Assembly (NCBI RefSeq): GCF_900660755.1 | Contig: NZ_LR215050.1 | Span: 930,001 to 994,000, forward strand | From: Acholeplasma hippikon | GTDB lineage: Bacteria > Bacillota_I > Bacilli_A > Acholeplasmatales > Acholeplasmataceae | DNA length: 64,000 nucleotides | Reading direction: 5' to 3' | Shown here: positions 1-64,000 of the stretch, one piece after another | Position numbering within the stretch: position 1 is the stretch's first letter | Layout of the letters: each line of letters opens with the position of its first letter | Position numbers and translations under genes: made by a program | The notes under the pieces: generated by a model | Seen by the model: the letters and a program-made list of their open reading frames with translations, nothing else | The model's database searches: none | What the model was told of the DNA's origin: nothing

Positions 1-822
1 ATTACCTAATTCTGTAAACTTAGAATCCATTGTATCAATAAACCATAATAATAATGCTTCACCAGTTTGAGGTTTCTTAGGTGATCCGAATGTTAATTGT
101 CCATGATGAGCAATCATTAAGTGCTTTAATAACATCACTTCTTCAGTATCTTGATAACCAAGTACTAAAGCTGCTTTCTCAATTTCAATTGACCCCATCA
201 CTAAATGACCTAATAATAAACCTTCAGTTGTATATTCACCATCTACACCAGTCATTTCATTGATTTTTGAAATATCATGTAAAAGTGTTGCCGCATAAAG
301 TAAATCTTTATTTAAATATGAATAGATATTTACCAGAGGCTCAATCATCTTTAGCATGGTTAACGTATGATATGCTAATCCTCCAACATATGCATGATGG
401 AATTTAGTTGCTGCTGGATGTGTATAGAATACATTTTGATATTTTCTATAAATATTATTGGTTACTTCAAATAAAACTTTATTTTCAATTTTATTTAAGA
501 ACACTTCAATTTCTTTCTTCATTACTGATAATGGTAATGGAGCGAAATCATAAAAATTTGATTGAATATTATTAAACGTGTCACTATCTAGCCCTAAGTC
601 TTCAATTGGGCGGATAGCTAATGCGCGATAATTTGTAACTTCTTCTCTTAAATAAGTTTCTAGTTCAAATTCATAAATTTTACCAACTTGTAGGATTGAA
701 TCATCTACTTGATCCAATTTAACATTTAATCTAGACTTGTCTTCTAAGATAAGTGAAGTATTGGCATAATTGGCACCTTTATTAATAGAGTCAACTTTTC
801 CTAAAACTTTATTTTGTTGCAT
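1..822 (-). CDS. yhaM: 3'-5' exoribonuclease YhaM family (partial, C-terminus off window)
   Basis: Reads from an ATG at 822 to the window edge (274 codons); the family is about 314 aa, so roughly the last 40 residues are missing. The first ~90 residues form an OB-fold-like nucleic-acid-binding part. An HD phosphohydrolase core follows, with visible metal-binding stretches KFHHAYVGGLAYHT, LLHDISK and LIAHHG-type residues (read as HLMIAHHGQL). YhaM trims RNA (and ssDNA) from the 3' end and acts in RNA turnover. The start lies 2 nt after the cca stop, with an AAGGTG ribosome site inside the end of cca, so the two genes are translationally linked. Identification is by motif; moderately high confidence. 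Confidence 0.85.
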   Translation of the reverse strand, partial: MQQNKVLGKVDSINKGANYANTSLILEDKSRLNVKLDQVDDSILQVGKIYEFELETYLREEVTNYRALAIRPIEDLGLDSDTFNNIQSNFYDFAPLPLSVMKKEIEVFLNKIENKVLFEVTNNIYRKYQNVFYTHPAATKFHHAYVGGLAYHTLTMLKMIEPLVNIYSYLNKDLLYAATLLHDISKINEMTGVDGEYTTEGLLLGHLVMGSIEIEKAALVLGYQDTEEVMLLKHLMIAHHGQLTFGSPKKPQTGEALLLWFIDTMDSKFTELGN

Positions 823-824
823 CT

Positions 825-1979
825 TTAATTCACCTTCTTATCTTGAAGATATTTATATAAATCTTCTTTTGTGTTGTTAACATTCTTTAATAAAACATCT
901 TCAATCATTTGTTTTCTTAAGTTACCTAACCAAACACCTTGTTTCTTATTTAAAAACTTCATAATTTCATGACTTGTTAAAGCTAAATCTAATTCGCTCT
1001 TAACAGGTAAATTATCATATACTTCTTGAATTTTCTTTTCTAAATGTTTAGATCTACCTAAGAAGAAGTTTGCTTTATTTGCTAATAATGAAATTTCTAA
1101 TCCATATGTATATAGTGTTTTATCATCTGGCATACCATGAACTTTATTAGCTAATTCACTTGCTTTTTGATATTTATTTCTATGTACATTTGAGAATGTC
1201 CACTTAGATGGGACAACACCATTGTTTAATGCGAATGATAATGTAAAGAATGTATCAACAAATGGCATTTTATCAAGCGTAGCAACGTATTGAATGCCTT
1301 TTTCTAATCCTGGTAATACTTTATCTAATCCTAACTCAACCATTGAATTTAATGCTTTAATTGCGTATTCACCCTTAAGAATCTTTATTAATTCTTGATG
1401 AACTCTTTCCATAGCTAATTCAGTAATTGAATGCGTATTATTTTTAATTGCCTCTTTTGTTTGTTCTTCAATTTCAAATCCTAATTTTGATTGGAAATAA
1501 ATTGCTCTTAACATTCTTAATGCATCTTCATTAAAACGTGTAGTTGGATCACCAATTGCACGAATTAATTTGGCTTCGATGTCTTTTTGTCCATCAACAT
1601 AATCATAAATATTTTGGAACTCATCCATTAAAATACCATTGATTGTAAAGTCTCTTCTTAATACATCGTCTTTAACATCTTCAGAATAGATTACTGAATC
1701 TGGATGTCTAAAGTCCGAAGTAGGTCCATCTAATCTATAAGTTGTAACTTCAAATTTTTCATTGTCATATAAAACAGTTACACTTCCATATTTTAATCCA
1801 GTTGGAGCTGTTTTATAAAGTTTCATCACTTCAAAAGGTTTTGCTTTTGTTGTAATGTCAATGTCATTAAATTTTGATTTCATTAAGAAGTCTCTAACAA
1901 CACCGCCAACCAAGAACGCTTCATGTCCGTTTCTTTTTAAATCTTTGATTAACTTCTTTGCTGTAAATAGACTACTCAT
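825..1979 (-). CDS. cca: CCA tRNA nucleotidyltransferase
   Basis: 384 aa class II nucleotidyltransferase that adds or repairs the 3' CCA end of tRNAs without a template. The N-terminal catalytic head shows LVGGVVRDFLM followed by the metal-binding DID pair (FNDIDIT, about residues 38-42). The RRDFTINGI motif comes at about 110, then the poly(A) polymerase/CCA RNA-binding region with NEDALRMLRA at about 150. Length is normal for the Bacillus-type enzyme, which makes all of CCA by itself. It lies 19 nt after degV and is coupled to yhaM downstream. Many tRNA genes in low-GC Gram-positives need CCA addition, so it is probably essential. Confidence 0.93.
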   Translation of the reverse strand: MSSLFTAKKLIKDLKRNGHEAFLVGGVVRDFLMKSKFNDIDITTKAKPFEVMKLYKTAPTGLKYGSVTVLYDNEKFEVTTYRLDGPTSDFRHPDSVIYSEDVKDDVLRRDFTINGILMDEFQNIYDYVDGQKDIEAKLIRAIGDPTTRFNEDALRMLRAIYFQSKLGFEIEEQTKEAIKNNTHSITELAMERVHQELIKILKGEYAIKALNSMVELGLDKVLPGLEKGIQYVATLDKMPFVDTFFTLSFALNNGVVPSKWTFSNVHRNKYQKASELANKVHGMPDDKTLYTYGLEISLLANKANFFLGRSKHLEKKIQEVYDNLPVKSELDLALTSHEIMKFLNKKQGVWLGNLRKQMIEDVLLKNVNNTKEDLYKYLQDKKVN

Positions 1980-1998
1980 TTTTAATTCCTCTAATTCT

Positions 1999-2850
1999 TT
2001 AATTTTCTAAGAAAACTCCGATACCTACAACGTCAGGTCCAATGTGTGCACCAACAACAGGTGTAGATGGTGCTTCATGTAAACCTTTAATTCCAAGTTC
2101 TTCTTCTAATATTTCTTCAAAGTATTGTTTTAATGTTGGATTACCCGCATATACAATATGTGCATAAAACTTTTTACCTTCAGTATATGTTTTTACGTAA
2201 TCAACAACTGATTTTAAGGCAGATTTAATGTTTCTTGTTTTATCTATTGAAACAATCTTACCTTCATTTGTTACCTGTAATACTGGTTTAACTTTTAAAA
2301 GTTTACCAAAAAATGCTTTTGCACCAGTTAAACGCCCATTATTTACTAAATGAGTTAAATCATCAACTGCAAATAAAATGGTATTGTTATCTCTCATAAA
2401 TTCTAAATGCTTAATAACCTCAGGTGTTGTCTTACCTTCTTTGAATAAACGGTCTGCAGTTAATGCGATATAACCTTCAGAGAAACAAACAGTTTTTGTA
2501 TCAAATACAGTAACCTTTAATTTATCCTCTACCATGAGTGCAGCTTGCCTAATGCTATTGAATGTTCCTGATAATTCTTTGGAAATTGTAGTTACAAATA
2601 ATTCTTCATATCCAGCTTCAACTAAAGATTCCATATATGAAACAATCTCTCCAATAGCAGGTTGAGATGTTTTTGGAACCCAAGTTGGTTCATTTCTTAG
2701 CCTTGCAAAGAATTCATTAGCTTTTACATCTTTACCATCTAATAATTCTTTGTCACCATCTAATAATTTGATTCTAATTATGTCAATATCATGAGGCTTG
2801 TCATAATAATCTAGACAAGATGTTGATGTAGATGCCACTTTAACTTTCAT
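1999..2850 (-). CDS. DegV family fatty-acid-binding protein
   Basis: 283 aa, matching DegV/FakB proteins that bind a fatty acid and present it to a FakA-type kinase for phospholipid synthesis. Visible family signatures are the N-terminal VASTSTSCLD segment (about residues 4-14), KTSQPAIGE at about 60, the TTISKELSGTFNS ligand-binding segment at about 85, and the late GAHIGPDVVGIGVF segment. No transmembrane segment. First gene of a degV-cca-yhaM unit with its own promoter, divergent from yigZ. No fakA partner is in the window, so the specific lipid role is inferred from the family. Confidence 0.88.
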   Translation of the reverse strand: MKVKVASTSTSCLDYYDKPHDIDIIRIKLLDGDKELLDGKDVKANEFFARLRNEPTWVPKTSQPAIGEIVSYMESLVEAGYEELFVTTISKELSGTFNSIRQAALMVEDKLKVTVFDTKTVCFSEGYIALTADRLFKEGKTTPEVIKHLEFMRDNNTILFAVDDLTHLVNNGRLTGAKAFFGKLLKVKPVLQVTNEGKIVSIDKTRNIKSALKSVVDYVKTYTEGKKFYAHIVYAGNPTLKQYFEEILEEELGIKGLHEAPSTPVVGAHIGPDVVGIGVFLEN

Positions 2851-2886
2851 CGAAATATCTCCTTTTATCCTAATTAATTATATCAA

Positions 2887-2916
2887 ATTATATGAAAACC
2901 TAAAAGAGTAAATCAA
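2887..2916 (-). promoter_or_regulatory. Sigma-A-type promoter of the degV-cca-yhaM unit
   Basis: Minus strand: -35 TTGATT (2911-2916), 18-nt spacer, -10 TATAAT (2887-2892), about 37 nt before the degV ATG. The same intergenic stretch carries a -10-like TATACT on the plus strand (2924-2929) that could serve yigZ, so the two genes are divergently transcribed from a 95-bp region. Confidence 0.6.
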
Positions 2917-2945
2917 AATATGTTATACTTATTTTCGGTGATCAT

Positions 2946-3536
2946 ATGTTTTTTCTTAAGAATCCTGTTACAAATACAATAATAATCGAAAAATCAGAGT
3001 TCATAGGTGTTATTACACCTATTACATCTCCTGATGAAATTCCTCAAATATTAAAAGATATAAAAAAACAATATCCAAAGGCAACACATTACTGTACTGC
3101 CTATGTTTTTGAAAATACTCAAGGATCAAACGATGATGGCGAACCAAGTGGTACAGCTGGTGTTCCTATCTTAGAAATCCTTAATGCGCATCAACTAAAA
3201 AATGTATTTGCATGTGTGATTCGTTATTTTGGTGGCATTAAATTAGGCGCTGGCGGACTTATTCGCGCATATGCTCGTGCAACTAAAGAAGCTTTACAAA
3301 TTGCCTCTATCCTAAAACAGGAAACAACTAAAAATTATCAAGTTACATTTTCTTATGAAAAAATAAATTTAATTGATACATTATTTAAAGACTACATCGT
3401 GAATAAAGAATTTTTAACTGATGTAAACTATGATTTACAATTTATCAGTGGCGAAGAATTATTAAAGACATACGAATATTTATTTAAAAAAATAAAAAAC
3501 CAAGGAACTAAAGAAATCTTAGTTCCCTGGAAATAA
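2946..3536 (+). CDS. yigZ: YigZ/IMPACT family protein
   Basis: 196 aa, one of only three plus-strand genes here. The N-terminal IMPACT domain shows SEFIG, PKATHYCTAY, the GSNDDGEPSGTAG segment and VIRYFGGIKLGAGGLIRAY, which are diagnostic. The C-terminal part resembles the DUF1949 EF-G-domain-IV-like fold. YigZ proteins are implicated in translation control or stress, but the biochemical role is not settled. The start ATG follows a GGTGAT ribosome site. The last ~12 codons overlap the convergent ywzB gene by 18 nt and also encode that gene's terminator hairpin. Confidence 0.9.
   Translation: MFFLKNPVTNTIIIEKSEFIGVITPITSPDEIPQILKDIKKQYPKATHYCTAYVFENTQGSNDDGEPSGTAGVPILEILNAHQLKNVFACVIRYFGGIKLGAGGLIRAYARATKEALQIASILKQETTKNYQVTFSYEKINLIDTLFKDYIVNKEFLTDVNYDLQFISGEELLKTYEYLFKKIKNQGTKEILVPWK
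3484..3530 (-). terminator. Intrinsic terminator of rpiB-upp-ywzB inside yigZ coding DNA
   Basis: On the minus strand, an inverted repeat at 3500-3530 (CCAGGGAACTAA / TTAGTTCCTTGG, one internal mismatch) is followed by a T-rich run (TTTTTTATTTTTTT) at 3485-3499. The ywzB stop codon lies in the hairpin's first arm. The same bases encode the C-terminus of YigZ on the other strand. Confidence 0.7.
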
Positions 3537-3734
3537 TTCAATAATATCTAGTAAAAATTTACCTAGTGCATAACTAACTAATACCGTAATGATGAAATAC
3601 GCTGAATGTATTTCCATCTTGCGGTATTTTTTAAAATACTTTTCTATTTCAAGTGCTTGAAGTATTCTGAAAGTTACGACAAAACTTCCTGCAAAGATAC
3701 ACCAAAAGAGAATATATTTGACTAGGTCAGTCAT
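3519..3734 (-). CDS. ywzB: DUF1146 / YwzB family small membrane protein
   Basis: 71 aa hydrophobic protein with two predicted membrane segments (about residues 6-26 and 46-67) joined by a charged KYFKKYRKME loop. The pattern fits the DUF1146 (YwzB) family of Firmicutes, function unknown. It overlaps the upp stop by one base (TAATG), so it is co-translated with upp. It is the last gene of its unit; its 3' end converges on yigZ. Confidence 0.7.
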   Translation of the reverse strand: MTDLVKYILFWCIFAGSFVVTFRILQALEIEKYFKKYRKMEIHSAYFIITVLVSYALGKFLLDIIELFPGN

Positions 3735-4360
3735 TATTTTGTACCGAATAATCTATCTCCACAGTCACCAAGTCCTGGGACGATATAGCCTTTTTCATTT
3801 AATCTTTCATCCAATGCTGCTAAGTAAATTGGCACATCTGGGTGATCATTTTGAAGTCTTTCAACTCCTTCAGGACAGCCTACTAAACCCACATAACGAA
3901 CATCAGTTGCTCCTGCTTCTTTTAATTTAGTGATTGCAGCGCTTGCTGAACCACCAGTTGCTAACATTGGATCAATAACAATCACACAACCATTTTTAAT
4001 TTCTTGTGGAAATTTAGCATAGTAAGTGATTGGCTCTAATGTTTCTTCATTGCGGTATAAGCCAATATGACCTACCTTTGCACTTGGAATCATATCATGA
4101 ATACCATCAACCATACCTAAACCTGCACGTAAGATTGGTACAATCACTACAGGTTTTTTTAATTCATATACAGTTGTTTTTGTTACTGGTGTTTCAATTT
4201 CTTTCGCTTGAAGTTCTAAATCTTTAGTAAGTTCATAGGTGATTAATGCCCCAACTTCTGAAACATTCTCTCTAAAACTTTTCGTAGATGTATTTTTATC
4301 ACGGATAATTGACATTTTGTGTTCAATTAAAGGGTGTTTCAAAACGGTTACTTTGGGCAT
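3734..4360 (-). CDS. upp: Uracil phosphoribosyltransferase
   Basis: 208 aa from the ATG at 4360, chosen over an upstream in-frame TTG at 4381 because an AGAGGAA ribosome site sits just before 4360 and homologues begin near (M)xKVTVL. Converts uracil and PRPP to UMP in pyrimidine salvage. The PRPP-binding loop appears as [14 protein letters not shown] (about residues 122-135), and the uracil-binding region as [12 protein letters not shown] near the C-terminus. Four nt separate it from rpiB. In many Firmicutes rpiB, glyA and upp form a cluster; glyA is missing from this one. Confidence 0.95.
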
Positions 4361-4364
4361 ATTC

Positions 4365-4814
4365 TTATTCCTCTTCTTCAATTTTTGCTATTTTTTCGAT
4401 TCTTATATTGTGTCTTGATTCTTCATGTGCATTTAAAAAAGTGTCGACAAGAAGTTTTGCTTTTTCAGTGTCAGTTGTTCTTTCACCGATAGCAATTACG
4501 TTTGCATGATTATGCTCTTTGGCTAATCTTGCAGTTAATTCATCATAAATTAATGCTGCTCTAACACCTTTTACTTTGTTTGCTGCGATACTCATACCAA
4601 TACCAGTTCCGCAAATTAAGATACCTAAGTCGACTTCGTGTTTAGCAACATTTTCGCCAACCTTTTTACCATAATCAGGATAATCGACTCTATCGACTGA
4701 GTTTGTCCCATAATCGACTACTTCATATCCTTTATTTTCTAAATGTTTTATTAGATCTGCTTTTAGATTAAATCCTGCATGATCTGCACCTAAACCTATT
4801 TTCATAATCATCAC
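4365..4814 (-). CDS. rpiB: Ribose-5-phosphate isomerase B
   Basis: 149 aa; interconverts ribulose-5-P and ribose-5-P and so supplies PRPP precursor for the adjacent upp. Family signatures: GADHAGF (about residues 9-15), DYG at 35, the active-site Cys in [15 protein letters not shown] (about 67-81), and [14 protein letters not shown]. Two start codons are possible, ATG at 4814 and ATG at 4805; an AAAGGA ribosome site fits the first better. It begins the rpiB-upp-ywzB unit, just after the typA terminator. Confidence 0.93.
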
Positions 4815-4841
4815 ATTCCTTTCAAAGATATTATAACATAA

Positions 4842-4870
4842 GAAAAAGGCTAAAAAATTATTTTTTAGCC
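4842..4870 (-). terminator. Intrinsic terminator of typA
   Basis: Minus-strand hairpin with arms GGCTAAAAAA and TTTTTTAGCC (4848-4870), followed by TTTTTC. The typA stop codon (TAA) is inside the first arm. Confidence 0.85.
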
Positions 4871-6682
4871 CTTCATTTCTTTAACATACTGACGTTTTCT
4901 TTCAGCTGCAGTTAAGTATTTCTTTCTTAATCTAATTGATTTTGGAGTAATTTCAATTAACTCATCATCATTAATGAAATCCATACAAGCTTCTAAACTC
5001 ATTTCTAAAGGACGTTTTAATACAACTGTAGAATCTTTACCTGCCGAACGCATGTTAGTTAGTTTCTTTTCTTCAACAACATTTACTACTAAATCGTTAT
5101 CTTTGTTGTGGATACCAACAATCATACCTTCATAAACATCTACTCTTGGTTCTAAGAAGAACATACCACGATCTTCTAAGTGACCAATTGCATATGCAGT
5201 TGTCATACCTTGGCTCATTGAAATTAAGGCACCATTTTGTCTATTACCAACTGGCACATTAATTACTGGACGGAAGTCTAAGAAGATGTGTGATAACACA
5301 CCATAACCTTTCGTTGCAGTTAAGAATTGAGTCATTAATCCAATAATACCACGTGATGGCATATGATAGATTAATCTTGTTTCTGTTTGGCCTTGGTCCA
5401 TAGAGATAACATCGCCACGACGGTTACCAAGAATTTCCATTACAGACCCTACATAATCATTTGGAACATCGACTTGAACTTCTTCATATGGTTCATGCAT
5501 CACACCATCAATTTCTTTTAAAATTACTTGTGGACGAGAAACTTGGAATTCAAATCCTTCTCTTCTCATTGATTCAATTAAAATACCTAAGTGTAATTCC
5601 CCACGGCCTGAAACCATCCATGATTCAGCACCAGCAGATCTTTCAACTTTTAATGAAACGTCTTTTTGAACTTCTTTGAATAATCTTTCATCAATTTTTG
5701 ATGCTGTAACAAACTTACCTTCTTTACCTGAGAATGGTGAATTGTTTGTTAAGAATAACATTTGAACTGTTGGTTCATCAATATGTAATAATGGTAATGC
5801 TTCTTCTTTACCAACTTCACAAACTGTATCACCAACTTGAATATCAGATAAACCAGCAATCGCTACGATATCTCCAGCGTATGCTTCATCGACTTCAATT
5901 TTTGTTAATCCACTATATCTAAATAACTTTTGAATTCTAAATTGTTGAATCTTACCGTCTGCTCTTACTACAGAAACAAATGAGTTTACCTTCATTGTTC
6001 CTCTAAATACTTTACCAATACCCATTCTACCAACGAATTCGTTATAGTCAACTAATGCTGGTTGGAATTGTAATGGTCCATCAACAGTAACATTTGGTTT
6101 AGGTACATGATTTACAATTGTATCAAGTAATGGTTTCATATTCTTAGCGTTAGATACATCTTCTGTAAATGAAGAAACACCTAATAACCCTGAAGCATAA
6201 ATAACAGGGAATTCTAATTGTTCTTCTGTTGCGCCTAAGTCAATGAATAAATCAAATACTTGATTGATTGTTTTCTTTGGATCAGCAAATGGTCTATCAA
6301 TTTTGTTGATTACAACAATAGGTTTTAAGTTTGACTCTAAAGCTTTTCTTAAAACGAATTTTGTTTGAGGCATAACCCCATCTTTTGCATCGACTAATAG
6401 TAAAACGCCATCTACTAATTTCATAATACGTTCAACTTCACCACCAAAGTCAGCGTGACCTGGAGTATCCATGATGTTGATTCTATAATCACCATAAATA
6501 ATTGAAGTTGCTTTCGCTAAAATAGTGATTCCACGTTCACGTTCAATATCATTGCTATCCATTGAACGTTCTTGCATTGCTTGATTTGCTCTGAATGTTT
6601 CTGATTGTTGTAATAACTTATCGACCAAAGTGGTTTTACCATGGTCTACGTGTGCAATAATTGCGACATTTCTAATTTCCAT
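4865..6682 (-). CDS. typA: Ribosome-binding GTPase TypA/BipA
   Basis: 605 aa translational GTPase related to EF-G, involved in 50S assembly and stress or cold growth. G motifs are all present: [10 protein letters not shown] (G1, residues 10-19), RGITI (G3-proximal switch I), DTPGHADF (G3), NKID (G4) and ASG (G5). The C-terminal EF-G-like domains include VSGRGELHLGILIE and the BipA-specific tail with TPKSIRLRKKYL. Length is normal. Transcribed alone: terminators lie on both sides (6729-6759 upstream, 4842-4870 downstream). Confidence 0.96.
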   Translation of the reverse strand: MEIRNVAIIAHVDHGKTTLVDKLLQQSETFRANQAMQERSMDSNDIERERGITILAKATSIIYGDYRINIMDTPGHADFGGEVERIMKLVDGVLLLVDAKDGVMPQTKFVLRKALESNLKPIVVINKIDRPFADPKKTINQVFDLFIDLGATEEQLEFPVIYASGLLGVSSFTEDVSNAKNMKPLLDTIVNHVPKPNVTVDGPLQFQPALVDYNEFVGRMGIGKVFRGTMKVNSFVSVVRADGKIQQFRIQKLFRYSGLTKIEVDEAYAGDIVAIAGLSDIQVGDTVCEVGKEEALPLLHIDEPTVQMLFLTNNSPFSGKEGKFVTASKIDERLFKEVQKDVSLKVERSAGAESWMVSGRGELHLGILIESMRREGFEFQVSRPQVILKEIDGVMHEPYEEVQVDVPNDYVGSVMEILGNRRGDVISMDQGQTETRLIYHMPSRGIIGLMTQFLTATKGYGVLSHIFLDFRPVINVPVGNRQNGALISMSQGMTTAYAIGHLEDRGMFFLEPRVDVYEGMIVGIHNKDNDLVVNVVEEKKLTNMRSAGKDSTVVLKRPLEMSLEACMDFINDDELIEITPKSIRLRKKYLTAAERKRQYVKEMKG

Positions 6683-6723
6683 TTTTCATCATCCTTTTTT
6701 AAACCTTTTTTATTTTATCACAA

Positions 6724-6759
6724 TAATAAAAAAACTCCACGTAATATGTAGAGTTTTTT
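6724..6759 (-). terminator. Intrinsic terminator downstream of prmC
   Basis: Hairpin CTCTAC/GTGGAG with a 7-nt loop, flanked by A and T runs (AAAAAACTC ... GAGTTTTTT), at 6729-6759. It ends the ABC-prfA-prmC unit before typA. The rest of 6683-6851 shows no gene. Confidence 0.75.
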
Positions 6760-6851
6760 TGGTTTTATTTACATAAAATTAATCAATACGTAATTTTTCA
6801 CAACTTGTATCACTATAATTGATAACTAATGAACTTATTATGTACTTTTGC

Positions 6852-7700
6852 TTATTTTAAGACGCCGTTTAGTCCTACAAAAGTCATGCGGTCTTTGCCT
6901 TGCATATCTTTCTTTTGTCTAATCGTAGCATTTGGGAAATACTTAAGTGCAATTGCTTTGATTGCTTCACTTTGCGTATATCCATGTTCAAATGCAATAA
7001 GTGCTTTATCTTTTAAATATTTGCTTGCGCATGAAAGGATAATTTCATATGGATTTAAACCATCTAAACCACCAAATAATGCAATACTTGGTTCTTTTTC
7101 AACGATATCTTGTACTGCTTCATGATCGGGAATATATGGAGGATTTGCAACAATAATATCAAATTTACCATCAATTTGGTCAAACCAGTTTGAAACTTTA
7201 AAATTCACTTTAGCACCTAATTCATCATTATTTGCTAATGCTACTTTTAATGCATCTTCAGAAATATCTGATGCTGTTACATTCATGTTAGGTTCTTCTA
7301 ATGATAACGTTACTGAAATACATCCACTTCCAGTTCCTAAATCCAAGACATCAACTTCATTTCCTTCAAAATATTCATCATAAATTGATAGAACTTCCTC
7401 AACTAATTCTTCAGTTTCTCTTCTTGGAATTAAAACATCATTGTTCACTTTAAACTTATAGCCATAGAAATATGAGAATCCTAAAATATGTTGAACAGGG
7501 ATTGATTCGAAGATATATTTTCTGGCTGCTTCATCAACCATTTGGATGAATGATTCATTCATCTCAGTTTTTAAGTTTAAATAAAATTGAGAAGGTGTAT
7601 AGAAAGAAAGCTCCATAATTAACCATTTAATTGATTCTGGTTCTTTATTATTTTCGATTGCTAACTTCTCATAAGTTTGAATTACTTTTTCTAATTTCAA
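6852..7700 (-). CDS. prmC: Peptide chain release factor N5-glutamine methyltransferase
   Basis: 282 aa SAM-dependent methyltransferase (HemK/PrmC) that methylates the Gln of the GGQ motif in release factors. N-terminal helical substrate-binding domain, then the Rossmann core with DLGTGSGCI (SAM loop, about residues 117-125) and the catalytic NPPYIPD (about 180). The start is a TTG overlapping the prfA TGA stop (TTGA), with a good AAGGAG ribosome site 7 nt upstream. Its substrate RF1 is encoded by the gene just upstream. Confidence 0.93.
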   Translation of the reverse strand: MKLEKVIQTYEKLAIENNKEPESIKWLIMELSFYTPSQFYLNLKTEMNESFIQMVDEAARKYIFESIPVQHILGFSYFYGYKFKVNNDVLIPRRETEELVEEVLSIYDEYFEGNEVDVLDLGTGSGCISVTLSLEEPNMNVTASDISEDALKVALANNDELGAKVNFKVSNWFDQIDGKFDIIVANPPYIPDHEAVQDIVEKEPSIALFGGLDGLNPYEIILSCASKYLKDKALIAFEHGYTQSEAIKAIALKYFPNATIRQKKDMQGKDRMTFVGLNGVLK

Positions 7701-8761
7701 ATTTCTTCTCCTTGTAATTGACGTTTTTGATATTCATTAATTAATGGATCAATAATTAAGTCAATTCTCCCTTCCATAATCACATCTAGTCTATTTAATG
7801 TTAACCCAATTCTATGGTCAGTCACACGGTTTTGTGGGTAGTTATATGTTCTAATCTTTTCACTACGATCTCCACGCCCAGCTAATGCTTTTCTATTTGC
7901 GCCTTCTTTTTCCATTTGTTCTTGTAAGAACTTATCGTAAATTCTAGCCACTAATAATTTATATGCACGGTCTTTATTTTCATGTTGGCTTCGTTCTTCT
8001 TGAGAAGATACCACAATTCCAGTTGGAATGTGTGTTAAACGTACAGCTGAGTAAGTCGTATTAACTGATTGCCCCCCTGCTCCACTTGATTGGAATGTAT
8101 CAAATCTAATATCTTCCCATTTAACATCATATTCAATTTCATCTTGTTCAGGAATTGCTAATACAACTGCTGTTGATGTATGTACTCTACCTTGTGATTC
8201 GGTTGCCGGTACACGTTGAACACGATGTACACCTGATTCATACTTTAAATAAGAATATACTGAATCACCTGATACTGAAAATTCGATTGAGGCAAACCCT
8301 CCCATTGCACCGTGTGAAACGTTTAATAGTGAAATCTTCCAACCTTTTGCTTCAGCTAATTTTGAATACATTCTAAATAAATCACCAGCAAAGATGTTAC
8401 CTTCATCACCACCAGCAGCACCTTTAATTTCCATGATAACGTCTTTATCATCATTCGGGTCTTTTGGTAATAATAATATCTTTAATTTGGCTTCTAATTC
8501 TTCAAGTTTAGCTGTTAATTCTTTTGCTTCTTGTTTTGCTGCTTCAATAAACGTTTGGTCTTCTTCGATTTCTAAAATCTCTTTAATATCATTTAATTGT
8601 TTTTCAGCCTCAAGATAATTATCATAAGTTTCAACTGTTTCTTCTAATGATCTAGATTCTTTCATTAACTTTGTAATTTCTTTTACATCGGTAATGCCGG
8701 ATTGTAACTTTTCTTGAATTTTTTCATATGTTTCTTTAATAACTTTTAATCGATCAAACAT
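7697..8761 (-). CDS. prfA: Peptide chain release factor 1
   Basis: 354 aa from the ATG at 8761, supported by AAGGAG 7-8 nt upstream; a longer in-frame reading has no support. Terminates translation at UAA/UAG. The stop-recognition tripeptide PAT (in VPATESQG) and the catalytic GGQ (SSGAGGQSVNTT) are both visible. The gene itself ends in TGA, so a separate RF2 must exist elsewhere in the genome. Its first 8 nt overlap the end of an ABC exporter gene, and it is coupled to prmC downstream. Confidence 0.95.
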   Translation of the reverse strand: MFDRLKVIKETYEKIQEKLQSGITDVKEITKLMKESRSLEETVETYDNYLEAEKQLNDIKEILEIEEDQTFIEAAKQEAKELTAKLEELEAKLKILLLPKDPNDDKDVIMEIKGAAGGDEGNIFAGDLFRMYSKLAEAKGWKISLLNVSHGAMGGFASIEFSVSGDSVYSYLKYESGVHRVQRVPATESQGRVHTSTAVVLAIPEQDEIEYDVKWEDIRFDTFQSSGAGGQSVNTTYSAVRLTHIPTGIVVSSQEERSQHENKDRAYKLLVARIYDKFLQEQMEKEGANRKALAGRGDRSEKIRTYNYPQNRVTDHRIGLTLNRLDVIMEGRIDLIIDPLINEYQKRQLQGEEI

Positions 8762-10493
8762 GTGATTCTCCTTCGTTAAATTGCGCGTTAAATAATGAGT
8801 GGTAATAACCATTTAGACTCATCAATGATTCATGAGTGCCTTGCTCTACTATTTTACCATCATTCATGACGATAATGACATCAGAATCCATGATGGTTTG
8901 TAGTCGGTGAGCAATCATAAATGTTGTTTTCCCCTTCATTAATTCCTTAAAGGCATCTGAAATTTGCTTTTCCATTACAGAGTCAATATGAGATGTTGCC
9001 TCATCTAAAATAACAACTGATGGATTCATTAAAATTGCTCTAGCAATTGTGATTAATTGTTTTTGTCCTACAGAAATTACACCTTTTTCTTCATATTGTG
9101 TATTATATCCATCTTTTAATTTTGAAATGAAATCATGACATCCTGCAAGTTTAGCAGCAGCTACAACTTCTTCATAACTTGCATCTTTTTTTCCATAACT
9201 TATATTTTCAAATAATGTTCCATTAAATAACCAAGGCTCTTGCAAAATAAGCCCGTATTGGCGTCTAAAACTATTTTTCTTAAGTGTATTGATATCGTAA
9301 CCATCTAAAAGGATTTCACCTTTATTTACCCTGTAGAATCGCATTAAAAGGTTAATGATGGTTGATTTTCCTGCACCTGTTTTACCAACAATTCCAACCT
9401 TCATACCTTTTTTAACTGATAAGTTGAAATTTTTAATTAAATTTTGGTTTTCTCGGTAACTAAAGTCAACATTCCTAAACTCAATTTCTCCATCAAGCTG
9501 TTTATTTAACGCTTCTTTACCATCTGTATCACGCTCTAACTCTCTAACAACTTCATCAATTTTTCTATACGCTGTTGAAGCTAAAATAAATTGTGATGTG
9601 TAATTAGATAAGTCATTTACAGGTCGATAAAACATTGTACCATAAACTAAAATAGATGAGAATGTACCAACTTGAACAATGACGTTATTAAAGTTTAAGA
9701 CCGCAAATAAAATACCTAATAATAAATAACTTGTGTTAGAAATTAATCTGAATGTTGGGTTATTAATACTCGATAGGAAATAACTTTTATTTAAAACATC
9801 ATAATATTCTGTTTGTTCTTTTTTGAATTTTCTCTTAATTTCTTCTTCGTAATTATAGTTTGAAATTAAGGTATGATTTGAAAATGCCTCATCTGCTTGT
9901 TTAGATAAATTTCCTGATAAACGTTGCGTTTCTTTAAAGTATTTGGCAACTCCTCGTGTTGAATACTTGGTATACATAAACATTACAGGAACCATCACTA
10001 CAACTACAATAGCGAATAAATAGTTTAAATAAATTAGCATACCTAACGTAAAGATAATTGTTACAATACCAGGAACGAAATAAATAAAGAAGTATGAAAT
10101 GGCATCATAAATCATATCCATTTGTAAACTCATCTTCATCATCATATCGCCCGATTGAAGCCCATTAATCTTACTATATTTTGCTTTTTGAACATCTTCC
10201 ATTACTTTTGCACGGTAATTAGACACGATATGAATCGTATATAAATAGCTACTCTTATTTGATAACCATAATAAGAAAGATCCTACTGCATATAAAATAC
10301 CTGCAACAATTAAGTTTCTTAAAACTAAATCAAGATTAACTTGATCTTTTCCAATCATATATTCAACCGCAAACCCAACAAATAATGGGGCGAGTAATGT
10401 AGAAATGTTACCAATAAAAGCCGTTATGATATTAATTAATAAATATTTTTTAGCGCCTTCTGCGTAAGTGGTTAATTTTAAAAATTCAAACAT
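8754..10493 (-). CDS. ABC exporter subunit (canonical Walker B), heterodimer partner 2
   Basis: 579 aa half-transporter: six membrane helices (about residues 15-320), then an ATPase domain. Walker A is GKTGAGKST, Walker B is VVILDEATSHID with catalytic Glu, and the H-loop is IAHRLQT. The signature is ISVGQKQ instead of LSGGQ. Together with the upstream partner this gives one consensus and one degenerate ATP site, as in LmrCD/TM287-288-type multidrug or lipid exporters. Substrate unknown. It overlaps its partner by 1 nt and prfA by 8 nt. Confidence 0.88.
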   Translation of the reverse strand: MFEFLKLTTYAEGAKKYLLINIITAFIGNISTLLAPLFVGFAVEYMIGKDQVNLDLVLRNLIVAGILYAVGSFLLWLSNKSSYLYTIHIVSNYRAKVMEDVQKAKYSKINGLQSGDMMMKMSLQMDMIYDAISYFFIYFVPGIVTIIFTLGMLIYLNYLFAIVVVVMVPVMFMYTKYSTRGVAKYFKETQRLSGNLSKQADEAFSNHTLISNYNYEEEIKRKFKKEQTEYYDVLNKSYFLSSINNPTFRLISNTSYLLLGILFAVLNFNNVIVQVGTFSSILVYGTMFYRPVNDLSNYTSQFILASTAYRKIDEVVRELERDTDGKEALNKQLDGEIEFRNVDFSYRENQNLIKNFNLSVKKGMKVGIVGKTGAGKSTIINLLMRFYRVNKGEILLDGYDINTLKKNSFRRQYGLILQEPWLFNGTLFENISYGKKDASYEEVVAAAKLAGCHDFISKLKDGYNTQYEEKGVISVGQKQLITIARAILMNPSVVILDEATSHIDSVMEKQISDAFKELMKGKTTFMIAHRLQTIMDSDVIIVMNDGKIVEQGTHESLMSLNGYYHSLFNAQFNEGESHV

Positions 10494-12187
10494 TATTTCA
10501 CCTCCGCAATTTCAACTTGGCTTTGATAAATTTTGTTGAATGTATTAGATGTTTCTTTTAGTTCTTCCATTGTACCTATTGCTTCAACTAAGCCATTCTT
10601 GACAACCATGATACGGTCGGCAATAGCTAATGTATTTAAACGTGATGCAGCAATAAAGATAATTGGCTTTTGTGCTAATTTTTTTACATTGTTTTTGATT
10701 GTGTTTTGTGTATGATTATCTAAAGATGCTAAACTATCATCCATAATAATTACATCTGGTTTTCTAATTAAAGCTCTAGCAATATTTAAGCGTTGGCGTT
10801 GACCACCTGAGAAGTTAGCACCATCCTTTAAAACTTCTCTATCTAACTCGCTTTGTGGAAGTTCAAATGCGGCTAACTTTAATGCCTCCATTAAGGCTTC
10901 ATCTTTATATGTTTTATTCATGCTTAAATTACTTCTGACAGTCCCCATGAGTAACATATTTTTTTGATCAATAAACCCAACTTTTTCTTTAATACTTTCT
11001 TTTGAATAATTCTTATAATCAATTCTGTTAAATAAAACTGTTCCATCTACTGGTTCAATTAATCGGTTAACTAATTTTAGAATTGTTGATTTACCAGACC
11101 CTGTTAAACCTAAAATTCCAATAATTTCATTTTCTTTAACAGTAAAACTTACATTCTTTAAAAAATCACTTTGATCTGGATAATGATAACTTACGTTCTT
11201 AAATTCAATTTCTTTTATTTTGTCTTTTAATAGTTCATTACTATTTTCTTTGTTTTCTAATGTTAAAACTGCACGAATTCTTGCGTTTGCAGTAATTGTA
11301 CGTGCATAAAGTAACATTAAGTTAAAGATACCTAATACTGATAAAATAAGGTTCGTTGTATAGTTAATCATTGAAATGACTTGACCTTGTGTCATATCAC
11401 CAATGTTAATACTGATGCCCGCCATATAAATCATTAGCACCAAACTAACATTTAAAATCGCAGAAACGAGTGGAGAACCTAAACTTGAAATATTAGATAA
11501 TTTTCTTTGTAGTTTAACAATTGTGCTTTGCTTTTTATTGAAACGATTTAATTCATAGTCTGATTGAACAAAAGCTTGAATTGATTGAATACCATCTATA
11601 TTTTCTTTTACAATAACACTCATTCTATCGTTTTCAATTTGTAATTGATGGTTATTTCTAATGAGCATCATCACGATAAATAAAACGAGAACTAATACAA
11701 TTGGTAAAACAAGCATAAATACTACTGCTATTTTATGTGCTGTAATTAATAAAGCAACAATACTACCTATCATTAAAAAAGGCGCACGTGATGCGATACG
11801 CATCGTCATAGCCAAAGCATTTGATGTTTGCAAAACATCATTATTTAATCTGTTTAATAGACTTGATGAAGAAAACTTGCTTCGATTTTCATGATCAAAA
11901 TCAATTACTTTATCAAATAAAGCTAATCTTAGTTGATGTGCATAATCTTGTGATACTCTAGCAACTAAGAAATGCGCAAAGACAGTACTCAAATATCCTA
12001 AGAGTGAAAAAATCCCAATTAAAATAAGCATAAAATAAGTTGTTTTACTATTTTGTTTTCCTACACCCTCATCAAGCATGATTCCCATAAAGATTGGTAC
12101 AAAAAGTTCTAAAACAACTTCAATTAACTTAGAAAAAGTACCTAATGCTAATAAACCTTTATGATGAACATAATCTCTCAATTTCAT
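10493..12187 (-). CDS. ABC exporter subunit (degenerate Walker B), heterodimer partner 1
   Basis: 564 aa half-transporter with an N-terminal six-helix domain and a C-terminal ATPase. Walker A is GLTGSGKST and the signature is FSGGQRQR (consensus). The residue after the Walker B Asp is Asp rather than Glu (VIIMDDS) and the H-loop His is replaced by Ser (IAASRLNT). It therefore supplies the signature to the active site but cannot itself form a normal catalytic base. First gene of the exporter-prfA-prmC unit; divergent from dps across a 106-bp region. Confidence 0.88.
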   Translation of the reverse strand: MKLRDYVHHKGLLALGTFSKLIEVVLELFVPIFMGIMLDEGVGKQNSKTTYFMLILIGIFSLLGYLSTVFAHFLVARVSQDYAHQLRLALFDKVIDFDHENRSKFSSSSLLNRLNNDVLQTSNALAMTMRIASRAPFLMIGSIVALLITAHKIAVVFMLVLPIVLVLVLFIVMMLIRNNHQLQIENDRMSVIVKENIDGIQSIQAFVQSDYELNRFNKKQSTIVKLQRKLSNISSLGSPLVSAILNVSLVLMIYMAGISINIGDMTQGQVISMINYTTNLILSVLGIFNLMLLYARTITANARIRAVLTLENKENSNELLKDKIKEIEFKNVSYHYPDQSDFLKNVSFTVKENEIIGILGLTGSGKSTILKLVNRLIEPVDGTVLFNRIDYKNYSKESIKEKVGFIDQKNMLLMGTVRSNLSMNKTYKDEALMEALKLAAFELPQSELDREVLKDGANFSGGQRQRLNIARALIRKPDVIIMDDSLASLDNHTQNTIKNNVKKLAQKPIIFIAASRLNTLAIADRIMVVKNGLVEAIGTMEELKETSNTFNKIYQSQVEIAEVK

Positions 12188-12237
12188 GTAATTTCACCTT
12201 CTAATCCAATATATTTTATCACATTCAAATTGATTTT

Positions 12238-12266
12238 TAGACAAAAACTGAATAGTAGGGTATAAT
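12238..12266 (+). promoter_or_regulatory. Promoter of dps
   Basis: -35 TAGACA (12238-12243), 17-nt spacer, -10 TATAAT (12261-12266), followed by GGAGGTG before the ATG at 12294. No PerR or Fur box was recognised with confidence. Confidence 0.75.
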
Positions 12267-12293
12267 TAAGGTATAAATACGGAGGTGTTAATT

Positions 12294-12725
12294 ATGACAG
12301 ACTTACAGAAGCAATTAAACAAACAAGTTGCTAACTTTCAAGTTTTAAATGTGAAACTTCACCATTTTCATTGGTATGTTAAAGGACCTAACTTCTTTAC
12401 CTTACATGCGAAATTTGAAGAGTTGTATGAGATGGTGAATGAATATTATGATTCATTTGCAGAAAGATTATTAACCATTGGTGGAAAACCTGCTACAAAG
12501 ATGCAAACGTATTTAGAACTTTCATCAATCAGTGAAACTTCTACATATGACAGTTTAGAAATGGTCGATGAATTAATCAAAGACTTTAAACTCGTTGTTT
12601 TAGAATTAAAAGAATTAACTGTCTTAGCTCAAGACCATGAAGATGAACAAACAGCCGACCTTGCAATCACAACTGCGGAAGCACTTGAGAAACATATTTG
12701 GATGCTCCGTGCATTCTTAGGATAA
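12294..12725 (+). CDS. dps: Dps family ferritin-like DNA-protection protein
   Basis: 143 aa from the ATG at 12294, 7 nt after GGAGGTG; an upstream GTG is less likely. Dps proteins form 12-subunit shells that oxidise and store iron and limit Fenton damage. The inter-subunit ferroxidase ligands sit in LHHFHWYVKGPNFFTLHAKFEELYEM (His near residues 28-31 and 39, then Asp/Glu in YYDSFAERLL). A four-helix arrangement fits the length. Plus strand, monocistronic, between its own promoter and a two-way terminator. No long Lys-rich tail for DNA binding is present. Confidence 0.92.
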   Translation: MTDLQKQLNKQVANFQVLNVKLHHFHWYVKGPNFFTLHAKFEELYEMVNEYYDSFAERLLTIGGKPATKMQTYLELSSISETSTYDSLEMVDELIKDFKLVVLELKELTVLAQDHEDEQTADLAITTAEALEKHIWMLRAFLG

Positions 12726-12732
12726 AAAGAAA

Positions 12733-12770
12733 AACCTAGTTCATATTAATTTGAACTAGGTTATTTTTTT
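12733..12770. terminator. Bidirectional terminator between dps and dnaB
   Basis: Perfect hairpin AACCTAGTTCA / TGAACTAGGTT (12733-12762) with a T run on the plus side (12764-12770) and an A-rich run on the other (TTTTCTTTTT on the minus strand). It serves both convergent genes. Confidence 0.88.
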
Positions 12771-14112
12771 AATTTGCTGGTTCTTCTAAATCTGAACGTT
12801 CAGAGAATCTTGAATATTGAGATGCAAAGATGAATTTAATATCACCAATCTTACCTTGACGGTTTTTTGCGATAATAACTTCAGCATCACCCGTAGGCTC
12901 ACCTTCACGATTATAGTAATCATCACGGTGAATGAACATAACGATGTCGGCATCCTGTTCGATAGATCCTGATTCTCTTAAGTGAGCAAGTAACGGACGC
13001 TTATCCGCTGTTTTTTCAACATCACGAGATAACTGTGATAAGGCAATAACTGGAATCTTTAATTCCTTAGCCATTTGTTTTAATGAACGAGAGATTTTAG
13101 AAACTTCTTCTTGACGATTAGGATTTTTACTATCATCGCCACGAATTAATTGTAAGTAGTCAATAACTACTAAATCTAATTTTTTCTCTTGAGAAAGTTT
13201 ACGACATTTCGCTCTAATTTCACTAATACTTGCTGATGATGAGTCATCAAAGAAAATATTATAACTATTTAGGCGGTCTGTGTATAACTCAAACTGTTTC
13301 CATTCTTGAGCAGTTAAATGTGCCGTACGTAATTTAGAGTTTTCAATATTACTTAAACTTGAAATCATACGGGTAACTAATTGTTCGTTACTCATTTCAA
13401 GTGAGAAAATTGCAACGCCAGCTTTACCGTTTTTATTATACATAGCAGCATTGACTGCCAAGTTCATTGCAAACGCAGATTTACCCATAGATGGACGAGC
13501 AGCAAGAATAATTAATTCTTCTGGTTGTAAGCCATTAGTATGTTGATCAAGTGTTGCAAATCCAGTTGTCAAACCAGTAATGTTACCTTTGTTATTTTGT
13601 AGGTAAACCATTTTTTCTTTGATTTCTTTAACAACTTCTGGAACAGGTTTAAACGCTCCCACTTTTCTTCTTTGTGATAACTCTAAAACTTGTGATTCAA
13701 CACGATCTAAATATTCAGATGCATGAATATCAGATGTTAATCCATCTGTTGCTAAACTTTGTGTGACTTTGATTACATCACGTTTTAATGAGAAATCTTT
13801 AATAATTTCAATGTAAGTTTCTAAGTGTTCTAAAGAAACCGTGTAGTTAGATAATTCAATAATTGCTGAGATACCACCAACAGATTCTAATTGTCCTTTA
13901 GATTCTAAATTAGACGTCACTGAGGTATAGTCAATATTTTTACGTTGATGATATAAATCTTTAATTGATTGGAAAATCATGAGGTGTGAGCCATCAAAGA
14001 AATCTTCTTCTCTCACTTCATCAAGTATTGTAGGCACTGTTTTTTGGTCTAAAAACATTGCCCCTAAAACTGACTTTTCCGCATCCAATGAATGAGGTAA
14101 TTTATTTGCCAT
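12769..14112 (-). CDS. dnaB: Replicative DNA helicase (DnaB family)
   Basis: 447 aa; the hexameric helicase that unwinds DNA at the fork (called DnaC in Bacillus). The N-terminal primase-interacting domain begins LPHSLDAEKSVLGAM. The RecA-like ATPase carries Walker A AARPSMGKSAFAMN (about residue 205), Walker B LVVIDYLQLI (about 315) and the C-terminal EQDADIVMFIHRDDYY motif. It starts 2 nt after the gdpP-rplI stop, keeping the yybT-rplI-dnaC order known from Bacillus. Confidence 0.96.
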   Translation of the reverse strand: MANKLPHSLDAEKSVLGAMFLDQKTVPTILDEVREEDFFDGSHLMIFQSIKDLYHQRKNIDYTSVTSNLESKGQLESVGGISAIIELSNYTVSLEHLETYIEIIKDFSLKRDVIKVTQSLATDGLTSDIHASEYLDRVESQVLELSQRRKVGAFKPVPEVVKEIKEKMVYLQNNKGNITGLTTGFATLDQHTNGLQPEELIILAARPSMGKSAFAMNLAVNAAMYNKNGKAGVAIFSLEMSNEQLVTRMISSLSNIENSKLRTAHLTAQEWKQFELYTDRLNSYNIFFDDSSSASISEIRAKCRKLSQEKKLDLVVIDYLQLIRGDDSKNPNRQEEVSKISRSLKQMAKELKIPVIALSQLSRDVEKTADKRPLLAHLRESGSIEQDADIVMFIHRDDYYNREGEPTGDAEVIIAKNRQGKIGDIKFIFASQYSRFSERSDLEEPAN

Positions 14113-14114
14113 TT

Positions 14115-16574
14115 TTAGTCTCTCTTTTCAATGATATTTACTTCAAAACTTGCTTTTACACCCTTATCTAAGTTAACTGTTACTGGATAAATACCTGCAG
14201 ATACAATATCTGTTGTTAATTCAATCTTTTTCTTATCGATAACAACACCGTGTTTCTTTTCAAATTCTTCAACGATTTGTTTAGATGTGATTGAACCAAA
14301 ACGTTTTCCATCTGCACCTACTTGAATTGGTAATGTAATTGATTTACCATCGATTTCTGATGCAATTTTTCTCATTAAATTAAGATATTGGATTTCTTGT
14401 TGTTTTTGTTTTTCTTTTTGTTCAGCTAAGATAGCTAAGTTTTCTTCTGTTGCTTGTACAGCTAGTTTAGATGAAATTAGGAAGTTTGCATAACCACCTG
14501 CAACTTCGATAATAGCATCCTTTTTGCCTTTTCCTTTAACGTCTTCTAATAAAATAACTTTCATAGGTTCACTGTCTCCTCCGTACTCTAATTCTAGTAT
14601 ATGTTTTAATTGTTGATAAGCGTCATTAACTTCAATATCTTTAATTTGTGTTGCAGCACTATTTAAGTGTCCGCCACCACCCATTTCTTCCATGATGACT
14701 TGAACATTAATTGCACCGTAACTTCTCGCTGAAATACCAACATCTGTTGGGCTAATTTTTACAATTGTAAATGCTGCATCAATATCTCGGATATCTAATA
14801 ATTGTTCAGATACTTGAGCGATAAATGCGCGATCTTCGTGAATTTCTTCAACGTTAATGATTGCGAAACGATCTAAGTAAATCTCTACTTTTCCAAGTAA
14901 ATTATTTAACTCAATCATGCGTTCTAAATCATTTCTTAACCATGTTTTAACCATGATTGTATCTGCGCCATATTCTTTTAATTTAGCCGCAACTTCAAAT
15001 GTTCTTGTGTTTGTTCTATATGTGAATGTATTGGTATCCACAATTAAACCCGCATACATAATAGATGCTTCTAATGAATCTACTTTAATTTCTCTTTCAA
15101 AGAAATCAACAAGTTCCATTAATAATTCAATTGTTGACGAAGCAGATGGATGGATATATCCAAATACGCCAGATATTGATGTTTCATTACCACGGTGATG
15201 GTCAATAACTGCTGTTTTAATATTTAAACTTAATAGTTCTGGAGAATGCACAATTTGAGATGTTTGTGTATCTAAAACTAATAATAATGTATCTTTTGTA
15301 ACTTTTGTTAAAGCCTCTTCAGTTCGAATCATATGATTTAAAACTGGATGATTTGAACTTGCTAATAAATCATAAACATATTTAACCGTTGGATCTAATT
15401 TTTCTACGTCTAATACAACATATGCTGCTGCATCGGGTGATGTTAATGCCATTTTTAACGATAAAATCATTGATCCAAACGAATCTAAATCCGTTTGATT
15501 ATGACCCATAATTAAAACTTCTCCAGCCTTATCCAATAACTCTCTTAAGGTCTGACTTGATTGTCTTGCACTTACTCTTGATGATTTAACCAATGATTCT
15601 AACTTCGCACCAAAGTAAGCAATCTTTTGGTTTTGAATATTAACAACCGCTTGGTCTCCACCACGTTTCTCGGCAAGTTCAATCGCATTTTGTGCATAAT
15701 CAGATAACTCATCATACGCTAAATCCCAGCTTGCAATACCAATAGATGCTGTAACTCTTAATCCGTATTTTAATGAGATATCACGAATACGTTCTAAGAT
15801 ATCAAATTTCTTTTGCATCATTTGTTCTAAATTCTTGCGTTTAACTAAGAGAATAAAACGATTATCTCCATATGGTTTTAAATAACCATTAAATTCTTCT
15901 GCCCAATCTGCAATACTTGATAAATATTCACCTTTAATTGATGATTGTTCAGAAATATCAAATGCTTGCATATTTTCTTCAAAGTTATCTAAGTTAATAA
16001 TTCCAATTGCTGGAATATTGTCTTGATATTCTTGTTTCACTTGTTCGCGTGATGTTACATTAAATAAATATAAAACTTTATATGTTGGTTTGTAAATAAC
16101 CTCATATTTTTCATTTCCAACCGCAATTGTCACAGGTGTAAGTTGACCTGAAGCAACATAATCAGATAATGTTGAAGATATTTGATTTAAAAACTTATCA
16201 ATTAAATTATCATTAAAGATTGATCTTGCATACTGGTTAACCCATTTAATTTCTTGAACTTGTTCATCTAAAACAATAATTCCGATTGGAAGTTCATGGA
16301 ATGCATCATCACCAATTTGGTTCACACGAGGTGATAATTTAGACCATCTAGCTAAACGATTCTGTAAATTCTTAATATGACGACGATAATTATGCGATAC
16401 ATAATATAAAATGTAGCCAAAAGTAATAAATGTTAATCCTATACATACTAAAACGAGGGTGTCTTTATATTGAACAAAAGAACCAAGCCAGTTTGTATAT
16501 GTTAAAACAGCATACGTTACATATGCTAAAACTAATAAGATAATCGATATTATAAGTATAATTACTCTTTTCAA
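14115..16574 (-). CDS. gdpP: Fusion of cyclic-di-AMP phosphodiesterase GdpP with ribosomal protein L9
   Basis: 819 aa. Residues 1-670 match GdpP (YybT): two membrane helices (about 5-25 and 38-58), a PAS-like region (70-180), a degenerate GGDEF domain (185-315), then a DHH/DHHA1 phosphodiesterase with H358, D362, D364, D435, D458-H459-H460, D513 and GGGGH (632-636). Residues 671-819 are a complete bL9, starting [15 protein letters not shown]. No stop separates the parts. GGAGGA codons 11-13 nt before the L9 ATG (14564) look like a retained Shine-Dalgarno, so free L9 may also be made. Start is a TTG after AAGGTAGG. Expected roles: c-di-AMP breakdown at the membrane and 50S structure. Confidence 0.9.
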
Positions 16575-16665
16575 ATTAACTACCTACCTTATCAAAATTA
16601 TATCATATATTCATATACATGAATAAAAATAAAAAGGGTTTAAGATTATTAAATGATAAATATAT

Positions 16666-16694
16666 AATAAAAAGACCTAAAAATAGGTCTTTTT
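16666..16694. terminator. Terminator after the AraC-type gene
   Basis: Hairpin GACCTA / TAGGTC (16674-16689) flanked by A5 and T5 runs, so it can act on either strand. Its stem is identical to that of the terminator at 17689-17712. Confidence 0.75.
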
Positions 16695-16708
16695 CATGAG
16701 GTTATATT

Positions 16709-17584
16709 TTATTTAGATTCTTTGATTGGTAATAACTTAATATACCCTCTTGTACCAATTGGTTCAAGCTGAATACGTGGATTTGAATCATCATACATAT
16801 ACCCAATCACTGATGGATCATACTTCTTTTCTGCTTCCCAAATCTCAGCAATCGCTTCATTATAGTCTTCTTCTTTGAATGGTTCTCCTTGAAACATTAT
16901 GTATTTGGATTTTGGAAGTTTGATTACATCAAATCCTTCAGGAATGATGCCATCATAATCTAATGCTACCTCAACTCCTTGTACATACTCACTAGTATTT
17001 GGGAGTATATATTTTTTTGGTAACCACATGCATACTGGTTCATTTGCTATTGATTTCATGCTAAGAAGAATGCCCCATACATCACAACCAACTTCATTGC
17101 AATAATCAAAATAATGTGTTGCCTTAACACCTCTTTTAATGATTACTTTTCGTTCTGGTCTTTCAACAACTGTAATAAAAATATTTTTTGATGTCATTTT
17201 ACCCATCTCCTTTTTATGTTTATTTTCAATTCGGTAAGGGTTAAATATTTTTAATGGTACTGGATTATTTGCATATTCTTTTGGATTACACCCAAATTCT
17301 CTATAAAATGCTCTTTGAAAACCATCAACACTTTCATAACCTAATTCATATGCTAAATCAATCACTTTAGTTTTTTCATCACGCAAACTTAAGGCTGCAT
17401 TTCTTAATTTTAGCTTTCTGATATAATCGGCCGGTGTTATACCAATAAGTTCAATAAAGATTTTTCTAGTATACCATGGTGAATAAAGCGAAATATTTAC
17501 TAAATCAACAATAATGATTTCTTCATCTATATGTATTTTTATATAATCTTGCATGCGTTGAACGGCTTTTATTTTTTCATCCAT
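16709..17584 (-). CDS. AraC-family regulator with GyrI-like effector domain
   Basis: 291 aa from the ATG at 17584, preceded by AAGGTG; a GTG at 17593 is less likely. The N-terminal AraC DNA-binding domain has two helix-turn-helix units, ending in VIDLAYELGYESVDGFQRAFYREFGCNPKEY (about residues 77-107). The C-terminal ~150 residues (from about 137) look like the GyrI/SOUL effector-binding fold (FITVVERPERKVI ... EPIGTRGYIKLLPI). This domain pairing is typical of Rob/BmrR-like sensors of hydrophobic ligands. It is flanked by terminators and breaks the conserved rpsR-to-gdpP interval. Target genes unknown. Confidence 0.85.
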   Translation of the reverse strand: MDEKIKAVQRMQDYIKIHIDEEIIIVDLVNISLYSPWYTRKIFIELIGITPADYIRKLKLRNAALSLRDEKTKVIDLAYELGYESVDGFQRAFYREFGCNPKEYANNPVPLKIFNPYRIENKHKKEMGKMTSKNIFITVVERPERKVIIKRGVKATHYFDYCNEVGCDVWGILLSMKSIANEPVCMWLPKKYILPNTSEYVQGVEVALDYDGIIPEGFDVIKLPKSKYIMFQGEPFKEEDYNEAIAEIWEAEKKYDPSVIGYMYDDSNPRIQLEPIGTRGYIKLLPIKESK

Positions 17585-17688
17585 ATTTCTCACCTTACAC
17601 AGTTATCTTAACAAACCTTGAATTTTAAAACTCGACTTTTTTTGTACAAATGAATTGCTAATGCCATTATAACATGTCTTTTATTTGA

Positions 17689-17712
17689 AAAAAAAAGACC
17701 TATCACTAGGTC
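17689..17712 (-). terminator. Intrinsic terminator of rpsF-ssb-rpsR
   Basis: Hairpin GACCTA-GTGA-TAGGTC (17697-17712) followed on the minus strand by a T9 run. A TATAAT (minus, about 17667-17672) just beyond it may be the -10 of the AraC-type gene. Confidence 0.8.
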
Positions 17713-17746
17713 TTTGTTATCATTATGAATTCTTTTTTGTTTAAGA

Positions 17747-17986
17747 TTATTCTTTAACAAATGGAAGTAATGCCATATGACGTGCTCTTTTGATTGCTTG
17801 AGCTAAAGGACGTTGCCATTTAGCTGAAGTTCCTGTTACACGTCTTGGTAAGATTTTACCACGTTCAGTAATGAATTTCTTTAATAAGTCTACATCTTTG
17901 AAATCGATGTGAGTGAACTTATTAACTGTGAAATAACATACTTTTTTACGTTTTTTGAATCCACCACGTTTTGCTTTATCTTGCAT
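17747..17986 (-). CDS. rpsR: 30S ribosomal protein S18
   Basis: 79 aa; binds with S6 on the 30S platform. Recognised by the core [19 protein letters not shown] and [25 protein letters not shown]. Last gene of the rpsF-ssb-rpsR operon, with its terminator 35-50 nt downstream. No zinc-binding Cys pairs; the single Cys (KVCYFT) is isolated. Confidence 0.97.
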
Positions 17987-18002
17987 ATTCTTTTAATCCT
18001 TT

Positions 18003-18434
18003 CTAGAATGGTAAATCTTCATCAGCGACTAAATTCTTTGATGTATTGTAATAATCATCATTGTCTTCATCGCGAGAAGGCTTTGTATCATATTCATTAG
18101 ATTGCGAAGTATCATTTTTAGACTCTAAGATTTGAACTGAATCTGCTTGAACTTCAGTAACATATCTTGTTTGTCCGTTACTATCTTCGTAATTTCTTGT
18201 TTGAATACGACCTTCAATGCCTAATAAGGCACCTTTTCTAACGTATTTCTTCATGAAATCAGCTGTGTTTCTCCACGCTACACATGAGATAAAATCCGCT
18301 TGTTTTTCGCCGTTTGCAGAAGTATAGTTACGATTAACAGCAAGCGTAAATTGAACAACTGATATATTAGAACCAGTTACTCTTAAATCTACTTCTTTTG
18401 TAATTCTTCCAACAAGAACCACTCGGTTAATCAT
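18003..18434 (-). CDS. ssb: Single-stranded DNA-binding protein
   Basis: 143 aa. An N-terminal OB fold (MINRVVLVGRITKEVDLR ... QFTLAVNR ... FISCVAWRNTADF) is followed by a short acidic linker and the conserved C-terminal tip DEDLPF, which recruits replication and repair proteins. The linker is shorter than in Bacillus SsbA. It sits between rpsF and rpsR, the usual Firmicutes arrangement, and is separated from rpsF by 2 nt. Confidence 0.96.
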   Translation of the reverse strand: MINRVVLVGRITKEVDLRVTGSNISVVQFTLAVNRNYTSANGEKQADFISCVAWRNTADFMKKYVRKGALLGIEGRIQTRNYEDSNGQTRYVTEVQADSVQILESKNDTSQSNEYDTKPSRDEDNDDYYNTSKNLVADEDLPF

Positions 18435-18436
18435 TC

Positions 18437-18724
18437 TTATTCTCCTTCTTTTACTTCGATGTGACGGATCACAGCTTCAGTAATAGATACAACACGTTTG
18501 TACTCAGCTATTGCTGCAGGTGACATTTCTGCAAGTAACCATACATAATAACCTTTTTTATGTTTTTCGATTTCGTACGCTAAATCTTTTAAACCCATTT
18601 CTTTAACTTCAACGATGTTACCACCATTGTTTGTAACTACAGCATTTAAGTCTGAAATTACAGCTTTTAAAGCTTCAGGATCTAACGTAGGATTAACGAT
18701 GTACATTAATTCGTACTTTTTCAT
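18437..18724 (-). CDS. rpsF: 30S ribosomal protein S6
   Basis: 95 aa from the ATG at 18724 (MKKYELMYIVNPTLDPE), preceded by AGGAGG; a longer in-frame reading upstream is unsupported. S6 pairs with S18 on the small subunit. Conserved features are the N-terminal YE-MYIV strand and KKGYYVWLLAEM. First gene of the rpsF-ssb-rpsR operon, with a strong promoter and a leader hairpin that covers its ribosome site. Confidence 0.96.
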   Translation of the reverse strand: MKKYELMYIVNPTLDPEALKAVISDLNAVVTNNGGNIVEVKEMGLKDLAYEIEKHKKGYYVWLLAEMSPAAIAEYKRVVSITEAVIRHIEVKEGE

Positions 18725-18733
18725 ACTAGTTTG

Positions 18734-18755
18734 GACCTCCTTTTGGACTCCGGTC
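18734..18755 (-). promoter_or_regulatory. Leader hairpin over the rpsF ribosome site (S6:S18-type candidate)
   Basis: On the minus strand GACC and TCC on one side pair with GGA and GGTC on the other across an AAAA loop, leaving a bulge within CCGGAG. The 3' arm contains the AGGAGG ribosome site of rpsF. A bulged CCG next to rpsF is the hallmark of the known S6:S18 autoregulatory motif, so feedback control is plausible. Assignment is by eye. Confidence 0.4.
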
Positions 18756-18801
18756 ATTGCTGACAAGGATAATTTTTATTGCACTTTTTACATGCTTTTT
18801 A

Positions 18802-18830
18802 ATTATATCACTATTGATGATATATTTCAA
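18802..18830 (-). promoter_or_regulatory. Promoter of rpsF-ssb-rpsR
   Basis: -35 TTGAAA (18825-18830), 17-nt spacer, -10 TATAAT (18802-18807) on the minus strand. A 7-bp inverted repeat TATATCA/TGATATA (18804-18824) spans the spacer and the -10. Confidence 0.8.
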
Positions 18831-18834
18831 GAAT

Positions 18835-19281
18835 TTATGCAATTGTTTGATTCAATAATTTCGAAATTTCTTTTGTAAGGAAATTTATGTTTTTAATTCT
18901 ACTTTTTTTACGATCTAAAACGATTTTATATACTTTTATCTCGCTTTTATACATAATTCCTACAAAACATACCAACTCATAGTTTCCACTCGCATACCCT
19001 GTAGTTGAAACAGCTAAGTCTACTTTTGTTAACATTTGAAGCTTTTTAGCCATATCATATGCAACTTCTTCTGAGACAACTGTATATTTTTCAATTAACT
19101 TTTCATCTACACCTAAAACTTCAATTTTTTTCTCATTTGAGTAAACAATATAACTTACATCAAGTGCTTTTGATGCATTCTTATTTTTGATAAATTGAGA
19201 AGATAAAGCGCCACCAGTAATTGATTCAGCAAATGCAATTTTTTCATTTTTTTCAATCAATTTTGCTAAGAGATGCTTCAT
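18835..19281 (-). CDS. pncC: CinA C-terminal domain protein (nicotinamide-nucleotide amidase-like)
   Basis: 148 aa, corresponding to the stand-alone CinA C-terminal domain (PncC), which deamidates NMN in pyridine nucleotide recycling. The active-site segment AESITGG (about residues 18-24) is present. The usual S-x-TG-xAGP-type stretch appears as STTGYASG, slightly divergent, so activity is not certain. Overlaps the upstream protease gene by 4 nt and ends the tatD-lipoprotein-protease-cinA unit. Confidence 0.8.
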   Translation of the reverse strand: MKHLLAKLIEKNEKIAFAESITGGALSSQFIKNKNASKALDVSYIVYSNEKKIEVLGVDEKLIEKYTVVSEEVAYDMAKKLQMLTKVDLAVSTTGYASGNYELVCFVGIMYKSEIKVYKIVLDRKKSRIKNINFLTKEISKLLNQTIA

Positions 19282-20357
19282 GTAATTTTTACACTCACTT
19301 CCATGAGTTTAAAACTTTGGGTTTCTTCATCATATCGCATAAGTTCAAATACATAGGTGCTTCCTAACTTAATTTCACCTAATGCAGCACTTACTTCAGG
19401 CACAGTTTTTACAGATTTTCCATTTACTCTTAAGATTAAATCATACATTTTAAGTTTGCCAAAAGATGCTCTAGTAGAGCCAACATCCATCACAACAACA
19501 CCTTGAATATCTGTTGGTACTTTTTCTCTTGGATCAAAATCTTTTGCCTGTTCGCCAAAGACACTATAGTCTCTTGTTAAAAAGACATTTTGGTCTAAAA
19601 TATTAATTCCTAAACGTGGTTTAAGATTATTCAAACGTGTGTTAATCATGTATCTAACACGGTCAACAATTATTGATTCGGCAATACCATCAACTAATTC
19701 GCCATCAACTAATTCTAATCGTTGTGTGTTTATTCCTATGAATGTTCCATCTATTGTAAATAGAGGTCCACCTGAATTTCCTGGATTAATATTTGCTGTG
19801 TGTACAATAAAGTTAGCGGTTTGTTTAGTTACAATTCCAATATCTGAAACACTGTTTTGATAGCATGAACTAACTGGTGTTCCTATACCAAATACGCGTT
19901 GTCCAACCGTTACTCTTGTTGGATTTAAAATATTTCCAGTCTGAGGTATTTCAATTATTTTATATTCATTCATGCTTTCAAAACGAATAATTGCGATATC
20001 TTCAGCACTCGTGTTTGCTTCTTCCGATGCATAGACATCGCCAATTTCGCGATTGCCATTGTTCATTAAAAGTTCAACATGTGTTGCATCTTGTGCAACG
20101 TGTTGATTTGTTACTACATAATAGTAGTACGTGTCATTCATTGTTGATTCTTTATCGTAGATCATACCTGAACCAACACCTATTTGAAACTCCATTTGAT
20201 AAATTAAAACAGATACTGTACTTTCTTTTAACTCTTCAACTAATTCGTTAAATTTTGAAGCATCTTCAAGAACATCTGCTTCATATGTAATAAATCCTAC
20301 CAGTGACAGAGAAAGCAGAATCACAAGAAGGAGTAATTTATATCCTCTTTTCATCAT
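19278..20357 (-). CDS. Membrane-anchored HtrA-type serine protease with PDZ domain
   Basis: 359 aa. One N-terminal membrane segment (about residues 6-24) should place the rest outside the cell. The trypsin-like domain keeps the full triad: H86 in VVTNQHVA, D120 in AEDIAII, S195 in NPGNSGGPLF. A PDZ-like domain follows (about 260-355, with GKLKMYDLILRVNGKSVKTVPE). The family performs extracytoplasmic protein quality control. The start overlaps the preceding lipoprotein stop by 1 nt (TAATG) behind GGGGG. That neighbour is an inactive paralogue, which suggests a regulatory or substrate-handling partnership. Confidence 0.88.
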   Translation of the reverse strand: MMKRGYKLLLLVILLSLSLVGFITYEADVLEDASKFNELVEELKESTVSVLIYQMEFQIGVGSGMIYDKESTMNDTYYYYVVTNQHVAQDATHVELLMNNGNREIGDVYASEEANTSAEDIAIIRFESMNEYKIIEIPQTGNILNPTRVTVGQRVFGIGTPVSSCYQNSVSDIGIVTKQTANFIVHTANINPGNSGGPLFTIDGTFIGINTQRLELVDGELVDGIAESIIVDRVRYMINTRLNNLKPRLGINILDQNVFLTRDYSVFGEQAKDFDPREKVPTDIQGVVVMDVGSTRASFGKLKMYDLILRVNGKSVKTVPEVSAALGEIKLGSTYVFELMRYDEETQSFKLMEVSVKIT

Positions 20358-21046
20358 TATACCCCCGCAAGGTAATCAATAACTCTATCAATAACTAATG
20401 CATGGTTAATTCTAAAAATAGGTCTTTCATTTTCAAATGTTGAATAATAAACGTTGATACCAATGATCTTTCCACTAGATTTTAAAATCAGTGGACTACC
20501 TAACATACCATTGTTAAGATTTGTTGAGTGAATAATTAAATTGTCATTTACTTTAGAGACTAATGCCGGTGAAGTTGGCATATTAAAGTAACTTGTATTA
20601 ATTGGGGTACCAATTGAATAAATTTCTCTACCAACTAATCCTTCTATGTTTTCTAATTTTGTTAATGTAGCAACTTCTAATGCAGTTGAAGTTTCAAATG
20701 AAACAACTGCAATTTCAAGTGCTTCGTCTTTTTTAACTAAGTTTGCTTTATAGCCTTGGTCTTTATTCACATAAACATATATTTGATTAACATGTTCAAC
20801 CACATCATAGGATGTAATCACAAAATAGGTGTATGTTAAACCATTATTTTCTTTCTTTACAAGTAAACCACTAGCAATTTTTTTATCGTTTGACAAACTT
20901 CCATCAACAGCAACTACATGTTTTGAAAGTGTTTGTATTTGCTCAGAAAACTCAAATTCATCTGCTGTCACTGGCACTTTATTGGCACAACCTATAAGAC
21001 TAAATACTAAGGAAAGACTTAAAATAAGTGTAATAAATTTCTTCAT
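20357..21046 (-). CDS. Lipoprotein with inactive trypsin-like fold (pseudoprotease)
   Basis: 229 aa. Signal peptide with lipobox LIGC (Cys20 as lipidation site). The mature part aligns by eye with the protease encoded just downstream, e.g. shared SIGTP and IGIN segments. All three catalytic positions are changed: His to Asp81 (VITSYD), Asp to Glu111 (ALEIAVV) and Ser to Leu182 (NNGMLGSPL, versus NPGNSGGPL in the active paralogue). It lacks the PDZ domain. Translationally coupled to the active protease. Likely a tethered binding or regulatory partner; function unknown. Confidence 0.8.
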   Translation of the reverse strand: MKKFITLILSLSLVFSLIGCANKVPVTADEFEFSEQIQTLSKHVVAVDGSLSNDKKIASGLLVKKENNGLTYTYFVITSYDVVEHVNQIYVYVNKDQGYKANLVKKDEALEIAVVSFETSTALEVATLTKLENIEGLVGREIYSIGTPINTSYFNMPTSPALVSKVNDNLIIHSTNLNNGMLGSPLILKSSGKIIGINVYYSTFENERPIFRINHALVIDRVIDYLAGV

Positions 21047-21049
21047 GAT

Positions 21050-21805
21050 TTACTCCAATCTAAATAACGCGTTTGCATTATTTGTAGTGATTTTACTGAC
21101 TTCTTCTATTGTTATATTTTTAATTTTTGCAATTTCTTCAACAACAAACTTCGTATAACCTGGTTCGTTTCTTTTCCCTCTAAAAGGTTTAGGAGTTAAG
21201 TATGGTGAGTCTGTTTCAACGATTATTTTCTCTAGTGGGATATTTTTAACAATATCTTCTAGTTCACCGCGTTTATTAAAGGTAACTACACCACCAATTC
21301 CAATATAAAAGCCTAAATCAATTGCTTTTTTAGCATCATCTAGTGTGGAAGAAAATGCATGGAAAACACCTGTTAATTTTCCTTTATATTCTTTAACAAC
21401 ATCATATGCTTCTTTAAATGATTCTCTTGTATGTATAATCACAGGTATATTTTTTCTTACTGCAAGATCTAGTTGTTCTTTAAAATAAATGATTTGTTTT
21501 GCTAGATTATCTTTATTCCAATATAAATCAATTCCAATTTCACCTAATGCTACAACTTTATTTTTATCTAAAAGTGGAATGATATCTTCAATTTTTTCTG
21601 TTTCAACATCACATGGATGGACGCCAACGGTTGCATATAAATTTGCGTAGTTATTTGCAAGTTCAACTGCTTTTTCATTATGGTATTTATCCATGCCAAT
21701 AACAATTATTTTTTTGACACCGTATAAATCAGCTCTTGAAATAACTTCATCTAAATCTTCTTTATAAGCATCTGTATTTAAATGTGCATGTGTATCAATC
21801 ATCAT
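21050..21805 (-). CDS. tatD: TatD family metal-dependent hydrolase (DNase)
   Basis: 251 aa TIM-barrel hydrolase. Metal ligands are visible: IDTHAHLN (residues 3-10), GEIGIDLY (about 92-99), IIHTRES (about 124-130), HAFSS (about 149) and ETDSPYLTP (about 197-205). Members act as 3'-5' exonucleases on ssDNA/RNA or as repair nucleases. In Bacillus tatD (yabD) follows metS; here it leads a unit with the protease pair, 3 nt before the lipoprotein gene. A minus-strand TATAAT at 21830-21835 may be its -10. Confidence 0.93.
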   Translation of the reverse strand: MMIDTHAHLNTDAYKEDLDEVISRADLYGVKKIIVIGMDKYHNEKAVELANNYANLYATVGVHPCDVETEKIEDIIPLLDKNKVVALGEIGIDLYWNKDNLAKQIIYFKEQLDLAVRKNIPVIIHTRESFKEAYDVVKEYKGKLTGVFHAFSSTLDDAKKAIDLGFYIGIGGVVTFNKRGELEDIVKNIPLEKIIVETDSPYLTPKPFRGKRNEPGYTKFVVEEIAKIKNITIEEVSKITTNNANALFRLE

Positions 21806-21837
21806 AAAATTACCTCTAAGTTAAGTCTAATTATACC

Positions 21838-21874
21838 ATAAAAGGAAAAGAGACTTCTAAGAAGAAGTCTCTTT
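21838..21874 (-). terminator. Intrinsic terminator of tuf
   Basis: Perfect 12-bp stem AAAGAGACTTCT / AGAAGTCTCTTT with a 4-nt loop (21847-21874), followed on the minus strand by a T-rich stretch TTTTCCTTTTA. Confidence 0.85.
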
Positions 21875-21886
21875 GTAAAATCTAAA

Positions 21887-23071
21887 TTATTCTAAGATTT
21901 TAACTACTGAACCTGATGCAACAGTTCTTCCACCTTCACGAATTGAGAACTTAGTTCCTTCTTCTAAAGCGATAGCGTGGATTAATTCAACTGTAACTTC
22001 AGCGTTATCCCCTGGCATAACCATTTCAGTACCTTCATTTAATGTGATGATACCTGTGATGTCAGTTGTTCTGAAGTAGAATTGAGGACGGTAGTTTGAG
22101 AAGAATGCAGTATGACGTCCACCTTCTTCTTTTGATAATACGTAGATTTGAGCAGTGAATTTGCTGTGTGGTTTAACTGAACCTGGTTTAGATAATACTT
22201 GACCACGTTCGATGTTTTGACGATCGATACCACGTAATAATGTACCGATGTTGTCTCCAGCTTCAGCTTGATCCATTAATTTACGGAACATTTCAACGCC
22301 TGTAACTGTTGTTGTTTGAGTATCTTTGATACCAACGATTTCAACTTGGTCACCAACTTTAACGATACCACGGTCAACACGTCCTGTAGCAACTGTACCA
22401 CGACCTGTGATTGTGAATACGTCTTCAACTGGCATCATGAATGGTTTGTCAGTAGCACGAACTGGAGTGTCGATGTAAGCATCAACTGCAGCCATTAATT
22501 CTTCTACTTTAGCAACCCATTGTGGTTCACCATTTAAAGCACCTAAAGCTGATCCACGGATAACTGGAATGTCATCTCCTGGGAAATCATATTCAGATAA
22601 TAATTCTCTAACTTCCATTTCAACTAAGTCTAGTAATTCATCATCACCAACTAAGTCTGATTTGTTTAAGAATACTACTAATTTAGGAACACCAACTTGG
22701 CGTGATAATAAGATGTGTTCACGAGTTTGTGGCATTGGACCATCCGCAGCAGAAACTACTAAGATAGCTCCGTCCATTTGAGCAGCACCTGTAATCATGT
22801 TTTTAACATAGTCGGCGTGTCCTGGGCAGTCTACGTGTGCATAGTGTCTTGTAGCTGTTTCATATTCAACGTGAGCAGCGTTAATTGTAATACCGCGTTC
22901 TTTTTCTTCAGGAGCAGCATCGATTTGAGAGTAATCTCTCTTTTCAGCTAAACCTTTATTAGCTAATACAGTAGTAATAGCAGCTGTTAAAGTTGTTTTA
23001 CCATGGTCAACGTGTCCGATTGTACCAACGTTAACATGGGGTTTTGTTCTGTTAAACTTTTGTTTTGCCAT
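21887..23071 (-). CDS. tuf: Elongation factor Tu
   Basis: 394 aa; brings aminoacyl-tRNA to the ribosomal A site. GTPase motifs: GHVDHGKTT (residues 19-27), [20 protein letters not shown]. Canonical length and C-terminal beta-barrels with GGRHTAFF and the [12 protein letters not shown] ending. Transcribed from its own promoter (23124-23152) and ended by a strong terminator, so it is separable from the upstream str operon. Confidence 0.98.
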
Positions 23072-23123
23072 GTTTGCAAAATCCTCCTATATTTATTATA
23101 TATATAATAACCTAACATCAGTT

Positions 23124-23152
23124 ATTTTATCATATTACTAATTTTTTGTGAA
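23124..23152 (-). promoter_or_regulatory. Promoter of tuf
   Basis: -35 TTCACA (23147-23152), 17-nt spacer, -10 TAAAAT (23124-23129), minus strand. The leader includes a TA-rich stretch (TTATTATATATATAATAA) and an AGGAGG ribosome site. Confidence 0.72.
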
Positions 23153-23157
23153 GTGGA

Positions 23158-25230
23158 TTAGTTTGAACCACGTTTTTTAATGATTTCTTCTTGAATTGAT
23201 TTTGGAACACGTTCGTAGTGGTCAAATTGCATTACGAAGGTAGCACGTCCTTGTGTGTTAGAACGTAATGAAGTTGCGTATCCGAACATTTCTGAAAGTG
23301 GAACATAAGCACGAATAGCGATTGCATTTCCGCGTCCTTCTTGGCTTTCTAAGCGACCACGACGAGATGTTAAGTCACCAATAACGTTACCTACGTAATC
23401 GTTTGGAGTAACTACTTCAACGTCCATGATTGGTTCTAAGATAACAGCTTGTGCTTTAGTCTTAGTTTCTTTTAATGCCATAGAAGCAGCGATTTTGAAC
23501 GCCATTTCTGATGAGTCGACATCATGGTATGAACCGAATACTAATGATGCTTTAATGTCTACCATTGGGAAGCCGGCTAAAACACCTGATTGTAATGCTT
23601 CTTCAAGACCTTTTTGAACTGATGGAATGTATTCACGAGGAATAACACCACCAACGATCTTATCAACGAATTCGAAACCTTTACCTGGGTTTGGTTCGAA
23701 ATCAATTACAACGTGACCATATTGACCACGACCACCTGATTGACGAACGAATTTAGCTTCGATGTTAGCAGGAACAGTAATTGTTTCTCTGTATGATACT
23801 TGAGGTTCAGCAACGTTGGCTTCAACTTTGAATTCTCTTCTCATACGGTCAACGATGATATCTAAGTGTAATTCACCCATACCAGCGATGATTGTTTGAC
23901 CTGTTTCAGTATTTGTATAAGTTCTGAATGTTGGATCTTCTTCAGCTAATTTAGCTAAAGCAGCGCCCATCTTATCTTGGTCATTCTTTGTTTTTGGTTC
24001 AACTGCAACTTCGATAACTGGTTCAGGGAAGTTCATTGATTCTAAGATAATATCATCATTCTCTAATGCTAATGTATTACCTGTTGTTGTAACTTTTAAA
24101 CCAACTGCTGCTGCAATGTCACCTGCATAAACTTCATCAATTTCTTGACGGTTGTTAGCATGCATTTGTAATATACGACCAAAACGTTCTCTTTGATCTT
24201 TTGATGTATTCTTCACGTATGAACCTGAAGTAATTGTACCTGAGTAAACACGGAAGAAAGTTAACTTACCTACGAATGGATCAGTCATAACTTTGAATGC
24301 TAATGCTGTGAATGGTTCAGCATCACTAGCATGTCTTACAATTTCGTTACCATATGAATCATGACCAATTACTGGTGGGATATCAAGTGGTGAAGGTAAG
24401 TAATCGATTACGGCGTCTAGAACTTTTCTAACACCTTTATTTTTGAATGAAGATCCACAAACAACTGGGAAGAATTCAACGGCTAAAACACCCTTACGGA
24501 TTGCTCTCTTGATTTGTTCAACAGAGATTTCTTCACCTTCTAAGTAAGCCATCATGATTTCTTCATCGAAATCAGCGATTGCTTCAATTAATTCATTTCT
24601 CATTTGTTTAGCTTCATCTAATAGATAAGCTGGGATTTCAATTTCTTTTGTTGTTTCATCAGCATCACCAGAATATTGAACTGCAGTCATTGTAACTAAG
24701 TCAATAATACCGTTGAAGTCTGATTCAGTTCCGATAGGCATTTGGATAGCGTTAGCTTTAACACCTAAACGGTTGTGGATAGTTTTGATTGCATGCTTAA
24801 AGTTTGCACCAATCTTATCCATTTTGTTAACATAAACAATTCTTGGAACTTTATATTCTGTAGCTTGTCTCCAAACTGTTTCAGTTTGTGGTTCAACACC
24901 CGCTTGAGCGTCGATAACAGTTACAGCACCATCTAATACACGAAGTGAACGAGAAACTTCAACTGTGAAGTCTACGTGACCTGGAGTATCAATGACGTTA
25001 ACACGGTGTTCTTTCCAAACTGCAGTTGTTGCTGCAGATGTAATTGTAATCCCACGTTCTTGTTCTTGTTCCATCCAGTCCATTTGTGAAGCACCATCAT
25101 GTGTTTCACCAATTTTGTGGATTTTACCTGTATGGTAAAGAATACGTTCTGTTGTTGTTGTCTTACCAGCATCGATGTGCGCCATGATACCGATATTACG
25201 TGTCTTTTCTAATGAATATTGACGTGGCAT
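23158..25230 (-). CDS. fusA: Elongation factor G
   Basis: 690 aa translocase GTPase. Motifs: [15 protein letters not shown] (about residues 17-31), [25 protein letters not shown]. Domains II-V follow, including the [14 protein letters not shown] segment and the [21 protein letters not shown] domain V signature. Third gene of rpsL-rpsG-fusA; 16 nt from rpsG. Confidence 0.98.
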
Positions 25231-25246
25231 ATTGTATTCTCCTTAA

Positions 25247-25717
25247 TTAGAAACGGTAGTGAGCGAATGCTTTATTCGCTTCTGCCATCTTATGTACTTC
25301 TTCACGTTTCTTAACTGCAGCTCCAGTTCCTTGTGAAGCGTCTAAGATTTCTTTCGCTAATTTTTCTTCCATTGTTCTTTCATGGCGTAATTGAGCGTAT
25401 TTAACTAACCATCTTAAAGCTAATGCTTGTCTTCTCTCTGGTCTTACTTCAACTGGAACTTGATAGTTTTGACCACCGATACGGCGAGCTCTAACTTCTA
25501 AGATAGGTGAAATGTTATTAATTGCTTCATTAAAAACATCAATTGGTTCGCGACCAGTTTGTTCTTTAATGCGGTTTAAAGCACCATATAAAATGCTTTG
25601 TGCTGTACCCTTTTTACCATCTTCCATAATTGTGTTTACTACACGAGTAATCAATTTAGAATTGTAAATTGGATCTGGTAATACATCACGTTTAATGACA
25701 TGTCCTTTACGTGGCAT
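25247..25717 (-). CDS. rpsG: 30S ribosomal protein S7
   Basis: 156 aa, normal length; nucleates assembly of the 30S head. Recognised by [20 protein letters not shown] at the start and the [23 protein letters not shown] core. Follows rpsL after 84 nt of AT-rich spacer in which I see no gene or clear hairpin. Confidence 0.98.
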
Positions 25718-25801
25718 ATGTTCACCTTCTTCCTTTCGATTTTATCTATAGTTTTTAAATCTGTTTAAGTATTTTATTTGTTTAGATTACTCTAAAAGGT
25801 A

Positions 25802-26245
25802 TTACTTCTTACCTTTAGTTGCTGTAGCTTGACCTGGTTTAGGACGCTTAGCACCGTATTTGGATCTACCTTGCTTGCGGTTTGCAACTCCTGTTGCGTC
25901 AAGAGCACCACGAACGATATGGTATCTTACCCCTGGTAAGTCCTTAACACGTCCTCCACGTACTAAAACAACTGAGTGTTCTTGTAGTGAGTGTCCAACA
26001 CCTGGAATATATGCTGTTACTTCAGTTCCGTTTGATAATCTAACACGGGCATACTTACGTAATGCAGAGTTAGGTTTCCTAGGAGTCATAGTTGTAACAC
26101 GAGTACATACACCACGTTTTTGAGGTGAAGCATAATCTGATTGAGCTTTTTGTAAAGTATTAAAACCATATTGTAAAGCTGGAGATTTTGACTTAGAACC
26201 TTTGTCAACACGTGCTGTTGTAACTAATTGTGATATGGTAGGCAT
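25802..26245 (-). CDS. rpsL: 30S ribosomal protein S12
   Basis: 147 aa from the ATG at 26245 ([16 protein letters not shown]), preceded by AAGGAAA; an upstream in-frame start is unlikely because it would include leader hairpin DNA. The decoding-centre loop [17 protein letters not shown] and the [13 protein letters not shown] segment are intact; Lys at the streptomycin-critical PRKPNS position suggests a wild-type drug response there. First gene of the str operon. Confidence 0.97.
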
Positions 26246-26345
26246 TTTCTTATTTCCTTTCTTGAAACACATTACCAAGTGTTTCATTTTAGATATATCG
26301 GCTTCATGAAGCCATCAATTGGGTTTAGAAATTTATTTATTTCTC
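26246..26345 (-). promoter_or_regulatory. Structured 5' leader of the rpsL-rpsG-fusA operon
   Basis: About 110 nt between promoter and rpsL contain two inverted repeats on the minus strand: GGCTTCATGAAGCC and GAAACAC...GTGTTTC (8-nt loop), the second ending just before the ribosome site. This could be a site of translational feedback, but no family was recognised. Confidence 0.4.
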
Positions 26346-26356
26346 ATACCTGTTTT

Positions 26357-26385
26357 ATTATATATTTTTATACTGTAAAAGTCAA
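26357..26385 (-). promoter_or_regulatory. Promoter of rpsL-rpsG-fusA
   Basis: -35 TTGACT (26380-26385), 17-nt spacer, -10 TATAAT (26357-26362), minus strand. One of the best promoters in the window. Confidence 0.85.
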
Positions 26386-26426
26386 CAAAAATGTAATGAA
26401 ATTTACTATATTTAAGTGTAATTTAC

Positions 26427-26468
26427 GTAAAAATAAAAAGGCCAATTTTTTTATAATTGGCCTTTTTT
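26427..26468 (-). terminator. Intrinsic terminator of rpoBC
   Basis: Hairpin GGCCAATT / AATTGGCC (26440-26462) followed on the minus strand by TTTTTATTTTTACG; A/T runs lie on both sides. It separates rpoC from the rpsL promoter; the L7Ae-like gene found here in Bacillus is absent. Confidence 0.88.
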
Positions 26469-26471
26469 TAA

Positions 26472-29400
26472 TTATTCTACGTCGTCTTCAAACGCTGGTA
26501 ATTGAGATTGTGGTTTATCGTAATAGAAAGATTTTTCTTTTAAGATACCTGTACCTGCAGGGATTAATCCACCGATAATTACATTTTCTTTTAATCCGTG
26601 TAATTCATCACGTTTTCCTTTAATTGCAGCATCAGTTAAGATTCTTGTAGTTTCTTGGAATGATGCAGCAGATAAGAATGAATCACTGCGTAATGAAGCA
26701 CGTGTAATACCTAGTAAGATTGGACGTCCAACTGCAAGACGTTTCTTCTCTTGAAGAGCTTTTCTATTAGCACGTTTGAATTCAGCAATTGATACTTCAG
26801 TACCTGGTAATAAATCAGTGTCACCTTCAATAACTACCATGATACGTCTTAACATTTGACGAATAATAACTTCAACGTGTTTATCAGAAATTTCTACCCC
26901 TTGCGCACGATATACCTTTTGAACTTCTTCTAAGATATATTCGCTTGCTTTTGTAGTATCTGCAACTCTTAATAATTCTTTTGGATTGATTGAACCGTTA
27001 GAAAGTTTTTGACCAGCTTCTACTGTATCGCCTTTCTTAACTAGTGATTCAATATTTGGATCTAATGTGTATTTAAATTCATTGTCTTTAGCATCAGCGA
27101 CAGTAATCATTACAGAGCCACCTTTACGTGATACTTCTTTAACTTTACCGCGAACTTCAGAAATAACTGATTTACCTTTTGGATTACGTGCTTCAAATAA
27201 TTCTTGGATACGTGGAAGACCTTGAGTAATATCGGCACCTGATGCGACCCCACCTGTATGGAATGTACGCATGGTTAACTGAGTACCTGGTTCACCAATT
27301 GATTGCGCTGCGACAACCCCAATTGCTTCCCCAACTTCTACATATTTATTTGTTGCTAAGTTAATACCATAATCTTTAGCACAAATGCCATGATCTGAGT
27401 TACATGTTAATGTTGATCTAATTTCAACTGATTTAATACCTGCTTTAGTAATTGCTGATGCAATTTCATCAGTGATTAATTCATTACGTTTAACGAATAC
27501 TTCACCAGTCTTAGGATTTACAACATCTTTAGCTGCAAAACGACCTAAGATTCTATCATATAATGGAACAACATCTTTACCTGATTCGTCAATAATAGCT
27601 TCTACAAGTAAACCATGATTTGATCCACAATCATCTTCAACAATGATAACATCTTGTGAAACGTCAACTAAACGACGAGTTAAGTAACCTGATTCAGCAG
27701 TCTTTAAGGCTGTATCGGTAGAACCTTTACGCGCACCGTGTGTTGAGATGAAGAATTCAGAAACTGTTAAACCTTCACGGAATGAAGATGTAACTGGGAC
27801 TTCAATAGTTTCCCCTTTAGGGTTACTCATCAGACCACGCATACCAATTAACTGAGTGAAGTTTGATACGTTACCACGGGCTCCTGAGTCAGCCATCATG
27901 AAGATATTGTTGCTCTTATCGAACTCATTCATGACGTCTTGTTGAATTTGAGCTCTAAGGTTAGTCCATTTTTCAATAACTTGTTTCTTTCTTTCTGATT
28001 CAGTTGAAAGACCAAGTTCATACATTTCTTCAATTGCATCAATTTCTGCTTGAGTCTTCTTAAGTTCTGTTTCTTTCTTAGAGTAAACGTTGATATCAGC
28101 AAATGAAATTGTGATCCCTGCAACTGTAGAATATTTAAATCCTAAGTCTTTAAGTTTGTCTAACATCTTAGATGTTTCAGAAATATGGAAAATCTTGAAT
28201 ACACGAGCAATAACTAATGATAGGAATTTCTTCTTAAATGGTTGCGGAGATGGCATTGCATTTAAGAATTCTTTTGGATTAACACCTTTTGGAATAAAGT
28301 ATTTATCCGGAGTTTTTTCTTCTAAGTTAGTTACAGTTGGTTCGTTAACATATGGGAATGTATCGGGTAAGATTTCATTGAAAATTAACTTACCTAATGT
28401 AGTAACTAAATACATTTCATTTTGAGCCTCAGTGAATGTATGTTTTACAGCTTGAGGTTTCATAATGATTCTTGTATGTAATGTAATTTCTTTATTATCG
28501 TAAGCAATCTTAGCTTCTTCGATTGAAGAGTAAAATTTACCTTCGTTTCTGTGTTTGAATCTGTGTTCTTCTGCACGTTCAACATCAGCACCAAAGTCTC
28601 TGTCTAATCTTTCTTCAATTGTTAAATAATAGTTACCTAAAACCATGTCTTGAGATGGCGTAACAACTGGTTTACCATCTTTAGGGTTTAAGATGTTATT
28701 TGAAGCTAACATTAATAATCTTGCTTCAGCTTGTGCTTCTGGTGAAAGTGGAACGTGAACGGCCATTTGGTCACCGTCGAAGTCAGCGTTGAAGGCTGGT
28801 GTAACTAATGGGTGAAGACGAATTGCTTTACCATCAATTAATTTAGGTTCAAATGCTTGAATACCAAGTCTGTGAAGTGTTGGGGCACGGTTTAATAGAA
28901 CTGGATGTTCACGAACAACCTTTTCTAATGCTCTCCATGTATCTTCATCACGCTTTTCATATTTAGCATTGGCATTTTTCTTTTCAGCGCCAGTAGTTAA
29001 TTGTAATTCTCTTAAGATAAATGGCTTGAATAATGTAATCGCCATTTCACGTGGAATACCACATTGGTACATTTCTAAGTCCGGTCCGACGATAATTACT
29101 GAACGTCCTGAGTAGTCAACACGTTTACCAAGTAAGTTTTGACGGAAACGACCTTGTTTACCACGTAATAAATCAGATAATGATTTAAGATGTCTATTTC
29201 TTTCAACAGCAGCTTTCTTACCACGTTTAGCATTGTCAAATAATGCGTCAACCGCTTCTTGTAACATACGTTTTTCGTTCTTAGTAATTAAGCGTGGTGC
29301 CATTTGTTCTTTTTGTTTCTTTAAACGGTTATTACGGTTTAAAATACGACGATATAAATCGTTTAAGTCTGTTGTAGCAAATCTACCACCATCAAGCGGA

Positions 29401-30596
29401 ACCATTGGACGTAAATCTGGTGGGATAACTGGAATAACATCCATAACCATCCATTCAGGTTTATTGTCAGAATTATTGAATGCTTCAACAACTTCTAAAC
29501 GTTTAATGATACGATCACGTTTTTGTTTAGAAGCAGTCTTTAAACGACGACGTAATTGTTTAACTTCTTTATCTAAGTCTAAATCTTGTAATAACTTCTT
29601 AACGGCTTCAGCACCAGTTAATGCAGTGAATCTTCCACCGTATTCTTCAACTAATGCAGAATAATCTTGTTCAGTTAAAATTTGTTTCTTAGATAATGGC
29701 GTGTTATGCCCTGGATCAGTAACAATGTAAGCCGCATGGTATACAACTTCTTCTAATTGTTTAGCTTTGATTCCTAATAGAATTGCTAATCTTGAAGGTG
29801 AGCTCTTTAAATACCATGTGTGAACAACTGGAGCTTCTAAGTTGATGTGACCCATACGTTCACGTCTTACCTTAGATTCAGTAATTTCGATACCACATTT
29901 TGGACAGATTTGACCTTTGTTTACTGTTTGTTTTTTACCGCAAGCACATTGGTAGTCACGAGTTGGACCAAAGATTCTTTCATCAAATAGTCCACCTGGT
30001 TCAGGTTTGCTTGTACGGTAGTTAATTGTTTCATGATTAACTACTTCACCATAAGACCAGTTTCTGATCTCATCTGGTGAAGCTAATCTAATCTTGAAGT
30101 GAGTGAAAGTTCTTGAACCATAATCTTTTCTGCTTGAAGCTGGTTGTGCTTCTACCGCATCAACAGGCGTAGATTTAGTACCACCAATTTCAATTGTGTC
30201 ATCATCATGTAATGATTCATGTAAAACTTCTTGTTTGTATAAAGCTAATAAATCGTTAATTTCTTTTAATAAGAATTGATCTTCTTCAAAAATGTGGAAT
30301 AAAGCATGTTTGTCATACTTTAATAACATTTCTAAATCATAAATACCTGCTGATTCTAAGATATTTACACTTTCATCTGATAAAGATAAATCTGATACTT
30401 TTCTTGGTAATTTATAGAAAATTAATGTTGGTAATACTTCTTGGAAAGAATCACCTAATAGACTTTGTAATTCTTTTAAATTAAATGTATTAAAATCTTC
30501 TAAACGATCAATACCTGAGAGTTTTAATCTTTCTAGCGCTTGTGTAGATAATTTTAGTGATTCAACTGGTAAAGTTAATAGTTCTTTGTTAGCCAT
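26472..30596 (-). CDS. rpoC: RNA polymerase beta' subunit with N-terminal alpha-CTD-like extension
   Basis: 1374 aa, about 175 longer than Bacillus RpoC. The normal beta' starts near residue 163 ([18 protein letters not shown]). Upstream, residues 8-62 and 65-120 each resemble the alpha-CTD helix-hairpin-helix (LS-x3[16 protein letters not shown] and [20 protein letters not shown]), then an acidic linker. The start has the only good ribosome site (GGGAGGG) and overlaps the rpoB stop by 1 nt, so the extension is translated. The catalytic [12 protein letters not shown] is intact. Zinc site 1 is C-x-C-x11-C-x2-C (usual spacing 12). Site 2 reads C-x6-C-x2-D, with Asp for the last Cys. Confidence 0.97.
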
Positions 30597-33500
30597 TATC
30601 TAAGCCCTCCCTTAGTTTTAGAGGAGTCAACTAAACTCTTGATTGCTTCATTCTCACCATTTTCAGCATCGACAAGTTCAACATATAAACCTAAAGCTTG
30701 TAGTTCTCTTGTTAATACTCTAAATGATTCTGGGATTGAGGCTTTTGGAATTTCTTGACCGTGAGTGATTGCATAGTAGACTTTGTTTCTTCCTAGCATA
30801 TCATCTGATTTAACAGTTAACATTTCTTGAAGAGTATTGGCAGCTCCATAAGCATATAATGCCCAAACTTCCATTTCCCCAAATCTTTGTCCACCGTTTT
30901 GCGCTTTACCACCCATTGGTTGTTGAGTAACTAATGTGTAAGGTCCAACGTTTCTAGCGTGTAACTTATCATCAACCATGTGTGATAATTTAATCATGTA
31001 CATTACCCCAACAGAAATTCTGTTTTGGAATGGTTCACCTGTACGTCCATCATAAAGAACTGTCTTACCGTCTGGAGCGATACCAGCTTCAGCCATGATT
31101 TCTTTTAAGTCTTGGTCACTTACACCATCAAATACTGGTGTAGCAACCTTGATACCTAATTTTTTAGCAGAAATACCTAAGTGAATTTCTAAAATTTGTC
31201 CAATGTTCATACGTGATGGAACCCCAAGTGGGTTTAACATGATATCAACGTATGTACCATCAGCCATGTATGGCATGTCTTCTCTTGGTAAGATCTTAGA
31301 GATAACCCCTTTATTACCGTGACGACCAGCCATCTTATCTCCTTCAGTAATCTTTCTCTTCTTAGCAATGTAAACTCTAATTTGTTCGTTTACACCAGCA
31401 GGAAGTTGATCACCATTTTTCTTGCTAAAGTATTGTACTGATTGTACAACCCCACCACCACCATGTGGAACACGTAATGATGAGTCTCTATATTCTTTAG
31501 CTTTATCTCCGATAACAGCATGAATTAATTTTTCTGATGGTGTTGGTTCAAATACACCTTTAGGTGTAATCTTACCAACTAAAATGTCGCCTTCTTTTAC
31601 TTCTGAACCAGGAATAATGATTCCACGTTCATCTAAGTACTTAACAGCTTCTTGTCCAACGTTAGGAATTTCTCTTGTAATTTCTTCTTTACCGTTAGAT
31701 TGTTTTAAATCACGAGTTTCAATTTCGTATTCATCAATATGAATTGAAGTATAAACGTCATTTTTAACTAAGTCTTCGCACATAATAACGGCGTCTTCAT
31801 AGTTATAACCTTCCCAAGTCATGAAGGCAACTGTTACGTTTCTACCTAATGCTAATTCACCTTTTTCTGTTGATGGACCATCACCAATAACATCACCAGC
31901 TTCTACATATTCACCTTGGAATACAATTGGTGATTGTAAAACTAATGTATCTTGGTTTGATCTAAAGAATTGGATGAATTCATATGTATCAGTTTCAGCT
32001 AACTTGTAATCATATAATTGTTTAGCGATTGCATAGTTAAAGTCGCCACCAACTTTATAAATTACTTTGTTACCAACTTTAACATCTTCTTTTGGTTCTC
32101 TTGTAATAATAACTTTCTTAGCATCAACATATGTTACATAACCAGCATGATGAGCAACAACAACTGCACCAGAGTCTTTAGCAGCCTTGTGTTCAATACC
32201 TGTACCAACAATTGGTGAAGTTGGTTTTAATAATGGAACAGCTTGACGTTGCATGTTCGCTCCCATTAAGGCACGTGACGCGTCATCGTGTTCTAAGAAT
32301 GGAATTGAGGCAGAGGCAACTGACACTAATTGTTTAGGGCTTACGTCCATATAAGTTACTGATTGTGAATCTAAGATTGTTGTTTCACCGTTCGCACGAG
32401 CGATTACTTTATTTTCTTTGAATGTACCATCAGCATTCACTGGAGAAGCTGCTGAAGCAATAACTTCATCACCTTCTTGGTCAGCAGTTAAGTATACAAC
32501 TTCATCTGTTACCAATGGGTGCCCTTCTTCATTTTTAACAACCTTTAAGAAAGGCGTTTTAATAAAGCCATAGTCATCCACTTTAGCATATGTAGCAAGT
32601 GATGAGATTAAACCAATTGATGGACCTTCTGGTGTTTCAATTGGACATAATCTACCGTAGTGAGAGTTGTGGACGTCACGTACTTCAACACCGGCACGGT
32701 CTCTAGCGATACCACCTGTACCTAAAGCTGAAACTCTACGTTTTTGAGTTAATTCAGCAAGTGGGTTAATTTGATCCATGAATTGTGATAATTGTGATGA
32801 ACCAAAGAATGTTTTGATCGCACCCACTAATGGAGTCATATTGATAATATTTGCTGGTGTAGCATCATTAAAGTTAGTTGTAGACATCTTATCTTTAATG
32901 TTCTTTTCGGCTCTAGCTAAACCGATTCTAAATTGGTTCTTTAATAATTCACCAATTAAACGTAAACGACGGTTACCTAAATGGTCAATGTCATCAACAT
33001 TACCAATCTTGTCATAAAGGTTTAAATAGTATGAGATAGATGCAACAATATCTGATAATACGATATGTTCTCTTGTTTCTCTTTGGTCAGAACCAATCAC
33101 TCTAATTACATTTGATTTGATGTTATTTTCATCTAATGTATAGATATCTAACATTTCAACAATAACACCTTGTCGACTAGCTTCTTTAGCATAAACATCT
33201 GATGTTAAGAAATATTTGATAACTTTTTCATCAATTGATTGTCTGTTTCTTCTTAATAAGTTAATAACTTCTTCAGTAATTGCTTCATTTCTCTTAACTA
33301 AAACTTCACCAGTTCTTAAGTTAACGATATTTTCTTTAGCATAAAGCATATCGCCGCCATCTGGTAATGTAGTTGCTAAGATTTCTTCAGCAGTTTCATT
33401 TTGTAAGTTGTTTTCTTTAGAAATAATTTCTTTTCTAAATGCATCACGGTTTTCTTTTAATAATTCAATAACTTCTTTTGTTAAGTGTGTGTGTTTAGCA

Positions 33501-34408
33501 ACTAATACTTCGCCATCTTTCATAACGTCGTTTACTAAATAAGCACCTTGAACACGTGATAAAACATCTAATTTTTTGTTAAATTTATAACGACCAACCG
33601 CCGCTAAGTCATAACGACGTCTGTCGAATAATCTTAAACGAATAAATTCGCGTGCTGCATCAGCAGGAACTTTTTCGCCTTGACGTAATTTAGAATATAA
33701 TTCGATTACGGCATCATTTGGTGATTTTGCTTCATCTTTTTCAAATGTAGCAGTTAATAAACCATTCTTACCAAATGTTTCTTCAATTTCTTTCTTAGTA
33801 GTGAAACCTAATGCTCTAATGAAAGTTGTTAATGGAACCTTCTTAGATCTATCAAGTTTTGCATAGAGAATTTCTTTTGATCCTTGTTCATATTCAATCC
33901 AAGCACCACGAGTTGGAATAACTTGAGCAGAATATTTAATGTCGTTAATCTTTTTATCAAGTTCAGATGTGTAGTAAACACCAGATGATCTTACGATTTG
34001 TGAGACAACAACACGTTCAGCGCCATTAATGACAAAAGTCCCTGATGGAGTCATCATAGGTAGATCAGTCATTAAGACCATTGATTCTCTAACTTCACCA
34101 GTTACTGCATTTTCTAATTTAACTCTTGCAGATAACTGTCTAGAATAGTTTAAATCACGTAATTTGGTATCATTAATTGAATATTTTGGCTCAGCTAAGA
34201 AGCTTTCTTCAAAATATAACTTTAAATCGCCATTGTGTCCTTCAATCGGAGAAATATCAACTAATAACTCATTGATTCCTGTTTTAATAAATTCATCAAA
34301 TGAAGAAGTTTGTATTTCGATAAGGTTTGGTAATTCTACATTGTGTAACATTTTTGAATAGTTACGTCGCTCTACTTTTTTGCCGTATTTGTCGGTTTTA
34401 TATCCCAT
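30596..34408 (-). CDS. rpoB: RNA polymerase beta subunit
   Basis: 1270 aa, about 75 longer than Bacillus RpoB. The rifampicin cluster reads [31 protein letters not shown] in two parts (residues 536-566); the usual His (E. coli H526) is Gln555, a change linked to rifampicin resistance. C-terminal [20 protein letters not shown] and [12 protein letters not shown] segments are standard. Residues 298-321 and 366-389 hold two copies of a GEVLV...T-x-EVI-x-LL-x-x-NR repeat, accounting for much of the extra length. Own promoter upstream; coupled to rpoC. Confidence 0.98.
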
Positions 34409-34500
34409 GAATCCACACTCCTATCGTTCTTTGGGAGAACATAATTTTACGCTTTATATATATATAAATATATAAAACGTCCATTTCTATGCATTTTATA

Positions 34501-34529
34501 ATTTTACCATAATTTGAACAACCATGCAA
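34501..34529 (-). promoter_or_regulatory. Promoter of rpoB-rpoC
   Basis: -35 TTGCAT (34524-34529), 17-nt spacer, -10 TAAAAT (34501-34506), minus strand, about 90 nt before rpoB. The leader contains a TA-rich palindrome TTTATATATATATAAA. It would give rpoBC transcription in addition to readthrough from rplL. Confidence 0.65.
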
Positions 34530-34545
34530 CTATAAACTGCATTTA

Positions 34546-35139
34546 TTAATTTTTTTTCGATTTTATAATATAAAAGCCTTTATCTCTCGCAACAACATCT
34601 ACTTGATCATAGCGTGTCTTCAAGAATTCGATGGTTGACTTTGCACCTTGTTGTTTTCTAACAACAATCCACAATTCTCCCCCAGCATTTAAATGCTTGA
34701 TTGCATCACTGTATAAAGTATAGATAATTTTTTTACCCGCACGAATTGGAGGATTTGAAATTATTAAATCAAATTTATCATCAATATGTTCATACAAATT
34801 TGATTCAATAATCTTTGCATCAATTTGATTTTTTTGAGCGTTTTTCTTAGCTAGCGAAAGTGCTCGCAAATTGACATCTGACATGGTTACTTCAAGTCCA
34901 GGATTTAATTTCTTTAATATTATTCCTAAGACACCTACACCACAACCAACGTCTAATAGTGTTTTTGTTTCTGGTTTTATTTGAACTTCTTTTAGTAGTA
35001 ATTCAGACCCAAAATCCAGTCCATCTTGACTAAAAACGCCCTTATCTGTTGTGAATTCAAAAGGCTGATTTGCAAAGTTGATATGATAGACTCTTTCTTG
35101 ACTTTTCAGGTTTGGATCGTTGATAAAATAGTGACTCAT
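34546..35139 (-). CDS. Class I SAM methyltransferase (RsmC/YbxB family)
   Basis: 197 aa from the ATG at 35139, 5 nt after AGGAGGA. Matches the small RsmC-like methyltransferase found between rplL and rpoB in many Firmicutes (YbxB). SAM loop DVGCGVGVLG (about residues 65-74) and catalytic ISNPPIRAGK (about 124-133) are typical of N2-guanine rRNA methylation, probably of 16S rRNA; the exact site is inferred. Length fits the single-domain form. Confidence 0.88.
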   Translation of the reverse strand: MSHYFINDPNLKSQERVYHINFANQPFEFTTDKGVFSQDGLDFGSELLLKEVQIKPETKTLLDVGCGVGVLGIILKKLNPGLEVTMSDVNLRALSLAKKNAQKNQIDAKIIESNLYEHIDDKFDLIISNPPIRAGKKIIYTLYSDAIKHLNAGGELWIVVRKQQGAKSTIEFLKTRYDQVDVVARDKGFYIIKSKKN

Positions 35140-35155
35140 GAGTCCTCCTAAAAGT

Positions 35156-35185
35156 GGCAAAAACCCAAGGTTTCCCTCAGGTTTT
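35156..35185 (-). terminator. Partial terminator/attenuator between rplL and the rpo block
   Basis: Minus strand: ten-pair stem (AAACCTGAGG with CCTTGGGTTT, one or two G-U pairs) closed by a GAAA tetraloop, followed by only a short T5. Its position fits the classical rplL-rpoB attenuator that lowers polymerase relative to ribosomal protein expression. Confidence 0.6.
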
Positions 35186-35202
35186 CAAACACTTCGTTAA
35201 AA

Positions 35203-35577
35203 TTAAACGATAGCAACAGTTGCGCCAGCTGCTTCGAAGTCAGCTTTAATTTTTTCAGCTTCTTCTTTCTTAGCTTTTTCTTTGATCTTAGCATCAGCAG
35301 TTTCAACTAAAGCCTTAGCTTCTACTAATCCTAAACCAGTTACAGCACGCATAACTTTGATTACTTCGATTTTCTTATCTCCGAATGATTTTAAGATAAC
35401 GTCGAATTCAGTTTTTTCTTCAGCAGCAGCTGCACCAGCAACTGGACCAGCAGCAACAGCTACAGCAGTTGGGTCGATTCCGAATTCTTCTTTTAATCCA
35501 TCAACTAATTCTTTGATTTCTAATAAAGACATTTCTTTTAAAGCTTCTACGAAAGCTTGTTTTGTTAATTTAGCCAT
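35203..35577 (-). CDS. rplL: 50S ribosomal protein L7/L12
   Basis: 124 aa stalk protein. N-terminal dimerisation helices ([18 protein letters not shown]), an Ala/Gly/Val-rich hinge ([20 protein letters not shown]) and the C-terminal factor-binding domain ([25 protein letters not shown]). Length and composition are normal. Confidence 0.98.
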
Positions 35578-35598
35578 TTTATTGTTCTCCTTTTAATA

Positions 35599-36090
35599 TT
35601 AATTTGAACCTTCAGTAAGCATATTTAAACCTACTGCTAATTCTTTCACTGGCATTAATAATCCAGCAGCTAATTGTGTTAATAAAGTTTCTCTTGATGG
35701 TAAGTTTGCTAAAGCATTAATTTCAGCAGCACCAACAACTTCTTTTTCAATAACACCACTTCTAATCACAACCGTTTTGTTAGTTTTAGCAAAATCCGCT
35801 ACGCTCTTAGCTGGAGCTACAACATCATCATATGAGATTGCAACAGCTAATGGCCCAACTAGTGAGTCATTTAACGCACCAAACCCTGCTAATTCAGCGG
35901 CACGTCTTGTGATATTGTTTTTGTAAACTTTTACATCAATGTTTTGTTTGTGAAGATCAATTCTTAACTTAGTGAATGCAGCTACATCTAATCCAGCATA
36001 TTCGAATACGACAACTGTTTTAGCCATTGCAAACTTTTCAGTTAAAACTTTAACATCTTCAGCTTTACGTGCAATAATTGCTTTTTGCAT
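35599..36090 (-). CDS. rplJ: 50S ribosomal protein L10
   Basis: 163 aa from the ATG at 36090 (MQKAIIARKAEDV), preceded by AGGAGGC; the in-frame sequence upstream is the untranslated L10 leader. L10 anchors L7/L12 dimers to 23S rRNA. Conserved features: VFEYAGLDVAAFTKLR, YKNNITRRAAE and the C-terminal L12-binding helix (LLTQLAAGLLMPVKELAVGLNML). Confidence 0.97.
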   Translation of the reverse strand: MQKAIIARKAEDVKVLTEKFAMAKTVVVFEYAGLDVAAFTKLRIDLHKQNIDVKVYKNNITRRAAELAGFGALNDSLVGPLAVAISYDDVVAPAKSVADFAKTNKTVVIRSGVIEKEVVGAAEINALANLPSRETLLTQLAAGLLMPVKELAVGLNMLTEGSN

Positions 36091-36099
36091 TGTGTGCCT

Positions 36100-36243
36100 C
36101 CTTTTGGGTTTGTCTTTCTGAATTTTATTTCTTAAAAAATAAAATCCCTCTTTAATCCGAAAGACGTAAAGAGAGAAAATAAGTTCCAGGTTTATTTTTC
36201 CTCGGTAGCAAATTAAGGTCTTCAGACCAGCCACTGTCTATGG
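36100..36243 (-). promoter_or_regulatory. Ribosomal L10 leader (rplJ-rplL autoregulation)
   Basis: The ~145 nt before rplJ contain the conserved ATAGACAGTGGCTGG, the kink-turn-like CTACCGAGG, and downstream hairpins (CTCTCTTTAC...TTAAAGAGGG and GATTTTATTTTTT/AAGAAATAAAATTC). These match the order of elements in the Firmicutes L10 leader, where L10(L12)4 binding reduces rplJL expression. Confidence 0.8.
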
Positions 36244-36279
36244 ATATTTAAATAAAGTTTTTAATTATATAGTTAATAA

Positions 36280-36972
36280 TTATTTTCTAATGTTGTTTTC
36301 ATCAATATGGATACCAGGTCCCATTGTTGAAGAAACAGTAATATTTTTGATGTAAGTACCTTTAACTGTAGCAGGTTTAATTCTTACTAATTGACCATAG
36401 ATTGCAAGTAAGTTTTCTTGTAACTTGTTCGCATCGAATGAAACTTTTCCGATTGGAACTTGGATGTTACCAACTTTATCTGTTCTATATTCAATTTTAC
36501 CAGCTTTAATTTCTTGTACAGCTTTAGCAACGTCTAATGTTACAGTACCAGTTTTAGGGTTTGGCATTAATCCTTTAGGACCTAATACTCTACCTAATTT
36601 ACCTAACTGAGCCATCATATCTGGAGTTGCTACCATTACATCAAAATCGAACCAACCTTTGCTAATCTTTTCGATTAATTCTACATCTCCTGCTTCGTCA
36701 GCACCAGCAGCTAAAGCTTCTTTAGCTTTATCTGATTTAGCAACAACGATTACTCTAACAGTTTTACCAGTACCATGAGGTAAGCTAATAGCTCCTCTTA
36801 AGTTTTGGTCAGCTTTTCTAGGGTCAACGTTTAAGCGGAATGCAGCTTCTACAGTTGCGTCGAACTTAACAGTGCTTGTCTTTTTAGCTAATTCTACAGC
36901 TTCAGAACCTGAGTACTTAACTGTTTTATCTACTAAAGCAGCAGCCTGTAAGTATTTCTTTCCTCTTTTCAT
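36280..36972 (-). CDS. rplA: 50S ribosomal protein L1
   Basis: 230 aa; forms the L1 stalk that guides E-site tRNA and represses its own mRNA in many bacteria. Signature [11 protein letters not shown] preceded by GRVLGPKG, plus [16 protein letters not shown]. Follows rplK after 67 nt that contain a GGGAG/TTCCC hairpin inside a larger GTGG/CCAC pairing, with an AGGAGG ribosome site at its base. Confidence 0.98.
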
Positions 36973-37039
36973 GATTTTCCTCCTAAATGTGGTATAACGG
37001 GAATTCCTCCCACAATTTAGAAACGTTTAATTTTCTAAA

Positions 37040-37468
37040 TTATTCTGAAATGGCGATGCCCATTTGTTTTGCAGTTCCAGCAATGATTTTAGCTGCTGCT
37101 TCAACAGTATATGCGTTTAAATCAGGCATCTTTGTTTTTGCAATCTCTTCTAACTGAGCTTTAGTGATAGTTGCAACTTTTTCTTTCTTAGCGTTTTTAG
37201 CGCCAGAAGTGATTCCTGCAGCTTTCTTAAGTAAGTCAGAAGCTGGTGGTGTCTTAGTAACGATTGTAAATGTTCTATCTTCGTAAACTGAGATAATAAC
37301 AGGAACAACATACCCGATCATATTTTGCGTCATATCGTTAAACATTTTAACAAATTGAGGGATATTAACTTGAGCTTGACCTAGTGCTGGACCAACTGGT
37401 GGCGCTGGAGTTGCTTTCCCTGCAGGGATTTGTAATTTAACTTGTTTGACAACTTTCTTTTCTGCCAT
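37040..37468 (-). CDS. rplK: 50S ribosomal protein L11
   Basis: 142 aa; GTPase-centre protein that binds 23S rRNA and thiostrepton. [21 protein letters not shown] (N-terminal) and the [23 protein letters not shown]-terminal signature are intact. First gene of rplK-rplA-rplJ-rplL, behind a strong promoter. Confidence 0.98.
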
Positions 37469-37544
37469 AACACAACCTCCTTCTTCATAATAAGTATGTG
37501 GTACGAATGTATTCTTCCACTATGGTGTGTTTACACGCGTTATT

Positions 37545-37573
37545 ATTCTATCATTTTGGTGTCTAGGTGTCAA
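37545..37573 (-). promoter_or_regulatory. Promoter of rplK-rplA-rplJ-rplL
   Basis: -35 TTGACA (37568-37573, consensus), 17-nt spacer, -10 TAGAAT (37545-37550), minus strand. The region 37574-37704 beyond it is AT-rich and I see no gene in it. Confidence 0.85.
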
Positions 37574-37704
37574 CTAGAAAATAAAGAAAATGATTTAAGT
37601 GAATATCTATGTGTTTTTTTGTTAACACAGTCAAGATTGATTTATTTACTAAATAAATTTATTCATTTGTACCTTAATCATTATACCTTTAATCTCTAAT
37701 TTTG

Positions 37705-37733
37705 AAATAAAAAAGCGGAATCAAAATCCGCTT
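37705..37733 (-). terminator. Intrinsic terminator of the ABC-F gene
   Basis: Hairpin AAGCGGA / TCCGCTT (37713-37733), followed on the minus strand by TTTTTTATTTC. It overlaps the stop codon of the ABC-F gene. Confidence 0.85.
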
Positions 37734-39324
37734 ATTTTTCATTTTGTTTTTCCAAATACTCGTCGTATGAAATATTAAATGTTTTGAATTGCCCATCAGG
37801 TGTTATTTCAACAAGTTTATTTGCAGTTGATTGAACCAATTGGTGGTCTTTACTTGCAAATAATAATACGCCTGTAAATTCAATTAACCCCTTGTTTAAT
37901 GCCGTGATTGATTCCATATCCAAGTGGTTTGTCGGTTCATCAAGAATTAGTAAGTTGTTACTTTGAATCATCATTTTTGAAAGTGAAACTCTTACCTTTT
38001 CTCCCCCAGATAAGACATTTAAATTTTTTAATGCATCATCACCGCTAAATAACATTCTGCCTAAGAATCCACGCACGTATGTTGATTCTTTATTAGGGGA
38101 ATAATCTGTTAACCATTCGGTCATTGAAATCGGTTTTTTAAAGTCATCATCATGGTCTTTTTTGAAATATCCTTCTTTCACTGTTGAACCGAATTTAAAT
38201 GATCCTTCATAGTCATTATCAAGACCCGCAAGAATATTAAATAGTGCTGTCTTAGCTTTTTCATTTGGCCCAACAAAGGCAATCTTTTCATCATTTCCAA
38301 CAACTAAACTTACATTATCAAGTATCTTAACGCCATCAATAACTTTAGTTAAATTTTCAATTTTTAACACATCTGTTCCCAGTGGTTTATCAACTTTAAA
38401 GTTGATATATGGGTAGCGTCTATTTGAAGGTTTAATTTCATTAAGTTCAATTTTTTCAAGTGCTTTTTTACGTGAGGTTGCTTGTTTACTCTTTGAGGCA
38501 TTTGCTGAGAATCGTGCGATGAAATCTTGTAATTCTTTAATCTTTTCTTCGCTCTTCTTGTTTTGCTCTTTCATTTGTTTGATTAATAATTGGCTTGATT
38601 CATACCAGAAGTCATAATTACCTGTATAAAGCGTTAATTGACCATAGTCAATATCTACAATATGTGTACAAACCTTATTTAAGAAGTATCTATCATGTGA
38701 AACAACAATAATTGTATTATCGAAGTTTAAAAGATATTCTTCTAACCATAAGATTGCTTCATGATCTAAGTGGTTTGTGGGTTCATCTAATAATAAAACA
38801 TCTGGATTACCAAAAAGTGCTTTAGCAAGTAAAACTTTAACTTTTTGATTACCATTTAATTCTTTCATCTTCAAGTTATGAAGTGAAACATCAATTCCTA
38901 AACCAGTCAGTAAAACAGCAGCATCACTCTCAGCATTCCATCCGTTCATTTCATCAAATAATGCCTCTAAGTTACCAGCTTTAATGCCATCTTCTTCTGT
39001 AAAGTCTTCTTTCATGTAAATAGCGTTCTTTTCTTGCATGATATTATAGAGTTTCATATTCCCCATAATAACCGTTTCTAAGACTTCATTTTCATCATAT
39101 AAATAGTGATTTTGTTCTAGGAATGACATTCTTTTATCCTGAGGGAAAATCACTTGACCACGTGTTGGTTCAATTCTTCCTGCTAAGATTTTTAAGAATG
39201 TAGATTTACCGGCACCATTAGCACCAATCAATCCATAACAGTTTCCGTTTGTAAATTTAATATTGACATCTTCAAATAACATTTCTTTGCCGATTTGAAG
39301 AGAAATTCCTGCTGTTTGTAACAT
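37732..39324 (-). CDS. ABC-F family ATPase (YkpA/YbiT type)
   Basis: 530 aa soluble protein with two ATPase domains and no membrane part; ABC-F proteins act on the ribosome E site. Domain 1: Walker A GANGAGKST (34-42), signature LNGNQ (156-160), Walker B LLLLDEPTNHLD (about 176-187). The linker is rich in Lys/Glu (245-310). Domain 2 has a weakened Walker A, GPNEKAKT (352-359), with Ala for the usual Gly, but a full LSGGEKVRV signature and ILDEPTNHLD. Overall closest to YkpA/YbiT. Probably its own unit, with a minus-strand TAGAAT about 40 nt upstream. Confidence 0.88.
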   Translation of the reverse strand: MLQTAGISLQIGKEMLFEDVNIKFTNGNCYGLIGANGAGKSTFLKILAGRIEPTRGQVIFPQDKRMSFLEQNHYLYDENEVLETVIMGNMKLYNIMQEKNAIYMKEDFTEEDGIKAGNLEALFDEMNGWNAESDAAVLLTGLGIDVSLHNLKMKELNGNQKVKVLLAKALFGNPDVLLLDEPTNHLDHEAILWLEEYLLNFDNTIIVVSHDRYFLNKVCTHIVDIDYGQLTLYTGNYDFWYESSQLLIKQMKEQNKKSEEKIKELQDFIARFSANASKSKQATSRKKALEKIELNEIKPSNRRYPYINFKVDKPLGTDVLKIENLTKVIDGVKILDNVSLVVGNDEKIAFVGPNEKAKTALFNILAGLDNDYEGSFKFGSTVKEGYFKKDHDDDFKKPISMTEWLTDYSPNKESTYVRGFLGRMLFSGDDALKNLNVLSGGEKVRVSLSKMMIQSNNLLILDEPTNHLDMESITALNKGLIEFTGVLLFASKDHQLVQSTANKLVEITPDGQFKTFNISYDEYLEKQNEK

Positions 39325-39415
39325 ACGATCATCTCCATTTTTTAAATAACCTTCACTATTCTATCATAGTTAATACATAAAGTTAAATAAAGTAAGTTTA
39401 AGAGCCTAATTGTAT

Positions 39416-39441
39416 GAAAAAAACACGCAAGATTGCGTGTT
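39416..39441 (-). terminator. Terminator after the PEPCK/HPrK-like gene
   Basis: Perfect stem ACACGCAA / TTGCGTGT with a 2-nt apical gap (39423-39440), followed on the minus strand by a T run. It isolates this gene from the ABC-F gene. Confidence 0.85.
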
Positions 39442-39444
39442 TTG

Positions 39445-40239
39445 TTAATTATTGTAAATTGATTTTTTTGCAACAATTGGTGATTTTTTGTTTAATGACA
39501 CATCAAATAAATAAGCTGGTGTTAATTCATTTATTAATTTTAAAGTGTCTTTAATATCAGTAATTTTTCCAGCAGCTGGCTTAATTGTATTATCAGTTAA
39601 AAGACTCAATCCTTCTTTTTTATCTAATACTTTAATATGTTCGCCCGCACCACGGTTTAAATAAATGATTGCTTTAACTTTATTGTTTTCAAATTTGTTT
39701 GTATTTAACTCAGAAAACGGCGTTGAATAAACATACACTGCATTATCATTTACATAAAGTAAAGGTTTTAGATCTGTAATAAATTCAACTTCATTTGTAA
39801 AGTTTTCTTTCCACATCATTGCGTGTGTTGTTTTACCTGTTCCAGCTGGTGCAACAAATAATAAAACGTCATCTTGATAGTTAATTGCAGTACCTGAAAC
39901 AGCAACTAAACCACGACGTTGAGCTAGGTACATAAAAATCATTCCAGCATAAATATACTCAGCAACTGCGGCATCATTAAATGCATCCAAATCAATCCAC
40001 AAGTTAATATTTCTTAAGTTTTCATCATATAACATGTATGCTTTATAACCTGAAACACTCTTTGAAAAAACAAAGAAGTTTTCTCCTTGGGGCGCTTCTA
40101 AAACATCATTAAAATGTACATTGATTGTATGGTCAATGTCATTTCCTTCATAAGCATATTTTTCAATGTTGTTTTTAAAGAATTTATCATATTGATAATT
40201 AAATTCAATTTTAATACCTGCAATTAAATATTTCTTCAT
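39445..40239 (-). CDS. Orphan PEPCK/HPr-kinase-like P-loop protein
   Basis: 264 aa. C-terminal half resembles the HPr kinase/PEP carboxykinase fold: SGTAINYQD (about residue 115) then P-loop APAGTGKTTHAMMW (about 129-142) and FITDLKPLLY in the Walker B-like place; the family's usual second Asp there is Leu. The N-terminal ~100 residues are not recognised. Relatives often sit beside PqqD-type peptide-modification genes, but no such partner is visible. It stands between terminators at 39416 and 40323, inserted between nusG and rplK. Substrate unknown. Confidence 0.6.
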   Translation of the reverse strand: MKKYLIAGIKIEFNYQYDKFFKNNIEKYAYEGNDIDHTINVHFNDVLEAPQGENFFVFSKSVSGYKAYMLYDENLRNINLWIDLDAFNDAAVAEYIYAGMIFMYLAQRRGLVAVSGTAINYQDDVLLFVAPAGTGKTTHAMMWKENFTNEVEFITDLKPLLYVNDNAVYVYSTPFSELNTNKFENNKVKAIIYLNRGAGEHIKVLDKKEGLSLLTDNTIKPAAGKITDIKDTLKLINELTPAYLFDVSLNKKSPIVAKKSIYNN

Positions 40240-40322
40240 ATAAATACCCTATCACTTTCATCTTGATTATATCAAGATTTTTATGAAGTGTATATAAACT
40301 TATAAAGTATTTTCATAAAATG

Positions 40323-40348
40323 AAAAAAGCGACATTTCCTGTCGCTTT
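40323..40348 (-). terminator. Terminator after nusG
   Basis: Stem AAGCGAC / GTCGCTT (40327-40347) followed on the minus strand by TTTTTTCATTTT. It ends the rpmG-secE-nusG unit, which explains why rplK has its own promoter. Confidence 0.85.
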
Positions 40349-40353
40349 CGTTT

Positions 40354-40902
40354 TTAAACTTCTCTAAATTGATTAAATGCAATTTCAGTTGGAGTTCCTC
40401 TACCGAATAGATCAATTTCAACAATTAATTTTTCTTGATCAACATCAATAGAAATAACTTTACCAATTTGACCTTCGAACGGTCCTGACATAATTTGAAC
40501 ACTCTTACCTAATAGGTAATCGTATTTAGGTTTAGTAATAGCACCAATCTTTAATAGGATGGGTTTAATTTCTTCTTCTGGAAGTGGAACTGGTTTTGTA
40601 CCACCACCTGAAGATCCTAAGAAACCAGTTACTCTTGGTGTGTTACGAACAACGAACCAGGAGTCATCAGTTACTAACATTTCTACAAATACATACCCAG
40701 GGAAGATTTGTCTAATTTTTTCTTTTTCTTTTCCGTCTTTTGTTTTTTCAATATATGGTTCTTCAGGAACAATAACTTGGAAGATATAATCTTGCATGCC
40801 CATTGATTCAACACGGCGTAGCAAGTCTTCTTTTACAGCATTTTCATAACCTGAATATGTTTGAATAACATACCAACGTCTTTTTGGTGCTTTTTCAGCC
40901 AT
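40354..40902 (-). CDS. nusG: Transcription elongation/termination factor NusG
   Basis: 182 aa. The N-terminal NGN domain (RWYVIQTYSGYENAVKEDL ... GYVFVEM ... VRNTPRVTGFLG) contacts RNA polymerase; the C-terminal KOW domain (VQIMSGPFEGQIGKVISID) contacts Rho or S10. Overlaps the secE stop by 1 nt (TAATG). Confidence 0.97.
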   Translation of the reverse strand: MAEKAPKRRWYVIQTYSGYENAVKEDLLRRVESMGMQDYIFQVIVPEEPYIEKTKDGKEKEKIRQIFPGYVFVEMLVTDDSWFVVRNTPRVTGFLGSSGGGTKPVPLPEEEIKPILLKIGAITKPKYDYLLGKSVQIMSGPFEGQIGKVISIDVDQEKLIVEIDLFGRGTPTEIAFNQFREV

Positions 40903-41330
40903 TATAATACTACCTCAATAAGTTCTAAAATTCTAAGTGTAATCGCATCTACAGCTGCTACAAATAATGTAAATACTAACACGAAGATAATTACGCGTAC
41001 TGCGTTGTCTGCGAAATCGCGGAAACCCGCCCATGAAATTTTTCTGAATTCTGGGAATGCAGGTAAAAAGAATGGATAGATAACTAAAGCAAGACCTAGT
41101 AATGCAATAATTAAAACTGTCCAAGCAAAAATCATATCATTAGGTGATCCACCTAATACTGGGAAATCAGCAGGAATGTGTAATCCTTGAACATTTCCAA
41201 TAATCATAACAGCAATTGCAGCAGTGATTGTTGCAAGAATACCTAAGATTAAAGATTCGCCTTTATATTCTGTTTTTAAAATTTCAACCAGTTTATTTTT
41301 AGGTTGTTGTTCCTTTTTCTTAATTGCCAT
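40902..41330 (-). CDS. secE: Preprotein translocase subunit SecE (three membrane segments)
   Basis: 142 aa, longer than the ~60 aa SecE of Bacillus. The conserved C-terminal SecE part is present: an amphipathic stretch FPEFRKISWAGFRDFADNAVRVI, then a membrane helix (about residues 110-135). Two additional membrane segments precede it (about 28-50 and 68-93), giving an Enterobacteria-like topology. Identity rests on that core plus its position between rpmG and nusG. Confidence 0.88.
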   Translation of the reverse strand: MAIKKKEQQPKNKLVEILKTEYKGESLILGILATITAAIAVMIIGNVQGLHIPADFPVLGGSPNDMIFAWTVLIIALLGLALVIYPFFLPAFPEFRKISWAGFRDFADNAVRVIIFVLVFTLFVAAVDAITLRILELIEVVL

Positions 41331-41342
41331 AATACTTTTCTC

Positions 41343-41492
41343 CTATTTGCTCTCTTTATGTAATGTATGCTTGCCACATTTTGGACAATGTTTATTTAGT
41401 TCTAAGCGTTCCTTTGAAATTTGCTTGTTCTTTGTTGTCGCATAATTTCTAGATAAACATTCGCTACATACTAAAATAATCTTTTCTCTCAT
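41343..41492 (-). CDS. rpmG: 50S ribosomal protein L33
   Basis: 49 aa, read directly from the sequence ([20 protein letters not shown] ... [14 protein letters not shown]). Four Cys (9, 12, 36, 39) form a zinc ribbon, so this is the zinc-binding type. Start ATG at 41492 follows AAAGGAG; stop TAG at 41343-41345. Lies 12 nt before secE, as in Bacillus (rpmGB-secE-nusG). Confidence 0.95.
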
Positions 41493-41530
41493 TAAAAAAC
41501 CACTCCTTTGTGGCCTGTGAATGTATTTTT

Positions 41531-41560
41531 ATTTTACAACATTCTTACCACTTTAGTCAA
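41531..41560 (-). promoter_or_regulatory. Promoter of rpmG-secE-nusG
   Basis: -35 TTGACT (41555-41560), 18-nt spacer, -10 TAAAAT (41531-41536), minus strand, about 40 nt before rpmG. Confidence 0.72.
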
Positions 41561-41583
41561 TGCTTAATAATTATAACATATAA

Positions 41584-42078
41584 TTAGTGTTTCATTTTAC
41601 ACTTAATGCGATATATTGCATTTTTTACAGATTTTTCTGATATTTGCAACTGTTCAGCGATAGATTTTGTGATCATTTTATCCACAAAATACATTTGATA
41701 GATTTTTTCTTCTAATGGCGCTAGTTCTGGCGCTTCATTAAAATTATCAAAATCAGGGGTATACGTTTCTTCAATTAATTCAGAATTAGGGAAAAGTACA
41801 TATTTTGCAGTCTTATCTTTTAATTGAACAAATCGTCTTGTTAATAAAAGTTCATAATATTTTGTAAATGTCTTATTTTGATTTTCATCAAACTTTTGAA
41901 GTGCTTGATAAAGTAAAATTACTGCTTCTTGATAAAAATCGTCTTGATCTTGCGTTTTAACAAAGAATTTATATATATTTTTCCAAATTAGTGGCCGATA
42001 CTTTTCAATGATTCTTTCAAAAATCGCTTCATTCATACTTTCTTTATATAAATAAATTAATTCATAATCATTGATCAT
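41584..42078 (-). CDS. sigH: SigH-like RNA polymerase sigma factor
   Basis: 164 aa from the ATG at 42078, 6 nt after AGGTG. Region 2-like core: RPLIWKNIYKFF then TQDQDDFYQEAVILLYQALQKFD (about residues 42-65), the polymerase- and -10-binding helices. Region 4-like HTH at the C-terminus: SIAEQLQISEKSVKNAIYRIK. Divergent in sequence, but it occupies exactly the sigH position between rlmB and rpmG. In non-sporulating relatives such factors control competence or stress genes; targets here are unknown. Confidence 0.75.
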   Translation of the reverse strand: MINDYELIYLYKESMNEAIFERIIEKYRPLIWKNIYKFFVKTQDQDDFYQEAVILLYQALQKFDENQNKTFTKYYELLLTRRFVQLKDKTAKYVLFPNSELIEETYTPDFDNFNEAPELAPLEEKIYQMYFVDKMITKSIAEQLQISEKSVKNAIYRIKCKMKH

Positions 42079-42094
42079 ATCGTTCACCTACTAA

Positions 42095-42787
42095 CTAAAT
42101 TGTTTGGTATAGCATCAATGCTGTTGCTACAGAAACATTTAAGGAATTAACCTTACCAAACATCGGAATTGAAACAAGCATGTCGCAACCTTTTTTAATT
42201 AATGGTCTTAACCCTTCTGCTTCATTTCCCATAATAATTACTAGGGGTTTATCTTTTGGAATTTCAGTATAGCTATGTTTTGCTTCTCCAGCAGTCCCAA
42301 TCGCTATAAATCCTTTTTCTTGCATCTTTAGGATGGTTTGATAAAGATTTGAAACTAAAATCATTTTCACATGTTCAATTGCTCCACTTGAGGTTTTCGC
42401 AACTGCACCTGTCAATTCGACTTGGTTACTCTTTGAAACTATCACACCATCGAATTTAGTTGCTTCAACACTTCTTAAAATCGCGCCTAAATTATGTGGG
42501 TCTTGAATTTCATCTAGCATTAAGAACTTTTGAACTTTAGATTCATCTAACGCTGATTCTAGTGAAACATATTCATATGGTTTAACATCTGCAACCACAC
42601 CATTATGTACACCATTGTTTGTCAGATTATTTAATTCACCCTTATTAGTTTTAACGAATTTAACATTGTTTTGTTCTAAAAAGTTAATGAACTTTGTATC
42701 CGTTGATTTTTCATCAACATGCATTTTATAAATTGGTCTTTTATTTAATACTGCTTCTCTAATTACATTTTTTCCGTATATAATCAT
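42095..42787 (-). CDS. rlmB: SpoU-type rRNA 2'-O-ribose methyltransferase (RlmB/TrmH family)
   Basis: 230 aa. N-terminal L30e-like substrate-binding domain (first ~75 residues), then the SPOUT knot domain with motifs LDEIQDPHNLGAILRSVEA (about 92-110), GNEAEGLRPLI (about 180-190) and the C-terminal MFGKVNSLNVSVATALMLYQ. Predicted to methylate 23S rRNA G2251; B. subtilis YacO is the positional equivalent. It starts just 15-20 nt after a terminator, so it relies on readthrough or on a promoter inside the upstream gene. Confidence 0.92.
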   Translation of the reverse strand: MIIYGKNVIREAVLNKRPIYKMHVDEKSTDTKFINFLEQNNVKFVKTNKGELNNLTNNGVHNGVVADVKPYEYVSLESALDESKVQKFLMLDEIQDPHNLGAILRSVEATKFDGVIVSKSNQVELTGAVAKTSSGAIEHVKMILVSNLYQTILKMQEKGFIAIGTAGEAKHSYTEIPKDKPLVIIMGNEAEGLRPLIKKGCDMLVSIPMFGKVNSLNVSVATALMLYQTI

Positions 42788-42801
42788 ACTTTTACCTTCC
42801 T

Positions 42802-42830
42802 TTAAAAAAAGCGCGTTTAAAGCGCGCTTT
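42802..42830 (-). terminator. Terminator between the P-type ATPase gene and rlmB
   Basis: Stem AAAGCGCG / CGCGCTTT with a small loop (42808-42830), followed on the minus strand by TTTAAAGG. The T run is mixed into the rlmB ribosome site, so termination may be partial. Confidence 0.7.
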
Positions 42831-45482
42831 TTACTTCATGTCTGAAATAACGTGAACTGTCTTTTTAGCAACGATCTTTAACCATCTCACTATATTGGTA
42901 ATAATATACATCATTGGATATGAACTATATATCAATACAATTAATAATAAAATTTGACTGAGTGAAAGTGGATTTGTTCTTGTTACGTTTTGGATTGAGA
43001 AAATCGGTGTGTATTCAAGTGCTTCTGGTAATAATAATACAGCTAAAATCGCAGTAATTAATGTACCAAAGAACATGACGCTACGTTTTACATTAAGTGG
43101 TCTAGAAACAGTGAATAATACCATGAATGATGTTGCAGTTGCAGAAATACCAATTAAGGTAGAAATTGCAACCTCACCTTCAATCGTTGAAATATCCATG
43201 CCTAAAGGCATTGCTAAACCATAAATGATTAATGCATTAATTAAAACAACTAATGCGCCAGGTAATGCGTCCTTAATGATTTTCGCTAAGAACTTACCTG
43301 TAATTTTTTGGTTATTATATTCAAGTGCAAGTACGAATGATGGAATCGCAATAACTAAGAATTCCATAATTAGTAAATGTGATGGTTTTAATGGGTAGAT
43401 TGAATCATGTCCCATTAATGCACGAATAATAACTGTGATACTTAATAAGATTGTTAATAGTGTTTTTGTAAGATATAGTTTTGAAACGCGTTGAATGTTA
43501 TTAATAACTCTTCTACCCTCAGATACTACTTTAGGCATACTTGCAAAGTTCGAATCCATTAAAACTAAGTGTGAAACATTTCTTGCTGCTTCACTACCAG
43601 AAGCCATTGCAATTGATGTGTCTGCTTCTTTTAATGCTAAGATGTCATTTACACCATCACCTGTCATGGCAACTGTATGACCGTTGTTTTTCATAGACTC
43701 AATTAATAATTTCTTTTGTTGAGGACTTACACGACCAAAGACAGTGTATTTATTTGCCGCTCTTACAACATCTTTATCTGATAAACCTTCTAAAGAAATA
43801 TAGTTCTCTGCATTTTCAATACCAGCTCGTTGGCTAATTCTTGATACAGTAATTGGGTTATCCCCAGAAATTACAACCACATTCACACCATTATCCTTAA
43901 AGTATTGGATGGTATCTGGTGCATCTGGTCTAATTGTATCTTCAATCATAATTAAAGCGATTGGCTTTAATTTACCTTCTAATTGATTGTTTTCAATTGG
44001 AGCATCTGTATGAGCAATAACTAACACACGATACCCTTCATTTGCTTGTTTTTCAACTTCTTTAGCAACTTGGTTATATTCGTGTTTTAATACAAATTCT
44101 GGTGCACCTAAAGCAAATGTTCCATACTTTTCGAATTCTACTGCTGAGTATTTTCTAGCTGATGAAAATGGAATTAACGCTTTATGACGAATACGTTTTT
44201 GATTACCGAATCTTTCATATAACGCTTCACTTGTTAAGTTTTGATCATTTTGAGCATTTAAAATTGCTGATACGAGTTGTTTTAAAGGTAATCCAGGAAT
44301 ACTTTCATATTCAATCACTGATTTAACTGTCATTGTACCGTCAGTAATGGTACCTGTTTTATCTAAACATAACGTATCAATTCTTGCTAACATTTCAATA
44401 CAGTATAATTCTTGAACTAGGGTATTATTTTGACCTAGTCTAACAACCCCAACTGCTAAGGTGACTGTTGTTAATAAGAATAAACCTGAAGGAATCATAC
44501 CTAACATCGCCCCAGCCGATTTAATAATATTGGTCGGAATATATGCTGGGTCATTCCATGCACCGGGTGCAAGTAAATATAGCGTAATACCTACTGGAAC
44601 AATAATAAACCCGACAACTAAAATAATTGTCCCAAGTGATTTAAAGATATCGGATTTTGGTTTCTTATACTTTTTCGCTTGGCTTGTTAATTTTTCAATA
44701 TAAATATCGCCGCCAATTGCGGTTGCTTGTGCATAACATGAACCTGAAATCACAAATGAACCAGAATATAATGTGTCTCCGGCTTTTTTAATGATTGGGT
44801 CGGATTCCCCAGTTAGTAAGGATTCATTTACTTCAATAGAACCTTCACGAACAACAGCATCGACAATAATTTGCTTACCACTTGTCAGTTTAATAATATC
44901 GTCAATCACTACTTCTGTTGTTGAAATTTCTTGTTCACTGCTGTCACGAATAACAATAGCGGTTGGTGCAGATAATAGTGATAATTTATCAATCATCTTC
45001 TTAGCATTAATCTCTTGAATAATACCGATGATTGTATTAATGGTAGCGATAAAGAATGAAGCAGTTTGTGTAATAGATGCTCCAGACCAAATCAGTAATC
45101 CACAAATGATAACGATTAATAAGTTAAAGAAAGTGAAAACATTGGTAAAGATAATCTTCCCAACAGTTTTTGTAGAACCTTTTTCTGAGATATTAGCCAT
45201 ACCAGCTAATTGACGTTGTTCAACATCATCTGAAGTTAACCCCTTTAATACTTCCGGGTTATAACGTTCAACGACAACATCATTCTTTGATTTGATTCTC
45301 GCAGGCGTTTTCGCCTCACTTAATTGTTTGTTTGTTTGAATTAATCCTAATGGATCTCCACTCATCGCCAGTGGCTCTTCAACAATAACAGTTTTAGGTC
45401 CTTTTTGTTTAGACTTCTTACCTTTATCTTGATTTGCCTCTTCCAGTAATGAGAGTAATTCATTTTGAGAATTCTTCGCCAT
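42831..45482 (-). CDS. P-type cation-transporting ATPase (CtpE-like)
   Basis: 883 aa. A hydrophilic N-terminal region (~110 residues) precedes the membrane core. Actuator loop has LLTGES; the phosphorylation site is CLDKTGTITDG; hinge motif TGDGVNDILALKEAD; about 10 membrane segments in all. The sequence before the phosphorylation site (PSGLFLLTTVTLAVGVVRLG...VQELYCIEMLARID) resembles CtpE-type Ca2+ uptake pumps, not Cu/Zn P1B pumps; there is no HMA domain. Ion specificity is inferred. It lies between mrnC and rlmB, which are adjacent in Bacillus. Confidence 0.85.
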   Translation of the reverse strand: MAKNSQNELLSLLEEANQDKGKKSKQKGPKTVIVEEPLAMSGDPLGLIQTNKQLSEAKTPARIKSKNDVVVERYNPEVLKGLTSDDVEQRQLAGMANISEKGSTKTVGKIIFTNVFTFFNLLIVIICGLLIWSGASITQTASFFIATINTIIGIIQEINAKKMIDKLSLLSAPTAIVIRDSSEQEISTTEVVIDDIIKLTSGKQIIVDAVVREGSIEVNESLLTGESDPIIKKAGDTLYSGSFVISGSCYAQATAIGGDIYIEKLTSQAKKYKKPKSDIFKSLGTIILVVGFIIVPVGITLYLLAPGAWNDPAYIPTNIIKSAGAMLGMIPSGLFLLTTVTLAVGVVRLGQNNTLVQELYCIEMLARIDTLCLDKTGTITDGTMTVKSVIEYESIPGLPLKQLVSAILNAQNDQNLTSEALYERFGNQKRIRHKALIPFSSARKYSAVEFEKYGTFALGAPEFVLKHEYNQVAKEVEKQANEGYRVLVIAHTDAPIENNQLEGKLKPIALIMIEDTIRPDAPDTIQYFKDNGVNVVVISGDNPITVSRISQRAGIENAENYISLEGLSDKDVVRAANKYTVFGRVSPQQKKLLIESMKNNGHTVAMTGDGVNDILALKEADTSIAMASGSEAARNVSHLVLMDSNFASMPKVVSEGRRVINNIQRVSKLYLTKTLLTILLSITVIIRALMGHDSIYPLKPSHLLIMEFLVIAIPSFVLALEYNNQKITGKFLAKIIKDALPGALVVLINALIIYGLAMPLGMDISTIEGEVAISTLIGISATATSFMVLFTVSRPLNVKRSVMFFGTLITAILAVLLLPEALEYTPIFSIQNVTRTNPLSLSQILLLIVLIYSSYPMMYIITNIVRWLKIVAKKTVHVISDMK

Positions 45483-45484
45483 AG

Positions 45485-45853
45485 TTACTCACCTAACCTT
45501 ATATAATCAATTGCTTTTGCAATTAATTCCTTACATCTTTCCTCATTGTGGATACTTAAATATCCAATTAAACTTTCAAAGCCTGTAGCTTGTTGATAAG
45601 TTACAATATCGATATTCTTTCTGCCAAAATGTGCACCATTTCTCCCTTTTTTGAATGCGTCCATTTCGTCTTCTGTTAAGATGTTTTCTTTCAAGAAGTA
45701 ATTAATTGCCTTCATTTGTGATGCATTTGAGGAAAATTTAACCTTTTGTTTATGTAATTGATCTATTTTTGTAATGCCTTGACTAAGTAGATAACGTCTC
45801 ACTGCTAATTCATAATACGCATCACCTAAATAGGCTAACGATAAACCGTTCAA
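45485..45853 (-). CDS. mrnC: Mini-ribonuclease III
   Basis: 122 aa RNase III catalytic domain without a dsRNA-binding domain; matures 23S rRNA ends in Firmicutes. The catalytic signature appears as LAYLGDAYYELAVRRYL (about residues 5-21), with a second acidic cluster further on (LTEDEMDAFKKGRNGA). The start is a TTG 1 nt after the cysS stop with GGATGG upstream. The cysS-mrnC pairing matches Bacillus. Confidence 0.92.
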   Translation of the reverse strand: MNGLSLAYLGDAYYELAVRRYLLSQGITKIDQLHKQKVKFSSNASQMKAINYFLKENILTEDEMDAFKKGRNGAHFGRKNIDIVTYQQATGFESLIGYLSIHNEERCKELIAKAIDYIRLGE

Positions 45854-45854
45854 A

Positions 45855-47159
45855 TTATATCCATCCTTTTTGACTTAAGTGTGCTCTTAATTCATCTGCA
45901 GTTTTAAAATCTTTATTTACTCTTGCTTCATTCCATGCTTTGTAAATATTGATATCCGCATCATGCACTTCATTGATATTTGGTTTAACCCCTAATACTT
46001 CCAAGATATCAATCATTGCCTTAAAATAACTGTAATTACCTGTTTTGTTTAATTGTTTATTAAGATTTTCTAGTTGTGTTATAACAAGTGGGGTATTAAA
46101 ATCATCATCCATTAATGATTTAAATTCATTCATGGTTTCTTCATAAAATGCTAATGATTTATTTCCATTTACTTCAAATAAGAAATTCCACTTATTCAAT
46201 GTATATGATATTTTATCATATGATTTTTGATATTGCTCAATTAACTCTTCGGTAAATGAAATTGGATTTCTATATCCATGAGCAAGTAATAATAAGCGAT
46301 ATGCACCAGCACTATATTTTGTTAAGAGTGATTGCACTTTAATATCATTACCAAGTGATTTACTCATCTTAACATTTGCTAAATCTAAGCGACCAACATG
46401 CATCCAGTATTTTGATAAATGATGATCATGATGTGCCATTGATTGGGCAATCTCATTTTCATGATGTGGAAATTTTAAATCAAATCCCCCTCCGTGAATA
46501 TCTAATTCATCATCAAATATTTCAGATGTCATGACAACACACTCAGTATGCCATCCTGGACGTCCTTCTCCCCATGGAGAATCATACTTTATCCCAACTT
46601 CGGTAAACTTCCATAACGCAAAGTCAGCACTATCCTCTTTATCACTCTCTAATTCGACGCGAACACCTTTTCTAAGTTCATCAATTTTTTGATTTGAAAG
46701 GATGCCATAATCTTTAATTTTAGAAACTCTAAAATAAACACCACTGTTTGTTACATACGCAAAATCTTTTTTGACTAATTCATCAATAAACTTAATCATT
46801 TGATCAATATAATCTGTTGCGTATGGTACAACATCTGGAAGATTAGAACCCAAATTATTAACAACTTCTAAAAAACGATTTGCATATTTTTTGGCTAATT
46901 CTTCTTCGCTCATATCTAACTTCATTGCACGGTCAATAATTCTATCATCCACGTCGGTAATGTTTGAAGCATACTTCACTTCATATCCAAGATATGATAG
47001 GTATCTTTTGACCACATCAAAAAAGACAACCGGTCTACCGTTCCCAATATGAATATCATCGTAAACCGTTGGTCCACACACATACATATTCACTTTGTTT
47101 TTATGCTTTGGAATAAATTCTTCAATTTGTCTTGTAAGTGAGTTATATATTTTCAACAT
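45855..47159 (-). CDS. cysS: Cysteinyl-tRNA synthetase
   Basis: 434 aa, slightly shorter than the ~465 aa norm. Class I motifs: HIGN (in DDIHIGNGRP, about residue 37) and KMSKSLGN. The zinc site for cysteine recognition is visible: YVCGPTVYD near 27, then the GWHTEC and FPHHENEIAQ segments. Own promoter (47181-47208) overlaps the end of the DUF2779 gene. No T-box leader precedes it. Confidence 0.97.
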   Translation of the reverse strand: MLKIYNSLTRQIEEFIPKHKNKVNMYVCGPTVYDDIHIGNGRPVVFFDVVKRYLSYLGYEVKYASNITDVDDRIIDRAMKLDMSEEELAKKYANRFLEVVNNLGSNLPDVVPYATDYIDQMIKFIDELVKKDFAYVTNSGVYFRVSKIKDYGILSNQKIDELRKGVRVELESDKEDSADFALWKFTEVGIKYDSPWGEGRPGWHTECVVMTSEIFDDELDIHGGGFDLKFPHHENEIAQSMAHHDHHLSKYWMHVGRLDLANVKMSKSLGNDIKVQSLLTKYSAGAYRLLLLAHGYRNPISFTEELIEQYQKSYDKISYTLNKWNFLFEVNGNKSLAFYEETMNEFKSLMDDDFNTPLVITQLENLNKQLNKTGNYSYFKAMIDILEVLGVKPNINEVHDADINIYKAWNEARVNKDFKTADELRAHLSQKGWI

Positions 47160-47180
47160 GATTGGATACCTCTTTTAAAT

Positions 47181-47208
47181 ATTATACTTTACAACGGCTA
47201 TTTTTCAA
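47181..47208 (-). promoter_or_regulatory. Promoter of cysS
   Basis: -35 TTGAAA (47203-47208), 16-nt spacer, -10 TATAAT (47181-47186), minus strand; the -35 includes the stop region of the upstream DUF2779 gene. Confidence 0.7.
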
Positions 47209-49067
47209 AAAAATTCGGCTATTTTCCTTAAGGAAGACAGTATTTTCACCATTGCGAATGTATCTTGGCGACAATATGTAATGAGTGCATCTTTTTTTGC
47301 CACAAATTCTTTATTTTCCATGTACGGAAACATTGCGTAAGTAACCATTGCATCATTACCATTTTTAACATCTAATTCGTTATAATTCATGGATGGAACA
47401 AGAATTGGAAGGACTTTTTTAATGGAGAAACTGCCTTGCATTTTTTCGTGATAAAAGTTAACGCCTTCTTTTTTTTCAATTCCCCACTTCGGGTAAATTT
47501 CATGATAGTTTCCTTTAAAAACAGCCATTAAATCAAAGGTTCTTTCCACCATGTTTATTAGTTTTTCTTTGTATTCTGGGAAAAAATTCGCAAACTCTTT
47601 TAAGCGTGCTTTCTCAAAATTATCATTCCAAGCAATAATTGTTCCATCGTCTTTGATAAGTTTTAACATATACTCAACTAACGATTTTCTATGGTCTGTA
47701 TGATCAGTCGCTAGATAATGGTAACTGTCCTTTATTAAGTGAACATCCTTGTTTTTTTCTTCAATATGTAAGTTAAACTGAAAGACAGATTGACTATATG
47801 GTTTTTCACCTTTAAAACGTGGTAAAGGGCATGGAAATGACTCGAAATCCAAATGATATAGCGGGTATGGTAATTTCGATAAAATTTCATTAATTCTAGC
47901 ATAATTAATATATGGTTTATGGGTTTTAACAGCATTATATTGAATTCTGTTTATTGGCCTATCTAACCAATGATAAGGAATATCTAGTACACTTAATTTA
48001 TTTTCTCTTAATAAATCTGCTACAAAGTGTTTATTACCTTTTTCATCTTTAAAACCAAAATGTCCATATAAGTATGTAAAAATCGAATTTTCCTTAGGAA
48101 TCTTTTCATAACAAATATCATGGAACATACATTTATGTTTACCTTTTCTCGGACATAAATCATTTAAACTATCATCATAGTAATTTGTATCTAATCGATT
48201 AATCACTATCTTTAAATCTTCTTTAAACTTTTTTAAGGCTATTTCGGTAAGGTCTGTTACATCAACAAGTGTAATAATAAAATTCTTATCAATATCTTTT
48301 AAATAATTTGGTTCTTTATTTTCATATACGCCATCAAATTCGTATGTATGGTTTAAAACTGAAAGTAGATATCTTACATTTTTATGATTCAGTTGTTTAC
48401 TATTTTCAATCACAAATCTTTGATAAGTTAAATCATAAATATAGCTTCCTAATTCATGATTTCGATCAATGATTCTTTCAATCACCTCTTTATAATTTCC
48501 ACCAATTGGTAATCCTAAACTTTCTCTAGTTCTTAATATACCACTTTGATCAGGCTGAAATATCGCATATTTTTCCTTATCAATGCTGAATTTTTGTTTA
48601 AAAAAGGTATTTGATGTGATTGCTTTTGATTCAATAATATTTACGGTATCCCCTAAATCTTGATATCCATCTAAAAAACAATAAAAATAATAACCATCAA
48701 CTTCTGTTTCAAAGCGTTTTTGTTCTTTTGTTTCAAAACTGAAAATAACATCATGATTAAATTTATGTTTTGCATAAATAGAACTTAACTCTTCAATTTT
48801 TCTATAATATGGCATCATGATTTCATGAGAAGGATCAACGCTTTCAATTTTATCAATAATTTCATCTTCATCAGAAACTTCAAACATCTCGTTTATAAGT
48901 TCTTGCTTTCTAAATAGGTTTTCTTCATCTAATAAGTCGGATAAATCATCTTTAAATGAAACAGTTGCATCATTTTTCTTTTTATATAATTCAAAAAGCG
49001 GAAAAAAACGAGGACAATTAAGTCCCGCCATAAAACGAGTCTTTGATATTTTATTAAAGAAAGCCAT
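47205..49067 (-). CDS. DUF2779 protein: predicted Fe-S PD-(D/E)XK nuclease plus DEDDy-like exonuclease
   Basis: 620 aa, two parts. Residues 1-320 show a Cas4/AddB-like pattern: one N-terminal Cys (C18 in GLNCPRFF), D133 then E146-S-K148 (a D...ExK nuclease core), and C305, C313, C319, which could ligate a 4Fe-4S cluster with C18. Residues 400-620 are the DUF2779 RNase H-like part: D407-x-E409 (YHLDFESF), a WNDNFE segment (about 484), and YCRQD near 600, a Y-x3-D motif as in DEDDy 3'-5' exonucleases. Predicted DNA or RNA processing; no experimental function known to me. Flanked by terminator and promoter, so largely independent. Confidence 0.7.
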   Translation of the reverse strand: MAFFNKISKTRFMAGLNCPRFFPLFELYKKKNDATVSFKDDLSDLLDEENLFRKQELINEMFEVSDEDEIIDKIESVDPSHEIMMPYYRKIEELSSIYAKHKFNHDVIFSFETKEQKRFETEVDGYYFYCFLDGYQDLGDTVNIIESKAITSNTFFKQKFSIDKEKYAIFQPDQSGILRTRESLGLPIGGNYKEVIERIIDRNHELGSYIYDLTYQRFVIENSKQLNHKNVRYLLSVLNHTYEFDGVYENKEPNYLKDIDKNFIITLVDVTDLTEIALKKFKEDLKIVINRLDTNYYDDSLNDLCPRKGKHKCMFHDICYEKIPKENSIFTYLYGHFGFKDEKGNKHFVADLLRENKLSVLDIPYHWLDRPINRIQYNAVKTHKPYINYARINEILSKLPYPLYHLDFESFPCPLPRFKGEKPYSQSVFQFNLHIEEKNKDVHLIKDSYHYLATDHTDHRKSLVEYMLKLIKDDGTIIAWNDNFEKARLKEFANFFPEYKEKLINMVERTFDLMAVFKGNYHEIYPKWGIEKKEGVNFYHEKMQGSFSIKKVLPILVPSMNYNELDVKNGNDAMVTYAMFPYMENKEFVAKKDALITYCRQDTFAMVKILSSLRKIAEFF

Positions 49068-49093
49068 GTTTTCACCTCAAGTTAATTATACAT

Positions 49094-49121
49094 GAAAAAA
49101 AAGATGCAGTATAACTGCATC
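49094..49121 (-). terminator. Terminator after the lipoprotein gene
   Basis: Stem GATGCAG / CTGCATC with a 5-nt loop (49103-49121), followed on the minus strand by a T8 run. Confidence 0.85.
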
Positions 49122-49128
49122 AATTTAA

Positions 49129-50718
49129 TTATTTATTATAGTTAGTTAACACGAATTCTGAATCGATGAAATCAGCAATTGCATTCACTAATTCATAATC
49201 TGATAATGAAACTGCATTACCATCAACTGTAGCAACTGCGCCAGCTAATCTCTTCACATTTTGGAACTTGTTCCATGAACCAGAACCTTGATAACCATAG
49301 ATATCAACAACAGCTTTAGTTTGTGTTCCATTTTCTGTTGTGATTGTAATTGTACCACTTGTGATTAGTTTAGATGAGGCTTTAGTTGCATATGGTGTAA
49401 CAAATGATGCGTAGATAGCCGCTAATTCATGTGATGCTTGAACGTTGATTTGTCCACCGAAGAATGCGTTAGACATATTTGATTTATGTAAGTTTCCTGC
49501 GATACCTCCTACATAAATTACATCTAATTTTTCAGTTTCTGTATCTACATGTTTTGTATGTATTACATTGATTGTTGCGTTTGAAACAAAATCAGATGAA
49601 CTACGGTCACTTCTGTTTGCACCAAAGATACCGCCAACATAAACTTGACCTGAACCATTACCCTTCTTATCTTGAGCAATTGTTACATTGACTTCTGTAT
49701 CAAAAATTGCGATATTCTTCATACCGAAGCCCTTATCTTGTTCCATAAGACCTACAACGCCGCCTACATAAGTACCTGCTGTTGAAATATCCGTACCTGC
49801 ATAAACACCGTTAACGCCGCCTTGTGAAACTTCAATTTTAGAATCAACAACTGTTACGTTTGAGATTTTACCTTGGATTGAACCACCAACTAAACCTACA
49901 TATAAGTTACGGTTTGTAGTTGATTGATTAATGTTGTGTCTAACTTTAATTGTTGAGTTAGAAACTGTTACGTTATCTAATTCAAATTCATTGTTTGAAA
50001 CTTTAGAAACGACAACTGCAACATAATGAATACCTGTGTAAGGTTTAGCATCGTTATCAATTGTTACATTATCAAATGTAACGTTTTTAATCTTTGATTT
50101 TGAAGCATAACCAAATACTGATAAGTATGATTTGTACACATCGTTTTCTGCTGAAATCTTAATATTTTTAATTGTCTTTCCATTTCCATCAAATGTTCCT
50201 GCAAATGGCGTACCTGATGTAAATAATGGTTCAAATGACTCATTTTCAAAATCTAAATCATTATCTAAGCGATAATGTTTTTTCGCTTGCATATTTAAGA
50301 AATCCGAAGTTGATTTAATTAATAATGGATCTTCTTCAACATCACCTTGAGCTAATGTCTTGAAGGCATTAGTAACTTTAGCAAGTTGGAATTCTTTGTC
50401 ATCCTTACTACCTGTAACAATTACAGTGTAATTCATTGTTCTTTCTAAGTTTTCAAAATCAAAGTTCTTAATTTGGTTTTTATTAATAGTTTGATCTTCT
50501 AATACTGTTTCTTTACCTTTTTCGTCAACAATTTTAATGTCAAATAAGCGATTGTCTAATTCTCCATCTGGGTCTTTGACCTCAACACGGAAAGATGCTT
50601 TTTGACTTGAAACGATATAGTTTGAAAGTGTTGCTCTTGCATTTGACTTTGTTCCTTTAGCACATGCTGCAAGCACTAAGATAACTGCAATTGTAAAAAT
50701 CGATAGTAATTTTTTCAT
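49129..50718 (-). CDS. Surface lipoprotein with GLUG-like repeats
   Basis: 529 aa. Signal peptide with lipobox LAAC (Cys19). After an Ig-like N-terminal part (about 30-125), residues 150 onward carry beta-helix-type repeats: FAGTFDGNGKTIKNIKIS, KIKNVTFDNVTID, VGLVGGSIQGKISNVTVVDS, VGGIFGANRSD, VGGIAGNLHKSN. These are characteristic of GLUG-type adhesin or surface repeats. Its ATG overlaps the gltX TGA (ATGA), so it is translated with a tRNA synthetase. Role in surface binding is inferred. Confidence 0.8.
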   Translation of the reverse strand: MKKLLSIFTIAVILVLAACAKGTKSNARATLSNYIVSSQKASFRVEVKDPDGELDNRLFDIKIVDEKGKETVLEDQTINKNQIKNFDFENLERTMNYTVIVTGSKDDKEFQLAKVTNAFKTLAQGDVEEDPLLIKSTSDFLNMQAKKHYRLDNDLDFENESFEPLFTSGTPFAGTFDGNGKTIKNIKISAENDVYKSYLSVFGYASKSKIKNVTFDNVTIDNDAKPYTGIHYVAVVVSKVSNNEFELDNVTVSNSTIKVRHNINQSTTNRNLYVGLVGGSIQGKISNVTVVDSKIEVSQGGVNGVYAGTDISTAGTYVGGVVGLMEQDKGFGMKNIAIFDTEVNVTIAQDKKGNGSGQVYVGGIFGANRSDRSSSDFVSNATINVIHTKHVDTETEKLDVIYVGGIAGNLHKSNMSNAFFGGQINVQASHELAAIYASFVTPYATKASSKLITSGTITITTENGTQTKAVVDIYGYQGSGSWNKFQNVKRLAGAVATVDGNAVSLSDYELVNAIADFIDSEFVLTNYNK

Positions 50719-52076
50719 AAAGTGACCCCTTTTATCACGTTGATTGTTTGGCTAATTCTTTGAGCAACTTTATCCTTACCTAATAAAATTAAAGATACTG
50801 GTAAACTTGGCCCGTGTGCTTCGCCTGTTGTTGAAATACGTAGAGGCATGAATAAAGTCTTACCTTTAACCCCTGATTCTGCCCCAACTGATTTAATTAA
50901 TACTTCTAATGCTGTTGCATCTGTAAATTCGCTTTGGTTAACAGCATCTTTGAATGCTTCTAACACTTTTAACACATCTTCTTTAGCAAATTGATTTAAT
51001 TCATTCAATACTTCATCTGTAATTTTGAAATCATCATGGAAGAATTCATTGTAATATTTAACAATTTCTTTACCATATGAGATTCTATCTTTAAAGATTG
51101 AAAGTAAGTTTTCTAACCAAAGTTCATTTGGAATTTCAATACCAGCTTCTTTTAAGAAAGGAACGCATAGTTTCTTTAATCCTTCCATATCTAATTGCTT
51201 AATATATTTTGAATTGATAAACGCAAGTTTAGCTTTGTCAAAATATGATGGGGCAGCTGATAATTTATGTTCATCAAACAATGAAACTAATTCATTATGA
51301 CTTAAGATTTCTTTATCACCTGTTGGTGACCATCCTAAAAGTGATAGGAAATTTAACATTGCTTCTGGTAAATATCCCATTTTTTCATAATCACTGATAA
51401 ATTGGATTGTATTGACATCACGTTTAGATAATTTTTTCTTATTTTCATTAACAATGATTGTCATATGTCCAAATGTTGGAACTTCCCAACCAAATGCTTC
51501 ATAAACCATGATTTGTTTAGGAGTGTTTGTAATATGTTCTTCTCCTCTAAATACATGTGAAATTTCCATGAAGTGGTCATCAATAACAACCGCAAAATTG
51601 TATGTAGGAATTCCATTATCTTTAACGATAATCCAGTCTTCTACTTCTTTAGATTCAAAGACTAAGCTTCCGCGGATAACATCATCAAATGTGTATGTTT
51701 TGCCTGCAGGCACTTTAAAACGGATCGCATATCTATCTGACCCCTCTTTATAGTCTTTATATGCTAATCCTCTTTCTAAAAGTTCATCTGCATATTTTTT
51801 GTAAAGATCTAAACGCTTTAATTGATGGTATGGACCATATGGACCGCCTTTATCTGGACCTTCATCCCAAGTCATACCTAACCATTTTAAGTAATTTAAT
51901 TGTGATTCTTCTCCACCTGCCACGTTTCTTGCCACATCGGTATCTTCGATACGAATAATAAATTCTCCGCCATGGTGACGTGCAAATAAGTAATTAAATA
52001 ATGCTGTTCTTGCATTCCCGATATGTAGTAATCCGGTTGGTGATGGAGCATATCTAGCTCTAATTTTCTTCATCAT
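50715..52076 (-). CDS. gltX: Glutamyl-tRNA synthetase
   Basis: 453 aa class I synthetase. RYAPSPTGLLHIGNARTALFN (HIGH-type motif) and KLSKRD (KMSKS-type) are clear, with FRGEEHITNTPKQ between. Probably non-discriminating, as in most Firmicutes, but specificity cannot be read here. Ends in TGA overlapping the lipoprotein ATG. Two start codons (ATGATG) are adjacent. Confidence 0.96.
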   Translation of the reverse strand: MMKKIRARYAPSPTGLLHIGNARTALFNYLFARHHGGEFIIRIEDTDVARNVAGGEESQLNYLKWLGMTWDEGPDKGGPYGPYHQLKRLDLYKKYADELLERGLAYKDYKEGSDRYAIRFKVPAGKTYTFDDVIRGSLVFESKEVEDWIIVKDNGIPTYNFAVVIDDHFMEISHVFRGEEHITNTPKQIMVYEAFGWEVPTFGHMTIIVNENKKKLSKRDVNTIQFISDYEKMGYLPEAMLNFLSLLGWSPTGDKEILSHNELVSLFDEHKLSAAPSYFDKAKLAFINSKYIKQLDMEGLKKLCVPFLKEAGIEIPNELWLENLLSIFKDRISYGKEIVKYYNEFFHDDFKITDEVLNELNQFAKEDVLKVLEAFKDAVNQSEFTDATALEVLIKSVGAESGVKGKTLFMPLRISTTGEAHGPSLPVSLILLGKDKVAQRISQTINVIKGVTL

Positions 52077-52128
52077 AATCCTCTTTTCGCACCTATAATT
52101 ATAATTTATTTATACTAAATAAACAAGT

Positions 52129-52642
52129 TTATTTTTCCTGAATACTCATTAAGTAACGCTTTACTTCCCTAGGATGGTTAAAAGTTGTTACTTTTACTCC
52201 ATAATTTTCTCGGATTTTTCTTAGGAATACTTTTTGTCTTTTTTGTTCTTCCTTTATAAAAAATCCACCAAATGAATTTAACATCTAATTTTTCATGACA
52301 ATTTTTTTGTGCAGAAGGGAGTGCCTTTTGATGATATTTAATACGCCTTTTAATTATACGAAAAAGACATAAAAATCGATTCATTTCAAATATAAATATT
52401 TGATTGGCATCATGCAGACGCTTTTCTATATGAAATTTTGTGTAATTACCATCCATAATCCAACAACGTTTTTCTAACACTTGACTAACTTTGTTCGAAA
52501 TCACTAAAAAATCATTTTCAACCCAATTATCCTTAAAGTAAATTTAATCCAAATGTGTGACATCTATATTATAAATTGTACTTAGCTCTTGAGCAAATGT
52601 GGATTTTCCCGATCCGCTAAAACCCATGATGAGAATTTTCAT
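52129..52642 (-). pseudogene. Decayed P-loop nucleotide kinase-like gene (FlaR/NMP kinase family)
   Basis: From an ATG at 52642 the frame reads MKILIMGFSGSGKSTFAQEL (Walker A) and continues to HLD, then an in-frame TAA at 52544-52546, then IYFKDNWVEND and WIMDGNY as the family expects. Near 52245-52255 the frame shifts by one (an apparent extra G in AAAGGAAGAAC). The other frame resumes with QKRQKVFLRKIRENYGVKV and ends ...HPREVKRYLMSIQEK at 52129. Two independent lesions indicate a pseudogene of the small P-loop kinase family annotated as topology modulation protein. It lies just after the rpsI terminator. Confidence 0.82.
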
Positions 52643-52660
52643 TTTTATTCACCTTTAGAA

Positions 52661-52688
52661 AGAAAAAAGAAGCCATTGAAGACTTCTT
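52661..52688 (-). terminator. Terminator of rplM-rpsI
   Basis: Stem AGAAGTC / GGCTTCT with one G-U pair (52668-52687), followed on the minus strand by TTTTTTCTTTC. Confidence 0.75.
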
Positions 52689-52697
52689 TTAAAAACA

Positions 52698-53096
52698 TTA
52701 TCTCTTTGAGAATTGTGAAGCACGACGTGCTTTTTTAAGACCGTATTTTTTACGTTCCTTAGCTCTTGGGTCACGAGTTACTAAACCAGCAGGTTTTAAT
52801 GTCTTACGTAAGTCAGCATCAACTTCCATTAATGCTCTAGTGATACCTAAACGGATTGCACCAGCTTGACCAGTAATACCACCACCATTTACGTTAGCGT
52901 AAATGTTGAATTTAGTTTCGTTAGCAGTTAATGCTAAAGGTTGTAAAACGTCTAAACGTGTAGCTGCTGAAGGAATATAATCTTCGAACGCTCTACCGTT
53001 GATAATGATTTCACCAGTACCTGGAGTTAAGATAACACGAGCAACAGATGATTTTCTGCGTCCTGTACCAAAGTATTGAACTAATTCTTTTGCCAT
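52698..53096 (-). CDS. rpsI: 30S ribosomal protein S9
   Basis: 132 aa. Conserved [12 protein letters not shown] at the N-terminus, [18 protein letters not shown] in the middle and the basic C-terminus [17 protein letters not shown] that reaches P-site tRNA. Follows rplM by 4 nt. Confidence 0.98.
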
Positions 53097-53100
53097 GTTA

Positions 53101-53529
53101 TTACACCTCTAAACTTTCTGGTTGTTGAGCTTGATGTTTATGATCTGGACCAGCATAAACAAATAATTTTCTAAGCATATCAGCACCTAAAGTTGTATGA
53201 GGCATCATACCTTTAACTGCTTTTTCAACTAATGAAGTTGGTAACTTAGCTAATTGGTCTTGAGCTGCTGTAGCTGTTAAACCACCGTTGTATCCTGAGT
53301 GTTTGTAATACATTTTATCTGTCCATTTTTTACCAGTTAATACAACTTTTTCTGCATTGATAACAATCACATAATCACCAGTGTCTACATGTGGAGTGTA
53401 GCTTGGTTTGTGTTTGCCACGTAAAATTGTTGCAACTTTAGTTGCTAAACGACCTAAAGTTTGACCTTCAGCGTCGACTACATACCACTTGCGAGTGATT
53501 GTAGATTCATTTGCCATAAATGTTTTCAT
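53101..53529 (-). CDS. rplM: 50S ribosomal protein L13
   Basis: 142 aa from the ATG at 53529 ([20 protein letters not shown]), matching the family start; AAGGAG lies about 13 nt upstream, a long spacing. Conserved [16 protein letters not shown]-type start, [26 protein letters not shown] and AVKGMMPH. In Bacillus, truA-rplM-rpsI are contiguous; here truA is 9 kb away. Confidence 0.96.
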
Positions 53530-53609
53530 ATTTTCTAACTTTCTCCTTATATAATTAATAATTATTAAGGGCAATGTGGAATTTATAAGGTTGAAACGTA
53601 CCGTCCAAT

Positions 53610-53638
53610 ATCTTATAATAATACTTATTATTTGTCAA
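53610..53638 (-). promoter_or_regulatory. Promoter of rplM-rpsI
   Basis: -35 TTGACA (53633-53638), 17-nt spacer, -10 TAAGAT (53610-53615), minus strand. The ~80-nt leader may contain an L13 leader element, which I cannot confirm by eye. Confidence 0.65.
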
Positions 53639-53746
53639 GAGAAATTCACGCAAATATGATAAAATTATTAAAAAGTTAGGAATTGATTGAAAAACTATAT
53701 TTTTTTCACATTCTATAACGACTTTTATTACATAAAGGAGGAGAAA

Positions 53747-54127
53747 ATGAGAGTTCTAAATACAATTATTAAGACAAATAAGGTAACCATCGTGAATAAT
53801 AATTTAAATGGTAATTTCCAGTTATTTCCAGTCTTCACAAAACAAATTGTTAAGTTAGAGGATTCTGTATATGAAATTACATTAAACTTCTCAGTTGAAC
53901 ACTCAATTGAAAAGCCGTTTCCACTCAATATGCAGGCATCTATGTCAGGTATCTTTTCTTTTGAAAAGGGAACACCTGAAAGCGAGATGGAAAACTTTAT
54001 GAATTTACCTGCCATTCAAATTGTTTTTCCTCATTTAAGATCACTTGTATCTTCTGTAACAGCAAGTTGTTATGTACAACCATTACTTCTACCACTTGTT
54101 GACCCAAGATTATTTATCAATGTTTAG
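53747..54127 (+). CDS. secB: SecB-like protein-export chaperone
   Basis: 126 aa from the ATG at 53747, placed right after AAAGGAGGAGAAA; an upstream start is unlikely. The C-terminal half shows the SecB pattern: FPHLRSLVSSVTASCYVQPLLLPLVDPRLF (about residues 95-124), matching the LFPYAREAISDLTTRGGFPPLLL-type segment of SecB. The N-terminal half fits the beta-sheet part (VYEITLNFSVEHSIE). SecB holds secretory proteins unfolded or acts as an antitoxin-linked chaperone. No toxin-antitoxin partner is adjacent. Alone on the plus strand, between rplM and the copper operon. Confidence 0.72.
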   Translation: MRVLNTIIKTNKVTIVNNNLNGNFQLFPVFTKQIVKLEDSVYEITLNFSVEHSIEKPFPLNMQASMSGIFSFEKGTPESEMENFMNLPAIQIVFPHLRSLVSSVTASCYVQPLLLPLVDPRLFINV

Positions 54128-54129
54128 TT

Positions 54130-54160
54130 AAAAAATGATTCCTTTGTGGAATCATTTTTT
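54130..54160. terminator. Bidirectional terminator between secB and copZ
   Basis: Perfect hairpin AAAAAATGATTCC / GGAATCATTTTTT with a 5-nt loop, working in both directions for two convergent genes. Confidence 0.9.
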
Positions 54161-54342
54161 TATACTGTTGGTGTATAACCTGCTGCTTTAATTGCACCCA
54201 TTGCTTTATCTTGATCTTTATCTTTGATATCAACCGTTTTTTCTTCTAAACTAATTTTTGACTGAACACCGTTCATGATTAGTTCTTTTTCAATTTTTGC
54301 AACGCAATGTTTGCAGCTCATATCATTTACTTTGATTTTCAT
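54160..54342 (-). CDS. copZ: CopZ-like heavy-metal chaperone
   Basis: 60 aa single HMA domain with the metal-binding MSCKHC (Cys10, Cys13). Predicted to hand Cu(I) to CopA, whose gene ends 2 nt upstream. Slightly shorter than typical CopZ (~68 aa) but the ferredoxin-like fold is complete. Last gene of the copper operon. Confidence 0.9.
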   Translation of the reverse strand: MKIKVNDMSCKHCVAKIEKELIMNGVQSKISLEEKTVDIKDKDQDKAMGAIKAAGYTPTV

Positions 54343-54344
54343 TT

Positions 54345-56486
54345 TTAAGACTCCTTTGTTGTTTTAAACTTGAATAACTTTAAACTTAATGCATTTAATA
54401 CTACCATTATACTACTAAATCCCATACCAATACCTGCTAAAGATGGATTTAAAAATCCAAGTGCTGCAAGTGGTATCATACAAATATTATAGATGAATGC
54501 CCAGAAGAAATTCACATAGATATTTTTTAATGTTGCAAGTGATAGATCAATTGCATCTAATACCAATGACAAATCTTGATGCATTAATGTCACGTCTGAT
54601 GAATTAATCGCAATATCACTACCATTTGAAACGGCAATACCAACGTCAGCCATCTTTAATGCCGGTGCATCATTAATACCATCACCAACAAAAGCACAAA
54701 CGTACCCCTCATTTTGTATAGTTTCAACAATTTGGGCTTTTTCTTGTGGCAGAACAGATGCATAAACATCATCAATACCTACTAATTGTGCGATATATCT
54801 AGCTGTTTTTTCTTCATCACCTGTAATCATAAATGGTTTAATACCACGGGATTTAAGTGTTTGGATCAATTCTTTTACACCATCTTTAATTTCATCAGCA
54901 ATTGTTATCATATTAATAACTTCGTTATTTTTAATCGTGTAAAAGACTGTTTTTCCTTCATTTAAATACTTTTCACCATCATATGGTATTTCTACCTTAA
55001 GTTCGTTTGCTAACTTCTTAGAACCCACATAAATTGCATCTTGGTTAATTTTACCTTTAAGTCCTAGACCAACTAAGACCTCAAAATCAGTAACTTCTAA
55101 TAAAGTTCCATCGTATGCAAATTTAATCGCATCAGCAATTGGGTGATTTGAATGTGCTTCGATTGAAGCAGTTAATTGTAGTGTTTCTTTATCACCAATA
55201 AAATCTATTAATTCTGGTTTTCCTTTTGTAAGGGTTCCAGTCTTATCAAAAGCTATTGCGTTTATTTTATTCGCAATTTCAAAGAATTCTCCACCTTTAT
55301 ACATAATGCCTTGCTTAAATGCCATACCAGACGCCACTGAGATACTTGTGGGTGTTGCTAACCCTAAAGCACATGGACATGAAATAACTAAAACGGCAAT
55401 AGCAGGTGAGAAGCTTTCTGTTAAACTGTGATTTGTTAGTAAATAAATTACAAATACAATCAGACTAATGCCAACAACTGCAGGAACGAAAATACTTGCT
55501 ATTTTATCTGCAATTCTTTGCGCCTTTGGTTTAATTAATGCTGTATTTTCTACAGTTTCAATAATTTTAGCTAAAACTGAATTTGAAGCATCTTCTGTAA
55601 CTTTAACTTCAATTGTTTCATAAATATTCATTGTTGAACCAATAACTTTTGAACCTACCTCTTTACTTGCAGGCATTGATTCTCCCGTAATCATTGCTTC
55701 ATCCACGTATGTTTTACCTTTAACAACAATACCATCAACAGGTATTTTTTCATTTGCTAATACTAAAACCACATCATCAACTTTAACATCATCTATTTTT
55801 TTACTAATAAATGTTCCATTAACCTTTACTTTAGCCTCTTTTGCCCCTAAACTTACTAATTGTTGTAAGGCATCAGAGGTTTTCTCTTTGACTCTGTTTT
55901 CAAAGAAATTACCAATTAACACCATTAAAATAATAACCGCCGTAGTTTCAAAATACAATGTGTTGTGATGCATGTTCATTGTTCTAAAGGTTTCAACTAT
56001 ACTATAAATATATGCTGATACAGTACCGATGACAACAAGCGCATCCATACCTAAATTTTTATATTTTATTTGGTTAAATGTTTGAATAAAGAATCTTCTT
56101 CCTGGTATAAATAGCACAATTGATGCTAAAGCCCATTGGAAAAAGGCATTCATGAATAAATCCGGTACGGGAATGAAACTCATTCCTAAATGATTAAACA
56201 TCGTGTATAAAAGCGGTAATGAGAAAACAATTGCAATCATTAAATCAATAAAATCTTTTCTTTTTGCTTTAATTTGCTGTTCATTATCAATTGTTGGATA
56301 GTATCCTATCTTAAGTAGGTTATCTGTAATGTCATCTAATGTGAGGTCTTTTTCATTGTAGTTGAAAATTACTTTTTTACTAGTGACTAATACCTTTGCC
56401 TCAATATTGAGTTTAGAAAAATGTGATTCAATTGTCTTCGCACATTGAACACATGTAATGTTATTTACTTTAATTGTTTTTCTCAT
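54345..56486 (-). CDS. copA: Cu(I)-exporting P1B-type ATPase
   Basis: 713 aa. A single N-terminal HMA domain with CVQC (C12, C15), eight membrane segments, TGES (267-270), the CPC metal site (C370-P371-C372), phosphorylation site DKTGTLT (D414), the HP motif (SNHPIADA) and GDGINDAPAL. The last two membrane segments carry YN-x4-P and M-x2-SS-x4-N patterns (IYNICMIP; GMGFSSIMVVLNALSL), the Cu(I)-specific P1B-1 signature, so CopA rather than CadA/ZntA. Starts 2 nt after the regulator gene. Confidence 0.92.
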   Translation of the reverse strand: MRKTIKVNNITCVQCAKTIESHFSKLNIEAKVLVTSKKVIFNYNEKDLTLDDITDNLLKIGYYPTIDNEQQIKAKRKDFIDLMIAIVFSLPLLYTMFNHLGMSFIPVPDLFMNAFFQWALASIVLFIPGRRFFIQTFNQIKYKNLGMDALVVIGTVSAYIYSIVETFRTMNMHHNTLYFETTAVIILMVLIGNFFENRVKEKTSDALQQLVSLGAKEAKVKVNGTFISKKIDDVKVDDVVLVLANEKIPVDGIVVKGKTYVDEAMITGESMPASKEVGSKVIGSTMNIYETIEVKVTEDASNSVLAKIIETVENTALIKPKAQRIADKIASIFVPAVVGISLIVFVIYLLTNHSLTESFSPAIAVLVISCPCALGLATPTSISVASGMAFKQGIMYKGGEFFEIANKINAIAFDKTGTLTKGKPELIDFIGDKETLQLTASIEAHSNHPIADAIKFAYDGTLLEVTDFEVLVGLGLKGKINQDAIYVGSKKLANELKVEIPYDGEKYLNEGKTVFYTIKNNEVINMITIADEIKDGVKELIQTLKSRGIKPFMITGDEEKTARYIAQLVGIDDVYASVLPQEKAQIVETIQNEGYVCAFVGDGINDAPALKMADVGIAVSNGSDIAINSSDVTLMHQDLSLVLDAIDLSLATLKNIYVNFFWAFIYNICMIPLAALGFLNPSLAGIGMGFSSIMVVLNALSLKLFKFKTTKES

Positions 56487-56488
56487 AT

Positions 56489-56842
56489 TTAGCCTCTCAA
56501 TTCTTTATATGAAGCATGTATCAAGTCAATAATCGCTTTATTTTTAAGTTTATAATACACCATTTTCCCAATGCGATTAGACGAAACTAAGTTATATTTT
56601 TTAAGTGTTTTTAATTGATGCGACACAGCACTTTTTGTAATTCCCAATACATGTCCTAGATCACACACACAAAGTTCATCTTCACTAATTGCCTCTAACA
56701 TTTTAATACGTGTTAAATCACTCATTACTTTTAGTAACTCACTAATTTCAATATATGTTTTGTCATCCTTCATTTTATTTTCTACTTTATCAATGACATC
56801 TTTATGAAATAATGTACAGTTACAATTTTCTTTACAAGCCAT
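56489..56842 (-). CDS. ArsR/SmtB-family metal-responsive repressor of the copper operon
   Basis: 117 aa from the ATG at 56842, preceded by AGAGGTG. Winged-helix HTH (LGITKSAVSHQLKTLKKYNLVSSNR, about residues 66-90). The alpha-3 metal site ELCVCDL (C58, C60) and the Cys-rich N-terminus ACKENCNC (C3, C7, C9) match CadC-type sensors of Cd/Pb/Zn rather than usual copper regulators. It leads the regulator-copA-copZ operon and is probably autoregulated through the palindrome at 56857-56878. Confidence 0.88.
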   Translation of the reverse strand: MACKENCNCTLFHKDVIDKVENKMKDDKTYIEISELLKVMSDLTRIKMLEAISEDELCVCDLGHVLGITKSAVSHQLKTLKKYNLVSSNRIGKMVYYKLKNKAIIDLIHASYKELRG

Positions 56843-56856
56843 TTTATCACCTCTAT

Positions 56857-56878
56857 CAGTTGAGTATTCATTCAACTG
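56857..56878 (-). promoter_or_regulatory. Probable operator of the copper operon
   Basis: Perfect inverted repeat CAGTTGA-8 nt-TCAACTG placed between the -10 and the repressor start codon. Position and symmetry suit repression by an ArsR-type dimer; the sequence binding is inferred. Confidence 0.65.
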
Positions 56879-56879
56879 T

Positions 56880-56908
56880 ATTATACAACCACTCATCCTT
56901 TTAAGCAA
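56880..56908 (-). promoter_or_regulatory. Promoter of the copper operon
   Basis: -35 TTGCTT (56903-56908), 17-nt spacer, -10 TATAAT (56880-56885), minus strand; begins right after the yitT terminator. Confidence 0.68.
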
Positions 56909-56934
56909 GAAAAAAGTGCCTTTTTGGGCACTTT
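56907..56934 (-). terminator. Terminator of yitT
   Basis: Hairpin GTGCC / GGCAC with loop CAAAAA (56916-56931), followed on the minus strand by TTTTTTCTTG; the yitT stop touches the first arm. Confidence 0.8.
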
Positions 56935-57923
56935 TACGCAATTGTCTTTTTCTTAAAATTACCAAACACTTGTTTAACTGGTTGTGTAATAATAAATGCT
57001 TTTGGATCAACGTGATTCACAAGTTGTGTTAGACTAACTAATTCATAACTTGAGATAACCACTTTAATTAAAGTTTTATCTTTTCTTGTGTATCCACCTT
57101 GTACGTTGACTAAAGTAACACCGCGATAAATCTTAGTTAAAATGTCTGAAATAATATCATTTGGATTATCTGTAATAATATCTACTGAAATGAAATGATA
57201 GGCTGTATGCATTCTATCTGTAAGAATCATTGAGACAACTTGTCTTAAGATTGTATATGAAATAACAATTCCCGCAGCAGCTGATGCTTGTGTTACACCG
57301 TCAATAACTGCGTTATCAACTAAATGTTGACCAGTAATTAAACCACCTAATAAAGCAATTGTCATATTCATTGTTAATGAAATGAACCCTACTGATTTAC
57401 CATTTTTTAGTGCTAAATATTGTGCAATGATATCTAATCCACCCGTTGATGTCCCATATCTTAATGCACCACCAGTACCTAAGCCGACTAAGATACCACC
57501 TAAAATAGTTGCAGTTAAAGCTTGTGATTGACTATCTAAACCTAGTTCAATTGGTTTAATATAACCAATGATTGTTGCTTGAATTAAAACTGAAATAAGT
57601 GAATATATAACAAATTTTTTAGAAACACCAAACCAACCTAGAACCATTAAAGGAATGTTTGCAATAATGATAAATGCACTTAAAAATATACCTTCCCATG
57701 CAGAAATATCCATATGCAATGTATATTTAAAGAAGTCACGAATTAACTGAGATATACCTGGAATACCACCTGTATACATTGGAATAACCGATGCTTCTAA
57801 AAACCATTTGACACCAAAACCATAAACAACAGTAAAGAACACCACTGCTGCTAATCTTTTTAGTTCAGGAGCTATTTTCGAAGTATATTGATCACTATGT
57901 AAGAATTCGTTAATTGATTTCAT
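56934..57923 (-). CDS. YitT family integral membrane protein
   Basis: 329 aa with about five to six membrane segments in the first ~230 residues, containing the family motifs YTGGIPGISQLI, GTGGALRYGTSTGGLDIIAQYLALK and IDGVTQASAAAGIVISY. A C-terminal soluble DUF2179 domain follows (about 245-315, with ITDNPNDIISDILTKIYRGVTLVNVQGGYT). Function unknown; often proposed as a transporter-like protein. Follows metG by 8 nt, so transcribed from the metG promoter and T-box. Confidence 0.88.
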   Translation of the reverse strand: MKSINEFLHSDQYTSKIAPELKRLAAVVFFTVVYGFGVKWFLEASVIPMYTGGIPGISQLIRDFFKYTLHMDISAWEGIFLSAFIIIANIPLMVLGWFGVSKKFVIYSLISVLIQATIIGYIKPIELGLDSQSQALTATILGGILVGLGTGGALRYGTSTGGLDIIAQYLALKNGKSVGFISLTMNMTIALLGGLITGQHLVDNAVIDGVTQASAAAGIVISYTILRQVVSMILTDRMHTAYHFISVDIITDNPNDIISDILTKIYRGVTLVNVQGGYTRKDKTLIKVVISSYELVSLTQLVNHVDPKAFIITQPVKQVFGNFKKKTIA

Positions 57924-57931
57924 TTATTTTT

Positions 57932-59482
57932 TTACCCTAAAATTTCCGCTAACTTCTTCTCTAAATCATATCTTTCAAATAATGGTTTTGCAACACCAAT
58001 TTGTTTTTCAGGATATAATCCGAATACTTTAGCACTTTCTAAGCCAGAGGCTTCAATATCTAATTGTTCAAAAATCTTTTTAGCAGTTTCTGGTAAGAAT
58101 GCTTGTAGGTAAACAGCAATGAAACGAATTGTTTCTACAAGACTGTATAAAACATGAGCTAATTTTTCAGTTTCACCGTTTTTATTTAAGTTCCATGGTT
58201 CTGCTAAATCAATGTACTTGTTTGCAGCGCGTGCAACATTGATTAATTCTTCTAACGCATCTCCAACATGTAATGAATCCATGTGATTGCTTACAGCATC
58301 AAATAAAGCAAGTGCTTTTTCTTTTAATGAATATTCAAATGGTTCCTCAATTTGAACCTTTTTCACTAATCCACCTTGATATTTATTAATCATACCGATG
58401 GTTCTATTCACTAAGTTTCCAAGTGTATTTGCTAGATCGGAGTTATTTCTTTCAATAATTAATTCATATGTAATGTTGCCATCTTGAGCATATGGTATTT
58501 CATGTAATACATAGTATCTTACCACATCAACACCAAAATGTTGAACAAGTTTATCAGTATACATTGTATTACCTACAGATTTACTCATCTTATTCTTATC
58601 TACTAATACCCATGGGTGACCAAAAATCTTCTTAGGTAATTCTAAGCCTAGTGCCATTAAAATCACTGGCCAATAAATCACGTGGAATCTCATGATGTCT
58701 TTTCCAATCATATGTAAATCAGCTGGCCAGAACTTTTCAAAACTTTCTGATGGGTTTTCTGGATCATATCCAATCCCTGTAATATAATTTGATAAAGCAT
58801 CAACCCATACATAGGTTACGTGCTTATCATTTGATAAAACGGGAATTCCCCATTTAAATGATGTTCTTGAAACTGATAGGTCAGGTAATTCTTCTTTTAA
58901 GAAGTTTTGTAGCACTTCGTTTTTTCTTGATTCTGGTTCAATAAAACCAGGATTTTCTTCGATATGTTTAATTAAACGTTCTTGGTATTTGCTTAATTTT
59001 AAGAAATAAGCATCTTCACTCATCCAAACTGGAATATCACCTGAAGGACCTTTTCCATCAACGATTTCTGTTTCAGTTAAGAAAGCTTCATCAGCAATTG
59101 AATACCAACCTTCATATTTACCTAGATAGATGTCACCTTGTTCTAAAAGACGTTCAAATATTTTTTGAACAACAGCTTTGTGGTTAGGGTTTGTAGTTCT
59201 TACGAAATTATCATAAGAAACACCAACTAAATCATAAATTCTTTTAATTTCAGATGAAATCATATCCACATAACTTTGTGGTGATAAGTCTTGTTTTGAT
59301 GCATTATTTTCAATTTTTTGTCCATGTTCATCAGTTCCAGTTTGAAAGAACACTTCATATCCTTGTAATCTCTTATAACGTGCGATTGCATCACTTAAGA
59401 TAACTTCATAAACATTTCCGATGTGTGGAATTGCTGATGCATATGCAATTGCAGTTGAAATATAAAATCTCTTGTTTGACAT
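57932..59482 (-). CDS. metG: Methionyl-tRNA synthetase
   Basis: 516 aa class I synthetase. AIPHIGNVYEVI (HIGH-type) and KMSKSVGNT (KMSKS) are present. The connective-peptide zinc knuckle has lost its Cys residues (WYSIADEAFLTE ... KGPSGDIPVW, where zinc-binding relatives have two CxxC pairs). The C-terminal dimerising tRNA-binding domain of Bacillus MetS is absent, which explains the short length. Expression is controlled by a methionine T-box immediately upstream. Confidence 0.96.
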   Translation of the reverse strand: MSNKRFYISTAIAYASAIPHIGNVYEVILSDAIARYKRLQGYEVFFQTGTDEHGQKIENNASKQDLSPQSYVDMISSEIKRIYDLVGVSYDNFVRTTNPNHKAVVQKIFERLLEQGDIYLGKYEGWYSIADEAFLTETEIVDGKGPSGDIPVWMSEDAYFLKLSKYQERLIKHIEENPGFIEPESRKNEVLQNFLKEELPDLSVSRTSFKWGIPVLSNDKHVTYVWVDALSNYITGIGYDPENPSESFEKFWPADLHMIGKDIMRFHVIYWPVILMALGLELPKKIFGHPWVLVDKNKMSKSVGNTMYTDKLVQHFGVDVVRYYVLHEIPYAQDGNITYELIIERNNSDLANTLGNLVNRTIGMINKYQGGLVKKVQIEEPFEYSLKEKALALFDAVSNHMDSLHVGDALEELINVARAANKYIDLAEPWNLNKNGETEKLAHVLYSLVETIRFIAVYLQAFLPETAKKIFEQLDIEASGLESAKVFGLYPEKQIGVAKPLFERYDLEKKLAEILG

Positions 59483-59494
59483 ATAATTACCTCC

Positions 59495-59735
59495 AAATAA
59501 AAAGTCCTAAGATTAAAAAATAATCTAAGGACGAAAATCTTTTCCGCGGTACCACCTTAGTTCCATGAAAGATTTCATGGCCCCTCTATATCTATAACGC
59601 GATTAACCGTTTTACTCTACCTATCGAATAAAATACTCAGAAGCCATCGGTATAAGCTATTTATTCCTTTACACCAACCAGGAACTCTCTTTGAAATAGT
59701 TGTTATACTAAATCTTCTTCAACGTATGATTAAGT
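59495..59735 (-). promoter_or_regulatory. T-box riboswitch (methionine) controlling metG-yitT
   Basis: Carries AAGGTGGTACCGCGG (59544-59558), the hallmark T-box sequence whose bulge base-pairs with the tRNA acceptor end. Further upstream, stem I has the GAAGAAG...CTTC specifier stem, an AGAGAG...GGTTGGTG distal loop region and a specifier loop reading CGATGG, i.e. codon AUG. Uncharged tRNA-Met should favour the antiterminator and switch on metG. Confidence 0.9.
59504..59532 (-). terminator. T-box regulated terminator before metG
   Basis: Stem GTCCTTAGATTA pairing with TAATCTTAGGAC, then CTTTTTATTT on the minus strand. The 5' arm overlaps bases that alternatively pair with the T-box sequence as antiterminator. 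Confidence 0.85.
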
Positions 59736-59743
59736 TCATTATC

Positions 59744-59749
59744 ATTATA
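59744..59749 (-). promoter_or_regulatory. -10 element for the T-box/metG transcript
   Basis: Perfect TATAAT on the minus strand just upstream of stem I. The -35 at 17 nt is poor (TGGTTT). The rest of 59750-59779 shows no further feature. Confidence 0.5.
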
Positions 59750-59779
59750 ACTTATTTTATAAAATAAAACCACATCTAC

Positions 59780-60622
59780 TCATTTTATTTTATATGCTTT
59801 GTAAACTTCTGATTTATGTACACCAAGTTTTTTAGCAACAATTTTTAACGCTTCTTTTTCTTCTCTTCCTGAAGCGATTAACTCGCCCATTAATTGATCA
59901 ATATCAATTGTTTGTTCTTTTTCAGTTTGTATGTGTCCTTCCAACAAAATAACATATTCGCCACGTTCATCAAACTCAAGTTCATGCATTTCGCTTAACA
60001 TACCTCGATAAAACGTTTCAAATTTCTTTGTAATTTCTCGTGCTAAAACACATTTACGTTCACCTAAAACATCATACATGATTCTTAATGTTTTAGAAAT
60101 ACGTAAAGGTGATTCATAAAAGACTACGGTTTCTTCTCTTTTTACATACTTTGATAAAACAATTTCAATTTCGCTCTGCTTCTTAGGTAAGAAACCAACG
60201 AATGTAAATGGTTGTGGAACTAATCCACTAGCACTTAGTGCACTTAACATTGCTGATGCTCCAGGAATTGGAACAACATCAATCTCATTTTCTACAGCGA
60301 GTCTCACTAATGTAAAACCCGGATCATTTACTAAAGGAGTGCCAGCATCAGAGACCAATGCCACATTTAATCCGTCTTTAATTTTAGATATGATTTCATC
60401 AGCTTTTAAAGTTTCATTATACTTTTGATAACTTTCTAGTTTTGCTTTAATTTCAAAATGCATTAGTAGTTTAGATGTTACTCTTGTATCTTCGCAAAGC
60501 ACTAAGTCTACTTCTTTTAAAGTTTCAATTGCGCGAAATGTCATATCACTTAAATTACCAATTGGAGTTGATACGATGTAAAGTTTATTTTTTTCAACTT
60601 GAAAACTATTTTGAACTTTCAT
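59780..60622 (-). CDS. rsmI: 16S rRNA (cytidine1402-2'-O)-methyltransferase
   Basis: 280 aa tetrapyrrole-methylase-fold enzyme (Bacillus YabC position). Motifs: LYIVSTPIGNLSDMTFRA at the N-terminus, LCEDTRVTSKLL, VALVSDAGTPLVNDPG and VVPIPGASAMLSALSASGL, and FYESPLRI. Ends with a small C-terminal helical part. Start ATG has AAGGAG 8 nt upstream and overlaps the preceding gene by 17 nt. Confidence 0.95.
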   Translation of the reverse strand: MKVQNSFQVEKNKLYIVSTPIGNLSDMTFRAIETLKEVDLVLCEDTRVTSKLLMHFEIKAKLESYQKYNETLKADEIISKIKDGLNVALVSDAGTPLVNDPGFTLVRLAVENEIDVVPIPGASAMLSALSASGLVPQPFTFVGFLPKKQSEIEIVLSKYVKREETVVFYESPLRISKTLRIMYDVLGERKCVLAREITKKFETFYRGMLSEMHELEFDERGEYVILLEGHIQTEKEQTIDIDQLMGELIASGREEKEALKIVAKKLGVHKSEVYKAYKIK

Positions 60623-61337
60623 TTAGATAACTCCTTCCTTGATAGATTGCCTGCATTTCATCACTGTATTCCGTTTTGTTTTTATACTGAATCAGTGGAG
60701 GCTCAACGATTAAATATCCCTCACCTTTAAATCTAGCCTCGATGAGAACTTGATTTGGTTTTGATGTAATTGTTGGGTGTACAAATCTAATTCTTTTAAT
60801 TCTAAAATCATATTTAGTTAAATTGATTATAATTTCATCAAGGCGGTCAGCTTTATGTACCATAAAGAATAACCCACCATGTTTAATGTTTTTTCTTGCA
60901 GCTAAAACTAAATCTTCTAATGTTAAAAAGAGTTCATGTTTAGCAATTTCCATATCTAAATCCATACTTCTTTTGGTTTCTTTGTTCACTTTAAAAAAAG
61001 GTGGATTAGATACGATGACATCTGCTTTTTGTTCTAAATTTAATGTTTTTAAATCAATATTTAAACAATCTAACTGGTTTTCTAAATGATTTAAAATGAT
61101 GTTTTTCTTGGCTTGTAAATATCTAGATTCCTGTAATTCAATACCTAATATTTTTGCTTTTGTTTTTTGTGACAAATAAAGCATAATTGCTGCATTTCCA
61201 CATCCAAAATCACAAACCAATTTTGACCCTTTAGGAATTCTAGCAAAATCAGAAATGACAATGGTATCTAGATTAAATGCTTTTCCAATTTCAGACTCTA
61301 TATTTAATTTTGTACCTAACAAATCACGAACGGCCAT
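60606..61337 (-). CDS. tRNA1(Val) (adenine-N6)-methyltransferase-like protein (YabB/TrmN family)
   Basis: 243 aa class I methyltransferase. SAM loop VCDFGCGNAAIMLYL (about residues 41-55) and catalytic VSNPPFFK (about 110-117); the NPPF form suits N6-adenine methylation. Equivalent in position to Bacillus YabB, between holB and rsmI. The target adenine is inferred from family. Overlaps holB by 14 nt. Confidence 0.85.
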   Translation of the reverse strand: MAVRDLLGTKLNIESEIGKAFNLDTIVISDFARIPKGSKLVCDFGCGNAAIMLYLSQKTKAKILGIELQESRYLQAKKNIILNHLENQLDCLNIDLKTLNLEQKADVIVSNPPFFKVNKETKRSMDLDMEIAKHELFLTLEDLVLAARKNIKHGGLFFMVHKADRLDEIIINLTKYDFRIKRIRFVHPTITSKPNQVLIEARFKGEGYLIVEPPLIQYKNKTEYSDEMQAIYQGRSYLNESSK

Positions 61338-62280
61338 CTCTTGTTATTTCCTCTAATATGATTGCATATGCAGTTAAATTTAAGTTTACATTAATTGGAA
61401 GTCTTAAGTTCTCTATTAATGTATGCGTTGCTTCAATCATTTTCTGAACCTTTTCAATTGTTAATCGATTAACGATTGCAAGCAGTTCATCTTTCATAAA
61501 ATCAAAATATACATTTAAATTCATGTATAAATGCATAACATCAAGTAAAGTTGAACTTACTAAAGTTAATACAAATGTTAACCACTCTTTATCATCACTA
61601 TAATGCATTACTAGTTTGTTTGTGATTTCTAAGAATGATTGCTTATTTAATGCAAGTTTTAAAACAATTTCATCATATAATTCAATCGCATTTATATAAT
61701 TTGAATCGTGAATAAGTTCAATTGCTTTATTTATATCTTTTGTGTACTCTGTTAAAAATTTAGCATTTTTTAAATCAATATCATGCTTTCTAAGTTGATT
61801 CACAATCTCTTCTTTACTTAGATCTACGATTCTTACGATTTGGGCACGAGATAAAATGGTAGGTAACATACTAGATAAATCTTCAGTTAATAAAATACCT
61901 ATTGTTTCATCGCCTTTTGGCTCTTCTAAGAACTTTAAAAGCGAATTAGCGGCCGATACCGACATCGTTTCAGCATATTCAATGACATAAACTCGTTTCC
62001 CACTGACTAAGCTGGTTTTAGAAAATTCCTTTTGCAAGGCCATTATTTGTTCTTTTTTTATCGATAAACCCTCTTTTGTTATGTAAACAAAATTTGGGTA
62101 ATTACCTGAATCAATTAATTCTTTTAAATTATCCTTATTTGAACTAGACTTAAAAATCTCATAGGCGATTTCTTTAGCTAGTTTTAATTTATTCTCTGCT
62201 GAAGAACCACTTAAGAGATACAAATGAGATAATCTATCTTTTTGTATTGCATTTTTAAATCTTAGGATAATATCATTCAT
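61324..62280 (-). CDS. holB: DNA polymerase III delta' subunit
   Basis: 318 aa clamp-loader subunit. Shows HLYLLSGSSAENKLKLAKEIA in place of a functional Walker A (expected for delta'), KKEQIMALQKEFSKTSLVSGKRVYVIEYAETMSVSAANSLLKFLEEP (in parts about 75-120) and ILLTEDLSSMLPTILSRAQIV, where the usual SRC motif is SRA. The zinc-binding Cys residues of longer homologues are not seen. ATGA overlap with tmk. Confidence 0.9.
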   Translation of the reverse strand: MNDIILRFKNAIQKDRLSHLYLLSGSSAENKLKLAKEIAYEIFKSSSNKDNLKELIDSGNYPNFVYITKEGLSIKKEQIMALQKEFSKTSLVSGKRVYVIEYAETMSVSAANSLLKFLEEPKGDETIGILLTEDLSSMLPTILSRAQIVRIVDLSKEEIVNQLRKHDIDLKNAKFLTEYTKDINKAIELIHDSNYINAIELYDEIVLKLALNKQSFLEITNKLVMHYSDDKEWLTFVLTLVSSTLLDVMHLYMNLNVYFDFMKDELLAIVNRLTIEKVQKMIEATHTLIENLRLPINVNLNLTAYAIILEEITRDGRS

Positions 62281-62882
62281 AGTCTTTCTAAAATTACCTT
62301 TAATATTTCTTTATATATTTCTTCAATACTTCTATTTCCATCAATCTTCATGACTCTATCTTGATCTTTGCAAACAAGTTTTAGATAACCTTCACGAACC
62401 TTGATGTGAAAATTAAATTTTTCGCTATCTAATCGATCTTTTTTATCTGTTCTATTTTTATTCACACGACTAATCCCAACTTCTGGATCTAAGTCAATAT
62501 AGAAAGTTAAATCTGGCATATAGTTTAATGCGTAAGTATTAATACTTTTAACAAATTCTTCTCCCAAATCTCTTCCATATGCTTGATATGCCATTGATGA
62601 ATCAATATAGCGATCACATAAAATGATTTTGTCTAGATTTGGAATGATTACTTCATCAAGATGTTGTGCTCTTGATGCAGCAAATAAAAGTGCTTCTGTG
62701 TGAGGAGTAATCTCTGTATTATGATTATCTAATAATACCTGTCTAATTTTCTCAGCTATTTTAGATCCCCCTGGTTCCCTTGTCACAACAACCTCTTTAC
62801 CCGCATTGATTAAATATTCCTTAATCATAGCAATCAGTGTTGTTTTTCCGGTTCCTTCTCCGCCTTCAAATGTAATAAACAT
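62277..62882 (-). CDS. tmk: Thymidylate kinase
   Basis: 201 aa; phosphorylates dTMP to dTDP. P-loop FEGGEGTGKTTL (residues 4-15), TREPGG, the DR pair in LCDRYIDSSMAYQAYGR, and a lid region with basic residues (RTDKKDRLD). Normal length. It precedes holB as in Bacillus, though the yaaQ-yaaR genes found between them there are absent. Confidence 0.96.
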   Translation of the reverse strand: MFITFEGGEGTGKTTLIAMIKEYLINAGKEVVVTREPGGSKIAEKIRQVLLDNHNTEITPHTEALLFAASRAQHLDEVIIPNLDKIILCDRYIDSSMAYQAYGRDLGEEFVKSINTYALNYMPDLTFYIDLDPEVGISRVNKNRTDKKDRLDSEKFNFHIKVREGYLKLVCKDQDRVMKIDGNRSIEEIYKEILKVILERL

Positions 62883-62908
62883 AAAGATTCTCTCCTTCTT
62901 AGTTATGC

Positions 62909-63634
62909 TTACTTATAGTATATATGATATAAATATAGACCACAAGCCGGTGCAGTCTTGGCTGTTAGTGTTCTTTCCTTCGTTTCAAGTAAAGTTTTGA
63001 TATGTCCAACAGGTTTTTTACCTGTGCCAATAGCCAATATATTGCCCATGATACTTCTAACCATATATCTTAAGAAACTATTTCCATGAATCTTAAAGAT
63101 ATAATGTGTTTTTGTTTCTTTATAGTCAAATGAGTAAATTGTTTTTACCGGTGGTTTTCCTTCTTTATTTGGGCTAAATGCTGTAAAATCATGTGTTCCA
63201 ACAATTGCTTTCATATCTTCTTTAACAAGATTAATGTCAAAACCACGCTCATATACTTCATAATTACAAGTAAAAGCTGATGAAGGCTTTTTAGCAACTT
63301 TATAAATATATGTTTTTGATTTAGAACTGTGTCTTGCATGAAAATCATCATTCACTTTTTTCACTGACTTAATTCTTATATCTCCAGGAAGACGCTTATT
63401 TAATCCTTCAACCCAACGTTCTTGTGGAATATCCATATCCGCATCAAAATGAAGTACTTGATAAAGTGCGTGAACACCTTTATCTGTTCTTGAAGATGCA
63501 AATGTGGGGATATCAATTTGTGTCATTAAACGAAAGGCCTTTTCGATTGCTCCTTGAATACTTACATCATTAATTTGTTTTTGGTAACCACTATAATTGG
63601 TTCCATCATATGACACAACCGCTTTATAACGCAT
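62909..63634 (-). CDS. truA: tRNA pseudouridine synthase A
   Basis: 241 aa from the ATG at 63634 (MRYKAVVSYDGTNYSGYQ), with GGAA 7 nt upstream; a TTG at 63649 is less likely. Makes pseudouridine at tRNA positions 38-40. The catalytic Asp lies in SSRTDKGVHAL (about residues 45-55). Overlaps the ecfT stop by 11 nt, preserving the Firmicutes ecfT-truA order. Confidence 0.95.
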   Translation of the reverse strand: MRYKAVVSYDGTNYSGYQKQINDVSIQGAIEKAFRLMTQIDIPTFASSRTDKGVHALYQVLHFDADMDIPQERWVEGLNKRLPGDIRIKSVKKVNDDFHARHSSKSKTYIYKVAKKPSSAFTCNYEVYERGFDINLVKEDMKAIVGTHDFTAFSPNKEGKPPVKTIYSFDYKETKTHYIFKIHGNSFLRYMVRSIMGNILAIGTGKKPVGHIKTLLETKERTLTAKTAPACGLYLYHIYYK

Positions 63635-64000
63635 AAATATTCCACGCAATAATTCCTACTAAGAAAATTGATGTTAAAACAACTGAGAAAATGTCAGTTC
63701 CTTTGATTTCATACACATCAATCTTAGTTCGTTTTTCTCCGATTATATAGCCTCTTGCTTCCATCGCATTTGATAAATCATCTGCCCTTGACATATTAAT
63801 AACAAATACTGGAATTAATAATGCAATGATTTGTCCAATCTTATCTTTAATTGAACTTTCATTAATGTCAGCACCTCTTGAAGTTTGAGCTTTCATAATC
63901 TTTTGGGTTTCTTCTAATAGTGTGGGAATCGTTCTTAACGTTAATGAAATCATCATTGAAATGATATATGTTTTTAATCCAATTAATCTAAATGGTGTTA
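63624..64000 (-). CDS. ecfT: Energy-coupling factor transporter transmembrane protein EcfT (partial)
   Basis: C-terminal ~125 residues only; the 5' part lies beyond the window and the frame is open to base 64000. Visible family motifs are TLRTIPTLLEETQKIMKAQTSRGAD and the later NAMEARGY; the SRG and ARG triplets couple EcfT to the ATPases EcfA1/A2. A final membrane helix (about the last 25 residues) precedes the stop. Part of a vitamin-uptake ECF module whose ATPase genes are probably just outside. Confidence 0.9.
   Translation of the reverse strand, partial: TPFRLIGLKTYIISMMISLTLRTIPTLLEETQKIMKAQTSRGADINESSIKDKIGQIIALLIPVFVINMSRADDLSNAMEARGYIIGEKRTKIDVYEIKGTDIFSVVLTSIFLVGIIAWNIYAL

Follow-up and report, generated by a model that had tools for sequence, protein, structure and literature searches.

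Comparison of sequences across relatives indicates, at a probability that we put at about 0.82, that a single gene of Acholeplasma hippikon gives rise to two products: a free ribosomal protein bL9, initiated from within the gene, and a selected, membrane-bound fusion of the c-di-AMP phosphodiesterase GdpP to bL9. The gene is located in a stretch of 64 000 nucleotides, referred to here as the window, and its features are listed in Table 1. According to the proposed mechanism, ribosomes starting at the TTG codon (16574) would synthesize a membrane-anchored GdpP, a linker of approximately six residues and then bL9, while other ribosomes would enter at the Shine-Dalgarno sequence at 14576-14582 and the ATG at 14562-14564 and synthesize free bL9 destined for the 50S subunit. 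The arrangement would have had a single origin, when a gdpP gene tightly coupled to rplI lost its stop codon, the L9 ribosome-binding site already lying inside the 3' end of gdpP, and the long product would be a selected form of GdpP. Internal initiation, membrane location and enzyme activity are all predictions from sequence.

Table 1. Features of the fused gdpP-rplI gene and its surroundings (window positions), with the tandem second L9 loci of other genomes
Feature	Position	Strand	Basis or remark
Fused gdpP-rplI open reading frame, 819 codons	14115..16574	(-)	TTG start, TAA stop; NF011110 match
GdpP part, codons 1-670 (membrane helices, PAS, degenerate GGDEF, DHH, DHHA1)	14565..16574	(-)	
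Hydrophobic helix 1, residues 2-29	16488..16571	(-)	Hydrophobic sequence and AlphaFold2 helix
Hydrophobic helix 2, residues 37-60	16395..16466	(-)	Hydrophobic sequence and AlphaFold2 helix
PAS domain (PAS_GdpP), residues 84-173	16056..16325	(-)	Pfam PF21370
Degenerate GGDEF domain (GGDEF_GdpP), residues 193-317	15624..15998	(-)	Pfam PF24898
DHH phosphodiesterase domain, residues 353-509, catalytic motifs intact	15048..15518	(-)	Pfam PF01368; invariant residues
DHHA1 domain, residues 582-660	14595..14831	(-)	Pfam PF02272
Linker of ~6 residues (665-670, GGDSEP), last GdpP helix to L9	14565..14582	(-)	Also encodes the internal Shine-Dalgarno sequence
Internal Shine-Dalgarno sequence GGAGGAG	14576..14582	(-)	Pairs with 16S tail; conserved in relatives
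Internal ATG, bL9 codon 1 (fusion residue 671)	14562..14564	(-)	Kept in relatives
bL9, 149 aa, stop codon included; only L9 of the genome	14115..14564	(-)	Pfam; L9 gene count
DnaB replicative helicase, next gene	12769..14112	(-)	Named from sequence and the known gdpP-rplI-dnaC order; context only
Tandem second L9 loci in other genomes	L160 (G020:C47:31500-38500); L206/L210 (G418); L177-L182 (G305, G311, G298)		

The original prediction had described complete GdpP motifs and a complete L9 in one 819-codon frame without a stop, and this was confirmed both by the frame, which opens with TTG, closes with TAA and holds 819 sense codons uninterrupted by a stop, and by the domain content. All six Pfam domains of the fused protein scored over their cut-offs, with Ribosomal_L9_N at residues 671-715 and Ribosomal_L9_C at residues 735-815. 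The bL9 part carries the N- and C-domains and the Gly24-Tyr25 motif, and the fused copy is the sole bL9 of this genome. A residue missing from the GYA-NFL stretch of this L9 was considered as a mark of fusion and rejected, being absent too from 30% of free L9s. In the GdpP part, H358, D362, D364, D435, D458-H459-H460 and D513 were invariant in an alignment of 26 sequences, and the GGGH motif was at least 90% conserved in the same alignment. The domains and residues expected of a c-di-AMP phosphodiesterase are thus present, and hydrolysis of c-di-AMP and location in the membrane are predicted. The genome has one c-di-AMP cyclase (DAC) domain (PF02457) and each of 14 relatives has at least one, therefore the substrate of GdpP is expected to be available in all of them. 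Three DAC domains were found in G305, a draft assembly with 5% contamination in which an artefact is possible.

An AlphaFold2 model of the fusion (mean pLDDT 83.7, pTM 0.41) placed two long helices at the N-terminus, followed by the PAS, GGDEF and DHH/DHHA1 domains and a closing helix at residues 649-664; L9 follows the short linker, and its long connecting helix spans residues 710-741. Owing to the low pTM the model leaves undecided the position of L9 relative to GdpP and of the domains relative to one another. The fused gene begins with TTG, preceded by a GGTAGG-like site, and this weak first start may limit the output of the fusion relative to free L9. At the other end, only 2 nt separate the L9 stop codon from the ATG of dnaB (14110-14117), and translation of dnaB may consequently be coupled to that of L9.

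The GGAGGAG that had been noted upstream of the L9 ATG was located 11 nt from that codon. The 16S tail found in this genome, GGATCACCTCCTTTCT, pairs with it at -11.5 kcal/mol, which ranks 7th among 46 gene starts when calibrated on the genes of the window, and 15 of the 2727 ATGs in the window pair as strongly as the L9 ATG. Spacing in the genus Acholeplasma is 11-13 nt, which is long and counts against an internal start.

The internal start was then compared across relatives. Among 131 distinct fused genes, all taken from genomes with a single bL9, the first codon of L9 was ATG in 124, GTG in six and TTG in one, and no other codon was found; a wider set of 149 fused genes gave 141, seven and one, respectively. 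Where methionine was replaced by valine, in four genera, the codon was always GTG, although GTG accounts for only 0-17% of the valine codons in those genes. Median pairing with the 16S tail was -10.3 kcal/mol at the L9 start against -1.8 kcal/mol at 2137 other ATGs inside these genes, every L9 site exceeded the 5% tail of this control, and a four-base Shine-Dalgarno core was present at 94.7% of L9 starts compared with 6.9% of control ATGs. The GG core occurs in all three codon phases, where it is read as Gly-Gly, Gly-Asp, Gln-Glu, Lys-Glu and others. When synonymous codons were shuffled, the real pairing was stronger than the shuffled mean in 113 of the 131 genes (actual -10.5, shuffled mean -7.8), indicating that a good part of the strength of the Shine-Dalgarno pairing follows from the amino acids alone, with a further contribution from codon choice; the genes sampled are related, and these counts are not independent of one another. 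Judged from these comparisons, the internal start codon and Shine-Dalgarno sequence are kept at the nucleotide level, beyond the needs of the protein.

In five genomes the fused gene is immediately followed by a second L9: G298, G305 and G311, from one genus of family f9, and G020 and G418, from one genus of family f3. All five are draft assemblies, with each pair of L9 genes on a single contig. The free and fused copies adjoin within each lineage on the L9 tree, indicating two separate duplications. All five free tandem copies have a Shine-Dalgarno sequence and an ATG. In the fused copies beside them the Shine-Dalgarno sequence has been lost in all five (-2.8 to +0.4 kcal/mol) and the start codon in three, where it has become AAG or ACT. 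Gly24, which we take to be part of the rRNA contact of the L9 N-domain, is present in all 149 single fused L9s, in 26 of 26 free L9s and in all five second L9s, and has been lost from all five fused copies beside them. The fused frame nevertheless remains open in 5/5, and dN/dS of the fused L9 between species (NG86) was 0.12 for G020-G418 and 0.33 for G305-G311, with free copies at 0.13-0.16. By this measure the fused L9 domain of the two-L9 lineages is under purifying selection. The two functions are, on this comparison, separable: the internal start and Gly24 are required for ribosomal L9, whereas the fused domain is selected without either. Loss of Gly24 argues that ordinary rRNA binding is not why the fused domain is kept, at least in these lineages, and suggests that its role within the fusion need not be ribosomal. 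In two genomes of genus g85 (G110 and G339), with sister genomes carrying two L9s, neither L9 nor a full-length GdpP was found; G110 is listed as 97% complete. A further candidate two-L9 genome, G420, was rejected as its two hits are most likely one gene split by contig ends.

Selection on the junction was assessed over the eight codons that precede L9. On the tree these codons have changed amino acid at least 250 times, the linker residues varying freely, and approximately 18 nonsense changes would be expected if stops were harmless (a rough parsimony count, using a nonsense/missense mutational ratio of 0.072 and one assumed transition bias), while none was seen. As stops at the junction are not tolerated and the L9 domain is kept even beside a separate free L9, the fused form appears to have a selected role of its own.

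These observations bear on other explanations of the locus. If the fusion were neutral, with GdpP activity and free L9 alone of consequence and the L9 tail a tolerated by-product, loss of the stop would have been without cost once an internal site already made L9, and it is in keeping with this that in S. pneumoniae, where gdpP and rplI overlap, deletion of rplI gave no phenotype (PMC10576035). The absence of any of the expected junction stops from the fused genes of the tree is difficult to reconcile with neutrality, as is purifying selection on fused L9 domains that can no longer be started separately, and we consider this explanation improbable. Less probable again is release of L9 by a protease cutting at the short linker, with no internal initiation. 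The reduced model confidence of the linker between the last GdpP helix and L9 would suit a cleavage site; however, a protease reads amino acids rather than codons, and would account neither for a valine that is always GTG and a leucine that is TTG, nor for a Shine-Dalgarno sequence held while the amino acids change and the linker residues vary, nor for the decay of that sequence and of the start codon once a separate L9 gene exists.

It is scarcely credible that the fusion is the only product and that its membrane-bound L9 domain works in the ribosome. The open frame and the single copy of L9 would agree with such an arrangement, but the internal start codon and Shine-Dalgarno sequence are kept unless a free L9 exists, and a membrane-bound enzyme would seem an unlikely source of one L9 per ribosome. 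The production of free L9 besides the fusion, raised in the original prediction, is by comparison strongly supported through the same pattern of a start codon and Shine-Dalgarno sequence that are kept and then lost after L9 duplication. Under the preferred reading, internal initiation together with a selected fusion, the fused L9 domain most likely serves GdpP as a structural or regulatory element, and possibly couples the breakdown of c-di-AMP to the supply of L9 or ribosomes. A more specific form, in which the fused L9 functions within GdpP by sensing or docking to ribosomes or 23S rRNA and so couples c-di-AMP breakdown at the membrane to ribosome supply, the same codons being the only source of ribosomal L9 in the cell, seems to us unlikely. 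Tethering of ribosomes to the membrane by the fusion is possible, and a link between the state of the ribosome and c-di-AMP is an attractive, if speculative, idea.

The closest named relatives were A. equifetale, A. oculi, A. laidlawii and A. granularum, with 68-70% identity in the matched stretch. Family NF011110 was matched in all 31 genomes of the relatives set, in 29 of them over its cut-off. Across a sample of 395 genomes of the class, the full-length fusion was present in all sampled families of the order to which the window belongs and in families f9, f16, f19, f23 and f24, and was absent from the other families checked. It was also detected in genomes of 0.6-0.9 Mb from the same family as the window, which, judging by their size and placement, are probably phytoplasmas. 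Since every relative searched has the fusion, as do several other families, it is not an artefact. A tree of 101 GdpP sequences, 79 of them fused, required one change to the fused state and no reversals (SH-aLRT support of the fused clade, only 80%), and the survey of relatives for a junction stop, proposed as a check on the original prediction, found none among the fused genes of the tree. In unfused outgroups, including Lactobacillales, Shimazuella, Oceanobacillus, Erysipelotrichaceae and Ruminococcus, the gdpP stop falls between -20 and +35 nt relative to the start of L9, therefore loss of one stop codon would fuse the genes and leave the L9 start untouched. Other apparent fusions were rejected. 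The 397-aa L9 frames of two f11 genomes are open frames in GC-rich DNA and gdpP there has its own stop, and in the mycoplasma-like G441 a stop separates the two genes once TGA is read as Trp.

The window protein matched NF011110 / PRK14538, 'putative bifunctional signaling protein/50S ribosomal protein L9', at 1189.2 bits (cut-off 707) over residues 3-819, with the same domain order and over its full length. The interpretation put forward originally is supported in part: the fusion is real and conserved and the production of free L9 is strongly supported, while a tie of ribosomes to the membrane is a possibility; the fusion is not new to databases. That entry is a name for the fusion alone and says nothing of a nested start, of the single origin or of the two duplications, and many fused genes of other families fall below its cut-off. 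What is new here is this evidence on mechanism, and not the architecture itself. No discussion of a GdpP-L9 fusion was found in the open-access literature searched (including searches for PRK14538, GdpP in Acholeplasma and L9 in phytoplasma).

The gdpP-rplI-dnaC/dnaB cluster of Bacilli has the same genes, order and strand as the window; gdpP and rplI are adjacent and co-expressed there, with the rplI ribosome-binding site within the last 69 bp of gdpP (PMC6398277). It differs in that the two genes are separate, with the stop positioned as in the outgroups above. In-frame nested genes such as archaeal Cas11b (PMC11899642) and the short form of Salmonella SpaO (PMC13059759) resemble the proposed arrangement in producing a shorter C-terminal product from an internal start within one open frame. 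In Acholeplasma, by contrast, a ribosomal protein is predicted as the internal product and a membrane-bound second-messenger enzyme as the long one, and the nesting arose by fusion of two genes. Functions of bL9 beyond ribosome structure include polysome packing in Mycoplasma pneumoniae and mRNA binding in Pseudomonas (reviewed in PMC10931766).

Many Bacilli carry gdpP and rplI side by side; in one clade the two have become physically joined and have stayed so in every member sampled, 79 of them on the tree. Two lineages have since split the roles again, which distinguishes the needs of free L9 from those of fused L9 and offers a natural experiment on how L9 affects c-di-AMP metabolism. Where only the fusion is annotated, a gene for a ribosomal protein stays hidden, and in studies of the proteome or of gene essentiality in Acholeplasma and related bacteria bL9 could be overlooked or misinterpreted.
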